Below, in pieces: positions 1 through 64,000 of a DNA stretch of 64,000 nucleotides (positions are counted from its first letter, which is position 1; every line of letters begins with the position of its first letter). The position numbers and the translations under genes were made by a program. The notes beneath the pieces were generated by a model that made no database searches, had not been told where the DNA came from, and was given only the letters and a program-made list of their open reading frames with translations. Source of the DNA: Parietichytrium sp. I65-24A (Eukaryota > Sar > Bigyra > Thraustochytrida > Thraustochytriidae). Where the stretch lies: contig BLSF01000079.1 of NCBI GenBank assembly GCA_012862575.1, forward strand, positions 62,001 to 126,000, in the 5' to 3' direction.

Positions 1-1
1 C

Positions 2-157
2 TGTGACAAGGATAGCTTTGATCTCTATGTTCAAGTGATCAAGCAATGTTGGGACGGGGATGCTTCCAAGCGTATTTCGCTTCAAGATGTTCGCGACTTG
101 CTCGCAAAAGTTAAAGTTGCTGCTCCGGCGGAGGTCACCGATCTCGATACACTATGA
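2..157 (+). CDS. C-terminal end of a protein kinase (partial, TKL/tyrosine-kinase-like)
   Basis: The window opens inside a gene on the plus strand. Frame 2 reads 51 codons to a TGA at 155-157. The segment around IKQCWDGDASKRISLQDV fits the last helices of a tyrosine-kinase-like kinase domain, where the family pattern is a Cys-Trp pair followed about eight residues later by an Arg that packs against the APE region. The family normally has Arg-Pro at that place and here it is Arg-Ile. A short non-catalytic tail of about 15 residues follows. The catalytic core lies outside the window, so family and specificity cannot be settled. It converges with the CK1-like gene to its right. Confidence 0.55.
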   Translation, partial: CDKDSFDLYVQVIKQCWDGDASKRISLQDVRDLLAKVKVAAPAEVTDLDTL

Positions 158-784
158 GCGACGAGACACCTATGTCGTAGACCATTTTGTTCTTGTTCTT
201 GTTTAACTTTTTAAAAATGAAACTTGGCTGCTTTTCGACTGACTGACGATTGACGAGTTTGCACAACTGTTCTCTTTTCTGTAATTTTTGTCTTTCTCCC
301 TAGCTAGCCTGTCGACTGACCAAGGGGGAGACAGCTGGGATCGGTGGCTTGAGAACTAGGCGCCTTCACAACAGAGCCTAGGTAGATCAATTCGGCGGGA
401 GGGCAGATAGGAAGACAAAGGATTTATTTTAAAAAACACAATGGATCATTTTCAAGGCATTCGTTTTTTTCCCCTGCTCGTATACATCAACCACCAGCCG
501 CCCTCATCTCCGTCAGTACTGTACTACTGAAGATTCTAAGAAAGTGAAAACTGGTGCTGTTCCATGCGTTGCAGAGCGACCATGTCATTGATTGAGTACA
601 GTGCACGCTAAAAGAGCGGTTCCCCCGACCAACCCGGCAACAACACAGCTCTGTATGTTTTTCTGTATGGAGAGCCGCAACATTTGAACATGTTCAGACG
701 CATATGACAAAAATTAGCTCGGCCATCTACTTTCTCGACGTTTTTCCTTCTTCCTCCCACGCAAGGCATGGAACGCTCAAGTTC
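158..784. other. Intergenic, 3' ends of two convergent genes
   Basis: The stretch between the kinase tail (+) and the CK1-like gene (-) shows no convincing reading frame. It is T-rich just after the kinase stop and holds a TTTATTTTAAAAAA stretch near 422-435 that could serve 3'-end formation. Nothing else is recognisable. Confidence 0.5.
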
Positions 785-2320
785 CTACCGACTACTCACC
801 ATCATATTGCTTTTAGCCTGCTTTTGCGCTTGAATCCGAGCTGATTGTCTCTTTGGCGGAGACTCTGGGCTCAATTCTTTCCCATCCGCTCTCCCACGCT
901 TACCCCTCGTTTCTGGTTCTTTATTTGCATGGTTTTCCTTGTCCATGGTCTCGTCGTCCTTCTGCACCTTGCTGTTCACTTTGGCTGTCTTCTTCGCACG
1001 GGGCCTTTCCTTGCGGACCTCCGCTTTCCCATCTTCTAGCTCCTTCGCAGGCTCATCATCGCTGACCTCCTGCTCCTTTTTCCTGGTGTTGGAACGAGTT
1101 GACGTGACCGCGCGAGTGTCTTTTTTAGTTTTTTTTTTTGGCTGGCGAGCTGGTGGCTTGTACTCCTCTTCCGCCTGCTCGCTTCCGCTGTCATCCTCCA
1201 CCTCGTAAACCTTCTTCGCAGGTTGTGCCTTTTTCGGGTTTGTCTTGGTCGCCTTCTTGTCCGTTGCTTTCGGGGCAGCAGCACTGGTAGCACCAGCAGC
1301 CGTCGCGGCGCGCTTTCCAGATCCACGGCCCTTCTTCTCAGAGCCGCCCCACTCCAGCTTCCGCGTGACCAGAGTTGTAATGTCGCCATCCTTGACCTTC
1401 AAAAAGTCCAAAAACAAGTTGAGCAAAAACGTGTAGTCGGGCTTGTCGTGCAGCCCGAGGGACCATACGTGGGCAAAGTAAGCCTCGATTACCTTGGCGC
1501 CTTGGGCCTTGTCAAGCAGCGCAGCGACTGAAGCGGGCGTGAACGACTGCTTTGCCTCCAAGGTAGCCGCCTCGCTCTTCGCATCCTTCCACGGCAGGTG
1601 TCCAAGCAGCTGCCACAAGACCACGTAACCGAGTGACTCCAAGTCATCGCGTGGTGCCGGCGGAGCGCTCTGGTGAATGTTCTTGCTCATAAACATCGGC
1701 GTGCCACAGGGCGGTGCGGGGTCCTCGGTCTGGCGCCCAGTGTGGAGGATGAACTTGAATACTGCGCCGAAATCCACGAGATACGCGCGGCCCGCCCTGT
1801 CCCCGGGTCCCATGAGCACATTCTCCGGCTTGAGGTCGCGATACACGTACCCGATGCTGTGCAGATCTCTGAGCCCGGCCAGCAGCTGCGCCGCCACGCT
1901 GAACGCCGTTTCCGGTGGGACGCCATGTTTGGCATTCTCCACGAGCTTCTCCACCGTGTCGCCGAGCTTCTCCATCACCAGGAACGTATACTCCGTGCCG
2001 GCCTGGAACTTCCACGCCACCGGACCCGGCGTCTCCGCCAAGCACATTTCCGCCAGCCGGTGCTCCTTCAGGATCCTGTACATCTGGTACTCCTGGCTCA
2101 GCAGAACGGACCCGCTGACCCCTTTGTTCCTCCGCTTCTTCGAAGGCGCCTGCGTCTCCGCCACCTTGACCACCCACGACCGCGACTTGACGTGCTCCAG
2201 ATCGCGCTCCTGATGCGACGACGCCGACCCTACGAACTCGCACGACAACACCTCACCGTACGCACCGCTTCCCACCAACTGCCCCACGCGCCACGGGCCC
2301 AGCGACGACGGGACCACCAT
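785..2320 (-). CDS. CK1/VRK-group Ser/Thr protein kinase with long basic tail
   Basis: Intronless 511-residue protein kinase. The glycine loop is at residues 15-24 (GSGAYGEV), the ATP lysine at K52 (VVKVA), the catalytic loop at 161-167 (RDLKPEN, D162) and the Mg-binding DFG at 183-185. A GTPMFMS segment followed by RDDLESLGYV is the hallmark of the casein kinase 1 superfamily (CK1, TTBK, VRK), which lacks the usual APE motif. Residues from about 325 to the end are rich in Lys, Glu and Ala, with several basic clusters of nuclear-localisation type, so a nuclear or chromatin role is likely. A 60-residue insertion-like segment with KKRR lies after the glycine loop. The start is the first Met, just before the conserved GPWRVGQLVG. 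Which CK1 subgroup it belongs to is uncertain; the basic tail is reminiscent of VRKs, but the catalytic loop is more CK1/TTBK-like. Confidence 0.85.
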   Translation of the reverse strand: MVVPSSLGPWRVGQLVGSGAYGEVLSCEFVGSASSHQERDLEHVKSRSWVVKVAETQAPSKKRRNKGVSGSVLLSQEYQMYRILKEHRLAEMCLAETPGPVAWKFQAGTEYTFLVMEKLGDTVEKLVENAKHGVPPETAFSVAAQLLAGLRDLHSIGYVYRDLKPENVLMGPGDRAGRAYLVDFGAVFKFILHTGRQTEDPAPPCGTPMFMSKNIHQSAPPAPRDDLESLGYVVLWQLLGHLPWKDAKSEAATLEAKQSFTPASVAALLDKAQGAKVIEAYFAHVWSLGLHDKPDYTFLLNLFLDFLKVKDGDITTLVTRKLEWGGSEKKGRGSGKRAATAAGATSAAAPKATDKKATKTNPKKAQPAKKVYEVEDDSGSEQAEEEYKPPARQPKKKTKKDTRAVTSTRSNTRKKEQEVSDDEPAKELEDGKAEVRKERPRAKKTAKVNSKVQKDDETMDKENHANKEPETRGKRGRADGKELSPESPPKRQSARIQAQKQAKSNMMVSSR

Positions 2321-4283
2321 CCTCCCTCACTTGCAACTGTACTCTCTCTCTCTCTCTATTTCTCTATTTCTCTCTCTCTCTCACGCTCTCTCCACCGCCC
2401 AGGTCTTCTATGCAACCACGCCGCCTTTTTACTTGTATCTTGTTACTTGATCCTTGTTGCTTATTACTTTTGGTACTTGGTACTTGTTTCAAGGCGCCGC
2501 ACTCAAATGTTACGCGACCACGACCACTCTGGGACGCTCGGGGACAGTTGTGCGTACTCGAGTACACTTGCCTTGGTTCACTCGGTTCACTCAGTTCACT
2601 CGGTTCTTCGGATCTGAATTCTGAATTCTGAAATTCTGGTTTTGGAACCAGTCCACTACGCCTCCCTACGCTTCACTTACGTCATTTCAGCGACCACCGT
2701 GACTAGGACAGGGGTAGCGGTTACTGTGGAAGGGGTAGACCTGTAGAGGTAGATAGATAAATGATGTAATGCTGAGATAGTCTGATGGGTAGATTATGGC
2801 GTAGGGTGTTTGAAATGGTAGTTTGGGGAACTGTTTCTCTCTCTCTTGGCTTGTATCAAAGCCTCTATAAGTCTCTATAATCCCTGTACGAATCTGTAAG
2901 AATATATAAGACGGAGTAGCTAGTGGGATACTGAATAGAGTACCTAACTGGAGTAGAGAAATTTCTGTTCTGAGAGTAGTAGCTCTACTAGTCCAGATGC
3001 TTCGGATGGCTTGCCCCCGGAAAGGTCCTGCCAGCAAATCAAGATCTAAATTTGGTTTACTTTTTATGTTGGACAATACGAAAAACGTACAGCTGAAGAG
3101 GTTGGCTTCTGACTGATGCCGATTGCCGATACTCCAGTGGAGACTTTCGCGCGAAGAAACTCTAAGGATGATGCGTTCGCCGAGGAGGAGCTGAGTAGTT
3201 TGAACGAGCTCTCATCTTGGTGCAACCCGCGGCGCAGATGAATGCTTTATGAAGGCTGCTTTTGCGATTTTACTCACCTGCGGCATCCGAGCACACATCA
3301 TTCAAAAGAACTTGGTAGCGTTCTTCTCGGAGAAAGGCCTGCCCTCGTTGAGTTTTTGAATCCAGACTTCATGCAGTAGAGCATCGAAAATGTGGACACG
3401 CACTTATACTCCTCTGCTTTCCTGTAGGCAACGAACTCGCGCGTTCCAGAGTTCACAGTCACCGCTCACAATCTCAGATTTTGCAGATTTCGCAGAGAGG
3501 CGAGTTACAATGTCCCGTGCAACCCACGCAAATGTGTGCAAAGAAATGCAAACAAACAGTCATCCCTCCAATCCCTCCTATGCAGATACTGCACTCTGCC
3601 AAAAATGGACTTATTGTATGCGCCTAAATAAATTAGTATGGGACTTGGCACACACCTCGTACGATCGTAATGAATTCGTAAGTACGAGTACCTCACACAG
3701 TAATACTTGTACTAATTCGGCATCCTATCATGGAGGCTATCCATACACTAGTGAGTGTGTCTGTCCAATAGAGCATCTGCGCACATCTGCGCTCGTCCAG
3801 ACAAGGCTGATGCTTTTGTTTAAGATATTCTTTAGAAATTCTATATTCTAAAATCTGAGCTCTGGTGTTATGGTGTTATGGAACACATCGACAGAGGAAG
3901 GAGACAGAAAATAGGGACTCGGAAAAGTGGACTCTGTGCCGGGCCTACTGGGTCATGGATTTTTAATTACTGGGTCACACGTGCTGGGTCATGGATCTTT
4001 ATTTACGGTTGATGAAAGGGAAGCAGCGACATCGGAGAGTGCGTGCATGATCTTCTTCTAAGTTATGCTGAAAAGTAGCGCTCGAGTATAGTCCAAGAAT
4101 GTTGGACGAGGGAAGTTCTGTCGCTCAGCCATGCTCAGCCCACGCAACTGTTATGGCATGTTCTCACTGGGCAAGGTAGCCAAGGTAGCAAGATGGGCGC
4201 CTTGACTTGAGCAGTCGCCGAAGGAGCGGTAGTCGAGGAATATACAAGACCGAACCGGCGAGCGAGTATTTTGGGAAGAGCGA
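2321..4283. other. Divergent intergenic region with short repeats
   Basis: About 2 kb separate the CK1-like (-) and dynamin-like (+) genes. It holds the CT tract, a short GGTTCACTC-type tandem near 2577-2604, a TCTGAAT iteration at 2611-2638, and AT-rich sequence. Open frames of 129 and 153 codons (2687-3076 minus, 3390-3851 plus) have no recognisable domain or plausible composition and are not called. A minus-strand patch around 3290-3380 reads a short protein-like segment ending near a GTGAGT, which could be a decayed exon. It is too short to name. Confidence 0.4.
2341..2392. repeat. (CT)n low-complexity tract in CK1 5' region
   Basis: A nearly pure CT tract interrupted by ATTT lies 20 bp upstream of the CK1-like start codon. 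On the gene's own strand it is a GA-rich leader. Similar tracts precede several other genes here, so it may be core promoter or 5' UTR sequence. Confidence 0.8.
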
Positions 4284-6563
4284 GTGCGGCGAGGAGAGAT
4301 GAGCGACGGCAGCGACACCGACGATGAGTGGATCCGCGTTGATCACACCGCCTTCGAGCTTTTGCGGTTGGACGCCGGTAGCCAGGAAATTGACGACACG
4401 ACTGTTACCAGGGCTTTTGAGGCGGCCGAAGAGCGCGCATCCGACGACGATGACGAGCTTCGGCGCATCCGTGAAGCTTATGAAACACTTCGCACCGAGG
4501 CCCGCAGGAATGGATACCGGCTGGCACTGGAGCTTGCGTCCGGACGGAGTAGATCGACCTCATCCAGTTCGTCGTCATCATCAGGTGCTGCTCCTGATCT
4601 GGTGGACGACGCGTCGATGGACGATTCGAAGGCATCTGAAGCTGAAGAAGAACCAATGCAAAGGCACGGCGGGTTGGCAGAAGTCCTTTTCAGCAGAGAT
4701 GCTCCGTACGGTCGCTTGTTGAACGCCGTCTACAAAGTCCGTGGCGACTTTACTCTGCAACTGCCGCAAATCGTCGTTTGTGGCATGGAGAGCGAAGGGA
4801 AATCCAGCACCCTCGAACGCATTGCCATGAGGAATGTGTTCCCACGTGACAGTCAGTTTTGCACGCGACTGCCGATTCGGCTTATGCTGCGATGTAACAA
4901 ACACCAAAACAAAGTCACCATTCGATTGAAAAACACCGAAACCAACGCTGTCGTTAAAGAGTCCGAGCCGTACTTCTGCGAGACGGGTAATCAAATGGAC
5001 GAACCGTTTGCCACACAAGTATCCACCATCATCCAGAACTTCATCTTGGAGCAGCATCCGGATGACACTGGCAACACTGTCATCATTGATCACGAGGTGC
5101 AGGTGGAGATTTGCGCGCCGTCCGTCCCAACCATCGATCTGGTCGATCTCCCAGGGATCGTCGCTGCACCAGCAGATGCCAAGCGAGACACCGAGGAGCT
5201 CACGCGGAAGATGCTCCAAGTCCCTCATACTTTGGTGCTGGCAGTGGTTTCCGGGACCGCTCGTCGGATCCGAAGCAATGGTATCTGGCCGTTCCTTCTT
5301 GATGCGGGAAATCCAGTCGTGGTGGCGTTGACAATGGTGGATGAGCCTGGTGGAGACCGTGATTTATTCAACCGCATCAGAATGGAAGGCAATGACATTC
5401 CGGATGATATAAAGATTGCCTCTATTATCCCACTGGTGAATCGCGATTCGAATGATGGGGCTTCTGATAATCGTTCCCTCACACACTCAATCACTCGTGA
5501 GCGCCAAGTCTTGCAGGCTAAATGCGAGCAGCATGGTGTCGAATTTGATGAAGCTGAGCATGGGTTGATTGGTCTACTCGGGTCTTGTAATGAGATGCTT
5601 ACGCGGTACATGCGCGAGACTTGGGTGAAGAATGAGCTCGAGCGTGCACAAGTCGAACTTCAGGGTCTGTTTACGCAGATCTGGGACCTTGGGGCTCGGC
5701 CAGATTGCGTGGCAGTGGACGATGTCCATCGAGAGGTCATGAGTGGGTTTGACAAATTGTACAGCGTGTCGACAGTCACTTGGCTCCATGACTTTGATGA
5801 AATGGTCGACTTGGAAGAGGGCATTATTGTCGAGCAAGAAGAAATTGATCTCCCGTTGGTCAAGCGCATGGAAATGGCTTGGAAAATCATCGATGAGATG
5901 GACACGCACATTGCTCAGGTGATCGAATCTGCCTGGGCCATCGTGCGCTCGCGATTCATGCTCAACGTGATCGAATCGTCCGGATTGCCCTTGAAAATTT
6001 CCCGCTTTGCATGGCTGAACGACACCCTCGAGACTGCTATTGACATGTATTTTCAGCGGGAAAAAGGCGCTGTCACCAAGGCATTAAAAGACAGGTTCTC
6101 CGAGATCGTCACTCAATCAATGATGAGTGATTCGGACCGGGTTGCTCCAATCGAGTTTGCCAAGACATTGAAGAGAGAAGCTGGGAAGGCCATCTTGAAT
6201 GGGACTGTCTCCCAGCCGCGTTTTGTCAAGGAAATTCTTGAGGCTGCGAAGAGCTGCTCCAACCTCGAGGAAACTGAGTCTGTTGCTCGGTCGAGGCATG
6301 CGTTGGAGGAGAAGGTCGAGGCGGTGTATTCTGCAAAAGATGCGCTCTTGGAGTTGTGCACGGCTACCGGTGCTGATGAATCCACCGAAATTGACACTGG
6401 ACGGCTTTTTGAGGAAGCAAGGTGTTTTATTACGGGAGGGGATCGTGCTCAAGATTTCGTGGACGTAGTGGAACTGTTGAATTTTGCTCCTGACCACCTT
6501 CGCAAAGAACTTGGGCTAGAGGTGAACGAGTCAGACTCAAACTATAACGTGGATGGGTATTGA
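4284..6563 (+). CDS. Dynamin-like large GTPase with J-domain-like N-terminus
   Basis: Intronless 759-residue protein. The G1 P-loop is GMESEGKSS (167-175), the switch I threonine lies in CTRLP (193-197), and G3 is DLPG (288-291), all as in dynamins. The G4 position reads TMVD (350-353) where dynamins have TKxD, so the usual base-contacting lysine is replaced by methionine. After the GTPase domain comes a long helical region (about 400-740) that could be bundle/stalk. No PH domain or PRD is visible. Residues 22-81 read like a J domain (FELLRLD at the start, then IREAYETLR and RRNGYRLAL) but the HPD tripeptide is absent. A Ser-rich linker (90-100) separates the two. A start at the second Met (4299) is equally possible. 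Membrane remodelling is inferred from the family only. Confidence 0.8.
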   Translation: MRRGEMSDGSDTDDEWIRVDHTAFELLRLDAGSQEIDDTTVTRAFEAAEERASDDDDELRRIREAYETLRTEARRNGYRLALELASGRSRSTSSSSSSSSGAAPDLVDDASMDDSKASEAEEEPMQRHGGLAEVLFSRDAPYGRLLNAVYKVRGDFTLQLPQIVVCGMESEGKSSTLERIAMRNVFPRDSQFCTRLPIRLMLRCNKHQNKVTIRLKNTETNAVVKESEPYFCETGNQMDEPFATQVSTIIQNFILEQHPDDTGNTVIIDHEVQVEICAPSVPTIDLVDLPGIVAAPADAKRDTEELTRKMLQVPHTLVLAVVSGTARRIRSNGIWPFLLDAGNPVVVALTMVDEPGGDRDLFNRIRMEGNDIPDDIKIASIIPLVNRDSNDGASDNRSLTHSITRERQVLQAKCEQHGVEFDEAEHGLIGLLGSCNEMLTRYMRETWVKNELERAQVELQGLFTQIWDLGARPDCVAVDDVHREVMSGFDKLYSVSTVTWLHDFDEMVDLEEGIIVEQEEIDLPLVKRMEMAWKIIDEMDTHIAQVIESAWAIVRSRFMLNVIESSGLPLKISRFAWLNDTLETAIDMYFQREKGAVTKALKDRFSEIVTQSMMSDSDRVAPIEFAKTLKREAGKAILNGTVSQPRFVKEILEAAKSCSNLEETESVARSRHALEEKVEAVYSAKDALLELCTATGADESTEIDTGRLFEEARCFITGGDRAQDFVDVVELLNFAPDHLRKELGLEVNESDSNYNVDGY

Positions 6564-6998
6564 TGTGACGAAACGTCAAAGACCGCATCGTTGCGGCCAT
6601 TCAAGTTCATCCTCTGAATACAAAAGCTCAAAAATTCGCGAAAGTCATCCTGGAAAAGCTGAGATCTTCCATCCTTGCGTCCACATCCCGGTTTCCTCGT
6701 CTGTCAATCAAGTACGGAATATGCGCGGGAATTCTTCAAATGAAGAAATCGTCCAACTGTGAGTACGCCTGACTTAAGCACAGCGCTTTTCAAGAGCGTA
6801 TGCAGCGAGCAAGCCCGAAATTTGCACGGTAAAGCCGGCCAAATGCCCATTTTGGCTTTTTAAAAACGTTACAGTGTAAAAAAGAAAACAAAATATAGAG
6901 AATGGAAAAAAAGATGGCTGTCCTTCAGTTTCAAATTTGCATCGAGACTTGTCAATCGCAATTTTTACTGCGAAAGCTCAACAAGTTTGGAGTGGGTG
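6564..6998. other. Intergenic, convergent 3' ends
   Basis: The 435 bp between the dynamin-like gene (+) and the nephrocystin-3-like gene (-) become AT-rich from about 6850 (AAAAAGAAAACAAAATATA), as expected for 3' UTRs. No gene is seen. Confidence 0.5.
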
Positions 6999-9900
6999 TT
7001 AGAGGTAGGCCAGCTTGAGAATGGCCTGGAACAGCTCTGAAAAGGCGGTCAAAGTCAGCGGAGCACCTGCTTCCAAGCCCAGCTCACTCAGGGCCTCGCT
7101 GATGTCGCCCTCGGTAGGTTTCTCTATCCCGAGCTCTGCCGTCAGCTTGTCCGTGACGGCTTCGAATTTCTCGTCGCCTGACTGCACCGTCGCTTCGGCA
7201 GAACCAGCAGAGCTGATAAAGAGTGGCAGCACCGTTTCCCGCATCTTTTCCAAATCATTGCCACACAGCGTGATGAGATCGTCTGCTCCAGGACCATCCG
7301 CGTCCTCGAGGCCAAGATCTTCTCCGTTGCTCTCGGTGAATCGATTCAATCGATCCTGACACACAGACAATGATTCTTGAGTTGCTTGTGTGCTAGGGTT
7401 GTCCTCGCCAAACACCTTGCTACGAATTTGCAAAGCTTCTTCAAAGCTCGTCTGGGCCTGGACGAGCGCTTTGTGAAGCGCTGCAAGGTTCTCATCTAGA
7501 TCCCGCTCTGCATCTCCTCGGTCCGCAGCAGACAGTTTGGCGTTCTCGGACGCCTCCTTGTTCTCGTTGGCCAGATGGGCTTCTCGACTTGCCAGGTCGA
7601 AAAAGAGTGTTCCCAAGTTCTGCAAAGCCGTAGCCAATTCGGGATGTTCCTCGCCAACTTTTACGCGGTAGATCTCGCACGCATCCTCGTAATGCCTTTG
7701 GGCTTGCTCGAAATGTTCTCCCTCCTCCTTACCATCTCCTCGCCTACTCGCGGCTGCTGCTAACTCTTGCCTTACTGAACCAATGTTGGAGCAAGTTGCT
7801 GCGTATGCCGGATGGTCAGCGCCAAGCACAATTGCTTGGATGTCTTTGGCCTTTGTGTGAAACTTAAGAGCAAGAGCATAATCCTTGAGAAATGAATAAA
7901 CCAACCCCGTGTTGTTTGCCGCTGCCGCTACATCGGAATGGCAAATTCCCAGGGCCGCTTCCAAATTCTTTGCGCCTTCAGTTACGAGTTTCAGCGCAGC
8001 CTCACCGGCATCGCTCGACTTGTTGTCTTTCAGCAAGAGCATCCCCATGTCTATCTGCGAGCGTGCGACAGAAGGATGAGTCGGGCCAAAAGTCTTAACT
8101 CGAATGTCCAGGCTTCGCTGATACCATTTCGTAGCCTCTTCAAACTTGCCGAGCTCTTCAAATAAAAGGCCCATGGCACGGGCAGTTTGCGCCACATCAC
8201 GATGGTGTTCCCCGCAGAGGTTCTCTTTGATTGCCAACGACTGCCTGTACATGTCTTCGGCCTCACTATAGTTTCCGGTTTTCATGTACAACATCGCCAG
8301 GTTATCATAACCCATCGCAATCTGTCTGGTGTTCTCACCGTACAGGGCCTTGTCTACTTCGAGAGCCCTTTTCTTGAGATTCATGGAGATGTCATACTTG
8401 CAGAATACGCGCTCATAAACGTCCGCAAGCTCGCTGCACGATATGGAGATCTTGTCGTGAATCTTTCCGTACAACGCCGTGTTGAAGGAGATCTCGTCCT
8501 GCCGTACAGTGACTGCGCCATCATACATACTCAAGAGAACGAGCAGGGATGCTACGCAGTCCATCACGATCGCCGCGTTTTCCACTCTCGTTCTCAGCTC
8601 GGTTTCGGTTCCGCCTTGCAACACTGCGAGGTCTTTAAGCTCGATGCCTTTCTTCACTTCAAGCGCCACCGCCAAGAGATAATTCTCAACCTTGTTAATC
8701 GGGCGATGAGTCTCTGGATCTACGAGAGCCTCTGCTTCTTCGGTAGAGAGGCTGGCACACTTTTCGGTCCAATGAGCTTCGATGTCCCTCCAATAGTTCA
8801 CTAACTCGTACTTTTTCGACTCGTCCGAAAGCATGATTTGAAGAACATTTTGTTGGCACAAATAATTGGCCAAGCGAGTCAAGTGGCCCGACATTGCCAA
8901 ATGGTATGGATATTCCCGCAGCTGCCTGCTAAATCTAGCCTCATAATCTTCCTTGGTAAGATTTTCCGCCTCCGTCAAAGACGCAAAATAGTCCGCCAAA
9001 CGAAAATGAATAGCTTGATTCGCTTTGACCAAGTCTGCGCCCAAAATAGCGGACACTGCTTCCTTTGCCGCGTCGTGGAAAAGACGAAGGAATCCGGAAG
9101 TCGAGCTCAGTTGCTCGCGGATACCAAAGAGTAGCTGCGTTAAAAGTCTCACCTGTGCGTCGCTCTCCACACTAAATTCTTTGAGGTTCGTGCCCGCTAG
9201 CCAGGTGTCGCCATCTTGTGGTGGCGCTGGTATCTTGCGCGACAAGGCTTCCCGAAGCTCCTGGTCGCTGATTCCATCGCGACAGCGTAAAATAATTCCG
9301 AGTGCCCACACCGTGATGTCCTCGGAGCACTCTTGAGCCATGCGCCCCATGACGAGCTTGTACAGCTGTGGATTTGTCCTCGCCTCGAGAAGCTTGGACA
9401 AGTGCTTGGTGAGCTCAAAAAAGTTGCCAAACAGACGTGCTTCGTCCAGTAATGTCCGAAGGAACAGAGGATTCTGAGCAGCTTCAACTTTGAGTACCAT
9501 GCCGATTTGCTCCTCGTCGAGCTTCTTTGCGTGCTCGGCTAGGTAGCTTACGATCACCTTTCTCTGCTCGCTTTGTTCCAGTTCAGAGATGGTTGCTGTC
9601 TCCCACTTGCGGTCCTTCCAATATTTCAAGGCTATTGCGTCCAATCCATCAGAAGGGTTTCGACGCTTGAAGAAGAGTTGCGTGGAGCTTAAGATAGCCT
9701 CAGACTCTCTCTTTGTGGCGTCAAGGTCTTTCGAGAACGACGAATTGCTCGCCTGGTCCTTAATGGAACACAGAAAGGGCAGCCCTTGCACGCGAGGAAG
9801 CCAAAACAACGTCCGAGCGTTCCCTTTGTCTTCAAGCTGATCTAGTCCATCGAGCACCAACACGATGGGGCTACCAGACTCTGCGGATTTCGTTCTAGCT

Positions 9901-11672
9901 GCCACAAGAATGTCCGGAAGTATTTCCACAACCTTTTCGTCGTCGAGCATCAACACCTTTTCTGCAAGGAGTTGGTAGTCGTTCAGTGGTACATACTCCT
10001 TCCCGTCTTTGTCGGCTAATAATTGCTGCATTTTTTCCCACTTTTGAACCTTCGCATCAATATCAGAAAACTCGCTCAAATCAATGCCGAGGTTGCTGCA
10101 CAAGAAAAAAATGATCCTTCGGATGATGTGAATGTGATCTGCGCTCTCCGTGGTGCAACCAATGTAATGGGTGAATACTGCGGCGTCGGGATGCAACGCT
10201 TTGAACTGAGAAGCCCAGTTCGCTAACAGCGCTGATTTTCCCATTCCTGAAGGCCCAGTGATAGCCAGCGAGCGCTTGTCTTGCACAGCCTTTTCTATAT
10301 TGTCAAACGCATTTCCGTTGGCAATGTACCCCATCCTCCTCGACGCGGCAAATGCCTCATGAGTGAGCGCTACAGCTTCCCAGTTGGTAAACTTGGACTC
10401 GTCCACCGGAAACTCTGCCTCAATTGCTTTGGCAAGATCCTTCACGAGCTGATCGGATAACTCCTTCACATTTGAGTACTTGCAAATAAACGACGGAAAT
10501 TTTTCCTCAATCTCCTGCTTGAGACGGTCCTGTCCCTTCTTGGCGTGCTCCGACTCCGCTTCGTACGCAGGCTTGTCGATGTCGCTAATTTGATCTCCCA
10601 TTTGCTGCTTGAACTCCTCGTGGTTGCGAAAATAGAAGGTTGTGAAGCCTGCCTGTGAAGGCTGCAATAGCGCCCCATGGAGCATTTCCAGCTCAGTCAC
10701 CGATCTATCCCGAAACTGCTTTACCCAGGGATAAAGTTTTTCTCCCACGTCCATGGTGGTGTTGAGCAGCTCATCAGTCCTGCTGGGGTCCAGATGCCAG
10801 CCGTACCGCTCTCCGAGCATTCCTACAAAAAAAGGACGGCAGTCGTCGATCTCCTGAAGGCACAGTTTCACAACGGCACCACCGCTACTCTCCTCGCTGG
10901 TGACTCCCCAACGCAGGTCCACAAACACGATTGTCACCCCTCTAGCTTCTCCGAGTTTGCGCAACTGCGGCAAAGCATGGCGCATGAGGTAGTCTCTTTC
11001 CAAAGCGAAGTCTCGAAATGTGGACGACACGAACACACGCACCGTACGAGCCTGCATGAGCTTCTGTTTATTTCGTTTCAATGTCAACTGCGTGGACTCC
11101 TCGTGATCTTTCAACTCTTGCGACGCTCCAGTCTCCTCATGAAGTGGCTCCATGCTCTGCTCTGCTTTCGGAGCCAGAACCATCGGGCCTTTCATCTTAA
11201 ACGAAGCCCCTGGCTTTTTAACATTCCCTTCCTCACCGCTCGAGTCAAGTCCTCGTGGCGGTTCAAGGGATATTGGCCCCTTCATCTTGAACGAAGCTCC
11301 GGGCTGTCGAGAGGGACCATTTTCCTCCCCGACCGCGTCCAGAGAGGGCTTCATAGGTTCGAGCAACACTGGGCCCTTCATCTTGAACGAAGCCCCTGGC
11401 TGACGAATCGGCTGTTCCTCTCCAACCATATCCAACCTGGCTTTCATAGGTTCGAGCACCAACGGGCCTTTCATCTTGAACGACGCCCCTGGGGCACTTG
11501 CTCCTCCACCGCCGCGATCGTCCGCATGAGTGCTTTCCGCGGCACGAATTTCTTGCGTCGGAGCGACTTGATTTTTCTTGCTCGCAGCTCCTGCAGCTCC
11601 TGCTGTGGCCGAGGCATCGGTTTTGGCGCCAGGCTCGTTTGCCACGCGAGGTTTGCTGGAGCACGAGCCCAT
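6999..11672 (-). CDS. DUF4062 / P-loop NTPase / TPR protein, nephrocystin-3-like
   Basis: Intronless 1557-residue protein. It begins MGSCSSKP, a strong N-myristoylation site with a following Cys, as nephrocystin-3 also begins with a myristoylated glycine. Four degenerate repeats of about 31-33 residues follow (61-170), each with the invariant core PGASFKMKGP. A DUF4062 domain starts at about 211 (VRVFVSSTFRDF) with VDLRWGVTSEES. The NACHT/STAND-type NTPase has Walker A GPSGMGKS (473-480) and a Walker B-like VLVLDGLDQLED near 600-613. Kinesin-light-chain-style TPRs fill about 1060-1450. A short acidic C-terminal region ends the chain. In animals this architecture localises to the ciliary inversin compartment, so a ciliary role is inferred. 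Other DUF4062-NTPase-TPR proteins exist in protists, so orthology to NPHP3 needs a tree. Confidence 0.75.
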   Translation of the reverse strand: MGSCSSKPRVANEPGAKTDASATAGAAGAASKKNQVAPTQEIRAAESTHADDRGGGGASAPGASFKMKGPLVLEPMKARLDMVGEEQPIRQPGASFKMKGPVLLEPMKPSLDAVGEENGPSRQPGASFKMKGPISLEPPRGLDSSGEEGNVKKPGASFKMKGPMVLAPKAEQSMEPLHEETGASQELKDHEESTQLTLKRNKQKLMQARTVRVFVSSTFRDFALERDYLMRHALPQLRKLGEARGVTIVFVDLRWGVTSEESSGGAVVKLCLQEIDDCRPFFVGMLGERYGWHLDPSRTDELLNTTMDVGEKLYPWVKQFRDRSVTELEMLHGALLQPSQAGFTTFYFRNHEEFKQQMGDQISDIDKPAYEAESEHAKKGQDRLKQEIEEKFPSFICKYSNVKELSDQLVKDLAKAIEAEFPVDESKFTNWEAVALTHEAFAASRRMGYIANGNAFDNIEKAVQDKRSLAITGPSGMGKSALLANWASQFKALHPDAAVFTHYIGCTTESADHIHIIRRIIFFLCSNLGIDLSEFSDIDAKVQKWEKMQQLLADKDGKEYVPLNDYQLLAEKVLMLDDEKVVEILPDILVAARTKSAESGSPIVLVLDGLDQLEDKGNARTLFWLPRVQGLPFLCSIKDQASNSSFSKDLDATKRESEAILSSTQLFFKRRNPSDGLDAIALKYWKDRKWETATISELEQSEQRKVIVSYLAEHAKKLDEEQIGMVLKVEAAQNPLFLRTLLDEARLFGNFFELTKHLSKLLEARTNPQLYKLVMGRMAQECSEDITVWALGIILRCRDGISDQELREALSRKIPAPPQDGDTWLAGTNLKEFSVESDAQVRLLTQLLFGIREQLSSTSGFLRLFHDAAKEAVSAILGADLVKANQAIHFRLADYFASLTEAENLTKEDYEARFSRQLREYPYHLAMSGHLTRLANYLCQQNVLQIMLSDESKKYELVNYWRDIEAHWTEKCASLSTEEAEALVDPETHRPINKVENYLLAVALEVKKGIELKDLAVLQGGTETELRTRVENAAIVMDCVASLLVLLSMYDGAVTVRQDEISFNTALYGKIHDKISISCSELADVYERVFCKYDISMNLKKRALEVDKALYGENTRQIAMGYDNLAMLYMKTGNYSEAEDMYRQSLAIKENLCGEHHRDVAQTARAMGLLFEELGKFEEATKWYQRSLDIRVKTFGPTHPSVARSQIDMGMLLLKDNKSSDAGEAALKLVTEGAKNLEAALGICHSDVAAAANNTGLVYSFLKDYALALKFHTKAKDIQAIVLGADHPAYAATCSNIGSVRQELAAAASRRGDGKEEGEHFEQAQRHYEDACEIYRVKVGEEHPELATALQNLGTLFFDLASREAHLANENKEASENAKLSAADRGDAERDLDENLAALHKALVQAQTSFEEALQIRSKVFGEDNPSTQATQESLSVCQDRLNRFTESNGEDLGLEDADGPGADDLITLCGNDLEKMRETVLPLFISSAGSAEATVQSGDEKFEAVTDKLTAELGIEKPTEGDISEALSELGLEAGAPLTLTAFSELFQAILKLAYL
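11163..11492 (-). repeat. Four in-frame tandem repeats in the NPHP3-like N-terminus
   Basis: Protein repeats begin at residues 61, 92, 124 and 154. Each opens with PGASFKMKGP followed by a hydrophobic-rich segment, Glu/Ala-Pro and a GEE cluster. The core is invariant at protein level while the linkers vary in length (31, 32 and 30 residues between starts). That suggests selection on the core and not recent DNA duplication. Confidence 0.85.
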
Positions 11673-12684
11673 CTTCCTGTTACCACTTGCCAGTTGCCAG
11701 TTGTCAGTGTCGCTTGCCTCATGCGTCTGCGGATGTCAGTCTCGCGGATGCAGGCGGGCGAAGAAAGACCGAGCTTTTGTTTCGTTCGAGACCTCCGGGC
11801 AACCGCTAACTACATACTTTGATACTCTGCAATGGAAGGGAAGGGGGGTTGAAGAGCTCTCGGCAGAGCTGGAATGGTCCATAATGTAATGCTAGCAGAT
11901 GGAAGAATGGGAAGATTGAAGATGGAACGTGGCGAGAAACGAAAAATGGACGTAGGCCCTTCGAATTTGAATTTGAGAAACTCTTTCGAACCCCAAAAAC
12001 CTTTTTCGACGAGTTGCATGGTCCGCGTTGTCCGCATTGTCTCGCTCCACTCACTCCGAGTCACTGCTCCAATAGCGATATCCGAGTCCGAGTCTTCAAT
12101 GACCCAAACGGCTAGTGAATCATTCCTTCGTTCTCCCAATTGGGTTCCGCATCTACCACCTCGTTCGGCTCTTAAGAATCAACCTAGCAATCTATTAGCC
12201 GAGACTGCTATGTGAGGTACGTAAAAAGGTATGCGAGACTATTTTGTTGTGAGAGTTTTGGTTGTGAGGTGCGTTCCGAGTTTGTGTGCAACGTGTCCTC
12301 GCGTACCCAGTATATATTAATAGAAAAATTAGGGGGGATTACAGCAAGCAGAATCGTGGGAATATCGTACGTTGGCCGCGGGAAGAAGAGAAGAGGAGGT
12401 GTGTGTGAGTCCTATTCACTGCAAAGTATGGAGATAGATGCGAAGACATTGGGCGGACTGAGTGATTTTGGGGCTGGCTTCAAGTCAAGTTTGGCAATTT
12501 TTCCCTTTCTTTTTGGATAGCGTGGACTGACTTTGTGAGATTTGCACGGCTCATAGACGAGAGAGTGGACAGAAAGGGAAGTGAATTGAAGTAAAGTGAA
12601 GTTAGGGCTTTGGGAACGTCAAGTCGGCGCGGGTGGGAAAGTTGCTGGGAGTAAGGAAGGTTTTTTGGTTGTTTCAAGGAGAAA
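11673..12684. other. Divergent intergenic region
   Basis: About 1 kb lies between the NPHP3-like gene (-) and the histidine phosphatase gene (+) and presumably holds both promoters. A CCAGTTGCCAGTTGTCAG iteration (about 11687-11708) sits just upstream of the NPHP3-like start. Short frames across both strands overlap one another and show no domain. Confidence 0.4.
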
Positions 12685-13350
12685 ATGGGCCGAGTGGTTT
12701 TGCTGGTTCGGCATGGGGAGACGAATGGAAACCGTAAGAAGATCCTTCAGGTGCCCGAATTGCCGCTGAATGAGAATGGGATGAGCCAGGCAGCCAAGGC
12801 TGGCAAGAGGATTGCTGCGCAGTACAAGGTGCACAAGATTTTGTGCAGTGATCTGCAGCGGACGAAGGACACTGCAGGTCAGATTGCGAAGGAGACGAAT
12901 GCTCCCATAGATTACAATGTGCTGTTGCAGGAAAGAAACTTCGGAGACCTGCGTGGCCAGGCGTTTAAGGATGTGATGGCCAAGGGCATTCATCCGTTTG
13001 AAAAGGACTACTCCCCGCCGAACGGGGAGTCCATGATTGTCTTCGAGGAGCGCACCGACCTCGCGTGGGAACTCGTGGTGCGCGAAGCGCAAACGGTGCC
13101 TGAAGGTGAAGTGTTGGCTGTCGTAACGCACGGGTTAGTTTTGAACAATTTCGTGAAGAAGAACGTGCAAATCTCCGAGGAAGATGCCGCAACTCAATTG
13201 CTCGCGTTCAAGAATACCAGCATCACTGCTGTTGAGTTATCCTCCGAATCCGGCCCTCACCCTGTCTTCAACGGAGTCTACAATGACGACAGTCATCTCA
13301 CTGCTGACGATCGTGATCCAGATTTCGCTTCTATACTTGCGCGCGTGTAA
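12685..13350 (+). CDS. Histidine phosphatase family protein (phosphoglycerate mutase-like)
   Basis: Intronless 221-residue protein spanning a whole histidine-phosphatase (PGAM-like) domain. The phosphohistidine site is RHGETNGN at residues 9-16 (H10), a conserved Arg is in DLQRT (R59), the proton-donor-type Glu is in QERNFGDLRG (E83), and the second catalytic His is in VVTHG (H149). The order and spacing match small single-domain members such as TIGAR-like or SixA/CobC-like phosphatases and not a glycolytic mutase. The substrate cannot be read from the sequence. The Met at 12685 sits four residues before the first strand, so the start is well placed. There is no targeting sequence, so cytosolic location is likely. 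Confidence 0.85.
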   Translation: MGRVVLLVRHGETNGNRKKILQVPELPLNENGMSQAAKAGKRIAAQYKVHKILCSDLQRTKDTAGQIAKETNAPIDYNVLLQERNFGDLRGQAFKDVMAKGIHPFEKDYSPPNGESMIVFEERTDLAWELVVREAQTVPEGEVLAVVTHGLVLNNFVKKNVQISEEDAATQLLAFKNTSITAVELSSESGPHPVFNGVYNDDSHLTADDRDPDFASILARV

Positions 13351-13900
13351 AATTCTCGACTATTCCGTCTCACCTCGCCTCGCCCGAATCTGTGGGCGAG
13401 AGGAGCGCTGCAGCGGCTACTCGCTCGGAAAGCTTTCAGTGTCCTACACATACATTTTAATTAAATCAAAGTACAGTATCTTGACGATCGCCCAACTCAG
13501 CCCGTCTAGCTACCTATTCCTCGGATCCTTCGTTCTCGGCGCCAATGATGCGATCTTGACAACAGCGAACGAGAACCCTTTCAAGGCACTTGCCTGAATT
13601 CTGCAAACCGACTCACCAGTATACTGCTTACGACGCACGGAAAAGAGGCGCAATGCAAATCAGCAGAGAGAAACCTCGAACCCGTCACCGCTTGAGCTTC
13701 TGACGACCTCCCGCGATACTCTCGCATTGCATTCACATATCCATCCACTCACTATTACTTGCACGAGCTATCGTCGCTCATCCTGTCATGATAATCATGA
13801 TGATGATATAATTTCAAGTTATCCATACTTGCAACGTCTCTGCTCTCTCACCCTCGACCGTGGAGACTGTGGTGACAGTGGTGACAGTGGCGGACAAAAA
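13351..13900. other. Intergenic, 3' UTR and promoter of USE1
   Basis: Nothing coding is recognised here. An open frame extends upstream of the USE1 start to 13727, but its His/Ser/Asp-rich translation is unlike any SNARE and is taken as leader. Confidence 0.4.
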
Positions 13901-14797
13901 ATGGCGGAGGTAGTCAACCTTCGGCGCCTGTCGCGCAGCTGCGAGCGTCTCCTGCACGGGCCGCCGTCTCCCTCGGTCGTCTCGGGCGGCCATGGATCGG
14001 CATTCGGCGCAGAAAGTGAACCTGCTGCCTCAACAGCGGCTGTGGCGAACGCAGCGCGCTTCCGGGCGTACTGCAAAGCGTTCCGCGAGCTGCTGGAGCG
14101 CGTGGAGCGCTCCAAGCACGACGGCGCCGCCGGGTATGACGTGGAGGACGACGAAATTCTCGTGCTGAAGAAGAAGGCAGCGCTGTTCGAGCGACACTTG
14201 CAAGACTTGGACGGCTTTCGCGACACCAGTGCGCCGCGAAGCGCCTCTGTAGCAGCCGCTCAGCAGCCGCGGAGCAATGATGAGGAGCAGAAGGAGCAGA
14301 AGGAGCAGGTTGCAATGGCGCAGGTGAATGGGCCCGATGGCGCCGGGGAAGCCGCTGAACGGGAGGGTGAAAGGACCGTGGACTGGGGCATGCTGGACGA
14401 GAAGGAAGAGCTGTTCGGGACGCAGCAGGGAAGGAGCCTGTCGGAGATGGTGCAGTCGTCGAGCTACGGGGCAAAGGCTATGGCGAACCAGCTGGAGCAA
14501 ATGCGCAAGGAGAAGGAGAACCTGGAAGCGGATGTCTCTGATCTCGTCGGCCAGTTGCGACGGAGGGTGCTGAATGCGAACGAGGCAGTGCGCAGCGACA
14601 ATGTTAGAATTGATAGAGTAAACGAGAAACTCGACGCAAACCTGAGTTATATCGACAAGATGTCGTCTCAGCTCAACATCACGTTGTCCTCCAGCACATA
14701 CAATTGTAAGCTCTGTACACTAGGCGTCGGTATCGTTTTGGCGCTCTGGATTCTGGCGTACCTTGTCATGCGCATCTTCCCAAAGGTCAAAACATGA
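13901..14797 (+). CDS. USE1: USE1-type Qc SNARE (ER-Golgi retrograde transport)
   Basis: A 298-residue protein with the whole Use1 layout. The N-terminal helices contain NLRRLSRSCERLL and RFRAYCKAFRELLERVE, matching the Use1 N-terminal region. A variable acidic linker follows, then a SNARE helix (about 190-265) with heptad hydrophobics, then a C-terminal membrane anchor, and the chain ends RIFPKVKT. Animal Use1 ends in a nearly identical RIMPKLK-type tail. Use1 acts in the ER SNARE complex with Sec20, Syntaxin 18/Ufe1 and Sec22 for COPI vesicle fusion. The start at 13901 (AAAATGG context) is preferred to an upstream in-frame Met at 13727 because the conserved helix begins directly after it. 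Confidence 0.8.
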   Translation: MAEVVNLRRLSRSCERLLHGPPSPSVVSGGHGSAFGAESEPAASTAAVANAARFRAYCKAFRELLERVERSKHDGAAGYDVEDDEILVLKKKAALFERHLQDLDGFRDTSAPRSASVAAAQQPRSNDEEQKEQKEQVAMAQVNGPDGAGEAAEREGERTVDWGMLDEKEELFGTQQGRSLSEMVQSSSYGAKAMANQLEQMRKEKENLEADVSDLVGQLRRRVLNANEAVRSDNVRIDRVNEKLDANLSYIDKMSSQLNITLSSSTYNCKLCTLGVGIVLALWILAYLVMRIFPKVKT

Positions 14798-15153
14798 TTC
14801 GTTTCTACTTCACTTCGCTTTCTTGTTTTTCTCCGTCCTACTATCAAGCAAAAAGAGTACGTGGACAACGTGTCCTTCAAGTTACTCCACTCCCGGCAGA
14901 CAAGTTCTTTATGAGAAAACCTGCACGCGAAAGAGAGCCGAGAGAGAGAGAGAGAGAGAGAGAGGAGTGTGTATGTCAGTCTTTTTTTCGATGTCCTGTT
15001 TCGTGTAGAGTAGTTAATTTAAAAGGAGAAGTACTGTCATCTGCTCGGGCTTCCTTTCATTCCCTAGCTGTTCTGGATTGGAAAACCGAGGAGGATAGAA
15101 TCGTCCAAATATGGTGTATGTAACAAATACCGACGATGCGGCGAGCTGAGTGC
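14798..15153. other. Intergenic, convergent 3' ends with (GA)n
   Basis: A short spacer between USE1 (+) and the SAP-domain gene (-). A pure GA microsatellite lies at about 14937-14964. No gene is seen. Confidence 0.5.
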
Positions 15154-17088
15154 CTAGCGCTTAGCCTTCTTGTGCTTCTTCTTCTTGTTGTTTTGGCGTG
15201 CGAGAGCATTGGCAGGCAATGGACGCTTGGCCGAGATTTCGGGATCTTGGAGACCGTCTGCCTGAGCTTTTGCTGCATCAAGTCGAGATTGCTGCTCCAT
15301 CTGCCGCTTTTTGGTAAAGCCCGTCGGCGGGATGTTTTCTTTCTCAAGATCAAGGCCAAGAGCAACCGCTTCCAAGGTAAGGGCACGAGCGCGGCCAAGG
15401 CGACCGTTGAGTGATTTTCTTCTCTGCTCGTCGAAATCCTTTTCAAAATCAGACTGCTGTTTTTGAAGGTCTTGCAGCTTCCTTTTGGTGGCCACTCGAC
15501 ACTCTTGAAGCTGTTTCTGCAGCACGGCCTGCATTTTCAGTCCGTTTGCGATTAGCTGAAGATTCTCCCGGACGGAGGCTGGTAGGTTTTCCTTTCTGAC
15601 GGATAATGATTTGCAAGGTGATAGACCCAGATCTGCCTGCGTTACCTGTTGCTCGGGAAGATCTCGAGTATCTTCAGCTTGCTTGGTGAATTCCTGAGCT
15701 ACTGCTTGAGATGGCTGCTCGTCTTCGTCGTGAGTTGGCTGTGGCTTGATCTGCAGAGACGGCTCGAAACCTGGCTGTGGTGAGGCAAGTTCTTCATCGT
15801 TTTTGGCAAGTTCTTCACAACCTTCTTTGACGATGTCCACGTCTGCATTGGACTCGTCGAGTTCCATCTTCGACACGGACTCTCGTTCAATACTGATTTC
15901 AACATTCTTAGAGGCAGCCTGCACATTGACAGAATCTTCAGTGCAGCCTTCAGAGCACGCTTGTTCGTCTGGACAAAGGCTATTAGACGGCACAGTTTGT
16001 TCTCTGCCAGAAGAAAGGGCTTCGACAACACCCTCCTTGTCAGTATCTGTAGACATCTCTGGGCTGGGGGTCGCTTCGTCAGCGCTTTGAACTGCTTCAG
16101 GAGGATCCTCTCTGGGTTTTGACCCCGGAAGTTTCGCGCTTCTTCCTTGCAAGAGCTCTTCAAGAACATTTTGACGTCGCTCCTTTTCTGCTATTCTTTG
16201 TTGATGGAGCGTGCATGCGGCCACAGCCGCACCGAAAGCCTGCCCTCTAAATTCCTCTACCTCCCTCTCCCCCTCCAGCTGCAGAGCCTTTTTCGCTGTC
16301 GCCCTGGCTACTGCTCTAAAGCTGGATTTGTGAAGAGCGACTTGCGTAGCTTGTCTGTTTGCGAGACCTCTGCAGGATTCCAGCTTTGCCTTCTCCTCAG
16401 CAGCTCTCTGATCCCTAGCGATCCTCTCGTTCGCTGCCACGGCCGCTTCTTGTGCAGCCAGAACGCCCAGTCGCTTGAGCTTGACCCTTTCAAGCGACAG
16501 AGCAGCCTGCTGAGCGGTATTGGACTGAGCAGAAGCCGAGCTCTGTGCGGACCCCCTCGATGCAGAGGAAACATGGGAGTCGCGGGAGACTGAAGAAAAT
16601 CCGGAAGCCGCAGACGCTAGGGAAGAGAAAGAAGACGCCGAGGATCTAGGACCGGATTTTATAGATGGCGCGAAAGACGCACGGCTAGTCTTTTTAGCAA
16701 AGCCTTTACTTTTGGCGGCTTTCCCGTCAGGGGCGGCTGCGGTTTTCATCTTCTTCTTGCCGGTGCAGTGTGCATGGGACAGATTTTCCTTGTTCACGGT
16801 GCGCTCCGAGAGGCCGGTCCTTGCCGAAGCCACCGATTCTTGATCGCCATCCGACATGTCAGCCGCCTTTCTTTTCCTTCCGTCCCCTTCGTCAATGAGC
16901 TCCTTGAGCGCATCTACGATTTCAAAGCTCTTCATGTTGGCTTTCACGCCATACTTTTTCGCAAGCGCTTGCAGATCTCGCCGATTAAGTCCCTCGAGGT
17001 TCTCTTCCAGGAGCTCAAACTCCAGCTGCACGTTGCTGCTCTTACGCTCCTGTCCATTCTGGTCGCAAAAGACTTTGAACGGCGCCAT
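15154..17088 (-). CDS. SAP-like domain, coiled-coil basic protein (NuSAP-like candidate)
   Basis: Intronless 644-residue protein. Residues 33-67 (LNRRDLQALAKKYGVKAN and on to ALKELI) form a SAP/HeH-type helix-turn-helix. In NuSAP1 a similar motif near the N-terminus binds DNA. Then come KRK clusters, a Ser/Ala-rich stretch (130-190), an Arg/Ala/Glu-rich helix (195-320), an acidic Gln-rich middle (320-500), a second coiled coil (about 510-600) and a very basic end (KKKKHKKAKR). The overall plan of SAP motif, basic linker and charged helix recalls nucleolar/spindle-associated protein or other chromosome-bound proteins. Outside the SAP motif similarity is composition-driven, so the NuSAP link is tentative. 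A nuclear location is likely. Confidence 0.6.
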   Translation of the reverse strand: MAPFKVFCDQNGQERKSSNVQLEFELLEENLEGLNRRDLQALAKKYGVKANMKSFEIVDALKELIDEGDGRKRKAADMSDGDQESVASARTGLSERTVNKENLSHAHCTGKKKMKTAAAPDGKAAKSKGFAKKTSRASFAPSIKSGPRSSASSFSSLASAASGFSSVSRDSHVSSASRGSAQSSASAQSNTAQQAALSLERVKLKRLGVLAAQEAAVAANERIARDQRAAEEKAKLESCRGLANRQATQVALHKSSFRAVARATAKKALQLEGEREVEEFRGQAFGAAVAACTLHQQRIAEKERRQNVLEELLQGRSAKLPGSKPREDPPEAVQSADEATPSPEMSTDTDKEGVVEALSSGREQTVPSNSLCPDEQACSEGCTEDSVNVQAASKNVEISIERESVSKMELDESNADVDIVKEGCEELAKNDEELASPQPGFEPSLQIKPQPTHDEDEQPSQAVAQEFTKQAEDTRDLPEQQVTQADLGLSPCKSLSVRKENLPASVRENLQLIANGLKMQAVLQKQLQECRVATKRKLQDLQKQQSDFEKDFDEQRRKSLNGRLGRARALTLEAVALGLDLEKENIPPTGFTKKRQMEQQSRLDAAKAQADGLQDPEISAKRPLPANALARQNNKKKKHKKAKR

Positions 17089-18145
17089 CTTCCTTTCTTC
17101 CTTCCGCCGCGAATCGCCCAGCTTCGACTTTTTATAAACGAAAGCGGCTGCAGAATGTCAAACCCAGCCGCCAATCCCCCGATACCGTTCTTCTGCCTTG
17201 CCAAATTGCCACTCTGCTTTCACAATCTCCCAGCCGCTCTGGAACCCGTCGCCAAACTCGCGCACCTTTGCAGATCTCCCAGTTCCTGCACCTTGTCGCC
17301 GGATCTCCAGGTCTCCAGATCTCCAGATCTCCGGTTCTCCAGCGTCCCAGGCTCCCGCGGACCCTCCCGTGGCGCACTTTAACCGGGACAGTTGAGAATC
17401 CCAAAATATCGGAACAACCTATTTATCCGAGGGTGCGCGACAGCAGAGGTGTCCCCGCACTTTCTTCTCTTTCTCTCTCTCTGTCTCTCTCTCTCTGTCT
17501 TTGCAATTCTTTCCTTCCGGCCAAGTGTGAAAATCACAACTTGAACCCGATTGTTAGGGTAATTGATAGGACGGACTATAGGAGAGACAACTGGCGCAGG
17601 GCTGGTAGATGGGCAGTAGGAGGCGTTTGAACGCGACCTAACTACCGCGACACAAGGCACCCTCCCGACCCAAGTGGGGCGGTGAGGAACAGAGAGAAGC
17701 AAGGCTTGTTCCTTATGGATGGAGAGTCTCTAAACCGTGGTAGTTCATAGATACTATAGTAGTTTGTATCATCGTCATAATCGATCCTTACCGGTATCGT
17801 CGTTATCGTCACAAGAGAATGGAGATTTTGGCTATTCTGGCAACGCGAGTATGGAGTGCAACAAAAGAAGGAGCAAATCGTTTAGAAGGCTCTGTCCATC
17901 GGGCCCCGCCGAGATGCCGAGATGTGCATTCAGACAAGGATGAAAAAGAAAAAGTATTGAGTTGAACTTCCTTGTAGTTTTTAAAAAAAAAGTCTTTTCG
18001 CCAACACGTTCTCTCAGATGCGAGAATTAAAGCAGCACCAAATTGCAACTGGCAATAAAGCGCAAGGCAAGCAAGCCAGGGAGGGACTGAGAAGAAGAAA
18101 ATTCAGAAAAGGAAAATATAGGGATAGAAGAAGAACGAGCTAAGT
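17089..18145. other. Intergenic region with short tandem repeats
   Basis: About 1 kb between the SAP gene start and the RPS18 stop, both on the minus strand. It holds a CAGATCTC/CTCCAG iteration at about 17304-17346 and a CT tract at 17461-17504. The sequence nearer RPS18 is its 3' UTR. No gene is seen. Confidence 0.45.
17461..17504. repeat. (CT)n tract upstream of the SAP-domain gene
   Basis: A CT-rich simple repeat 370 bp upstream of the SAP-domain gene start. Confidence 0.85.
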
Positions 18146-18979
18146 TTATTTCTTCCCTGCGATTCCGACAGTACGTCCGCGGCGGCCAGTGGTCTTTGTG
18201 TGCTGACCGCGAACCTTGATACCCCAGTAGTGCCTGAGACCACGGTGGTTGCGCATCTTCTTGAGAGTCTCGATGTCTTCTCTGAGTTTCTGCTCGAGGC
18301 CGTTAGCAAACACCTGAGAGTACTTGCCGGTCCTCTTGTCCTTCTGCCTGTTAAGGAACCACTGTGGGATACGGAAGTGGAGTGGGGACTGGATGATTGC
18401 TACAAGACGCTCGATCTCATCCTGGATTCGAGTTCAATTTGTTTGCGTGCGCGTTGAAACCAGTGTTAGAGCTCATCCAAACATCACCTCATTTCTGTCA
18501 TTCACAAAGGCCGCGTTTGAAATACTTACAGGCTTAAGCTCACCAGCGCGCTTGTTAAGGTCAACCTCTGCCTTCTTGCAGATGATGTTGGCGAAACGGC
18601 GGCCAATACCCTTGATGGCGGTCAAGGCGTACATAACCTTGTTGCGTCCATCGACGTTCGTATTCAAGATACGAAGAATGTGCTGGAAATCGGATCCCTG
18701 GATAAGAGCCTGTTGTCACAATCACCACCAAACTGTCAGCGAGCCATCCCACACCGTCTCATTCTCATTCTCATCCTCAATCTCCACTAAACTATCCCCC
18801 GCCCCGCACGCAACAATAGCTGCCATCCCCACACATTCCCATCCCATGCATCCCGACTTTTTATAACGCGGGCAGCCCGCAGCGACCCGCCACGGGCGCA
18901 ACCGGGCCAACCAGATCGACCGCAGCTCATCTCTCCCGCATCACCGCTCTCCCCTTCGCCCGCGCCAACTTACGCTCAT
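18146..18979 (-). CDS. RPS18: 40S ribosomal protein S18 (uS13), three exons
   Basis: The spliced CDS is complement of 18146-18421, 18530-18709 and 18974-18979 (153 residues; animal S18 has 152). Exon 1 codes only Met-Ser and is followed by GTAAGT. Exon 2 begins [18 protein letters not shown] and includes AIKGIGRR. Exon 3 carries [13 protein letters not shown], the [20 protein letters not shown] signature and the basic end. Introns are 264 and 108 nt, both phase 0 with GTAAGT donors and CAG acceptors. The start context is GCCACCATGA. The protein sits at the 40S head and contacts the P-site tRNA and bridge regions. An exon of two codons right after ATG is typical of ribosomal protein genes, where the first intron often boosts expression. 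Confidence 0.95.
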
Positions 18980-20569
18980 GGTGGCTGTCCTGTCTTCGCT
19001 CTGCCTGACTACCTGCCTGTCTCTCCTCCTCTCTCTTTCTTCCTGTCTCTCTCTCTTTTCTCACTCTCTCTCTCTCTCTCTCTCACTGGTTCACTCGTTC
19101 TCCCTATGTAGCCCCTACGCCCCACTCGCTCACCAGCCGCCAGTGGCCGCACGCTAGGAGTGCCGCCCCTCGAGTTCTCTCTCTCTCCACCAGAGCTTTT
19201 GGTTGCTTTTGGGTGGCCACTGATTTCCGCACACAGCGTCTGTCGAGGGGGGTTGGCGAGGACTTGGGCGCTCTTACATCTGGGGGAGCCTCTCAGCCGT
19301 ACCTGGGCAAGCTACCCTGACCGAGAAGACCTACCCTAGGTTAGGGTAGGGGTGTACGGGAGGGTGCCTTGCGGAATGGGTTCTTCGGAGGGGAACCGGG
19401 TGGCGCCGGGCTGGCTGGTTCTCCAGGGGTGAGGGAGGTGGTGCGGAGAGGGGGAGTGCAAGAGTGTAAGGTGCGACGACGTGTTCTGAAATAGATCATT
19501 GTTCCTTGTGGGTGGTAGGTATATTTTAAATTTTAAATGATTTATTTATGGGATGAAAGTAGGCGCCAAAAGTTGAATTCGATAAAATGTTCTCGTCGCG
19601 CGAGTTTGCAGGGAACGAAGAAAAAGAAAAAACATAAATCCACATTCCAGAATTCAACAAGTTGACAGGTCAATAACATAAATAGTATACAGACAGTACT
19701 AAAACCACCCAGCCGCCACTTAGCCTGGCTCTTAGTTGCACACATATCCAGAAGGTCCCGTATTCATATTTGCCGTCTGCAATAAAGTGCAGCTATAGAA
19801 TACTAGTAGGGGTTCGTGTCACATTTGACCGTTCATCCTTTTCATCCCCACCGGACTTTTGCACTCCCGGCCAGAAAAGCCCAGAACACAAAGCTTACCC
19901 GGACCATACCCATTCTAGTACGTGAAGCCCCTGGTCGCAACCTTCGCACGACTATCTAATCCCCTGGGTCCCCTTGTCCGCACCCTTCCTCCTGAATCCT
20001 CGCTTCCAGAATGCACGTCTATCCCTTTTCTAACGGATACTCTAATCCCACACCTACCCTCCCCATAGCCAGCCCTATCAGCCAGATGCACTCCACATTC
20101 CCTCGGATACACCAACCGCTATGACTCGCCTAGTCACTCCTAGATACCGACTGCATAGCCCCATCTATTCCACCCATACCCTCGCGGCCCGACACTACTG
20201 CCAGCTTACTACCTCTTACGACTAGCATCGCTGCGACGCACCTCACACACCCGGTAGTCCTCCCCTACCACCAATCCCCTAGCGAATCCACATCTCATCC
20301 CTACCACAAACCCATAGTCCCACCGGTCGGTGCTAGCGCTGAGGACTACACAATCCCATATACCACCCAGTAGGAGCGCTGCGCAATAGAACTCTATGTG
20401 CGAGCGCATTTGTCGTTTTCAAACAAGTCGAACTTGAACGACAGTCCCCGAACGTACAAGTAGTGTCCAGTCCGCGCGCACCCCCGTGAGTGTCCTCGCA
20501 CAGCAGCCAGCAGCCAGCAGCCAGCAGCCAGGAGTAGTGTAAAGCGTAAGTATACAGTAAGGAGAGAAG
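18980..20569. other. Divergent promoter region of RPS18 and the CHCH gene
   Basis: About 1.6 kb. It has a CT-rich tract at 19017-19084 on the plus strand, a G-rich segment at 19240-19460 including an inverted TACCCTA/TTAGGG element at 19332-19351, and AT-rich sequence near 19520-19700. CAGCAGC iterations (20506-20530) precede the CHCH start. Frames here are short and overlapping and none is called. Confidence 0.4.
19017..19084. repeat. CT-rich tract upstream of RPS18
   Basis: A CT tract lies 40 bp upstream of the RPS18 start codon. On the gene's strand it is GA-rich, as are the leaders of several other genes here. Confidence 0.85.
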
Positions 20570-21133
20570 ATGGCCCGCAAGAGAGGAGGCGCCAGCAGCG
20601 CACCTTCGTCGGGAGGCGCCGCGAGCGGACTGTTCGGACGCAAAGCAGCTCCAGCACCGTCCGCGCGCGCGGCCCCTGCGCCTGCGGTGCGCGCACCCCC
20701 TCCTGCCGCCCCGCAGCAGCAGCAGCACCACCACCAGGCGCCACCCCCACCAGCGGCAGCGCCGATGCACAGCAGCGCGCCAGCGCCGAGCGGCGGCGGC
20801 GGCATGATGGCCGGGCTGGGAGGCATGATGGCGCAGGGAGTGGCGCTGGGCGCGGGAAGCGCGGTCGGGCACAAGATGGTGGACGGCGTGAGCGGATGGT
20901 TTAGCGGAAGCGGAGAAGCGGCTGCGCCCGCGGCGGCGGCGGCGGCGCCTCAGCAGGTGCCGCAGTATCAGAGCATGTCAGCGCCGATCAAGGACGGCGA
21001 TGCGTGCGCGGTGACGCAGAAGGATCTGTACCAATGCTTGCAGGAGCAGAACAACAACGCGGGTGCTTGCCAGTTTTACTTTGATGCGCTGAGACAGTGC
21101 CAGGAGAACACGTCGCTGTCGCAGTTCAACTAG
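20570..21133 (+). CDS. CHCHD2/CHCHD10/Mix17-family twin CX9C protein
   Basis: Intronless 187-residue protein. The N-terminus is basic (MARKRGG) and Ala/Pro/Gln-rich, fitting a mitochondrial presequence-like region. A central Gly/Met/Ala-rich hydrophobic segment (MMAGLGGMMAQGVALGAG) is the conserved helix of CHCHD2/10. The C-terminal CHCH domain has two CX9C motifs, CAVTQKDLYQC and CQFYFDALRQC, ending just before the stop. Family members are imported by the Mia40 disulfide relay into the intermembrane space and act near MICOS and respiratory complexes. Low-complexity Pro/Ala runs make the N-terminus longer than in yeast Mix17. The Met is preceded by GAAG and is the first in frame. Confidence 0.88.
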   Translation: MARKRGGASSAPSSGGAASGLFGRKAAPAPSARAAPAPAVRAPPPAAPQQQQHHHQAPPPPAAAPMHSSAPAPSGGGGMMAGLGGMMAQGVALGAGSAVGHKMVDGVSGWFSGSGEAAAPAAAAAAPQQVPQYQSMSAPIKDGDACAVTQKDLYQCLQEQNNNAGACQFYFDALRQCQENTSLSQFN

Positions 21134-21681
21134 ATTCTGCCCCCTTCGAAGGGCCGGCCTCTGTTTACAACCTACCTGCTTTTCTATCTATGTCACCTCC
21201 GTCTCTGGATGTGAATGTCTACGTATTGATCAAGAACCATGCGGTGCTCGGCTTGACAACAACAAAAACAACAAATAGATACACTAGTCGCGGCGGATAC
21301 TCTCTTCGTTTTCCTTCTTTCCTTTCGAAATCAAGCGTGGTTTTCTCTGTCTCTCTCTCTGTCGCGTGGCTCGCACCGCCGTGTCATCTCGCAGAGTATA
21401 GTGTCAAAAAAAACGCGCGTTGAAGATTTTGGGAGACTGTCGGAATATATATAACGTTTGGAGAGTGTGATTTCCATCCGCAGCTGGGATTAGTATCTTC
21501 CACTCGAGTACTCGTCGGAAGTATATATGATTTTAAAAAAAATCACCAAAAAAAAATTAATTTAGTATTCATGCGATTGGAATGATTGGTCGGATCCATC
21601 CATTTTTAAAATACGTTTGTTCGGTCGATCGCTTGCTTCCTTGCTCTCGAATCTCGTCGATTGACGCACACCCACTTCCTC
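21134..21681. other. Intergenic, convergent 3' ends
   Basis: Spacer between the CHCH gene (+) and the CCDC17-like gene (-). It is A/T-rich near 21530-21570. Nothing else is recognised. Confidence 0.45.
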
Positions 21682-24600
21682 TCAAAAAGTGTAATTTTGG
21701 ATCTCCGTCAGCTCGGAAAAGTACTTGTTCAACTCTTTCTCCAGCTCGGCCTCCGTTTGGTCCTTGCGAAGGAACGTCGCCTGGTACGACCTCTTCCCGC
21801 CCCTGCTCGCAAGCTTGGCGAAATCCAATTTGTACTTTTGCTGCTGTGGTTTGGGGACCAGCCAGTTGTCTGCGCTGCTGACGCTAAAGTCCATGCAGTC
21901 CACCACCTGCGCGTCGCCGAGTTTGACCAACACGCACGCTTTGGAAGAATTCAGATTTAGCCTCCGCTTAGACTTGGACTGTGTCAGCTCTTGCTCCACA
22001 AAGTCCATATGCGGTGTGGAGCTCGTTTGCATGGCAGTGAGAAACAGCAGGTTAGGCGCACCATCGTAGAGCGGCACTTGGTGCAGACCGTTGCGCACAA
22101 AAGCGCCCTCCAGGGCCTGAAATACTGGCAACATTCCCCAGCTGTGGTCCACACACGTAAACGTCGTCTCCGTTTTCGTCTTCTTCACTCGGACCTCCTT
22201 GACATGCAAAATGATGACCAGTTTGGGATCAAACGGCGCGTCCTTAAAACAATGGAAGGACTCGTTGAAAAACGGCGCGGACGTAAGGCTGCTCCAATCG
22301 TGGTTCACGGTAAAGCCTACATCGTCGGTGAGCTTGGGGTCTCCGTAGAAAGCCGCTGGCGGACCCAGAGAGAAGATGACCTTGTAAATGCTCGATGAAG
22401 AACTCTTGAGATTCACCAGTCCTTCCACTGCCATTTTAAAGCCGGACTCCACGTTGTACTGTGCAGAGTGTGTGACCGTACTGATGCCATGCGGCCGCTC
22501 CAGTCGAGAAGCAATCCATGTCTGCAGCTCCTCGTCCTCCATGATGTCCACATGCTTGTCTTCGTCAACGTTCGGTCGCTTGGCCAGAACCGCCAACTCG
22601 CACATGAGCACATCCTCGCGCTCCTGTAGGTTTTCGTACAGTTTTCGCTCGCAATCGAGTGGAACACATCGACTGGAGTCATAGGACTGCAGAGACTCCT
22701 TTCTGCCTTTCTGCGCTGGAGTAAACACCTTGCCGTACTTTGGTGCTGGGATGATCAGACCGCGCTTCTCCCGCTCGCTCTCCTTGACGTCCTCGAGCTT
22801 CATGATATGAAGCCCATCTTTGCTCTTCTTTGCAGGGACTATACGAACCAGAATCGTGGAGCACGGTACCCGCTTTACGCCTGCAGAATCCAGCATGGTG
22901 TCTTTCAGCTCCAAACTCGTGTCGGGCTGTGCCTGGTAAAGGGGAAGCTGAAAAGCTCCAGTGTTTAGCGTGTACTCAGGCTGAGTCGACTTTTGCGGCT
23001 GTGAACCAGTTCCGTCTGCTTCGCAGAACACTCGCAATAGCGCGTACCCGATGACCAGAGCCCTTTGTGAGTGCCGGTCGATCGTGTCTACGCGAATCAC
23101 TATCGTCGATGCCGGGTTCGCCACCTCCTCCCCGCGATACTCCGCACGTAGCTTAAAGACCGGGGAAAAACCGCTCTTTGTAATTTCGGCGACACGGAAA
23201 TGGTCGGTTCCAATCAACTCGAAGCTTTGACTCATTACCTTCAGGTGTACCCCGGTAACGGTAGTGTAGTCGGGCAAGAACCGACACCCGTCGACGTATA
23301 TGTCGTACCCATCGTCTCCACGAACGAAATGCTTGCTCTGGCGGCTCGGAGGCTGGTGAATGCGCTCGACCCAAGCATTGTTCTCGGTGTCTTTCTCAGC
23401 GGACGGATCGTCGGCATGCTCGCCTTCAGAGTCAGACCGCAGCGCCTCTTCGTCCTCCTCAAGAATAGACGAGACACGGCTTGCTGCGGACCCGCGCCTT
23501 TTGTGCGTACCGCTGACGCTTCCGGAAACACTCTTTGAGGCGACTGAAGCCTGCAAAATGCGAACCGAAAGTCTGGCATTTAGCCAATCCACCTTGTCTT
23601 CTATGAAAGGGAGCGCCACGGGACCATACGCCAGCTCCAAATCCAACTTTTCAGGGACAAGGTCCAGTGTCCCATCGTGGTCAAGCAGTGGCTTCGCGGC
23701 CCACCCGAGCAAGTTGAGATTTGAAGGCTCCTCCACGTCTTCGTCGGAGATCTCCTCGTCTCCCAGTTCGGGGGTCCTGGTATTCCTGGTGTTCGCGCGC
23801 GATACTCTTCGCAGTTTCTCGTACACCTTGAATAAAAGCACAGATGAGGAGGTAAATTCCAGCCCATCGAAAAAGGTAGAGTTTGTCGCTTCGTTTTTCC
23901 AGACTGCGTGACCGGAGCTCAAACGCACGTCGCGCGCATTTGACTCCCAAACGTGAATCCCATCTCGCAGTAAGGAATAATCAAATTTCTCCACAGACTC
24001 ACTTTGCAACGAGAGAAGCAGCCTCCCGTCATCCTCCTGTTTTGCGTAAAATCGTTTCCCTGGGAGAACGGAGATCCGAACAGAAACAGGGTTGGCCGGT
24101 GACTCGTCGTCAAATGCAATTCTATCCACTGCGACAGATAGCCCACGCCTTACCGGGGGGGCGTTGTCTTTTCTTGGACGCTCAACTTTTAGGTGTGAGG
24201 CGCTGCTGACGACAGATCGAGCCATGGACCCCCGAGAGATGACAGACTCTGCAATTGACGCAATGTCCGAGGCATCGTCAGCCTGCTCGTCGGCTTCTTG
24301 CCGTATTCCCGCCGTGCTCTTCTCGTCCGTGGCCACACTCTCCGGTCCTTTTCTCTTGCGCTTCGTCGCTGCCTTCTTGGACTTGGTGTGGTTTTTCGTC
24401 GATGACACGCGCTTGGACTTCGAAGGTTGCTGAGCCATGAGGTCGGTGTACATGTGCTGAGTAATTCCTGGGTCAACTACAAAATCAGCGGCTCCGTCAC
24501 TTTCGTCGGCATGGACTATCCGAAGAAAGAGACACATATCCTGATTTGAGGAGAAACTGGATGCATCACCTTTGCTCATGGCGCTGCTGAGTTTCGCCAG

Positions 24601-27345
24601 GTCTTGTATAGAAAAAGGGGGCTTTTGAACGTGAAGTTTAAATGCTCCGTCATTTAAGGCGACATCATGCCCGTCGGGCCGGAACAGATTAGCGACAGTC
24701 CATCCAATGCTTTGATACGCCATTCTCCCGGTTCCGTCTTCGCTGGCATGCTGAAGCTCAATGACCAAGTGAAAGTCTTGCACGGCAGGCACCTTCTGAA
24801 ATTTTTTTCGCGCTGCGAAAATTGCCACCTGTTTCGTAGGTGATTCGCTCTCGGTCTCGCAAACAGGTAGCGCCTTTGGCGCCGTTTTCACCTGGTCGTT
24901 CTCATAAATGCAATAGACGACCCTTACGGCTGTGAATCTCTTTGGTATCCCTGTAATGTAGTCCACATAAAGCATTAGCCCCGTGTTGGAATCGTAAGTC
25001 TTACCGGGAACGGCCCCCCCGTTCCCGTTCCATTTCGTTTGAAGGCTCTCCTTCATCAGCATTCGGCGAAGTTTGGCGAGCTCGAGCCTCCTCTCTTGCT
25101 CGAGCCTCTTCTCCTCGAAATCGGCTTTCTTAAACTCCTCTCTCTTTTGCCTCTCGAGCTCTTCCTTGACGATTGCGAGTTGTTGAGTCTGCTTCATTTC
25201 CTCTATCTCTAGCTTCATCTTCCGCATCGTTTTGAGGTGCTCGACTTGCATCTGGTAAAGCTCCGTGTTCTTTGGGATCATTTCTAACGTCGAGAGCTCA
25301 CTCAGAAAGCTTGAGTCAGCCGCTTGCATGGAGTTGGGACTACCGATGCCAACTCCACCGCTTTTGACATTGCCGCCTTGATTGGAACTGTCGCTTCCAA
25401 TTGACCTGATCTTCCGGACCATCTCGTCCATGGCACGCTGAAATTGCCTTTGCTGTAAGTCCATGTCAAGGTTGCGCTGTCTGATTTCTAGCGCAAGGTT
25501 TTGGGACGGCAACGCCCGCGTTCGGCCGACGCGCGATGCCTGCAAGCCAATGTAGCCTTCATCAAAGAATGCGTTCTTGTGGTGGATGTTGTTGTCACCG
25601 CTTTCAAAAAATGCGCTGCGACCGTTCAGCAAACTTCCAACGTGGTCCTTTTCGTCATCATCCTTTTCAGAGTCGTCTGAGGCACTGTCGGTGGTGCTGC
25701 CTCCGCCGTTGCGGGTTTGGCTGCGTCTCCGCCTACGCCTCCTGTGCCTGCGCCCTCTTTGATGTTTCGGAGAGCGCTCGCCGCTGCTGGCCTTCATTTG
25801 CTTCAGCTCAAGCTTGCGGATGGTCTTCGCTTGGCGGTCCAACGCCTTTTGCTGCTGCTTGAGCTGGAATTCCACTACTGGACTTGTCGGACTGGGCAAC
25901 GCCATGAAGGTCTGCGAGCCGAACGATGCCTGAGATTGCAAGGGGGCGATCAAAGTTTTGGCGCTCTTTGCAGCAAAGAGCGGTGCTGGCTGGGGTGAAT
26001 AGTTGGTATAGAGTTGCGCCTCAAGGTCTTGTATTTCGCGCCACAATTCTGGGTTGTCGACGCCCATATTCATGTACTCCTCCTTCATGGCCTTGACCTC
26101 CGCCTCAAGCTCGGGGTGTTTGGTTCGCAACCGACTTTTGCCGTCGCGCGTGCGTCCGTGCTGAGCGGGCGAGGTGACGATGGTGAGCTGCCGTTGCTTT
26201 CTCCCACCGCTCGTCTGCAGCGTCGTCTGGTGATCACCACTCCCCTCCGATCCTCGAAAGCTGCAATCCCCACCATCTTCCGATTCGTGTGTGGACGCTG
26301 GCTCGGCGTCTGAGCCGGGGCTTTTGCTGTCGGAAGAAGGCTCGCGTAGCAATTCGTCCAAGGAGCAGTACGCTGCTGCGGCATTCGTGCGCGTGGAGTC
26401 CTGCTTGAGCCAATCGTTTAGAAAAGACTCTGCCTCCAGCGAGAACGGCAGCGATTTGTCCATGCCCGGAGGCTGCAGCCGGGCCGCCTCTTTGTCCTCA
26501 AACGCCCGCTGGCGCTCGGCCTCGCGCTCGTCGCGTTCCAAATTTCCTTTCAAATCCGCGATCCTCTGCTGCCTTTCCACGATGGACGCTTCCACGCTGC
26601 GCACCAAAGCGTCCATCTCCTCTTTGCGCTCCTCCTCGCTGCGTTCATTCGCCCCGCCCAGCAGAGCATCGCCGTTCTTGCCCGCGTCGCCAGCACCGAT
26701 GGCACCGATGGCACCGATGGCATCTTTGCCACCGATGGCATCGATGGCGAAGAAATCTGCGGCGTCCTTGCCGCCGATCTGCGCTTGGTTTCTACTGCGC
26801 TTCTGGCTGCCGAGCGAGCCGCCTTGCGCCATCTCCTGCAGCCTTCTCGCTTCCTCCTCCAGCGCATCTCTCTCCGCTCTCAGCGTCTGCGCCCTCGCGC
26901 CGTGCGCCTGCGCCAGCTCTGCCATGCGGGACATCTGTCTCTTCCTGCGCTCCTGCTTGTGCTCCTGCTCCTGCTCCGCGTCGCCTGACCTAACCAAACC
27001 TAACCTGCCGTCCGCGCCCTCCCCCGCGCCCGTCGGCGAGCTGCCGCGCATACCCAACGCGCGCTGCATCTCCTCCTCCGCCTGCCGCTCCATGTCCTCG
27101 GCGGCCGACTCCAGCGCCGCCCTGCGCGCGGCCAGGCGGGCCAGGTCGCGGCGCTGGGACGCCTGGGACAGCTGGGACGCGTGGGACGCGTGGGGCGACT
27201 GGGACAGCGAGGACTCGAGGGCGTGGCGCGCACGCTCGCGCGCCACCCGCGCGGACAGCTCGCGACGCTTGGCCGCCTGCACGGCCGCCGCAGCGCGGTG
27301 GATGGCCGCCGCCTCCCGCTCGCGCCGACCCCGCAGCTCCTGCAT
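21682..27345 (-). CDS. CCDC17: CCDC17-like giant coiled-coil/C2-like protein
   Basis: A single 1887-residue reading frame without introns. Residues 1 to about 330 are Arg/Glu/Ala coiled coil with a Gly-Ala-Ile repeat (about 195-220). Coiled coil resumes at about 480-530 and 600-770 (VEHLKTMRKMKLEIEEMKQ, then LEQERRLELAKLRRML). At about 780 comes the segment YDSNTGLMLYVDYITGIPKR followed by RVVYCIYEN and, later, SIGWTVANLF. This is the pattern I associate with the C-terminal conserved domain of CCDC17. Further C2-like beta-rich units appear near 1120-1240, 1390-1560 and 1640-1760 (for example GYDIYVDGCRFLPDYTT). Human CCDC17 is far shorter, so this is an expanded homologue or a distinct member. 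Nephrocystin-4 was considered because of its C2-like repeats. Ciliary function is inferred only. Confidence 0.6.
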   Translation of the reverse strand: MQELRGRREREAAAIHRAAAAVQAAKRRELSARVARERARHALESSLSQSPHASHASQLSQASQRRDLARLAARRAALESAAEDMERQAEEEMQRALGMRGSSPTGAGEGADGRLGLVRSGDAEQEQEHKQERRKRQMSRMAELAQAHGARAQTLRAERDALEEEARRLQEMAQGGSLGSQKRSRNQAQIGGKDAADFFAIDAIGGKDAIGAIGAIGAGDAGKNGDALLGGANERSEEERKEEMDALVRSVEASIVERQQRIADLKGNLERDEREAERQRAFEDKEAARLQPPGMDKSLPFSLEAESFLNDWLKQDSTRTNAAAAYCSLDELLREPSSDSKSPGSDAEPASTHESEDGGDCSFRGSEGSGDHQTTLQTSGGRKQRQLTIVTSPAQHGRTRDGKSRLRTKHPELEAEVKAMKEEYMNMGVDNPELWREIQDLEAQLYTNYSPQPAPLFAAKSAKTLIAPLQSQASFGSQTFMALPSPTSPVVEFQLKQQQKALDRQAKTIRKLELKQMKASSGERSPKHQRGRRHRRRRRRRSQTRNGGGSTTDSASDDSEKDDDEKDHVGSLLNGRSAFFESGDNNIHHKNAFFDEGYIGLQASRVGRTRALPSQNLALEIRQRNLDMDLQQRQFQRAMDEMVRKIRSIGSDSSNQGGNVKSGGVGIGSPNSMQAADSSFLSELSTLEMIPKNTELYQMQVEHLKTMRKMKLEIEEMKQTQQLAIVKEELERQKREEFKKADFEEKRLEQERRLELAKLRRMLMKESLQTKWNGNGGAVPGKTYDSNTGLMLYVDYITGIPKRFTAVRVVYCIYENDQVKTAPKALPVCETESESPTKQVAIFAARKKFQKVPAVQDFHLVIELQHASEDGTGRMAYQSIGWTVANLFRPDGHDVALNDGAFKLHVQKPPFSIQDLAKLSSAMSKGDASSFSSNQDMCLFLRIVHADESDGAADFVVDPGITQHMYTDLMAQQPSKSKRVSSTKNHTKSKKAATKRKRKGPESVATDEKSTAGIRQEADEQADDASDIASIAESVISRGSMARSVVSSASHLKVERPRKDNAPPVRRGLSVAVDRIAFDDESPANPVSVRISVLPGKRFYAKQEDDGRLLLSLQSESVEKFDYSLLRDGIHVWESNARDVRLSSGHAVWKNEATNSTFFDGLEFTSSSVLLFKVYEKLRRVSRANTRNTRTPELGDEEISDEDVEEPSNLNLLGWAAKPLLDHDGTLDLVPEKLDLELAYGPVALPFIEDKVDWLNARLSVRILQASVASKSVSGSVSGTHKRRGSAASRVSSILEEDEEALRSDSEGEHADDPSAEKDTENNAWVERIHQPPSRQSKHFVRGDDGYDIYVDGCRFLPDYTTVTGVHLKVMSQSFELIGTDHFRVAEITKSGFSPVFKLRAEYRGEEVANPASTIVIRVDTIDRHSQRALVIGYALLRVFCEADGTGSQPQKSTQPEYTLNTGAFQLPLYQAQPDTSLELKDTMLDSAGVKRVPCSTILVRIVPAKKSKDGLHIMKLEDVKESEREKRGLIIPAPKYGKVFTPAQKGRKESLQSYDSSRCVPLDCERKLYENLQEREDVLMCELAVLAKRPNVDEDKHVDIMEDEELQTWIASRLERPHGISTVTHSAQYNVESGFKMAVEGLVNLKSSSSSIYKVIFSLGPPAAFYGDPKLTDDVGFTVNHDWSSLTSAPFFNESFHCFKDAPFDPKLVIILHVKEVRVKKTKTETTFTCVDHSWGMLPVFQALEGAFVRNGLHQVPLYDGAPNLLFLTAMQTSSTPHMDFVEQELTQSKSKRRLNLNSSKACVLVKLGDAQVVDCMDFSVSSADNWLVPKPQQQKYKLDFAKLASRGGKRSYQATFLRKDQTEAELEKELNKYFSELTEIQNYTF
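26694..26752 (-). repeat. 9-nt in-frame repeat in the CCDC17-like gene
   Basis: GCACCGATG-type units repeat several times, with variants, coding an Ile-Gly-Ala/Ile-Gly-Gly-Lys-Asp stretch. It is a slippage-prone minisatellite inside the coiled-coil part and likely varies in length between strains. Confidence 0.8.
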
Positions 27346-28200
27346 CCCGGTGGCGTACGTGGCGTACGCGAGATATTTAGTGGTGGGGGTTAACGCAGGG
27401 GTGCGCGCGCTGCGCTCGCTGCCGTCGGAACGAGCGAGGGTTAGGGGATGGGATAGGAGATTGCTAACCCTTCTTTCTCCCCCCCTGCTGGGCTGGAGGA
27501 TGGGGCGGTGGAGGAGGAAGAGGAAGTAGCAGCGTTTGGCCTGGCAGAGGAGTAAGGGTGCGAGATGAGACCGTTACCGGACACTTTTTCGAAGTCTGAA
27601 AGTGACAAAGTATACGAGTAAGACGCTGTAGTTGTTTGTAGGTATCTGTTAGGTTGTTTGCCACGGTCTTGTTGTCTTTTGTTTTGTTTTGTTTGGTCTA
27701 AAATGAGCAATGGCAATTTTTATGAATGGGTTTGTGCTTTGGGCCGGGGTACTAGAGTAGCTCCAGCCAAAAGATAAGTAATTCGTGGTAAGTCAATCAA
27801 TGAGCGGGGAAGAGATGCAAGCCTGACAGTGAACCCTCATTCGTGGCTGGGAAGTTGTAGAGCAGCGAACTTGGCGGTTGTCTGGGCTCGAAGAGATTCG
27901 AATGAAGTCTGGAGTTAAGAGCTATGGATGGATGGATGGATGGATGGATTAATGGCTGGCTGGATCAGTTGACTTTCCTAAATAGAAAGGTCCAGGTCTT
28001 TTCGTCGGAGGGTTCACTGGGTGATCGTGTTCGCTCCGACGACGGAAAAGGTCAGGGGAGGCAAGTGCAGCAAGTGAAGGGAGATCTCGTTTTAAATTGT
28101 AAAACACTGTTGTGATATGGATCCCAGACTAAGGTACAACACAGAGGGTTTGAGAACAACAACAGGCCGAAGCAACACAAATGGGTGGAAGAGCGAGCAG
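27346..28200. other. Intergenic region with (ATGG)n
   Basis: The upstream region of the CCDC17-like gene and the 3' region of the next minus-strand gene. A GGAT/ATGG microsatellite lies at 27923-27950. No gene is seen. Confidence 0.45.
27923..27950. repeat. (ATGG)n microsatellite
   Basis: Seven GGAT/ATGG units between the CCDC17-like and orphan membrane-protein genes. Confidence 0.9.
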
Positions 28201-29586
28201 TTAGATGATGTCGTCGATAGGCTCAGAACCAACACTTGAGTGCACGGTTTCGTACTCGTCCTCCTTGTTGGGGTTTTGATGCGAGTAGAGCTTCTTCGCC
28301 TTCTTTTTCTTCTTTTTCTTCTTGTTGCGCTCCAATTCACTCGCACCACCATTCGCAGCCGCATAATGCCCTGGCTTCGTCGGGACCGGCGGGGAGTTTA
28401 GCCGGCTCGGCTCGGGGATCGCGCCAAGGTCTCTTTTCTGGCTACGTCGCAGAAATCCAAGGCGCTCAAGAGATCTAGAGGAGAATGACAAGTGCTGACG
28501 AGGCAGAGTGCTTACCTTGATATTGTCGTAGAACGAGTCTTTTCGAAAATTTGGCTCCACCGAATCCGAGGACTGCCTAAATCTCCGGGAGTACCACTGT
28601 TGAGGGTTGTTCTCTCTGCGAGCCATCTCGATTGCCTCAGTTTCGCTACCTGCTGCCTTGGCGTTCATCATGCGCTGAAGCTGCGGGTACAACACTCCTG
28701 GCGGACGTGGGGGCACGGGCGGTGAGTTGGTCTTCGTGGAGACCTCACTTGGTGCTACTGACAGTCGGACGTCCTCGCCGTGAGTCGACTTGGCGGGCGG
28801 CTCGACTTGACCTCCTTTCCCTACGTGGCTCTCCGTGCTCATGCTATTGTCGCCCACCGCCCGTAAACCATTTCCCTTCGCCATGACCCCAACGTGGAAC
28901 ATAAGAGCGTACTCTCTCGACTCGGACGGTGCCATGCACAGCGGAGCATTTGATCGCCAACAAGGGACTTGGATCGGGTATACGTCCACGTAGTATCCTT
29001 TCGGCATAAACATCTCGTTCACGTGAGCCAAGACGCTCCGGCGTATCCGCTGGGCGCTGGAGTTGACCAGCGATCTAGTGTTGAACCAGCACAGCAAGAG
29101 GTGCCAAAGCAGAAAAACTGTCACGCCTGGGCAAGCGGAGAGCCCAACAACCTGCAATTCGCTCAGGTTGTATTCCGCCGCCATTTGCCACACATTCTGG
29201 TCCACGAGGTAAAACGAAGGCCCGGCAAGTGCCGCAAGAATGAATAAAAGAGGCATCCACACGCTCACTCTGTGCAAACCAACGAAGCGCCTCTGGACCA
29301 CACTTCTCAGATCTTGCATCACAGCCTCAAACTGTTGAGGGGCGATCAATTTCTTCACATCCTCGCCTAGCTCCTTGTAAACCTCAGCCGGTTGAAAGCC
29401 AAGCAAAGTCCCTGGGTAGGTCTCCCAATTCAACTGAAGCTCCACCACCGCGCCGTTGCTTTTGGCCTCCTCGAAGAAACGACTGTGCGCCACACCAGTA
29501 TGCGCCCACGCATTGAACCACTTTGGCACAAGCGCTTTGGCGGAGAACCTCTTGGTCACTGCTTCCGTTGCTGTTGCCATCTCCAA
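28201..29586 (-). CDS. Orphan two-helix membrane protein with cytosolic tail
   Basis: A 461-residue protein I do not recognise. Residues 1-100 are soluble (with FNAWAHTGVAHSRFFEEAKS and LNWETYPGTLLGFQPAEVY). Two hydrophobic helices follow at about 108-128 and 146-168, separated by a short hydrophilic loop, and then a globular segment to about 240 (YYVDVYPIQVPCW, YALMFHVGVMAKG). The remaining 220 residues are disordered, with Pro-rich PPVPPRPPG and PPVPTKPG motifs of SH3-ligand type, and then nine consecutive lysines near residue 433. The helical hairpin suggests an integral membrane protein with both ends on the same side. Translation starts at 29586; a second Met is two codons further. A 41-nt intron-like segment at 28475-28515 was considered and not used. 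Confidence 0.65.
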   Translation of the reverse strand: MEMATATEAVTKRFSAKALVPKWFNAWAHTGVAHSRFFEEAKSNGAVVELQLNWETYPGTLLGFQPAEVYKELGEDVKKLIAPQQFEAVMQDLRSVVQRRFVGLHRVSVWMPLLFILAALAGPSFYLVDQNVWQMAAEYNLSELQVVGLSACPGVTVFLLWHLLLCWFNTRSLVNSSAQRIRRSVLAHVNEMFMPKGYYVDVYPIQVPCWRSNAPLCMAPSESREYALMFHVGVMAKGNGLRAVGDNSMSTESHVGKGGQVEPPAKSTHGEDVRLSVAPSEVSTKTNSPPVPPRPPGVLYPQLQRMMNAKAAGSETEAIEMARRENNPQQWYSRRFRQSSDSVEPNFRKDSFYDNIKVSTLPRQHLSFSSRSLERLGFLRRSQKRDLGAIPEPSRLNSPPVPTKPGHYAAANGGASELERNKKKKKKKKAKKLYSHQNPNKEDEYETVHSSVGSEPIDDII

Positions 29587-31234
29587 TCACGTGTCGCCGT
29601 TGGCCTCGCTTGCCACCATGAGCTAGTGACCTGTTGACGGACGCCGACAGCCTTTCCCTCTAGTACCCCACTTCGAGCTCTGCGAGCATAGATACACGAT
29701 CTGGAGAGAGGAGCACAGGTAAGCCTCTTCCCGCGCAAGGCTCTTGGCCACGCTGTTCGCTGCCTGTCTATCGGAAGAAAAGCAAAACAGCGAAACTGTG
29801 GAATTGGTATGGAGTTCACCCCGGATCCTCGACTCCTGAGAGGTTTCACTAGTGCAGATTCAGGAGTCCTTGAACGATTGAAAAAAGTTTAGTGCCGAGT
29901 TGTGCTGCGTAGTGCTCTACACACATCAATCAAGTTGTTTCACGAACAGAGAGGCTGTCCATGGCTGCCTTGTTATTTGGCAGTGAGCGAGCATCATTGA
30001 GGTAGGAACTCTCTCGCGTCTTGTGTGCGCATTTTGTGTCAAGTCAGTCCTTCAGTCCTTCCCATATCCATTGGATATCCTTTCCAGTAAGTCAGAACGC
30101 TGTCGTCTCGCGTTGTTCGTGTTTAGGCGTGTGGGCGTGTGCTTTCCTTGCTTTATGAAACTTCATCTCCGTGACCCCGACAGGTGACAGTCGCGAGCAG
30201 ATCGCGCCACCTGAAATTGGAATTCACTTTTCCATGACAAGTATTTTAACTAACTCGCAATCAAGACCGGTGTCGGCGCGGTTCAATTCCCGATTTCCAT
30301 CTGCACAAAAAAATAAATAAATAAAAATCGCGGAGCAATGTTTAATTTGATTAACAGTAAAGTACCGGTACGGATGGATCGTCTGAGCTTGCAGTTCGTT
30401 GGACGATCGATTGCAAGCACACTAAGCACACCCACGGTGCTTTCACAATGCGAGGAAGACAGACATGGATACTGGTACCACATTCATCAAGACTCGAGAC
30501 TCGCAAGATAGCTATCTCCATGTCGCAGTGTGTTCAAGTACTAGCTCGTCTACATGAAGATCACTGGTGTGGGGAGGTTGTGCTGCCATCATCCCATTGC
30601 CAACACTCTTCCGTCGCTGTGCTGGCTGGCAGTGCTGGCATGTATTCCGGGCGCGGTGGCTCGTGCCCAATTTTTGTCTTTTTCATTCATTCACTTTTTG
30701 AACACACAACTAACACAACTAACTACTAACTTGGCAGGCAATCGTTTCACACACCTTGGACCTCTATTTCACGGATACAAGTTGCTAGACATCGGGCAAA
30801 GGTGTGCACCCTTTGCCCCTAAGCCTTCCTATTGCCGTGGCGATGGGTAGGGAAGCGTTATTCGCAAGTACTTGGAACAGCGAACAGTTCACTTTACGAA
30901 TAAACGAGCAGTTCTCTCAGTCGCGGGAACGCATTTTCAGCCTCTCCGGAACGCTTTTCTCTGGAAGCACAGTGGAGTAGGAAAGCTTATGAATATGAAA
31001 CGCGTGCTGGCAGCGGTCGCGGACGTGTAGGCTGTGTAGGCTTCGTTAGAGGTGTACGGTAAATAGGTGGGAGAGGACACCAGTACGTACGCGCGCGCAC
31101 CCTATTCCCTATTCCCTATTCCCTATTCCCTATTACGCTCCTCTCGCTGGGAGCCCTCTGCGGTTGTGGGTTGTGGACTTTGTAGCTCGTGGGTTGGATT
31201 AGAAGCAAGGAGGAAAGGAGGAAAGGAGGACAGG
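29587..31234. other. Divergent intergenic region
   Basis: About 1.65 kb between the orphan membrane protein (-) and RIO1 (+). It contains a (CCCTATT)5 array at 31100-31134. A B-box-like GGTTCAATTCC at 30279-30289 is not part of a foldable tRNA. No gene is called. Confidence 0.4.
31100..31134. repeat. Five exact CCCTATT heptamers
   Basis: Five perfect tandem copies of CCCTATT (AATAGGG on the other strand) end 100 bp upstream of the RIO1 start codon. The unit resembles telomere-type G-rich repeats but is interstitial and short. Confidence 0.9.
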
Positions 31235-32809
31235 ATGGTGGACCCATTGGTGGACAACGAAGAGTATGGCGACGACGAAGGCGACGATTTTGAGGATGAT
31301 TTCGATGCGCTGGAAGAGAGGTTCGGAGGCAAGCTGGCCGGAGCTGCCAAAGGCGCGTTGCAGCCAAAAGAGCACATGATGCGAAGTATGGACAAGCGCG
31401 TGAACTTTGGGGATATCAAAATGTCGCAGAGCGCCGCAAATGATGTGAGGCGCGGGGAGAAGAAGCAGATGGGGCGGAATAGAACACAGGGAAGAGACGA
31501 CCGCGCCACTACGGAGCAGGTGATGGACCCTCGCACACGTCTCATTCTGTTCAAGATGCTCAGTCGCGGCACCTTCGACGAGATCAACGGATGCATCAGT
31601 ACCGGGAAAGAGGCCAACGTATATCATGCAGTGACGAAAACAGGGCAAGACCTTGCTGTCAAGGTTTTTAAGACTTCTATTCTAGTATTCAAGGATCGCG
31701 ACAAGTACGTGTCCGGAGAGCACCGCTTTCAAGGCGGCTACGGAAAAGGCAATCCGAGGAAGATGGTAAAGTTGTGGGCGGAGAAGGAGATGCGCAACTT
31801 GAAGAGGCTCCACACCGCAGGCATCTCTTGCCCTGAGCCACGGCTCCTTCGTCTTCACGTTCTTTTAATGGATTTCATCGGCCGCAACGGTTGGCCAGCA
31901 CCACGGTTGAAGGACGCTGCCCTCAGCGAGACCAAGTACAGGTCCGGATATGTACAGTGCATGAAGATTTTGCGCCGTATGTTTCAGCTCTGCAAACTTG
32001 TCCACGGTGATTTTAGCGAGTACAACCTTCTTTACTTTGAGGGAATCATCTACGTGATCGACGTTTCGCAATCTGTGGAGATGGATCATCCACGGGCGCT
32101 CGAATTTTTGCGTATGGATATCGAAAACACGAATGCTTTCTTCAAGAAGAAGGGCGTAAGAACTATGACATTGACGCAGGCGTTCCAGTTTATTGTGGAC
32201 AAGACTTTCTCATGCTCAGACGAAGAAATGGACGCTGCGCTGGAGAAGATTCAGGATGAGCTAGACTCTGCCAACGCAGAAGGCGAGGATGCGCATGCAG
32301 CGGAAATGCGTGAGCGCGTGTTTTTGCAAACCTTTATTCCTACGAATCTGTCGCAGCTTGCGGATATTGAGCGCGAGTCCGATCGCGTCGCAACGGATGC
32401 AGACCGTCAAATGGCCCACATTATGACTGGCTTGGCTGTTTCCGAGGAGGTTGCTCCTCCTCAACCCGCTGATGGTGCCGCGCCTTTGGCGACTTTGCCC
32501 GGCTCCGAAGGCAGCGAGAAACCCTCGGAGGAAGGTGAAGGCGCTATGGAGGAGGACGACGACGAAGATGAAGAGACTGGCGACGACGAGGATGATGACG
32601 ACGAGGAAGGTAGTTACGAGGACGATGGCAGCGGCGAGGACGATGGGAAGAAAAAGTTTTTCACCCTTCGTAAAGCTGATAAGGAGGAGCGCAAAGCACA
32701 CAAGAAGCAGATGAAAGAGGCGCGCCGCGAAAAGCGCAAAACCAAAGTTCCAAAGCACGTTAAGAAGAGAGGCCAGAAGCTCGCCAAGCAAAACGCAAAG
32801 TCTCGGTGA
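31235..32809 (+). CDS. RIOK1: RIO1-type atypical protein kinase (40S biogenesis)
   Basis: A 524-residue intronless protein. An acidic N-terminus precedes the RIO domain. The RIO1 nucleotide loop STGKEANVY is at 122-130, the ATP lysine in AVKVFKTS (K143), the flexible loop contains GEHRFQGGYGKGNPRKM, the catalytic Asp is in VHGDFSEYN (D259), the metal-binding Asp in VIDVSQSVEMDHP (D276), and the RIO1-specific FLRMD follows. The C-terminus is a long Asp/Glu tract (about 435-470) followed by a Lys/Arg-rich end, as in RIOK1. RIO1 is an ATPase/kinase needed for final 20S pre-rRNA processing and recycling of factors from pre-40S particles. An in-frame upstream Met at 31067 would add a 56-residue leader unlike the family, so 31235 is chosen. 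Confidence 0.93.
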   Translation: MVDPLVDNEEYGDDEGDDFEDDFDALEERFGGKLAGAAKGALQPKEHMMRSMDKRVNFGDIKMSQSAANDVRRGEKKQMGRNRTQGRDDRATTEQVMDPRTRLILFKMLSRGTFDEINGCISTGKEANVYHAVTKTGQDLAVKVFKTSILVFKDRDKYVSGEHRFQGGYGKGNPRKMVKLWAEKEMRNLKRLHTAGISCPEPRLLRLHVLLMDFIGRNGWPAPRLKDAALSETKYRSGYVQCMKILRRMFQLCKLVHGDFSEYNLLYFEGIIYVIDVSQSVEMDHPRALEFLRMDIENTNAFFKKKGVRTMTLTQAFQFIVDKTFSCSDEEMDAALEKIQDELDSANAEGEDAHAAEMRERVFLQTFIPTNLSQLADIERESDRVATDADRQMAHIMTGLAVSEEVAPPQPADGAAPLATLPGSEGSEKPSEEGEGAMEEDDDEDEETGDDEDDDDEEGSYEDDGSGEDDGKKKFFTLRKADKEERKAHKKQMKEARREKRKTKVPKHVKKRGQKLAKQNAKSR

Positions 32810-33780
32810 TAAATTTGGCGAGTCTGGCATTTCAAGGCTCTGTTATACGGAAACGTATGTTTTATGCGTGTATCACCTAATGTGTGCACCCAAACGCGCA
32901 TGTGTGTACACTGTACTGCACTAACAACTGTTGGTTTGGTCACTCTCTTTGATTTCTGCATCGCCGCGCAATTTTTGCAACCTGAATCGTCGACCGCACC
33001 ATGAAAAGATTCTGTTTAGTCGTCAGTAAGGGTCATGAGTGCACCTGTTCGTTCCACTGGAAGAAAGCCACGTTGCCATGCTGTGAGAACTTCTCATCAG
33101 AGTCAAAACGTCAAATTTGAAACTTTACGCGACACAAATGGCGAACGAGACAAAAGCTTCTACGAGCAATTTATGATGTCTAGTAGTTGACGCTGACGTT
33201 GACATTTTCGGGCAAAAAACTAGCTGACGTGTTCGCAATGCTCGTGTACTTTTAAAATGAAACAAAATGAATTTTGGCCATCTTAACAGTAAGTTCGGAT
33301 TTCAAGGGTAGGGTTGTCGGAAAATAAACTTCTTCGGTTTGCTCACCTGGCCCAGACGCCGTTGGTGGATCCTTTTCTATTTTCTTCCGAGAACCAAAGT
33401 TCCGATCTTCTCGGCTTCGCCATCACAAATTGTGACTCCGCTCTGCAGTAACAGCACGCCAATTCTTCCGAAAAAGACAAACTTGAAGCAGTCAAAATTT
33501 GCCCGTCTTCAGTCAAAATTTGCCCGTCTTCAGTCAAAATTTGCCGTCTTCAGGAAAATTTTGACTTGAGATGTGCACTCTATTTCACGTATTATGAGAT
33601 ACTCTAGCATTGGTCCACATCGTTCCCGCAGGCCGGGTAGGCCAATTTGTGCACCCCTTTGCTATAACTTCTTACCATCTCATACCTTGGAAAGTCTTGA
33701 GTGCATTCCTTGACCGGGTCACAGATAGCTCAAGTCAGCAAACCTGAATTGTCACACATGCACTTAACGGAGGGTTCGCA
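32810..33780. other. Intergenic region with a 21-nt tandem repeat
   Basis: Between RIO1 (+) and G8 copy A (+). A unit beginning AGTCAAAATTTGCCCG is repeated three times at 33490-33552, the last copy lacking one C. The end of the region is the copy A promoter. No gene is seen. Confidence 0.5.
33490..33552. repeat. 21-nt tandem repeat, three copies
   Basis: Three adjacent near-identical 21-nt units, upstream of G8 copy A. Confidence 0.85.
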
Positions 33781-36700
33781 ATGAGGTTTGCTCTTGCGGC
33801 AGTTGCCGCATTCGCGATCGGCGAGACGCAGGGTGCCGCGTGTCCAACGGTGTCTCCGACATCCTTCTCGCTGCCAACCGATACTGGCTTCTCCACCAGC
33901 AACTTCGTTGGCCTTGATGACCTCGCGGAGAAGTTCACTCTTCGCCATCTCGACAACGACTTGCCCTCCCAGTGGCTTGCACAGTCCGACTGCCCATACT
34001 CTGCATCCGGGCTTGTGCATTGGCACGATAGTTCAACATGGACGTCTGGCGTCGTCCCTGCCGCCGGAGAGGATGTTGTCATCCCAGAGAATACCAAGGT
34101 CCTCGTGAGCCACTGCTCGCTGCTCTCGTCTCCATATAATATCATCACCGTCCCAGAGTCGAGCGAGCTCATCTTCAACGACCAGACCATCGAAATGCAT
34201 GCTCACGGTCTCGAGGTGGCCGGAAAGCTCGTCATCGGGTCCGAGTCCTGCAAGATCAAATCAAAGGTGACGATCACACTTTACGGTGATCGACCTGCTT
34301 CAGCGGTAGAGGAAGCGTACAAAGGAATTCACATCCACGGGAATGGTGTACTCGATATGCACGGCGCACAGTTCTATCCTTCCTGGGCTCGGCTCGCCAC
34401 CACCGCCGCTGCTGGAGACACCTCCATCTATCTATCTCACAAAGTCAATTGGCAACCTGGACAAGAGTTGGTCGTCCTCGGGACGGAGCTCAAGGACAGT
34501 CGGGACTGGCACCATAATGAAGTGCGGATCATCGCGAGTGTGGAGTTGTCAGGAGAGTTTTCCAAAGTTACACTCACACAAGCACTGGAATACACGCATC
34601 ATAGTTCCACAAATTACCAGGGCGAAGTTGGCCTACTCTCTCGACAGGTTGTAATCCAAGGCGATCCGTCCTCGGAGCCTACTGACACCGACGATGCTGT
34701 TTGCAGCGACTCCACTTTCAGCTCCTACCCGTGCGCCAACAAATACCTCACCGGCTACGGTGGTCATGTGATGGTTCACGGAAGCAGTGCTGTTGGCCGA
34801 GTGTCTGGCGTGGAGTTCTTTCGGATGGGACAGACCAACTTTCTGGCTCGCTACCCTTTCCACTTTCACATTCTTGGCGACGCCGGCGCCGACTCATACA
34901 TCCAGGACTCGAGTGTGCACAGATCCTACTTTCGGTGCATCACCGTTCACGGCACCAATAAAACATTGGTTCGCAACAACGTAGCGTATGACGCGATTGG
35001 TCATTGCTACTATCTTGAAGATGGTGTGGAAGTCGAGAATACGTTGGAGTACAATCTTGCAGCCCATGTCCACTTTATTGGATACCCACCAACATCGGGA
35101 AACCAGTACCTGAGCGACTACTACAGTAGTGCAAACCTTCTCATTCCAGCGGACGTGACAGCAAGTGGGTTCTACATCACCAACGCATACAATCACTACA
35201 TCGGGAATGCGGCGAGCGGAGGATACAGCGGATTTGCTTTTGTAAATGTCCCTTTGCCATTGGGAGTATTTCGCTCTTTGACATTGCCTTCAGGTCTCAA
35301 TCCGTCGCAAAGACCAGTGTTGGAGTTTGATTCGAATACTTGCCACAGCACCGGCGTGTGGTGGTCTCAGGCAGGCTGTGTGTATGTAGGAGGCTTGCTG
35401 AAGTACGAATCTACCTCATCGGACGTGATGACGTACAATCCAGGACGCCAGACGTCCGGACGAGACACGAAGTGCGAAACAAGCAGCGGAACATTCACGG
35501 CTTGCCCGCTGATCTTGAGTAACCTCAAGATCTTCCTCGCCAACTGGGGCGTGAACAACTGGGGGGCTCGCGGAGAATTCTACAACGTTGAGACGTACGA
35601 TGTGCAGCGTGGCCTCGCCATCATTGGTACTCACTATGTGAACAACTACCTGGCAGTGTGCCGCACAGGATTCACGCCAGCAACGGTCGGAACCAAGTGG
35701 CTCGAGAACCGCTTCTTCAAATCGGAGTACGTCGGATTCGAGTTCTATGACACGTATCAGTACCACATCTTGTCGGACATCACCTTTCGCAACTGCGGAT
35801 CAACCAGCCGAGATGCCGCGATTTGGCAGGGATTGACCCACTCGTTCCGCTGGGTCCCAGGCCCGATGCAAATCACCAAGAGAGTGACATACGAGAACTG
35901 CGACATGACTATGAGGTTCCGAGGTTCCGTGGAAAAGCTCGTGTCGGTGAGCGGATGGTTGACGAACTGGTTCGATGCAGACGGCACGGCGTTCGAGACT
36001 GGGGTACCGACCATTGTGGGCAACTCGCGCGGAGGTTATCAGTGGTGGAACTATGATCCGGAGTGTACTGAAACTGATGGCGGCTGGTTCGTATGTCCAA
36101 AGTATTCGCCACGCAGCGGCGCGCGGCGTAACGTCGCTCGAGTGAGTTTTGTTCACGACTCGGAGCTGGTGACAGCCATGGAGAACGGAGAAGTGTGTCC
36201 AAACGCAGCATCGACTTCACCACCGTGCGAGGAGCTTGGTCGAGTCACACACCTTGGGTCTCCGGTGAGCGACGGCATCCCACTGACCCCAAATCCTGCC
36301 GTGACGGGTGTTGCGAACTCTCTGGGATGGTACTTTGTGCTTGACAAGGGTTCGCCGGTGAGGGCGGAGTTTTCCGGGCTGCAGCTGGACGAGGAGGATA
36401 CGGCGATGGTGGTCCTTCCGTATCCAAAGTCGTCGTCCTTTACTATAACGTACGAGGCAGCGTATTGGTGCCAGCCTCAGTGGTATCAAGCGCCCAGAGC
36501 TTGCTCAGAGACTTTCACGGCGGTCGGGTCAGCAGCAGAAGTACGGTCAAGTCTGGGAAACAAATACTACTTCGACAGTAGCCGAGGACTTTTATTTTTA
36601 AAGTTGACTCCTCAGAATCAAAATTACGTGCGTTTCGATGGCGAAGACAAGTACTTGTCGTACTACGAGAAGGAGGACGAACGGATCCCGAATGTGATCT

Positions 36701-37032
36701 GGTTTGGAAAGATTGTGGTCGAGGCAACGTGTCCACTGAATGCTACAGACAGTAAATACTGCGAGTACTCGCACAACGATGCGAATGTGGAGGACCCTTG
36801 CTCCCTATACGAGGAAGCTGGTTCTGAGCTCGTAGCTGTTAATGACTGCTTGGCTGAATCGAGCTCGTTTGCGCCGAGCACGTTTGCGCCGAGCCCGATT
36901 GCGCCGAGCACGTTTGCGCCGAGCACGGTTGCGCCGACCGATGTTGAAGGCAGCAGTCTGGGGTCGGTGTCGCGCGGCTTACGGCTGGTTCCTTGGATTA
37001 CGTCGTTTGTATTAACCGTGTTGACCACATAA
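33781..37032 (+). CDS. Secreted G8-domain / parallel beta-helix protein, copy A (CEMIP/PKHD1L1-like)
   Basis: A 1083-residue protein. Residues 1-18 (MRFALAAVAAFAIGETQG) are a signal peptide. A G8 domain begins near residue 82, with WHDSSTWTSGVVPAAGEDVV and the following ILNHDC-like VLVSHCS, as in CEMIP, TMEM2 and fibrocystin-L. A conserved segment after it (LSHKVNWQPGQELVVLGTE) and then PbH1-type repeats (about 300-620) suggest a right-handed beta-helix. The family in animals includes hyaluronan-degrading proteins, but the substrate here is unknown. The end has SPT/APST repeats and a hydrophobic stretch (LVPWITSFVLTVLTT) resembling a GPI-attachment signal. The core is shared without gaps with copy B (39670-42733). 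Differences lie only in the outer parts of the shared block. Confidence 0.85.
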   Translation: MRFALAAVAAFAIGETQGAACPTVSPTSFSLPTDTGFSTSNFVGLDDLAEKFTLRHLDNDLPSQWLAQSDCPYSASGLVHWHDSSTWTSGVVPAAGEDVVIPENTKVLVSHCSLLSSPYNIITVPESSELIFNDQTIEMHAHGLEVAGKLVIGSESCKIKSKVTITLYGDRPASAVEEAYKGIHIHGNGVLDMHGAQFYPSWARLATTAAAGDTSIYLSHKVNWQPGQELVVLGTELKDSRDWHHNEVRIIASVELSGEFSKVTLTQALEYTHHSSTNYQGEVGLLSRQVVIQGDPSSEPTDTDDAVCSDSTFSSYPCANKYLTGYGGHVMVHGSSAVGRVSGVEFFRMGQTNFLARYPFHFHILGDAGADSYIQDSSVHRSYFRCITVHGTNKTLVRNNVAYDAIGHCYYLEDGVEVENTLEYNLAAHVHFIGYPPTSGNQYLSDYYSSANLLIPADVTASGFYITNAYNHYIGNAASGGYSGFAFVNVPLPLGVFRSLTLPSGLNPSQRPVLEFDSNTCHSTGVWWSQAGCVYVGGLLKYESTSSDVMTYNPGRQTSGRDTKCETSSGTFTACPLILSNLKIFLANWGVNNWGARGEFYNVETYDVQRGLAIIGTHYVNNYLAVCRTGFTPATVGTKWLENRFFKSEYVGFEFYDTYQYHILSDITFRNCGSTSRDAAIWQGLTHSFRWVPGPMQITKRVTYENCDMTMRFRGSVEKLVSVSGWLTNWFDADGTAFETGVPTIVGNSRGGYQWWNYDPECTETDGGWFVCPKYSPRSGARRNVARVSFVHDSELVTAMENGEVCPNAASTSPPCEELGRVTHLGSPVSDGIPLTPNPAVTGVANSLGWYFVLDKGSPVRAEFSGLQLDEEDTAMVVLPYPKSSSFTITYEAAYWCQPQWYQAPRACSETFTAVGSAAEVRSSLGNKYYFDSSRGLLFLKLTPQNQNYVRFDGEDKYLSYYEKEDERIPNVIWFGKIVVEATCPLNATDSKYCEYSHNDANVEDPCSLYEEAGSELVAVNDCLAESSSFAPSTFAPSPIAPSTFAPSTVAPTDVEGSSLGSVSRGLRLVPWITSFVLTVLTT

Positions 37033-38114
37033 ATGATGGGATCATCTCAACACACTAGAATTCGGCTGCGTCTCCGTACGCGTGTTGATCATTAAATTCA
37101 ATCCTGACTTGGGAATAAATCACATTCATACATTTCCGACTCGGGAATAAGAAGAAAAAAGGTCATGTACACATTTACTGAATTGTGACAATATGTATAA
37201 ACAACCGTAAAATCGCACGAATTTCGATGCGCTGCTGCTTGCATCCACTCACAGCACGTTTGGTCATTCAGGCCGCAAAACACCATAGTCAGGAGCTTCG
37301 CTTCCATTCCATATGTCTGGAAGTGGCGATGAACACCTCACACCGAGAGGTAGTTTCAATCGACCGAACCTCGATCTCTCACTCGCTCACTTGCTCATTC
37401 GCTCATTTGCAGACAAGCATTCACAGTCAATCAAGCAATCGATGCAATCACAACTCGTCCACAAGCAAACTATGTGTGCAATCATAGCCTCGGCGTATCT
37501 CTTTCATTCAGAATTCAGAAGACATGCGTTCCGGGCGCCCAGCAAGCACGAAACCAAGTCCAAGTCAACTCAATTTTCAATCGATATAAATTCATTACAG
37601 CTGGCAATTGCCCGCCTCGGAAGAGCTTGCGATGGTTGCAGCATCCCTCGGTCCGGCACAGATCGGCCGGCCCGCAACGACCTGGATTGCATTGCAAGGC
37701 CGGAAAGCTGGGACAAGGCAAGAGAGATGGCTGCCATTGAAGGAAACAAGTGCTGCCCACACCGACCACAGTGAACCTTTCCGTACTCCGTACGGTCCTT
37801 CTCACTCGCCCATCCGACCGACTTTGCTTTCGGCTCGGCTAGTGGACACAGACACACGCAGACAGACATAGGGGGAGGCAGTGAGGGAGGGAGCCTAGGA
37901 AGAGCCCATCTGTGCGCCGGGATGCTGAGAAAGAATTGGATCGCGGGCAGCTCTTGCACCTCCCGGAACACTGGGATTGGTACGATCAGGAGTATTGAGG
38001 TGGCACTCCGCTCCAGAGTAGCTGGTCAGCTGCGCCCCGGCGGGGCAAGGAAGGCAGCGAGGCGGGGGATGAGAAGGCGTTGATTCGCTAATGCTCACGA
38101 ATGCCATATGGAAT

Positions 38115-38145
<31 letters not shown>

Positions 38146-39526
38146 AAAGAATGAAGTAATGGGGAAAAGAAGTACGTCCCTCTTTGTCACTCGAGAGAAA
38201 TAATCAGTCTCCATCAAAGATTGCACGGCCTAATTGCCGGGACTCAGCGATGCTGGCGAGGTAACGTACAGAGTACAGGTACAGGGTACTGAGCGCAGCT
38301 TGCATCTCGTGCATCCAGCAGTTTCAAGTGGTGTCAAAGAGTGCCAAAAGATTGGCCTGGCTTCTGTGTATCTCCCTCGCCGGGATGTGTCCCTATCGCG
38401 TCGGAGGTGTGCGGCCCCGTCTCTCTACGACAGCGATCGAGACAGGGACTTTGAGAGCCAATTGAAAGAGCTTGCAATTGCAAAAGCGAAAGCAATAGCA
38501 AAAGGCAAAGTTAAAGTTAAAGTTATCTCAGCCTGGCACGTCTTGCAACGTTCACTTTCAGAGGCACCTGCAGACCGTCCATCCGTACATCCATCCATCA
38601 TCCATCCATCTCCCTTTCGAGCTGGCTCCCGCGCTGATTCGCGGAACGAAGGACAATGTCTTCGTGTTTGTTGGTGCGCATCAGTCAATATCGTCCACAT
38701 ACTCCCGCAATACTTTTTTGTTTTACACTTTCGCTCATCTTCCATTTCCATCATTAAAGTTTACATTTTCACCTTCTTGCATTGTCGCATTCTTCCGTTC
38801 TTACAGTTGCATCGAAAATTACTCTGTGTTTGGTTCCTTCGCACGTGGGGATGTGCAATTTCGAGCTTCCCACAGTGCACAATTTAGGTATATTATGCCC
38901 CCACCATCGCGTTTATATCTAGCAACATGCGAAGAGATGAAATGCGTTCCTCACTTTTGGGGGGCACAGGGCAGTTTATGAAGAGCTGGTCTTCCTAGGT
39001 GTGTGCCTATTATATATTACAAGACTTGGTGAAAGAGCAAGAAGAAGGGAGAATTAGCCACCCCTCTCCTCCATCCCACTCGCTCCATGGAATGAACGTT
39101 CCCTCGTAGAGCGAAGAGCATGTTGGCGAAGAGCGAAGAGGTTGTGGAAGTCACCCGCAGCATACGTGTGAAAAGATTGCAAGACTCTCTCTCTTTCCCT
39201 TTGATAGCAGACCGATGGCCTTCTCTAGTAGTGGTAACCGGATAGGGGCCGCCCCATTTGTGCCGAGAGCTCATGACTCACCCATTCCGAAGAGGTCCGA
39301 ACTTGCCGATGGAACTCACATTGTCAAGACTCATGCATTTCGCAGATGGTCGACTCGGACACTTGAGCTCGGAACGTATCATCAAATAAGTCGCTGATAC
39401 TCAACGGCGAATTCCCGGGTCCGGGATTGAATCTTTTCCTCTATTTGCTGACTTAAGAGCTTTGAAAACATGGAACGAAGAGGCGGAACTTCTCGTACTC
39501 CGCAGAAGAAAAGGGGCTTGGCTACC
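37033..39526. other. Spacer between the tandem G8 genes
   Basis: About 2.5 kb with no convincing gene. It has a (GAAA)n tract at about 38115-38149, an ATTCAGA iteration at 37505-37522, a GTTAAA iteration near 38510 and CCATC repeats near 38580-38610. Frames up to 217 codons (38234-38887 plus) are Ser/Arg-rich and lack domains. I found no similarity by eye to the upstream region of copy A, so the duplication did not obviously carry its promoter. Confidence 0.45.
38115..38149. repeat. (GAAA)n microsatellite
   Basis: About eight GAAA units in the spacer between the G8 genes. Confidence 0.9.
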
Positions 39527-39557
39527 ATGGCGTTATTTGTTCTTGCACTTCTTGCCT
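39527..39557 (+). CDS. Candidate signal-peptide first exon of G8 copy B
   Basis: An ATG in an optimal context (ACCATGG) opens MALFVLALLA followed by one base and a GTGAGT donor at 39558-39563. An acceptor CAG at 39677-39679 restores the frame exactly, giving MALFVLALLAFAAFAIGE, a strong signal peptide. The implied intron is 122 nt, like others in the window. The alternative is a continuous start at 39658 (MWKQLAAVAAFAIGE), which is a weaker signal peptide. Transcript data would decide. Confidence 0.45.
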
Positions 39558-39657
39558 GTGAGTCCAAGCTTGCGTAAGTAAAAGAAGAAATGGACTTTGA
39601 CGAGTTCAAATGCAAGGCAAACCCCGAACAGTGACCTCGTATTTTTTGAAGACGGAA

Positions 39658-42600
39658 ATGTGGAAACAACTTGCGGCAGTTGCCGCATTCGCGATCGGCG
39701 AGACGCAGGGTGCCGCGTGCCCGACGGTGTCTCCGACAACCTTCTCGCTGCCAACTGATACTGGCTTCTCCACCAGCGGCTTCGTTGGCCTTGATGACCT
39801 CGCGGAGAAGTTCACTCTTCGCTATCTTGACAACGACTTGCCCTCCCAGTGGCTTGCACAGTCCGACTGCCCATACTCTGCATCCGGGCTTGTGCATTGG
39901 CACGATAGCTCAACATGGACGTCTGGCGTCGTCCCTGCCGCCGGAGAGGATGTTGTCATCCCAGAGAATACCAAGGTCCTCGTGAGCCACTGCTCGCTGC
40001 TCTCGTCTCCATATAATATCATCACCGTCCCAGAGTCGAGCGAGCTCATCTTCAACGACCAGACCATCGAAATGCATGCTCACGGTCTCGAGGTGGCCGG
40101 AAAGCTCGTCATCGGGTCCGAGTCCTGCAAGATCAAATCAAAGGTGACGATCACACTTTACGGTGATCGACCTGCTTCAGCGGTAGAGGAAGCGTACAAA
40201 GGAATTCACATCCACGGGAATGGTGTACTCGATATGCACGGCGCACAGTTCTATCCTTCCTGGGCTCGGCTCGCCACCACCGCCGCTGCTGGAGACACCT
40301 CCATCTATCTATCTCACAAAGTCAATTGGCAACCTGGACAAGAGTTGGTCGTCCTCGGGACGGAGCTCAAGGACAGTCGGGACTGGCACCATAATGAAGT
40401 GCGGATCATCGCGAGTGTGGAGTTGTCAGGAGAGTTTTCCAAAGTTACACTCACACAAGCACTGGAATACACGCATCATAGTTCCACAAATTACCAGGGC
40501 GAAGTTGGCCTACTCTCTCGACAGGTTGTAATCCAAGGCGATCCGTCCTCGGAGCCTACTGACACCGACGATGCTGTTTGCAGCGACTCCACTTTCAGCT
40601 CCTACCCGTGCGCCAACAAATACCTCACCGGCTACGGTGGTCATGTGATGGTTCACGGAAGCAGTGCTGTTGGCCGAGTGTCTGGCGTGGAGTTCTTTCG
40701 GATGGGACAGACCAACTTTCTGGCTCGCTACCCTTTCCACTTTCACATTCTTGGCGACGCCGGCGCCGACTCATACATCCAGGACTCGAGTGTGCACAGA
40801 TCCTACTTTCGGTGCATCACCGTTCACGGCACCAATAAAACATTGGTTCGCAACAACGTAGCGTATGACGCGATTGGTCATTGCTACTATCTTGAAGATG
40901 GTGTGGAAGTCGAGAATACGTTGGAGTACAATCTTGCAGCCCATGTCCACTTTATTGGATACCCACCAACATCGGGAAACCAGTACCTGAGCGACTACTA
41001 CAGTAGTGCAAACCTTCTCATTCCAGCGGACGTGACAGCAAGTGGGTTCTACATCACCAACGCATACAATCACTACATCGGGAATGCGGCGAGCGGAGGA
41101 TACAGCGGATTTGCTTTTGTAAATGTCCCTTTGCCATTGGGAGTATTTCGCTCTTTGACATTGCCTTCAGGTCTCAATCCGTCGCAAAGACCAGTGTTGG
41201 AGTTTGATTCGAATACTTGCCACAGCACCGGCGTGTGGTGGTCTCAGGCAGGCTGTGTGTATGTAGGAGGCTTGCTGAAGTACGAATCTACCTCATCGGA
41301 CGTGATGACGTACAATCCAGGACGCCAGACGTCCGGACGAGACACGAAGTGCGAAACAAGCAGCGGAACATTCACGGCTTGCCCGCTGATCTTGAGTAAC
41401 CTCAAGATCTTCCTCGCCAACTGGGGCGTGAACAACTGGGGGGCTCGCGGAGAATTCTACAACGTTGAGACGTACGATGTGCAGCGTGGCCTCGCCATCA
41501 TTGGTACTCACTATGTGAACAACTACCTGGCAGTGTGCCGCACAGGATTCACGCCAGCAACGGTCGGAACCAAGTGGCTCGAGAACCGCTTCTTCAAATC
41601 GGAGTACGTCGGATTCGAGTTCTATGACACGTATCAGTACCACATCTTGTCGGACATCACCTTTCGCAACTGCGGATCAACCAGCCGAGATGCCGCGATT
41701 TGGCAGGGATTGACCCACTCGTTCCGCTGGGTCCCAGGCCCGATGCAAATCACCAAGAGAGTGACATACGAGAACTGCGACATGACTATGAGGTTCCGAG
41801 GTTCCGTGGAAAAGCTCGTGTCGGTGAGCGGATGGTTGACGAACTGGTTCGATGCAGACGGCACGGCGTTCGAGACTGGGGTACCGACCATTGTGGGCAA
41901 CTCGCGCGGAGGTTATCAGTGGTGGAACTATGATCCGGAGTGTACTGAAACTGATGGCGGCTGGTTCGTATGTCCAAAGTATTCGCCACGCAGCGGCGCG
42001 CGGCGTAACGTCGCTCGAGTGAGTTTTGTTCACGACTCGGAGCTGGTGACAGCCATGGAGAACGGAGAAGTGTGTCCAAACGCAGCATCGACTTCACCAC
42101 CGTGCGAGGAGCTTGGTCGAGTCACACACCTTGGGTCTCCGGTGAGCGACGGCATCCCACTGACCCCAAATCCTGCCGTGACGGGTGTTGCGAACTCTCT
42201 GGGATGGTACTTTGTGCTTGACAAGGGTTCGCCGGTGAGGGCGGAGTTTTCCGGGCTGCAGCTGGACGAGGAGGATACGGCGATGGTGGTCCTTCCGTAT
42301 CCAAAGTCGTCGTCCTTTACTATAACGTACGAGGCAGCGTATTGGTGCCAGCCTCAGTGGTATCAAGCGCCCAGAGCTTGCTCAGAGACTTTCACGGCGG
42401 TCGGGTCGGCAGCAGAAGTACGGTCAAGTCTGGGAAACAAATACTACTTTGACAGTAGCAGAGGTCTTTTATTCATAAAACTGACTCCTCAGAATCAAAA
42501 CTACGTGCGTTTCGATGGCGGAGACAAGTACTTGTCGTACTACGAGAAGGAGGACGAACGGATCCCGAGGGTGATCTGGTTTGGAAAGATTGTGGTCGAG

Positions 42601-43329
42601 GCAACGTGTCCACTGAATGCTGCAGATAGTAAATACTGCGAGTACTCGCACAATGATGCGAATGTGGAGGACCCTTGCTCTCTATACGAGGAAGCTGGTT
42701 CTGAGCTCGTAGCTGTTAATGACTGCTTGGCTGGAACAGGCACGATCTCTCCCACGAATCTGCCAACCAGTGCCCCTTCCGAAACTCCTACAAAAACTCC
42801 GACCAAGGCACCTACAACCAGGTCGCCTTCGAAAGCTCCGACCAAGGCACCAACGACAAATTCTCCTTCGAAAGCTCCAACCAAGGCGCCTACTACCAAA
42901 TCGCCCTCGAAAGCTCCGACCAAGGCACCTACAACAAAATCTCCTTCGAAAGCTCCAACCAAGGCGCCTACCACCAAATCGCCCTCGAAAGCTCCGACCA
43001 AGGCACCGACGACCAAATCGCCCTCGAAAGCTCCGACCATGGCGCCTACAACCAAATTTCCTTCGAAAGCTCCGACGATGACACCAACGGTTGCAGTAAC
43101 GAATGGAGATGGGCTAGAAAAGGATGCCCCAACAAGCGCGCCAACCACAGCACGTCCGACCAAGAGACCGACTTCTGAACCAACCTCGCGTCCGACCAAA
43201 ACGTCGCGCCCAACGATTGCACCAACCTCGCGCCCAACGAAGAGGCCAACTTCTGAGCCAACCTCGCGCCCGACCAAAACTTCGCGCCCAACGATTGCAC
43301 CAACATTCCGTCCTACAAAATCATCTTGA
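39658..43329 (+). CDS. Secreted G8-domain / beta-helix protein, copy B, with PT-rich tail
   Basis: Paralogue of copy A. From the Met at 39658 it has 1223 residues; with the candidate upstream exon, 1226. It contains the same G8 domain and beta-helix region. The alignment with copy A (33793-36856 to 39670-42733) has a constant offset of 5877 and no gaps. By eye 9 differences fall in the first 240 bp and 16 in the last 326 bp, with none in the 2498 bp between. After the shared block the protein is different: seven 13-residue units of SPSKAPTKAPTTK type, then two 26-residue units of RPTKRPTSEPTSRP type, with no hydrophobic anchor. Such PT-rich tails are probably O-glycosylated and cell-wall or matrix bound. 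So copy B looks secreted or wall-bound where copy A looks membrane-anchored. Confidence 0.85.
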   Translation: MWKQLAAVAAFAIGETQGAACPTVSPTTFSLPTDTGFSTSGFVGLDDLAEKFTLRYLDNDLPSQWLAQSDCPYSASGLVHWHDSSTWTSGVVPAAGEDVVIPENTKVLVSHCSLLSSPYNIITVPESSELIFNDQTIEMHAHGLEVAGKLVIGSESCKIKSKVTITLYGDRPASAVEEAYKGIHIHGNGVLDMHGAQFYPSWARLATTAAAGDTSIYLSHKVNWQPGQELVVLGTELKDSRDWHHNEVRIIASVELSGEFSKVTLTQALEYTHHSSTNYQGEVGLLSRQVVIQGDPSSEPTDTDDAVCSDSTFSSYPCANKYLTGYGGHVMVHGSSAVGRVSGVEFFRMGQTNFLARYPFHFHILGDAGADSYIQDSSVHRSYFRCITVHGTNKTLVRNNVAYDAIGHCYYLEDGVEVENTLEYNLAAHVHFIGYPPTSGNQYLSDYYSSANLLIPADVTASGFYITNAYNHYIGNAASGGYSGFAFVNVPLPLGVFRSLTLPSGLNPSQRPVLEFDSNTCHSTGVWWSQAGCVYVGGLLKYESTSSDVMTYNPGRQTSGRDTKCETSSGTFTACPLILSNLKIFLANWGVNNWGARGEFYNVETYDVQRGLAIIGTHYVNNYLAVCRTGFTPATVGTKWLENRFFKSEYVGFEFYDTYQYHILSDITFRNCGSTSRDAAIWQGLTHSFRWVPGPMQITKRVTYENCDMTMRFRGSVEKLVSVSGWLTNWFDADGTAFETGVPTIVGNSRGGYQWWNYDPECTETDGGWFVCPKYSPRSGARRNVARVSFVHDSELVTAMENGEVCPNAASTSPPCEELGRVTHLGSPVSDGIPLTPNPAVTGVANSLGWYFVLDKGSPVRAEFSGLQLDEEDTAMVVLPYPKSSSFTITYEAAYWCQPQWYQAPRACSETFTAVGSAAEVRSSLGNKYYFDSSRGLLFIKLTPQNQNYVRFDGGDKYLSYYEKEDERIPRVIWFGKIVVEATCPLNAADSKYCEYSHNDANVEDPCSLYEEAGSELVAVNDCLAGTGTISPTNLPTSAPSETPTKTPTKAPTTRSPSKAPTKAPTTNSPSKAPTKAPTTKSPSKAPTKAPTTKSPSKAPTKAPTTKSPSKAPTKAPTTKSPSKAPTMAPTTKFPSKAPTMTPTVAVTNGDGLEKDAPTSAPTTARPTKRPTSEPTSRPTKTSRPTIAPTSRPTKRPTSEPTSRPTKTSRPTIAPTFRPTKSS
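42823..43089 (+). repeat. 39-nt (13-residue) PT-rich tandem repeat, seven units
   Basis: Units start at 42823 and every 39 nt to 43057. The first five differ mainly in synonymous positions (ACC/ACA, GCG/GCA); the sixth and seventh carry Met for Lys and Phe for Ser. Reading in the same direction as G8 copy B, it codes an extended, likely glycosylated stalk. The antisense strand stays open across it as a composition artefact. Confidence 0.9.
43153..43308 (+). repeat. 78-nt (26-residue) PT-rich repeat, two units
   Basis: Two near-identical units (43153-43230 and 43231-43308) of RPTKRPTSEPTSRP type, plus a partial third, form the end of G8 copy B. Confidence 0.88.
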
Positions 43330-43522
43330 GGGGCCCCCGCGTGCGCTCCACCACTGTGGATCCCGCAACTGTAATGATGATATATGCAATGATTGTCAAC
43401 CGATGACCAATCATGTGAACATACGCAACATTGTAAAATGAGTGAAAGTAATTCCAATGTATTTCAACGCAAGAACGGTCCCACAAGATACTCTGCCAAA
43501 CCACCTCTCATGTCTTGCTTTG

Positions 43523-43615
43523 TCATGTGTTGTGATGCGATGTGATGTGATATAATGTGATATGATGTGTTGTGTTGTGATGTGATATAATGTGATATGA
43601 TGTGATGTGTTGTAT
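43523..43615. repeat. TGTGATG/TATAATG minisatellite
   Basis: A T/G/A-only stretch in which a 27-bp segment (TGATGTGATATAATGTGATA and on to TGATGTG) occurs at about 43544-43570 and again at 43578-43604. Confidence 0.8.
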
Positions 43616-43925
43616 CTTGTTGTAATGTGATGTCTTGTCTTGCGTTGTCTTTTCCATCCCAGCCCAATACGCAAGTAAAAGTTAAAAAGCATAGGAGCAC
43701 CCCCTAGCACCCGTGCGCATGTAACATCCGCACATCCCCGCATACCATTCTCGGCTGGGGATCATATCATCCTATACCACAATTGTTCTTAATCCAGTGA
43801 TAAAGCATGACCTGACCTTAAGGTAACCACATGCGGCGCGAATAGTACCAGATAGCGCGTTTTTATCCGGTCACATCATCCTCGTGCAATTTCGCAATAT
43901 CCCCCTCTGGTGAAAACCATTAGCA

Positions 43926-43969
43926 AAGAGAGAGAGAGTACACCTGTGGGCACATAGAGAGAGAGAGAG

Positions 43970-44000
<31 letters not shown>
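43926..44000. repeat. (GA)n and (CA)n compound microsatellite
   Basis: Alternating GA, CA and GA tracts about 130 bp upstream of the SHIPPO start. Confidence 0.9.
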
Positions 44001-44047
44001 CGACGAATGCGAAGGTAGAGAGCAGCGCGTCGGGAGAGCGTGCGTTG

Positions 44048-44078
<31 letters not shown>

Positions 44079-44089
44079 CTCTTTCTTTG
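44048..44089. repeat. (CTTT)n microsatellite in a 5' leader
   Basis: About ten CTTT/CTCT units end 45 bp before the SHIPPO start codon. They keep an artificial upstream frame open (Phe/Leu/Ser repeats). Confidence 0.9.
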
Positions 44090-44134
44090 TCATTGTCGCT
44101 CAGTTTTCATCGGAAGGCGCGAGTGAGGGGCAAG

Positions 44135-45175
44135 ATGGCGAAGGGGTCGAAGTCCACGAAACGCAGCGCTCCATCAATACCCAGCAATCATTGGCCGGTG
44201 CAGCGCGAGGAGGCCAGGGCGAAGGACGGGTTTGGCAATAGTTGCGCGAGGTTCAAGGCTAGCGCGGACGTGAACCCAGGGCCGGGGAGTTATCATAAGC
44301 CTGTGAATTATGTGGTGACGAGCGAAGAGTGCGCGTCGTTTTCGAAGAAAGGTTTTGGAGTTGGCTTTGCTTCCAAGACGGACCGCTTTGCGGCAGCAGC
44401 ATACGAGGAGGAGGAAGCCCCTGGGCCAGGCGCGTACTCGAGTCCAAGGTCTTCGATCAATTCGAGGAAAGACTTTAGTCGAGCAACCGCTTCGTCAACA
44501 TTTGTCAAACCCAAAAGGTACAGAGATGCGCCCCTACAGGACAATACGGAAATACCAGCTCCCGGGGAGTACATGTGGGAGAAGGAGCATTTGCCGGCTT
44601 ACAAGACGAAGAATCAATCCGCAGCCTTCAAGTCAAAGTCAAAGCGTGGTGAGATTCAACCGAGCTGCGCACCCGCCCCAGGGTCGTATTACAACGAATC
44701 CACATCCGCGAGCAATTCCAGTGGCGCTTCAGCTGCCTTTCGGTCCAAGTCAGACCGTGGCAATAGTTTAATTCTCAAAGGAATGCTTACGACACCGGGA
44801 CCAGGGGCTTACAGACAAGACACACATGGCGCGAGAGATGCCAAAGAGGAAATCTCGACAAGACTCTTATTTTCACCGCGCCAAAAGAAAGTAGTGGCCA
44901 AAGGCAACAAGAGGCAGTCTTCGATGTTTGCAAGCAACGGTCTGGATCGATTTGGAAACCCTCTAGAGAGGCTTGCTGCTCCCAACATCATTCCGGGTCC
45001 GGGAGCGTACGATCCCAAGCCAGTCAAGCCATCCTCAGGCGGCATGAGCAGCTTTCACTCCGAGGGAAAGCGAGAGAAGCCAGGCTCATGGCAGCCTCCA
45101 GGCCCAGCGTACTACAATCCTGGCGTCAAAGATAAGTGCTCCTTCTTGCTGAATTCCGGTTCGAAGTGGGTATAA
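44135..45175 (+). CDS. SHIPPO/STPG-family protein with sperm-tail PGP repeats
   Basis: A 346-residue intronless basic protein with seven spaced PG-repeat cores: NPGPGSY, APGPGAY, IPAPGEY, APAPGSY, TPGPGAY, IPGPGAY and PPGPAYY. Each is followed by a variable segment often holding SF/AF..K motifs (ASFSKKGF, AAFKSKS, AAFRSKSD). This is the ODF3/STPG (SHIPPO) pattern, and members are microtubule-associated proteins of ciliary doublets or pseudo-singlets. The start MAKGSKSTKR at 44135 (AAGATGG) is preferred because the upstream in-frame extension is a translated CTTT microsatellite. It supports a flagellate stage. Confidence 0.85.
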   Translation: MAKGSKSTKRSAPSIPSNHWPVQREEARAKDGFGNSCARFKASADVNPGPGSYHKPVNYVVTSEECASFSKKGFGVGFASKTDRFAAAAYEEEEAPGPGAYSSPRSSINSRKDFSRATASSTFVKPKRYRDAPLQDNTEIPAPGEYMWEKEHLPAYKTKNQSAAFKSKSKRGEIQPSCAPAPGSYYNESTSASNSSGASAAFRSKSDRGNSLILKGMLTTPGPGAYRQDTHGARDAKEEISTRLLFSPRQKKVVAKGNKRQSSMFASNGLDRFGNPLERLAAPNIIPGPGAYDPKPVKPSSGGMSSFHSEGKREKPGSWQPPGPAYYNPGVKDKCSFLLNSGSKWV

Positions 45176-45903
45176 TGGCAATCCACCGATCGGCTCAATA
45201 CTTACCTGAAGATGTATAGCAACCTTTTGTCCTTGATAAGAATTTGACCAGCCCTTGACCTGTCTTCAACATCGATTATGCGACTGCTTCAATGTTTGCT
45301 CCGCATCAACGCAGCGCGCGTCGTCATTCACAGCAGTCATCGCAAAACTCGCCCGGGAACCCACTCTGCCTCTGGCACTTACCTCAAGCTACCAATTAAC
45401 TTAGTGCCACTACCCCTCCAAGCCGGTTCTCTGTCCAAGAACCCACTCTGTCCCTGGCACAAACCTCGATCTACCACTTACTATAGTCCTCCGTATCTGT
45501 CCCCAACCTTCGCCAGCGAATACCGGCAACTCTTACGGCACGCGATAGTCACTCCTAATCACACACTCTCCTTCACTTTGTGCTTTTGCCACTCACAACA
45601 CACAAAGACAGAAAGACAGAAAGACAGAAAGACAGAAAGAAAAACACCGTCTCCTACTTTCTCCCGAATCTCCGGACGGCGAGTACCACCAAGGCGTACG
45701 CGGACACTAGCGCCTCATAACATTCCCGCCTATCGCGGCGCGTACTTTTGCCGCTTCCACGCGCGCACCCCTATCGCAGGGTCCGCGCGCACCGCTGGGT
45801 GGGCGAGGCCACAGTTCGCCTGCGGAAAACTTTCGTGCGCGGGAAACCTGAGGTTGCCCATAGCCCGGAGACTCACAGGAGATTCACAGGAGATTCACAA
45901 GAG
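45176..45903. other. Intergenic region
   Basis: No gene is called. An ACAGAAAG tandem (about 45605-45640) and ACAGGAGATTC repeats (45879-45903) occur. A minus-strand CAG-GTAAGTATT at about 45197-45208 is a perfect donor-like match without a supported gene around it. A plus-strand frame at 45278-45922 has no recognisable content. Confidence 0.4.
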
Positions 45904-46671
45904 ATGCGGAACAAGCAGGTAAAGGCGGACGAAAGTTTGCCCGTGAAAGGCGTTTTGGCTGTGAAAGCAACGGGGATCCCGGGCAATGAAACGACAGAGT
46001 TTGTGCAGAATCGGAGGGCAGCTGGTCTCGCCGAAGACAGATTCGAGGCAGTGGAGTACAAGATCGTACGCAAGAGGAAGAGAAACAAATTCTTGCTGGG
46101 CTGCCTGGCACCGAAACTTCCCGCGGAGGACTTGGCTGAAGATGGCGAATCGCAGGATGTAGAGAAGCAGGAGTGGAGGATGTGCAGCGTGTTCTTGGAG
46201 GGCGGCAATTTGGATTTCTACGCCACGGTGGTGGACACCGCCGATGGGTTCAAGGGCGAGGGCCTGTTGGGGTCGATTCGCATTTCGTACGCTCACACTG
46301 GGATGTTCGCCTCCAAGCAGGACCCAAGGGTCGTGAGCTTCAAGTTGCGGGGCGAGAGAATGACGGTCTTTTTTAGGTTAGATAATGTTGAGCTGCGCGA
46401 GCTGCTTATGCAGAGATATTTTCGGTTGCGGAAAAGGATAGAGTTAGAAACGACGGCTTACGAGGTGAATCGTAGCAAGCGGACGGCTGCGGGAGACCAC
46501 GCAAAGCAAGAGGTTCCGCATGAGGAGAAGGACGGCGAGATGGAATTGCAGCCTTACATCATGCCCGAAAGTACGAAGGCATATTTTGCGCAGTTGAAAG
46601 CTGCTTCGTACGCCCGCAAGTCTCTCCGCGTCGGCGCGCTCGATGAGATGGACGGCGAGGAGGACTACTGA
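45904..46671 (+). CDS. Orphan soluble protein
   Basis: A 255-residue protein I do not recognise. The codon use is regular and the frame is free of low complexity. A basic start (MRNKQVKADES) is followed by an Asn-Arg-Arg segment, then a beta-rich middle (about 100-175, with VEYKIVRKRKRNKFLLGC, then WRMCSVFLEGG and later IRISYAHTGMF and VVSFKLRGERMTVFFRL) that may be a PH-like or C2-like fold. A helical stretch (ELRELLMQRYFRLRKRIELE) and an acidic end follow. No membrane segment or signal is present. The start at 45904 is chosen because the in-frame sequence upstream (to 45748) is Arg-rich and includes the tandem ACAGGAGATTC repeat. Confidence 0.55.
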   Translation: MRNKQVKADESLPVKGVLAVKATGIPGNETTEFVQNRRAAGLAEDRFEAVEYKIVRKRKRNKFLLGCLAPKLPAEDLAEDGESQDVEKQEWRMCSVFLEGGNLDFYATVVDTADGFKGEGLLGSIRISYAHTGMFASKQDPRVVSFKLRGERMTVFFRLDNVELRELLMQRYFRLRKRIELETTAYEVNRSKRTAAGDHAKQEVPHEEKDGEMELQPYIMPESTKAYFAQLKAASYARKSLRVGALDEMDGEEDY

Positions 46672-47489
46672 CCTATTGCCAAACGCGTTTCTGTACAATC
46701 ATTCTGCCTTAGCGGCAGCCTTCGTGGGGAACCCAATTATTTAACCCAGACAGATATTACTATTTGTCTTGCCTCCTTCCTTTTTGCTCATAGCGGCTCC
46801 CTGCGGCTCCCTGTACTTTTTTCGAGAAATGCCTGTTCATACACCACTAAATCATTACTCCATTTTTGGACACCCCAATTCAACCTGGGTTTCCATTTCG
46901 GGCAAAAGTGTTTAGGGAGCTGCGTGGAGAAAATCCCAGAAGAGGTTCCTATCCGAAAACCGAGAAGAGTAGAGGGTTTACCGAGGATGACAGCTACCTA
47001 CTCTGGCAAATGCCAACGACGAACGAGAGCGAACAAGTGCTGAGAAACATCTATAGTATACGCCATTCATCTTGACTAAGATATTCCTTCCCCAACGTTC
47101 TTTAGCCTTCTCTATCTCTCTCCTATTGCCCTCTACTCTATATAGAATTTACCTACTAGAAACCTTAATATCCATACTCGTTTCATAACACTCTTTTCTC
47201 CACTCCCGTCCTTGGTCCTAACACCTCTCCTATCCATTCCGCTATCTCCGACGTCTCCTACATAATACCATCAATACCCCAGTACTCCTCCACGTGAAGC
47301 CCTGCTACCGCTTTCGGTAGCGCTATCGACAATCAAGCACAACTACGAAAGTAGTGACAGTAGTGACAGTACGACTTGGAGAAAGGATAAATCCATATCT
47401 TCGGCTAACACCCAGTAGCAGTCCTCAAGTAGGCGTCAGTTAGACTATTAGTAGCACGGCCAACGAGTCTCTCACAACAGATAGAGAGA

Positions 47490-47524
<35 letters not shown>

Positions 47525-47941
47525 GGGCTCGGCAAAAGAAAAGATTCCGTCGCGTACAGATTACAGAGTACGGTGTACAGTGTACAGTGTACTCGAGTAC
47601 AGTGTGAAAAGTCCGAGGCGCTGGGACGTTAGGGAGGGAGACGTTGAGGGCGTAACGGTAATCCGCTCGCGAAAACGCAGGTTTTCTGTAGACTGTGAGT
47701 TAGTTGACAAGGTGGTGTTTGATGCTCAAGACGACTAGAGAAGCTTCTCCCCGCGGACGCTTTCGTGGAGGGGTGCGCGCATGTTGCTGCCGTTGTCGTT
47801 GTGATTGTTGTCGTAGGGATTGGGATTGGGATTGTGAGCGGTGTGAGAGAACGGGCGCTGACAGTGGTTGAAGGGACGGTTGGGACTGGTGACAGTTTGC
47901 GGCGGCAAGCGAGGAGCACGGAAGAAGTGCGACCGCATAAC
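46672..47941. other. Intergenic region with (GA)n
   Basis: About 1.3 kb without a convincing gene. A GA tract lies at 47482-47521, and a GTACAGTGTAC iteration follows at 47570-47602. The last part is the leader of the calcineurin-B-like gene, where an in-frame Val-rich extension upstream of its ATG is not considered coding. Confidence 0.45.
47482..47521. repeat. (GA)n microsatellite
   Basis: A GA tract of about 40 bp, 420 bp upstream of the EF-hand gene. Confidence 0.9.
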
Positions 47942-48660
47942 ATGGGCCAAAAGGGTTCGTCAAGTAACACGTTAAAGAGGAAGAACGTGAAGGAGCTGAT
48001 GGTGCAGACGCATTGTAAGTTGGTAAATTGCACGCGCCGGAATCTAGGTGTTGTTTTCGCTGACATTGTGGGAAACTGCACGCGACAGTTGGTGCCGACG
48101 AGATCGACGCGCTCTACGCGCACTTCAAGTCGATTGCCTCTAGCCAAACGGACGATGGGTACATTGACCGCAACGAGTTCCGCGAGGCCATGGGGCTCTC
48201 AGACTCACTTTTCGTGGACAGGTTGTTCCAGCTCTTCGATGAGAACGACGATGGCATGATCAACTTCCAGGAGTTTATTTGCGGGCTCTCTATTCTCTGC
48301 GTGCGAGGAACGTTGGAGGAGAAGATGCTGTTCTCCTTTCGAATCTATGATTTTGACAATGACAACAAGATCTCGAACGAAGAGTTGACGTCAATGCTCA
48401 AGACAAGCTTGATGGAAAATGGCGTGCAGATGACCCCACAGCAAGTGGAGCTTATCATACGCTCCACTTTTGAAGAGGCCGATACAAATCGCGATGGCTT
48501 CATTGATTTTGAGGAGTACAAACGAATTGTTGGAAACCACCCATCTATTCTCAGCAATATGACTTTGGACCTCCCCCGCATTTTGGAGCACAGGCTTGAA
48601 ATGGCAAAGCAGAATCAGAGCGGAAAACGGGTGAGTACCCCGCAGTCTGCTCGGGCTTGA
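47942..48660 (+). CDS. Calcineurin B / CBL-like EF-hand protein, two exons
   Basis: Exons 47942-48014 and 48089-48660 (74-nt intron, GTAAGT donor, CAG acceptor) give 214 residues. The chain begins MGQKGSSS, a consensus N-myristoylation site. Of four EF hands, the first (about 43-55) has Ser at the first ligand position and is probably non-binding. EF2 (DENDDGMINFQE, 75-86), EF3 (DFDNDNKISNEE, 112-123) and EF4 (DTNRDGFIDFEE, 156-167) are canonical. Order and length fit calcineurin B or a CBL/CHP-type sensor that activates a phosphatase, kinase or exchanger. The splice joins codon Phe between QTH and GADEID, and the downstream frame continues unbroken. The 45-residue C-terminal tail is basic. 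Which partner it serves cannot be told from the sequence. Confidence 0.88.
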
Positions 48661-49179
48661 GTGGAGACCGTTTCACAAATCATGCATGGTTTGGGTAAGC
48701 TCTGTAATTTTTACTCTTTCATTTCTTTGCATTCTTCCTGCTTCAATCAATAATATCTACTAGGATGCACTTCTCTCTTTATCTTCATTCTTCCTATTTC
48801 GTTTTCGGAGCCTCTCGGCTCAAGATCGAGACCTCGACGGTCACCTGTGTCGTCCGTCCACAGTCCTCGAGGACCGACACCTCAATGCTGGAATTTGTTC
48901 CTAAATAGGGAACGGCGCGGGCAGCCACAATGCTAAAGGGCACGTTTCCGCTACTTCAACGGGAAGAACGAGGTTCACAGACATACAAGAATCCAGTGTA
49001 GTGTTGACGTTTTTTATAAGAAATAAAATGTGAGAATAATTCTACATCCGAACGAGCTTTTTCCGCCCCATCAGCGCCAGTTCAAGTCTGGAAGTTTGAA
49101 CGTTTTGCTGTCAACAAGGACAGGTTGCAAGTCGGCCAAAGATATAATTAAAAAGCTTAAGACGTGCGCAAGACACTTC
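48661..49179. other. Intergenic, convergent 3' ends
   Basis: Spacer between the EF-hand gene (+) and the SLC6 gene (-). No gene is seen. Confidence 0.45.
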
Positions 49180-50994
49180 TTATATTTTGTAGTCCCTCAC
49201 AGCGTGCGGGTCTTCGTACAGATGTGGGAAGCACCATCCCACTGCAATCGTGAGGAAGATCCACGCAAGCACAATGGCGCCAATAAGCTGGTATTGCCAG
49301 CTGTAGCCATCATAGCCACCGGTTGCACTTGCCTGGGTGATTCTCTGCAACAAAAGAAACCAGAGGATTGGAGTCATCACGTATTTGAGCAAAACGCTCC
49401 AGACCACTCGAAGTTTCCAGTTGTCTGGTCGATGCTCGGTGATAGCCTCGTTGAGCTTGTGGCGCAGAGACTCAGGCTGATGCAAAAACACATAGAATGC
49501 AGCAGTCTTTGCATCACCGCATCTCTTTGCGCCAAGGAAGATGCTCGCCGCGATACCCACGAGCATCATAAACAAGCCAACACCAAATGCAGCGCCGTAA
49601 ATTACGCTCTGCGCAATATTCTCGTTGTATGGAAGAGCGACTGCGAGAAGGGTAAACATGGTGAAACCTCCAGCAACTCCAACTTCAAAGAGGATGGTTG
49701 CCTGCTGGCCCACTTTGTCCACCACCTCGTGGCGATTGTAGATCCAGCTCGCGACCACACATTCGCAAAATCCAAGCAACAAAAGGCCGAGGCCATTTGA
49801 GTAGAAATCCACGACATCAAGCACATACAAGCCGATGTCAGAGCAGTATAGAATGGAGAAGCAAAAGCCCAGACCACAGACGAGGGCCGTCATGGCACTC
49901 TTGCTTAGATGAGCAAACAGTGCCGTCTCCCTCCAGTTCATCACGACAGATTCGACAAGACTGAAGGCGCTATCCACTCCCAAAAAGTAAAAGGTGATAA
50001 AGAAGAGGACATTCAGGAAGTTCGCTGCTGCGCCACCTCCGCCAACAAGACTGAGACCAGCTGGGTACGCCACAAAAGCGAGCTTTGGGCCACCAAGAAG
50101 TGCCTGGAACTCTTCGTTGTCAAATGCCACACCAGACTCTGCGCTCATGTAACCTGCAATGGAAAACACTGCAAACCCAGCGATGAAGGAGAAAAAGCAG
50201 TTGCCCACAGACACGATAACAGCGTCCTGAACGATGTTGGAGGATTTGCGGTTCATTGATGCATAGGCAGTCATGACACCAGTGGACAGCGACAGACTGA
50301 AGAAGATCTGGATGAAGGCATCCGCCCACATCTCTCCGTTCGAAAGCTGCGACATGTCCCATAGACCAATGTACTGCTTGATACCTTCTTTGGAACCTTC
50401 GAGTGACACACCCACAAATAGCAGAATAAGAAGCATGACTACAGGAAGAAGGACGGTTACCCACACAGCTTTGCTGATGAAGGCGGTACCTTTCCAGAGA
50501 ATGAGAAACACGCTGACCCACAAGAAGAACGCTCCAGCAAACACGCTAGACGAGATGAGCTTGCTCTCGAGCGGACTATCAGAGAGTTGGAGCACGCCAC
50601 CGAAGAAGTGGTCGGTAGGCCCCTTAAACACTTCCTCTCCACTGAGTCCGTAAATTGACCATGGCATAGGGCTGTAAAAGCTCTGCACAAGGTACACGTT
50701 ACCCCAGCCGATGACGGCCGAGTAGTACCCAATGATGATGAAGGCGATGGTAGATGCGCCAATTCCAATTCCGCGCCAGCGGTGGTCCAGCGCGCCAAAT
50801 GCTTGAGTTGCAGCTTTGCGCACAATTTGCCCGAGAGCCATCTCAAGCTGCATGAGCGGGATGCCGACGAAGAAGAGCGCGATGAGATACGGAATAAAGA
50901 ATGCGCCACCTCCCCACTTGAACGCGAGGTACGGGAACCTCCAAAAATTTCCAAGACCGATCGCAGAACCGATGGCGGCAAGGATAAATGCCAT
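49180..50994 (-). CDS. SLC6-family Na+-coupled (neurotransmitter/amino acid) symporter
   Basis: The open frame from the first Met gives 604 residues with about 12 hydrophobic helices. TM1 has the SLC6/LeuT sodium- and substrate-site signature AAIGSAIGLGNFWRFPYL (6-23), and TM2 GIPLMQLEMALGQ follows. The frame continues upstream of this Met: 15 residues (including EEEDEEDQFSSR) fit the usual cytosolic N-terminus before TM1, but a stop precedes them. A Met at 51140 opens an acidic N-terminus (MIGENNKVDDDGVK) in a neighbouring frame. So the real start is probably at 51140 with a very short intron or a one-base shift between about 51020 and 51110. Amino acid, GABA-like or osmolyte substrates are possible; specificity is not readable. 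Confidence 0.85.
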   Translation of the reverse strand: MAFILAAIGSAIGLGNFWRFPYLAFKWGGGAFFIPYLIALFFVGIPLMQLEMALGQIVRKAATQAFGALDHRWRGIGIGASTIAFIIIGYYSAVIGWGNVYLVQSFYSPMPWSIYGLSGEEVFKGPTDHFFGGVLQLSDSPLESKLISSSVFAGAFFLWVSVFLILWKGTAFISKAVWVTVLLPVVMLLILLFVGVSLEGSKEGIKQYIGLWDMSQLSNGEMWADAFIQIFFSLSLSTGVMTAYASMNRKSSNIVQDAVIVSVGNCFFSFIAGFAVFSIAGYMSAESGVAFDNEEFQALLGGPKLAFVAYPAGLSLVGGGGAAANFLNVLFFITFYFLGVDSAFSLVESVVMNWRETALFAHLSKSAMTALVCGLGFCFSILYCSDIGLYVLDVVDFYSNGLGLLLLGFCECVVASWIYNRHEVVDKVGQQATILFEVGVAGGFTMFTLLAVALPYNENIAQSVIYGAAFGVGLFMMLVGIAASIFLGAKRCGDAKTAAFYVFLHQPESLRHKLNEAITEHRPDNWKLRVVWSVLLKYVMTPILWFLLLQRITQASATGGYDGYSWQYQLIGAIVLAWIFLTIAVGWCFPHLYEDPHAVRDYKI

Positions 50995-51140
50995 TCGCGA
51001 GCTAAACTGATCTTCCTCATCCTCCTCTTCCGGTTGCTCAGGTCTGGTGGGTTCTCGACCTCATCCTCGAAAGACTTTCCATTTTCATCAATCACCGCCT
51101 TGACGCCGTCGTCGTCCACCTTATTGTTCTCCCCGATCAT
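50995..51140 (-). CDS. Likely N-terminal coding part of the SLC6 transporter, frame unresolved
   Basis: Minus-strand sequence downstream of the ATG at 51138-51140 codes an acidic, Asn/Asp/Glu-rich chain of about 36 residues, then a second frame codes PEQPEEEDEEDQFSSR running into TM1. The two frames must be joined by splicing or by a frameshift. No intron of normal length with good sites and correct phase is obvious; candidate introns are 22-82 nt. An assembly error is a simple alternative. Confidence 0.5.
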
Positions 51141-54100
51141 CTTTCCCGTTCACCGTCAACTACAGGGCGCGCAAGGTTCTTCCTTTCTCGCGAGGTTCGG
51201 GTGAGAGCCTGCGGAGTTTGGGGTCTGTCGCAGTCTTCCTTTTGCACAATTCCAAGGTCAATTTTGGCCCAGTCCCCAAATTTCCCCGCCGCATGCATGC
51301 TCATACTATGCTCACACTAACTGATACCCACCAAACACTAGCTAGCGACCTCGCATGAATACTAGTACAGTTACAATCGCAAACAGAGTGTAGCGTGGAG
51401 ACTATGAATAGTAATAGTCGTAGTGTAGGCAGAAAGTGAGGCTCCTATGGACTCCGGGTGCCTCCTCCTTCCTCCTTCCAACATCCTCCTTCTTCTTTTC
51501 TTCTCTCTCTCTTCCTTCTTTCACTCCTCCAGCCCCACTCACCTCACTCACTCACTCACTCGCTCGCTCACTCCCACTCTTCTTTTTCTAAAGCTCTAAT
51601 ATCTTTGCTCAACAAATCCACTCTCTCACTCTTCGCTCTCTGCTTTTCGCTTGGGTCCAGGCCGTTTCCAATCACTTAGCTTATTGATTGTATGACAAGC
51701 CAAATACTTTACCAGTACTTAATCCTTGGCGGTAACCGTGTATGTCGAACGTGGAGAGTCGCAAAAGAGAGAGAGAGGGACTCTGGGAGCAAGACGGGAG
51801 ATTGGAGTAAGAGTGCGAATGAGAATGAGAGAATGAGCGAGAGGGAACGAGCGGCACATTGGAATTTGTTCGTGCTTCTATAGCAATTAGCAATTTACAA
51901 TTCGCTCCGAAGGAATGGAGGTAAGGAGGAACAGGTTTGGTGTTAGGCGGGCCATTTCAACGCGACCAACCAACCTCTCGAGCCTTGTCGCTCTCTTCTC
52001 TTCGCTCTCAAGTGACGAGTGCATTTCACAATCCGAAAAAACGCAATTCACAATTCACAAGTAATTTTTGTCTTTACACGCGCTCGATTGGTTTGCGAGC
52101 AGGCAGAGCGTGATCTGCAAACACAATGCAAGCAGTTGACGAACGGGAAAGAGTGAGGGTGTGAGAGCGTGATGGCGTGAGGCAGCCTCCAGTTCGAAAG
52201 CTTCCCTCCACTGGGGGTAGGTTTTCATTAATTTAACAGAGAAGCAGTCCAGAATTTTGGAAAGGCAGGAGACTTTCAGACTTTTCAGAAGACTCTTCAG
52301 AATCCAGACTTTTCGGAATTTCAGGAATTCAGGAGGCAGATTTCATAATCATTAATCATGAATAATGTCATTTCTTGAGATCTGAGATCACGGCACTTGC
52401 TCTTTTGCGTGAAACTGCATCCAACTTGGTTCTAAATCCCGTCACAAGAGCAGTTTCCCTCATTCGTCGTCCATTGCCGTCACGTCTTCTTCATCGTTGG
52501 CATTCAGGCGCAAGTTTCCCTTTTTTCACTGTCAGCCACCAAGACTTGTGCTTGTGAGCGAGGATGCTGCGATGCTAAAATATATAACAACAAGACAGAA
52601 ATCCCTTTTCACTGAGCTAAGCTTATCCTCTTTCGACTCTGAAACGCGACCAAAAAAATTCAATTTTACATCCACAAAATTCTAATTCTAATTCTAAACA
52701 ATAATCATTCTTCTACAATTTAAAGCTTTTTTGAAGGCGGAAATTTTGCAGCCCACCAAACAGAACACAGGCTCTCCAACCTTCGCGTTGATTTGCTTTG
52801 GAAAACTCGCATGTCAAGACAGAGGAACGCAGCGATTTAGTATGAGATAGTATCCTTGATCGATAGATTGCGACTGAGAAGGAAAGGGAGGAGTACTCAG
52901 TAAGCTGACTGGTTGCTAGGTACCTCTCATTGCCCGCTTTGTAGGGTTCAGATTTGAGTAAGCCGACAAGTTTTAACCCTTTCCGTCTTCTGCAAAGATT
53001 GTTAAAAATTGTAAGAAAAGATGAAATGAATTATTTCGATTGCCGGTTGATTGATGGACGGATGGATTGATGATTTTGATGACTGGGATTAGCCTGAATT
53101 GCTACTACTGCTTCCATTCAAAACAAAAGAAGAAGCAGATTGTAAATCGTTAAAAAATGAGCGGGGAGCCAGCCGAGGTTGAAAACTAAACGTTCAGCTG
53201 AATGAGACACATTCAGCCAACCCACAGCACGTGCACACTTCCTTTTCTTCGTTTCCTCCTACCGACACCTACGGACTCCCAGACGTTTCATCCCAATCCT
53301 TCTTTCTACCTCTGCCCCTTCTTCCTCCCTCGTGTTCCCCACCTATTCACCCCTCTCCCTTCTAACATTTACGATAAGCATCGAATAGCGACTCCACTAG
53401 CGATAGTACTGGCTAGAAGAGTCGGTATCGAGCGTGTCCAATTGGACTACTTGTTTCCGCGCTGCCCTTCTCCCGTCATGCGCGGTTTCCTTTGGCGGAG
53501 GTATCATCGTCTCCGTGCTCACAGGTATGTATAGTTTTCGTTTGGTAATACCAGACCGGTGAGCTTGCTCAAACATTTGGTGGGCCTGGACTGGGAACGG
53601 GAAGGAGTGCTATAGTACCTCATAAGACTTTCATTAGAGTCATACGCTATATGCTCGTAGGGTACCAATAAAAACCATTATTTTGAGTCGGAGCGCGTGG
53701 TTTGCCAAAGCGGAAGGAGCTACGAATTTTCATAGGATTAAGTAAAGACATGTAGCATGTGAATAATAGCTTTGGTAGCGCTGCGTGCCAACATGTACTG
53801 CAGTAGGAGTATATAACTTACTGATAAGGGAAGAAATCTCGCGTGCACTTGTGGCTCTAAAAACTCCTTGGATCCTCCGCAGGATGAGAAGATTAATAGG
53901 GCGTGTCCCACCAGTAATTAGGGAATCACTTAGGAAAACTGGATCCGCGAGCGAGCCAAATGAACGTTTCCACCTCTTTCTTTCTTTCTTTCTTTCTGTC
54001 TGTCTGTTTCCACACGTTCCCACCTTCAGTGATTTAGTCTTCATCGTTTTTAATTATCCTGATGAACCAACACTACTTCTTCTGAGAGAAGAGGGATCGA

Positions 54101-57100
54101 TTTTCTCATGGATGAATTTGGTGGATTAGTGCTACCTACGGTACTCTGTATGCGTTCGTTGCCTTCTCACAAACGGTGGGGAACGCCGGTCAGTTCGGCA
54201 TTGTTTGCAGAATCAGCTTATTCATTGCTCACTCTCTCACTGTCACTCTCCCACTCTCCCTGTCAGTTTACAGTCTTTCCTGAATTTATTGATGTGCTAT
54301 CTTCAACTCATCTTCAACTTCTGTATTTTATAAAATAATAAATAAATAAATAAATAGAAGAAAAAGGAGTCTTGAACAGGGTGAACTGTGAGTACGAACA
54401 AACTTTGCAGTAAGACTTTAGTTGTTCTCCTCAGAATTAGCTAATCTGAACTCTAATCAAGTAATACAGGTTCAGAAATAGGTCGAATTTAAATGACGGG
54501 GTTTCGAGTCGATAAGAAACGCCAACAGCGGTGTCCCACTGGATGCAACGAGATGCAATGTGTTCATGTAGAGGAGGAGGAAGGACTGCTCTCGAGAAGG
54601 TTGCCCCACTATCAGTCCAGCGCAGTTGTGTCGAGCGCAGTTGTAGAATTTAGAATTTAGAACTTTTAAAACTCATTGTGGAGGCCGTGAGGGAGAGTTT
54701 TCCCTTATGTCGCCTCAATTGTCATTGTTCAATTTTCAATGAACGTTGACGGTGAACGTCTGGAGCAACTCACTCTCCGCACGCGCCTTGAACAGCTAGT
54801 ATTCGCACTACCACGCTCTCTTTCACCTCGATGGGCTCAGGAATGCCTCCTGAATCTGCAGTCAAAAAAAGCTGAATTTCTGTTCTGAAATCTGAGTTTC
54901 CTGAATGAATGGAAGAACAGATTATATTCATGAGCCAATCGACTGGAAGTGAGTTGTTGGCTGGGTTACAACAACTCAAAAGTCGGCATTCACTGTCAGT
55001 CAAGCAGTTACTCACACCACTGCGTCGCAGCCATTCCCGAGGCCTGACAGTGAAAAGAAACGACGGCGCGTGCCGAAGCCAGTAAGATAGAGATCGATCG
55101 CTCCGTCCGAGCACGACGAGCGGCCACGGGGCCACCACCCTGAGGTTTCGCTAAACTCTTACATTTGTGAGACGAGTACTTCTCGCTTTACCGCTTCACT
55201 GTTCGTGTTATTGAATAATTGGAAAAAAGCAAGGAAAGACGCCATGAGAGGTTTCGTCTGAGTCAAAGTGGTCAAGTGAATGGCGCTGGTCAAGGACATG
55301 TCATGGCTCAGGCTGACTACAACGTCGGCTTATCGACTGCGACGATAGCCCTGTCTTCCCGATCTTCTTCAAAATCTTCGATGAATTCTGTTCATCGAGC
55401 GACTGTCAACACTCAGCGGTTCCACGCCTCTCAGAACGGTGTTGGTACCGGGCGCTGAGGGAAACTCATCCTTTCTTTGGCAAGCTAGAACACTTGGGCT
55501 GAGCAACTAGACTAGCTTTTCAAAATCAGAATTCAGAATTCAGAACATGAGAAAAGAGAATTGCATTCCCTCAAGTTCATTTTGGGCCTCATTTTTTAGT
55601 ATAGGAGTTGAGTTTAGAAGAAACCCCGCGCAGTTTTGGATGTCTAAGAGCTGGGCCGGATCACAACCTCCGCCAGAGAGTACACCGTGAACACAGTATA
55701 TCGCACATTAGCTCGGCGGAATTCATATATAGAACAGGAGACTTCATGCTGCCTGGCGTTGCCTGCTTTCCATGTTGTTGAAACCAATCTCACAGTCAAT
55801 TCGGGATCCGAAAGACCGATGGCGACCTTGGCTGAAAGAGATAGCTCTCTCACAATGCGTGCATTGAATGAAGCAAATGCCCGGGACGTACTCGCAGTCA
55901 AAGTTTATTAAAGTGTTCCATCTTCGCTGCGGAAAGCTAGCAGAAACTTGGGCTGGAGAGTGCGAAGAGTGGAGAGTGGGTAGCGGGTCCGGATCCGGTC
56001 CGGATCCCGTTTCGGTGTTTTCGTCCTGCCGCCGCAGCGGTCCCGTAGGACTTGCTTCCGCAGATTACCAGTGTGAGATCCCGGCTCGGCTGAGCAATCC
56101 TTGGCCGACTCGAAAGACACCGAGCCGGTCGGCTATTCTCAGCTTCCCCGACAGAAACGTTTATCTATCGTATCTATCGGCTGGCGCAGCTTTCTCCCGA
56201 CGAAAGATTCTGAATTCTGAATTCTTATGTTGACACCTTTTAGAGATCAATTTAATTGAGGGAACTCATCAATTTGCCAATGAGGAACTCTGAAACGAGG
56301 CGCGCTCTTGGAAATACTCTGAACTGAAAGGAGGGTGCGGAGTCCTGGCGTGGTGTTGAAGCCGGAAAATGCACAGTGAGCTTTAGGAGTGAATTCCTCA
56401 GCCCTCGCTGACCACGTGGCGCTCGTGCAAGCCAAAAAAAAGGGGACAGCGTACCTCGCTCAACACTAGTCACCGAAACGCTTCAAGCCGGCTTTCGAGA
56501 TGGTTACCGGTACTGGTTTCAAACGTTAGTAAAATCTTTTGAGACAGTCCATCCATTCCAGATGCTCAGCTCGGGTGACATTGAACGGCCTAATCCTGCA
56601 GCCCACATCAACTTTCATTTACAGTGTTTTTAATTTAATTCCGTGTCTTTTTTCTAGTTTTCAACATCACCGTTCTCATTGTTTCGAGGTGGGTGGATGC
56701 GTGGGTTGTGACACGACCAGTTCTCATCCTCTGCATGCCCAACTTCTTGACACTTAGACGTTTCTCAGTTGAGCTTTTCGGCTGCGATCGAGTCGCCCAC
56801 CTCGAAGCATCGGCGAAAGAATGCTGAGAATGATGCTAGTAGAGGATGCGACTGTTTCTCACTCACACTTTTTATTCCTTTTTCGTTTTCATGTTGTCCA
56901 CTTTCAAAAGAGCACGTTGATGCTACAAACAGAGAAAAAACCGGTAACTGGAACCATGGTTTCGCATAGCTGTGAGATAGTAAGGGCGGAGTGACAAAGT
57001 AGACGTGTGTCCCCTTCTGGTTGGATGCGCATCGCCAAAGCAAAGAGTCCCAGCGTCCCGGACGAGATCCGAGTGGCCGACTAGGCGTATCGCTGAGGCA

Positions 57101-57142
57101 GGGGATTTGGGACTAATAGTATAAGAGTACCGCCGAGCGGAA
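51141..57142. other. Six-kilobase gene-poor region
   Basis: Between SLC6 (-) and the Sec14 gene (+) I find no supported gene over 6 kb, against roughly one gene per 2.5 kb elsewhere. It holds CT-rich (51480-51560), AT-rich (52000-52760, 54290-54360) and short-repeat sequence, including TTCAGAAT iterations at 52290-52340, 55526-55546 and 56207-56225. Frames of 60-122 codons are present on both strands but lack domains, consistent composition or good start contexts. A noncoding RNA, a many-exon gene or a large promoter region could hide here. Confidence 0.45.
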
Positions 57143-58055
57143 ATGAGCGATGCACAGACGAGCGCTTCGACGCTGGAGAAGAGCGCAGCGGAGACGGAGA
57201 AGGTGGGGGCTCTGCGCGCAAAGGTGAAGGAGCTGGATGTCGGGTCGGAAAGCGAGTGGGCGCGCGGCGCGCACGAGTACGAGCTGCTGAGGTTTCTCCG
57301 CGGGCACGAGCTGGATGTGGACAAGGCGATGAAGATGCTGGTGGCCACGAGCAAATGGCGCCACGAACGAAAGATCAACGCGCTCATGGGCGAGTTCGAG
57401 CAAGGCGGAACGGAGACTGTTGCGTTTATGAAAGGGTACTTTCCGTCAGGGCCGATCGGCCACTTGCCGGACGGCGGGCTTGTGTCGCTGTACCGCATGG
57501 GAATGGTGGATTTTCCGGGACTCGTCAAGCGATACGGTGTGGATGAAATTGTTAAATTAAATGTTTGGAAACTGGAGAGTGCTTGGAGAAAATATCCCAG
57601 CGGGAACGGCGTGTTGATCATCGACCTTGGCCACTCCGACGAGGAGGACAAGCCAGTCGGTTCTTTGTGGGAACTAAAATCATACATTTCTGCACTCATG
57701 CAAACCGTTAAGGCCGTATCTGGCGAGGTGGACCCCAATTACCCAGAGTCCTTTCGAAGGATCTTTTTCGTGAGGCCGCCAAGCGTGTTTTGGTAAGTTG
57801 ACCGTTTTCCTCTCGCAATGGTTGAGTGAAAGCTCTAATAAGACAACTTTATGTAGGGCTTCGTGGAAAGTCGCGCAATACTTTGTTGCGGAACGCACCC
57901 GGGAGAAGATGAAAGTGCTAAGCGGAAAGAAAGCACTCACAGACTTGCATGACATGGTCCCGGTGCACATCCTCCCCGAATACCTCGGAGGGGAAAATAA
58001 TAGCATTGATTTACCAGTTGGAGGTAAGCTTAAACAGCAGCAGGAAGCCAAGTAG
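57143..58055 (+). CDS. Sec14-like CRAL-TRIO lipid-transfer protein, two exons
   Basis: Exons 57143-57792 and 57857-58055 (64-nt intron, GTAAGT donor, TAG acceptor, splitting a Trp codon) give 282 residues. The N-terminal CRAL-TRIO-N helix bundle has YELLRFLRGHELDVDKAMKM, a match to the conserved FLRArkfdv..A..ml pattern. The lipid-binding domain runs from about 95 to 260 with GVLIIDLGHSD and NYPESFRRIFFVRPPSVFW joined across the intron to ASWKVAQYFVAERTREKM. Family members exchange phosphatidylinositol, phosphatidylcholine or other lipids between membranes. The C-terminus carries VPVHILPEYLGGENN, the usual LP.eyGG motif. No GOLD or other extra domain is present. Confidence 0.92.
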
Positions 58056-58346
58056 AGTGACGGGTGCTACACTTTGTTCAAAGGAGTTTGTTGTTGCTCA
58101 AAGTCATTGTAACACGAACTTTTGAAGATCAATTCCGCATCACTATCCTTAATTTTTCAGAGGAAACCTCGTGTTGAGCGAGCCAGCCAGCCGCTTCGGA
58201 TCCGGGTCATCTCTTGAAACCATTTGTATTTACAGAACAAAACTAAAAGAACTGATTTCAGCGCTTAGTATAAAGCGTAATAATTCTCTCTCTCGTTCTC
58301 TAGATGGTGTCACAACGACGCCTTTCAAAGGAGAAGCTGAAATGAA

Positions 58347-59748
58347 TCACATGGTCTTCTCGAACAGTCCGAGGACAACGCAAATGTTATCGGCTTGTCG
58401 TCTCTCTTCCCATGCAGATATTGCCGCATCCCGAATCTTGCACGCTATCTCCCCCGGCTCACAATGAGTGTTCTCCTGGATGATACCCAATACCTGAGCA
58501 TCCGACATCACGTCCCTGTATATTCATTTGAGTTAGCAAAAGCGCTTTGAGCTCCAAAAGTCCATGCAAACGGTTCAATTCATTTGACACTCACCAAATT
58601 CCATCCGAGCCAACTACAAAACACAAGTCATCAAAATCTGCAAGATTTCGATGCGCTGTGAATGGCTCGCAAGTGCAGCCAGCTAACTTCGAAACCTCGT
58701 CGCCGATGGACCGTGAAAGCATGAGACCAGGAACCGGAGCGCGAAAACCCAACTCCTTCCACTTCGACTCTGTTAAATAAACCCTCAACGGAAACACCAC
58801 TCCTGGGATCTGTAAAACGATACAAACGATTTTCATTGCTATGAGTCCATGACGCAATGTTGAAATCTTGCCACCTAGCTTTTCTACTCTTCAGCAACTT
58901 ACTTCTGGTCCGTTACTTATTTTTTGAGACGACGCCACGACCCCGCCGTTTCTCTCGATCATTTGTTTTTCAGAAGCTATGTCTGGCCGATGGTCTTCCG
59001 TCATGCGGAAAGCAAAACAGCCTTTAGCACCGCGCTTTTCACCAATTATTAGGCGCGAGTCACCAACGTTTCCGACGTGCAACCCCCCATTGTGCACGAT
59101 TGCGACTGTTAAGGTCGCCCCGCTCATTTTTCCGCGAAAGCCGATGTCGCTGCTCTCAGACACAGCTGCATTGCATTCTGCAAATATCTCAAAAAGCGCC
59201 TCGTCCCATGCCGCATCCGCCTCCAGTGGCCATCTCTTTGACAAGATGACGGACACATTTTCATCCAGCCACTGCGCTGCAAACTCTGCAACGAGCTTTC
59301 CATGGGGGCCGTGCCCGTCCAAGCAACAAACAAGATACACATCCATGTTCTCTCCATAGCCTGTCCTGCACAGCAATACGTCTTGATTCTCCTTCTTGAT
59401 CGGCGGATTACCAGCCCCAATGTGTGTGACCAGGCCACTGGAGATATTAATAGTTTTAGGTTCTTGGGTCTCCTGCTCTTCTTCAACTGCGTCGACAACT
59501 TCCACTGCCTCGACCACGTTCTCTTTCTTCTGAGGAGAACTATTGACCGCTTTCTCAGCCTCCGAGACAGCAGTGCCTAACTCTGCTTTCTCTTCCATTG
59601 CCTTCGGGTCTGCGTTGAGCTCCTTGACTACTAGTTTTGCATTCTGTGTGGTTTCTTTTGATTGCTCGCTGCTTTCATTCTGAAGCGATGGACTTGCTTT
59701 TGTCCGAATAGATTCTTCGGGGACAAGCCTTGATCGCGTGCACCCCAT
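58347..59748 (-). CDS. PP2C-type Ser/Thr phosphatase, three exons, N-myristoylation site
   Basis: Complement of 58347-58515, 58595-58809 and 58903-59748 gives 409 residues; introns are 79 and 93 nt with GTGAGT and GTAAGT donors. The catalytic core includes NQD (121-123), VCCLDGHGPHGKLVAEFA (metal-binding DGHG), GATLTVAIVHNG, NVGDSR, TEDHRPD, VPGLMLSRSIGDEVSK and GSDGIWDVMSDAQV with the exon joint inside the Trp codon, and a late ADNICVVLG. These are the ordered PP2C motifs. It begins MGCTRSRL: Gly2 and Cys3 fit myristoylation plus palmitoylation, so plasma or ciliary membrane targeting is likely. An in-frame Met at 59910 would hide this site and is not chosen. Residues 10-105 are a disordered, Glu/Ser-rich extension. 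It converges with the Sec14 gene 291 bp away. Confidence 0.92.
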
Positions 59749-61320
59749 CTCGACCGACCTGCAACACCTTCTTGCCCTCTGGTCTCCAGAGCTAAAACTA
59801 ACAAAGAGTGTGCGTGTACTCTCGCTCGCTGAGGTTGGACCTTCACTGGATACACTAACTAACTCGAAGCAATTTGCAAAGTCGCAGAGCCTGGCCGAGT
59901 GATGTGCCACGGCAATTCCCGCTCTTTACGTCAAGGCGCCGCTCGAGCCGCGCGCTGGCCAAGCACTCGCAAGCTCTCGGTTTGAAACGCAGCAAAGCTC
60001 TTCCCCTTCCGCTCACAACAAGTGCCAATGCACATGTGCATATGCCCCCGGTGTGCTAAGCTCACAGTCAGTACCTGTACGTACACCAGACCAGGAATAG
60101 GCCACCTTTCGTTAGGTCAAGCTCGCCGGCAACTATAGCGTAGGTGTCACCCTTCTTTCTCGGCCGCTTGAGCTGAGTTGACATGGGCCGCAATGTCCCG
60201 GTACTCACTTAACAGTGAATCTCCGCAAGGCGCTGATGTTCCGCTCTGACTTTGGCAAGCATAAGCGCAAGCACAGGCGCAAGCACAAGCACAAGCAGGC
60301 AGACTCTCAAATTCTCAACACGACTAGTTCTTTCACATTACATTCACATTCATTTTCGCCTTCACAGTCGCAGTCAGACAGCCTTGCAAAACGAACCGTG
60401 ATCCGAAGGACATTCATGGCCGACGACGATGAGTGGCGATTCCTTTCAACATGTGGAAGCGTAGACACCCCCCTTCGCCACCTGCAAGTCATGTATATGT
60501 ACTCGTACATGCCGTGTACAAGTGCCGATATGTGGCGTTGGTGGACAGCCAGTGAGTGAGCGAGTGATGCATCCATTCCCTCAATGATCGCTGCTCTCCC
60601 GCCCATCATGATGAATGGGCGAAGGAATTAATGAAGCAATGGAAAAATTGAATAGATGAATGAGTGAATGAATGAGTGAATCGGTCAGTGAGTGAGTGAG
60701 TGAGTGGGTGATGGGTGCCCACTGCCACGCACTGTCGCACTGTCAAACACCGCACTTGGCCGCACTGCAAAATGAACCTCCCAACGTCATTCTGCGGGGC
60801 GTCGCAGCACAACCTCTGCATCGTTAAACAAAAGCTCGCGAACTATTCCTCGAAAAACACAGGTGTGTATCTTACCTTCCTTCCCACAAATTGGATTATT
60901 GTTACAGTACAGTGTAGAATATATAATAGGATCGCCCCGGATTGTGCACCGCAGAGCGTATGCGACTGGGAGGGAAGCGCGGTGGAGAAGGCGCAGTTAG
61001 CGTATGCGTAGTTGCGCTTAGAGGGATCGACCGAGGAGCAGGGAGACCAAACTGGCCTCTTGGGAAAGAGAAACGAAGAGCGTAGAGGCGAGGAACAGTG
61101 CAGAAACACGTCACAAAGTAGCGACATATTTGTCGGTGCAAGTTGCGCTTTGTTGTTGCCAGCCGATGCCAATTGAGAATTTCGCAAGTCTTTAGTTCGC
61201 GGAAACCAGCAAAAGATTCACCAAAAGGCCTCTGGAGTAGCTTCTGACGCTTGAAAAGAGTGCCTCCGGGCTGCTGTGGCTACGTTTCGTTGGAGTTGGG
61301 TTGCAACTGGAAAAGCAAAC
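59749..61320. other. Divergent intergenic region
   Basis: Between the PP2C (-) and LOG (+) genes. It holds a GCAAGCACA iteration (60257-60298), ATTCACATTC repeats (60329-60355) and a GAGT/GAAT tandem at about 60655-60710. No gene is called. Confidence 0.45.
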
Positions 61321-62178
61321 ATGGAGAGCGCGAGAAATGCGGTGGCATTCGGCTGCTTGGCGGCATACTTGCTGGTCAAGATGCGGGCTGGCAAGAATGC
61401 GGGTACCAAATTGAGGTCCAATTCTCGCAATGTGGACGGAGCGTCGTCGAAGAGGATTTCTGGCAAGGAGGCGATGGAGAAATTCAAGAATCGCAAAGCT
61501 GTATGTGTGTTCCTCGGCGCCAGCGAAGGGTGCAGGAAAGAGTACATGGCAGCGGCCCAGGAGCTTGGACGCAAGCTTGCTGAGAAAGAGTATGTGTTGG
61601 TTTATGGTGGCGGAAACGTTGGGCTCATGGGCGCCGTGTGCCGCAGCCATGCTGCCGCTGGAGGAGAGTCAGTAGGAATCATTCCGTGGCCCCTTGCACC
61701 GCGAGAGCTGACGGGCTCGATGACGGCGACATATACTATTTACACTGATACGATGCACGAGCGTAAAGCTATCATGGCGGCTTTGTCCTCGGCGTTTGTG
61801 GTTCTTCCGGGTGGCTATGGGACGATGGAGGAGTGTCTCGAGGTCATGTAAGTTTTCCCCTGTCTTGGTGACTCACTGGTATGCCCTGGAAATGTAAAAA
61901 TAGGAGACTCTAACCGCCCAATAATAATGCCCACTCACAGAACCTGGACTCAACTCGGGGTGCATCGCAAGCCGGTTGGGCTCCTGAGTATTTGTGGATT
62001 CTGGGACAGCATGTACGACATGTTTCATCACGCAGCAAAAGAGGGCTTTATTAAAGAGGACAAGTTGGACATTGTCGTCAAAGAATCCTCGGTCGATGCC
62101 ATGTTATCCAAATTGCTCACCCACGTACCGCCACAGGGATTCGCAAAGGACTGGAAATCTGCCCTTGACTTCATTTAG
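61321..62178 (+). CDS. LOG: LOG-family (cytokinin riboside 5'-monophosphate phosphoribohydrolase-like), two exons
   Basis: Exons 61321-61847 and 61941-62178 (93-nt intron, GTAAGT donor, CAG acceptor, splitting an Ile codon) give 254 residues. A start at 61276 would give 269. The chain has CVFLGASEG, VLVYGGGNVGLMG and the active-site PGGYGTMEE, which are the hallmark LOG/lysine-decarboxylase-like motifs, then EVITWTQLGVHRKPVGLL across the splice, as in plant LOGs. LOGs hydrolyse nucleotide 5'-monophosphates to free bases; in many microbes the substrate is not a cytokinin but AMP or another purine nucleotide. Before the domain sits a hydrophobic then basic N-terminus (NAVAFGCLAAYLLVKMRAGK) that could be a signal anchor or organelle-targeting peptide, unusual for the family. 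Confidence 0.92.
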
Positions 62179-62777
62179 CGAGCCACACAACCTCACATCT
62201 CTCTGCTTATAACACCAACGATATAAAAAACACACTCCCTCCATCTCTATCTCCACCTTCTTCCAAAGCAGACAAAGCCCTCTCGCCATCTCCTTTCGCC
62301 CATGGCCAACATCCCCCACTGACACCGCTTCCGTTACCAGGCGCACCTCGAAGAACAGCTCTCTGATCCCTATCCACACTACTGCTTCCGCTACAAACGC
62401 TCCGTGCGAATGAAACAGACCAGGTCGTCGATTCAAAGCAAGGAAACACGTCACCAACATCACCAACTTCACCAACGACCAAAACTAGTCTTAGTACCAA
62501 ACAATTTCCCGTTTGTCTCTCTGAGAAAGGTGCGCGGTGGGTCACTTGTATCTGTATGAGAGTGCCCTCGCTCCCCCAGAGCCGAGTGAATCGTTAGAGA
62601 GACTACTATCCGAGTCTAAGTGCGGCCGGTCACGAGCAGCAGGCGCGATCCGTGGGTGAGAAGTGTGGATTGTGGAAGCGGGACAAGGAGAAAAAGGAGA
62701 GTGGAGTGAACAAGTTGTTGCGAGGAGGGTTTGCGGAGGTTGCGATTAGGGAGGAATAGCGGAGGAGATTAGGCAAG
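62179..62777. other. Intergenic, LOG 3' end and Got1 promoter
   Basis: No gene is seen in 599 bp. Only short overlapping frames are present. Confidence 0.45.
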
Positions 62778-63344
62778 ATGATGAGCGATAGCAAGAAGAT
62801 CGGGACGTTCCTGCTGTTTTTGGGGATCTTCTTTCTGTTCCTTGGGATGCTGCTGCTGTTTGATAAGAAGCTGCTGGCGATGGGGAATATCCTCTTCCTG
62901 GCCGGGTTCTCGCTTCTGACAGGGGTTCGGCGCACGCTGGAGTTCTTTGGGTTCATGGGGGATAGGTTAATAGAGCGCTGGCGCAACAGGTGGAGGGGAT
63001 TCGTCACGTTCTGGGGTGGTATCGTAAGTGTGAAGGGCGGAAGAAAGCAAGCGAAAATCGCACGCGATGGAGGATTTGCTAACCGACTGCATTTGTCTCG
63101 TGTGTGTGTGTGCGTGTGTGTCTGGTATCTCGCTCGATGGCCTCAGCTCTTGGTCTTATCTGGCTGGCCAATGTTTGGCATGTTCATTGAGCTCTTCGGC
63201 TTTATTAACATTTTTGGCAGCTTTTTTCCACTTGCTCTGGTCTTCCTGCGAAGTTTGCCAGTTATTGGGCCATTTCTCAATCTTCGCGGTGTCAGCGCAG
63301 TCGTGGACAAAATTGCTGGCAAGGACAGTAACTCCATGGTGTAA
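62778..63344 (+). CDS. GOT1: Got1/GOLT1-type Golgi transport protein, two exons
   Basis: Exons 62778-63023 and 63147-63344 (123-nt intron, GTAAGT donor, CAG acceptor) give 147 residues, close to the yeast Got1 length of about 138. Four hydrophobic helices and the family's LLAMGNILFLAG segment, GFVTFWGGI and FLRSLPVIGPFL and VVDKIAG at the end match Got1 motifs. The unspliced frame stays open because the intron is a multiple of three, but it would add a basic stretch and a (TG)n-encoded Val/Cys run, so splicing is the better model. Got1 is an ER/Golgi membrane protein acting in COPII and Golgi trafficking, alongside the USE1 SNARE found elsewhere in this window. Two adjacent Mets (62778 and 62781) are equally usable. 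Confidence 0.88.
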   Translation: MMSDSKKIGTFLLFLGIFFLFLGMLLLFDKKLLAMGNILFLAGFSLLTGVRRTLEFFGFMGDRLIERWRNRWRGFVTFWGGIVSVKGGRKQAKIARDGGFANRLHLSRVCVCVCVWYLARWPQLLVLSGWPMFGMFIELFGFINIFGSFFPLALVFLRSLPVIGPFLNLRGVSAVVDKIAGKDSNSMV

Positions 63345-64000
63345 TCAATGTTTCCCCCCCCCCCCCTCCCTTTCCTTTCCGTGTTCTCGCTTGATACCTT
63401 TGTGGGACTTAATTTATCAGAGTTTCAGGCTCTTGAACGCTGAATCCACGACCGCGGCCGTGCAGTCTTGACCAAGGCTGTACTCCTCGGGCTCACTTTT
63501 ATTTGTGTCGATACTTGAACTCTGCTCCGTGGAAAAGAGATCCTAATAGCACACCCCAATCTCGTATCTACGTAGAGAAATAAAATTGCCCACGAAACTT
63601 TCGTGCTTTTACAGAATTTCGTCTTCTTCGAATCACAATCTCTGTGGCATTCGGGGCACTTTTCCTTTTTCTTGAAGAAAAAGTCGCGAGGACCTGGTTG
63701 GCTGCGATCATTTCATGCTCTTTCTATTCGAGAGCTGCCTGTCGCTAGTTTTGGAATTAAAAGCCTAAGCTTTCGTGAACGATGGCACCAAAAACAAGAT
63801 TTGGTGCTGGAAGATCCGCATGCCATCGTGCACGCACAAAAACCACATGCTCCATCATCATCCATCTACCCATCTATCCATCTACCCACCCACTGGCGTT
63901 GCAGTACAACTCAAGAGACTCTGCGCGGTGTTGGCACTCGCTCTGGGCGCACCAACCCTCTCAAACCAAACACGCGCGAATCGCGGACAGACTGACTGAC
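63345..64000. other. Intergenic to window end
   Basis: After Got1 a C homopolymer at about 63354-63366 is followed by sequence without a convincing gene. Plus-strand frames near 63603-63995 lack domains. Confidence 0.4.

Follow-up and report, generated by a model that had tools for sequence, protein, structure and literature searches.

Two neighbouring genes in the 64,000-bp stretch of Parietichytrium sp. I65-24A DNA analysed here (the window) encode proteins that share one type of head and end in different tails, and over most of the head their coding sequences do not differ at a single base. How did the middle of the pair come to be identical when the sequences on either side of it are not? 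An earlier note had described an ungapped alignment of 33793-36856 with 39670-42733 at a constant offset of 5877, with nine differences over the opening 240 bp, a following 2498 bp free of them and 16 over the final 326 bp, and had read this unevenness as a sign of gene conversion, or of an assembly artefact, rather than of a simple recent duplication. Our own alignment gives the same offset and exactly the same counts (25 differences in 3064 bp, 0 of them in the 2498-bp core). The expression 'diverged flanks', however, covers two layers. It holds for the edges inside the block, which have diverged by 4.4%, but outside the block homology is undetectable: identity falls to 16–37% in each 100-bp bin lying wholly outside it, which is the level expected by chance, and a blastn search of 28000-50000 against the window (7-base words, E 1e-3) detected no further match between the two gene regions. 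The features are listed in Table 1.

Table 1. Features of the two tandem genes (window coordinates)
Feature	Position	Strand	Description
Copy 1 gene	33781..37032	+	Uninterrupted ORF, 1083 aa
Copy 1 protein			Signal-peptide-like start, CEMIP/TMEM2-type head, short S/P/A stalk, hydrophobic GPI-signal-like C-terminus
Copy 2 gene	39658..43329	+	Uninterrupted ORF, 1223 aa
Copy 2 protein			Head as in copy 1, long P/T/S/K tail, no hydrophobic C-terminus
Homology block, copy 1	33793..36856	+	3064 bp; homology undetectable on both sides
Homology block, copy 2	39670..42733	+	
Identical core, copy 1	34033..36530	+	2498 bp, about codons 85-917
Identical core, copy 2	39910..42407	+	
Left edge	33793..34032	+	9 differences in 240 bp; Ks 0.087, Ka 0.023
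Right edge	36531..36856	+	16 differences in 326 bp; Ks 0.159, Ka 0.020 (computed over codons 36529-36855)
Copy 1-specific tail	36857..37032	+	APST-rich stalk and hydrophobic end LVPWITSFVLTVLTT
Copy 2-specific tail	42734..43329	+	Rich in P/T/S/K; tandem units of 39 bp followed by two copies of a 78-bp unit
Inter-block stretch	36857..39669	+	Opens with the 176-bp copy 1 tail

The two start codons lie at the same offset as the block itself, although an alternative in-frame ATG at 39610 would extend the copy 2 protein to 1239 aa. Codons 2–4 and the upstream DNA differ between the copies, and the two tails are unrelated. The tandem units of the copy 2 tail span 42743-43297. Upstream of copy 1, at 33490-33551, a 21-bp unit (AGTCAAAATTTGCCCGTCTTC) is present in three consecutive copies, the third of them one base short as judged by eye. 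The stretch between the blocks was considered as a possible repeat or displaced copy and ruled out, its sole match in the genome being itself. Elsewhere in the window, at 6999-11672 on the minus strand, lies a gene for a 1557 amino acid nephrocystin-3-like protein with a DUF4062 domain, many TPRs and an AAA/NACHT-like region, the last of these below the Pfam cut-offs.

The clustering of differences is far beyond chance. When 25 differences were scattered uniformly over the 3064 positions, the longest clean run in 100,000 permutations was 1339 bp (median 431 bp) compared with the 2498 bp observed, for which the union bound is ~1e-17. Fisher tests of edges against core also reject even divergence, at 3e-19 for all sites and at 6.5e-13 for synonymous sites, which upholds the earlier reading that the pair is not the product of a simple recent duplication. 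The edges carry 16 synonymous and nine non-synonymous differences (Ks 0.127, Ka 0.021), a ratio indicating that both copies were under protein constraint before the last exchange; synonymous divergence is not significantly different between the left edge and the right (p 0.30), and no identical run within them exceeds 80 bp. At the density of differences found in the edges the core should contain ~110 differences, ~72 of them synonymous at the edge rate. It has no change in about 618 synonymous sites, giving an upper bound on Ks of 0.0049 (rule of three), so that its homogenisation is younger than the edges by a factor of at least about 26. The locus thus shows a tract of identity flanked by more divergent homologous sequence.

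What do the genes encode? Both proteins match the Pfam G8, CEMIP beta-helix and domain X models (PF10162, PF24606 and PF24605), in that order and above the curated cut-offs; the G8 domain that had been recognised from the letters alone is found in copy 1 with an E-value of 7.8e-26, and residue 86, where this match starts, lies beside the beginning of the identical core. The same three domains occur in human TMEM2/CEMIP2 (8c6i; PMC10206443) and in CEMIP/KIAA1199, and the TMEM2 ectodomain 8c6i is the sole solved structure matched by sequence at E 0.01 (phmmer E 2.6e-43), with conservation of the series RYPxHFH ... CITVHGTN ... GHCxxLEDG. Between the first two matched stretches the window protein has ~10 residues (210-221) where 8c6i has ~175 (166-342), the latter being the place of an inserted small beta-sandwich and lectin-like domain (PMC10206443). 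As the phmmer alignment leaves only those ~10 residues for a lectin-like domain inserted in the beta-helix, we class the window proteins as relatives with a CEMIP-type head rather than as full CEMIP or TMEM2 proteins; their tails, too, differ from those of TMEM2 and CEMIP. To judge from their sequences, the genes encode secreted, carbohydrate-enzyme-like proteins. Hyaluronan depolymerisation is disputed even for TMEM2 (PMC10206443). Structure prediction from the two window proteins alone gave a mean pLDDT of 29.6 and was unusable.

The hydrophobic segment at the C-terminus of copy 1 looks like a GPI signal. By hydropathy alone, the best 15-residue window at the N-terminal end of copy 1 scores 1.49 and that at its C-terminal end 1.73. 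In copy 2, a reading by eye of the three plus-strand frames across 42600-44061 revealed no hidden downstream exon of note that could supply a transmembrane helix. Copy 1 would accordingly be membrane-anchored and copy 2 released. The copy 2 tail and downstream DNA have 45 matches in the genome, including themselves. Most of the others fall in the 3′ microsatellite and three in the P/T tail at 67–74% identity, which points to no clear source for the tail.

G8 matches above the cut-off occur at five places in the genome: the two window genes, one on C3 and two on C22. Searching the genome with the core DNA yields four matches (the two copies, a 246-bp relic and a 77-bp match at 79%), and the protein search yields eight, of which two are the copies themselves, two are pieces of C3, two lie on C22 and two are pieces of the relic; neither search finds a third full copy. 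A scan of prokaryote and viral contigs confirmed no relatives. The paralog on C3 (88433-91573) likewise has G8, CEMIP beta-helix and domain X, with protein identities of 51% and 44% in its two pieces, but it lacks the identical core, matching at the DNA level at just 68–79%. Its frame is broken once, by a probable intron, and it ends in a cysteine-rich tail with a transmembrane-like segment; the two window genes and this one make three paralogs with three kinds of tail. The two distant G8-domain genes on C22, at about 392641 and 430050, lie ~37 kb apart in frames of 1586 and 1661 aa. The C3 paralog was also tried as an outgroup for the seven amino acid differences in the edges. At one of them C3 agrees with copy 1 (T) and at another with copy 2 (G); at a third its residue is acidic and nearer to that of copy 1, and at the other four it agrees with neither, a split that does not show which copy is derived. 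The relic, at C64:25825-26070, is an isolated piece of core lying between two long open frames. It is frameshifted by three one-base gaps and has two TGA stops in one translated piece, and 240 of 249 columns (96%) are identical to the core; the nine that differ indicate that core DNA drifts when it is unconstrained or unconverted.

Other gene pairs in the same genome served as controls, the matches compared being five of nine for tubulin, 12 of 12 for HSP70, three of three for SNF and two of 19 for actin. A pair of beta-tubulin genes on C45 (about 168388-171815), inverted with ~2.2 kb between the matched stretches, has 40 differences in 1313 bp and identical runs of 587, 233 and 116 bp. The 587-bp run lies towards the 3′ end of the coding sequence, next to a cluster of differences, and was reached in none of 20,000 permutations; homology ends near the coding limits and the flanks are at chance level. 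Two actin genes (C127:35000-37200 and C11:623900-626100) have 11 difference columns in 1205 (99.1% identical) and an identical run of 739 columns, with no homology found by blastn in the rest of the 2201-bp loci. One difference column is kept between runs of 739 and 152, and another between runs of 122 and 136. The HSP70 pair (C60/C86), by contrast, has diverged evenly: in one piece its 102 differences reach every one of the 13 bins, and the other piece is 87% identical. The C86 copy (1272-3112) is 87–92% identical to that on C60, and the match breaks between two frames near 2660. Two SNF transporter genes in tandem on C56 share 75% identity across 1854 columns, and further tubulin pairs are 83–87% identical. 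PF00078 is found at two places only, so there is no repeat family to act as a further control. The gene content of the 42.5-Mb genome, tubulin and actin included, is that of a eukaryote, and a search for PfaD, a marker of many thraustochytrids, gave four hits, every one of them below the cut-off. Patchy identity is therefore seen in two of the three further pairs examined along their length, which supports the view that conversion is habitual in this genome, or else that one assembly effect is common to the pairs.

The second of these would mean that the two cores differ in reality, and that the assembly graph collapsed them or that gap filling or polishing with short reads overwrote them, sparing the differences only at the ends, where unique flanks provide an anchor. 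The edges, at 240 and 326 bp, are close to the length of a short-read fragment; the absence from the edges of any identical run longer than 80 bp is what collapse based on k-mers would give, and such a cause might in principle lie behind the patterns of tubulin and actin too. Yet there is no N in the 64,000-bp window, nor in 79,803 bp of nine further loci, and the assembly has kept the actin differences between the runs of 739 and 152 and of 122 and 136, as well as the tubulin differences beside the runs of 587, 233 and 116. An assembly that preserves such differences does not simply merge near-identical copies, and merging would apparently require anchors of more than ~233 bp. Ordinary short reads can separate copies that are 4% divergent, and a core diverged to that degree would have been separable in the same way. 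With mostly synonymous divergence in the edges and differences kept in two other gene pairs, conversion is the better supported of the two causes that had been proposed at the outset, and we regard an artefact as unlikely.

A single recent duplication of the head block into a new context, with edges that have since changed at a higher rate or been supplied by a third copy, would explain why the flanks are unrelated, as though the block alone had moved. It predicts even synonymous divergence, however, which is rejected at 6.5e-13. The genome searches by DNA and protein offer no third full copy as a donor, and a landing in frame at both ends would itself be improbable; we consider this reading very unlikely. 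Least credible of all is that selection at the nucleotide level, for example through an overlapping function, holds the core identical. The core does encode conserved domains, but 0 changes at ~618 synonymous sites would demand constraint on nearly every base, the C64 relic has diverged, and the C3 paralog retains only 44–51% protein identity with DNA matches of 68–79%.

The best explanation, to which we give a probability of roughly 0.8, is repeated interlocus (ectopic) gene conversion between older tandem paralogs, with a last tract of ~2.5 kb. We infer both the mechanism and its two layers of events from the pattern of divergence. Two tandem paralogs with the same CEMIP/TMEM2-like head and different tails would from time to time have suffered a DNA break in one gene, with repair templated by its neighbour 5.9 kb away, and head-coding DNA would in this way have been copied between them repeatedly. 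Exchange would end where homology ends, leaving promoters, first codons and tails private to each gene. The 3064-bp block would go back to an earlier exchange, or else to a common origin of far greater age that exchange has maintained (the edges having a Ks of about 0.13), and a recent tract over at least the 2498-bp core would have reset its differences to zero. At an edge Ks of 0.13, neutral flanks copied together with the block should still be recognisable, yet they are not, which leaves two options: either nothing but the block was duplicated and it came to lie in frame on both sides, or the paralogs are older and their bodies have been exchanged more than once. We favour the latter, since block ends that are in frame and ATGs at equal offsets are to be expected of old paralogs with exchanged bodies.

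The event itself is ordinary concerted evolution, of a known kind. Widespread concerted evolution has been described in the tandem arrays of Trypanosoma brucei (PMC1855330), and the beta-tubulin paralogs of Leishmania have concerted coding regions and private flanks (PMC1533823). The likeness to the Leishmania loci extends to homogenised coding bodies, locus-specific flanks and purifying selection on the copies, although the Leishmania case was argued from three sequenced species whereas the window pair is read from a single genome (PMC1533823). Unlike beta-tubulin, the window gene specifies a CEMIP-like secreted or surface protein with private C-terminal tails. Among the papers listed by limited open-access searches, none reported gene conversion in a stramenopile, oomycete or labyrinthulomycete and none treated the G8 domain, PKHD1 or KIAA1199 in protists; we do not claim that either is absent from print.

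For annotation, the consequence is that divergence dates based on the core would be wrong. More broadly, the locus offers a clear instance of homogenisation stopping at the limit of a protein module. It is possible, although we hold the idea only tentatively and think it will more probably prove mistaken, that one enzyme head is kept identical on tethered and released proteins as a lasting arrangement, with conversion bounded by the head–tail junction whilst start regions and tails specialise, and that other paralogs in the genome, such as those of beta-tubulin and actin, evolve likewise. There is modest extra interest in finding an identical enzyme head on two differently tailed proteins that lack the TMEM2 lectin insert. 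No confident assignment of the TMEM2 active site proved possible (PMC10206443), and for this reason the window protein, as a natural lectin-less CEMIP/TMEM2 head, could serve to explore whether a beta-helix and domain X by themselves act on a polysaccharide.
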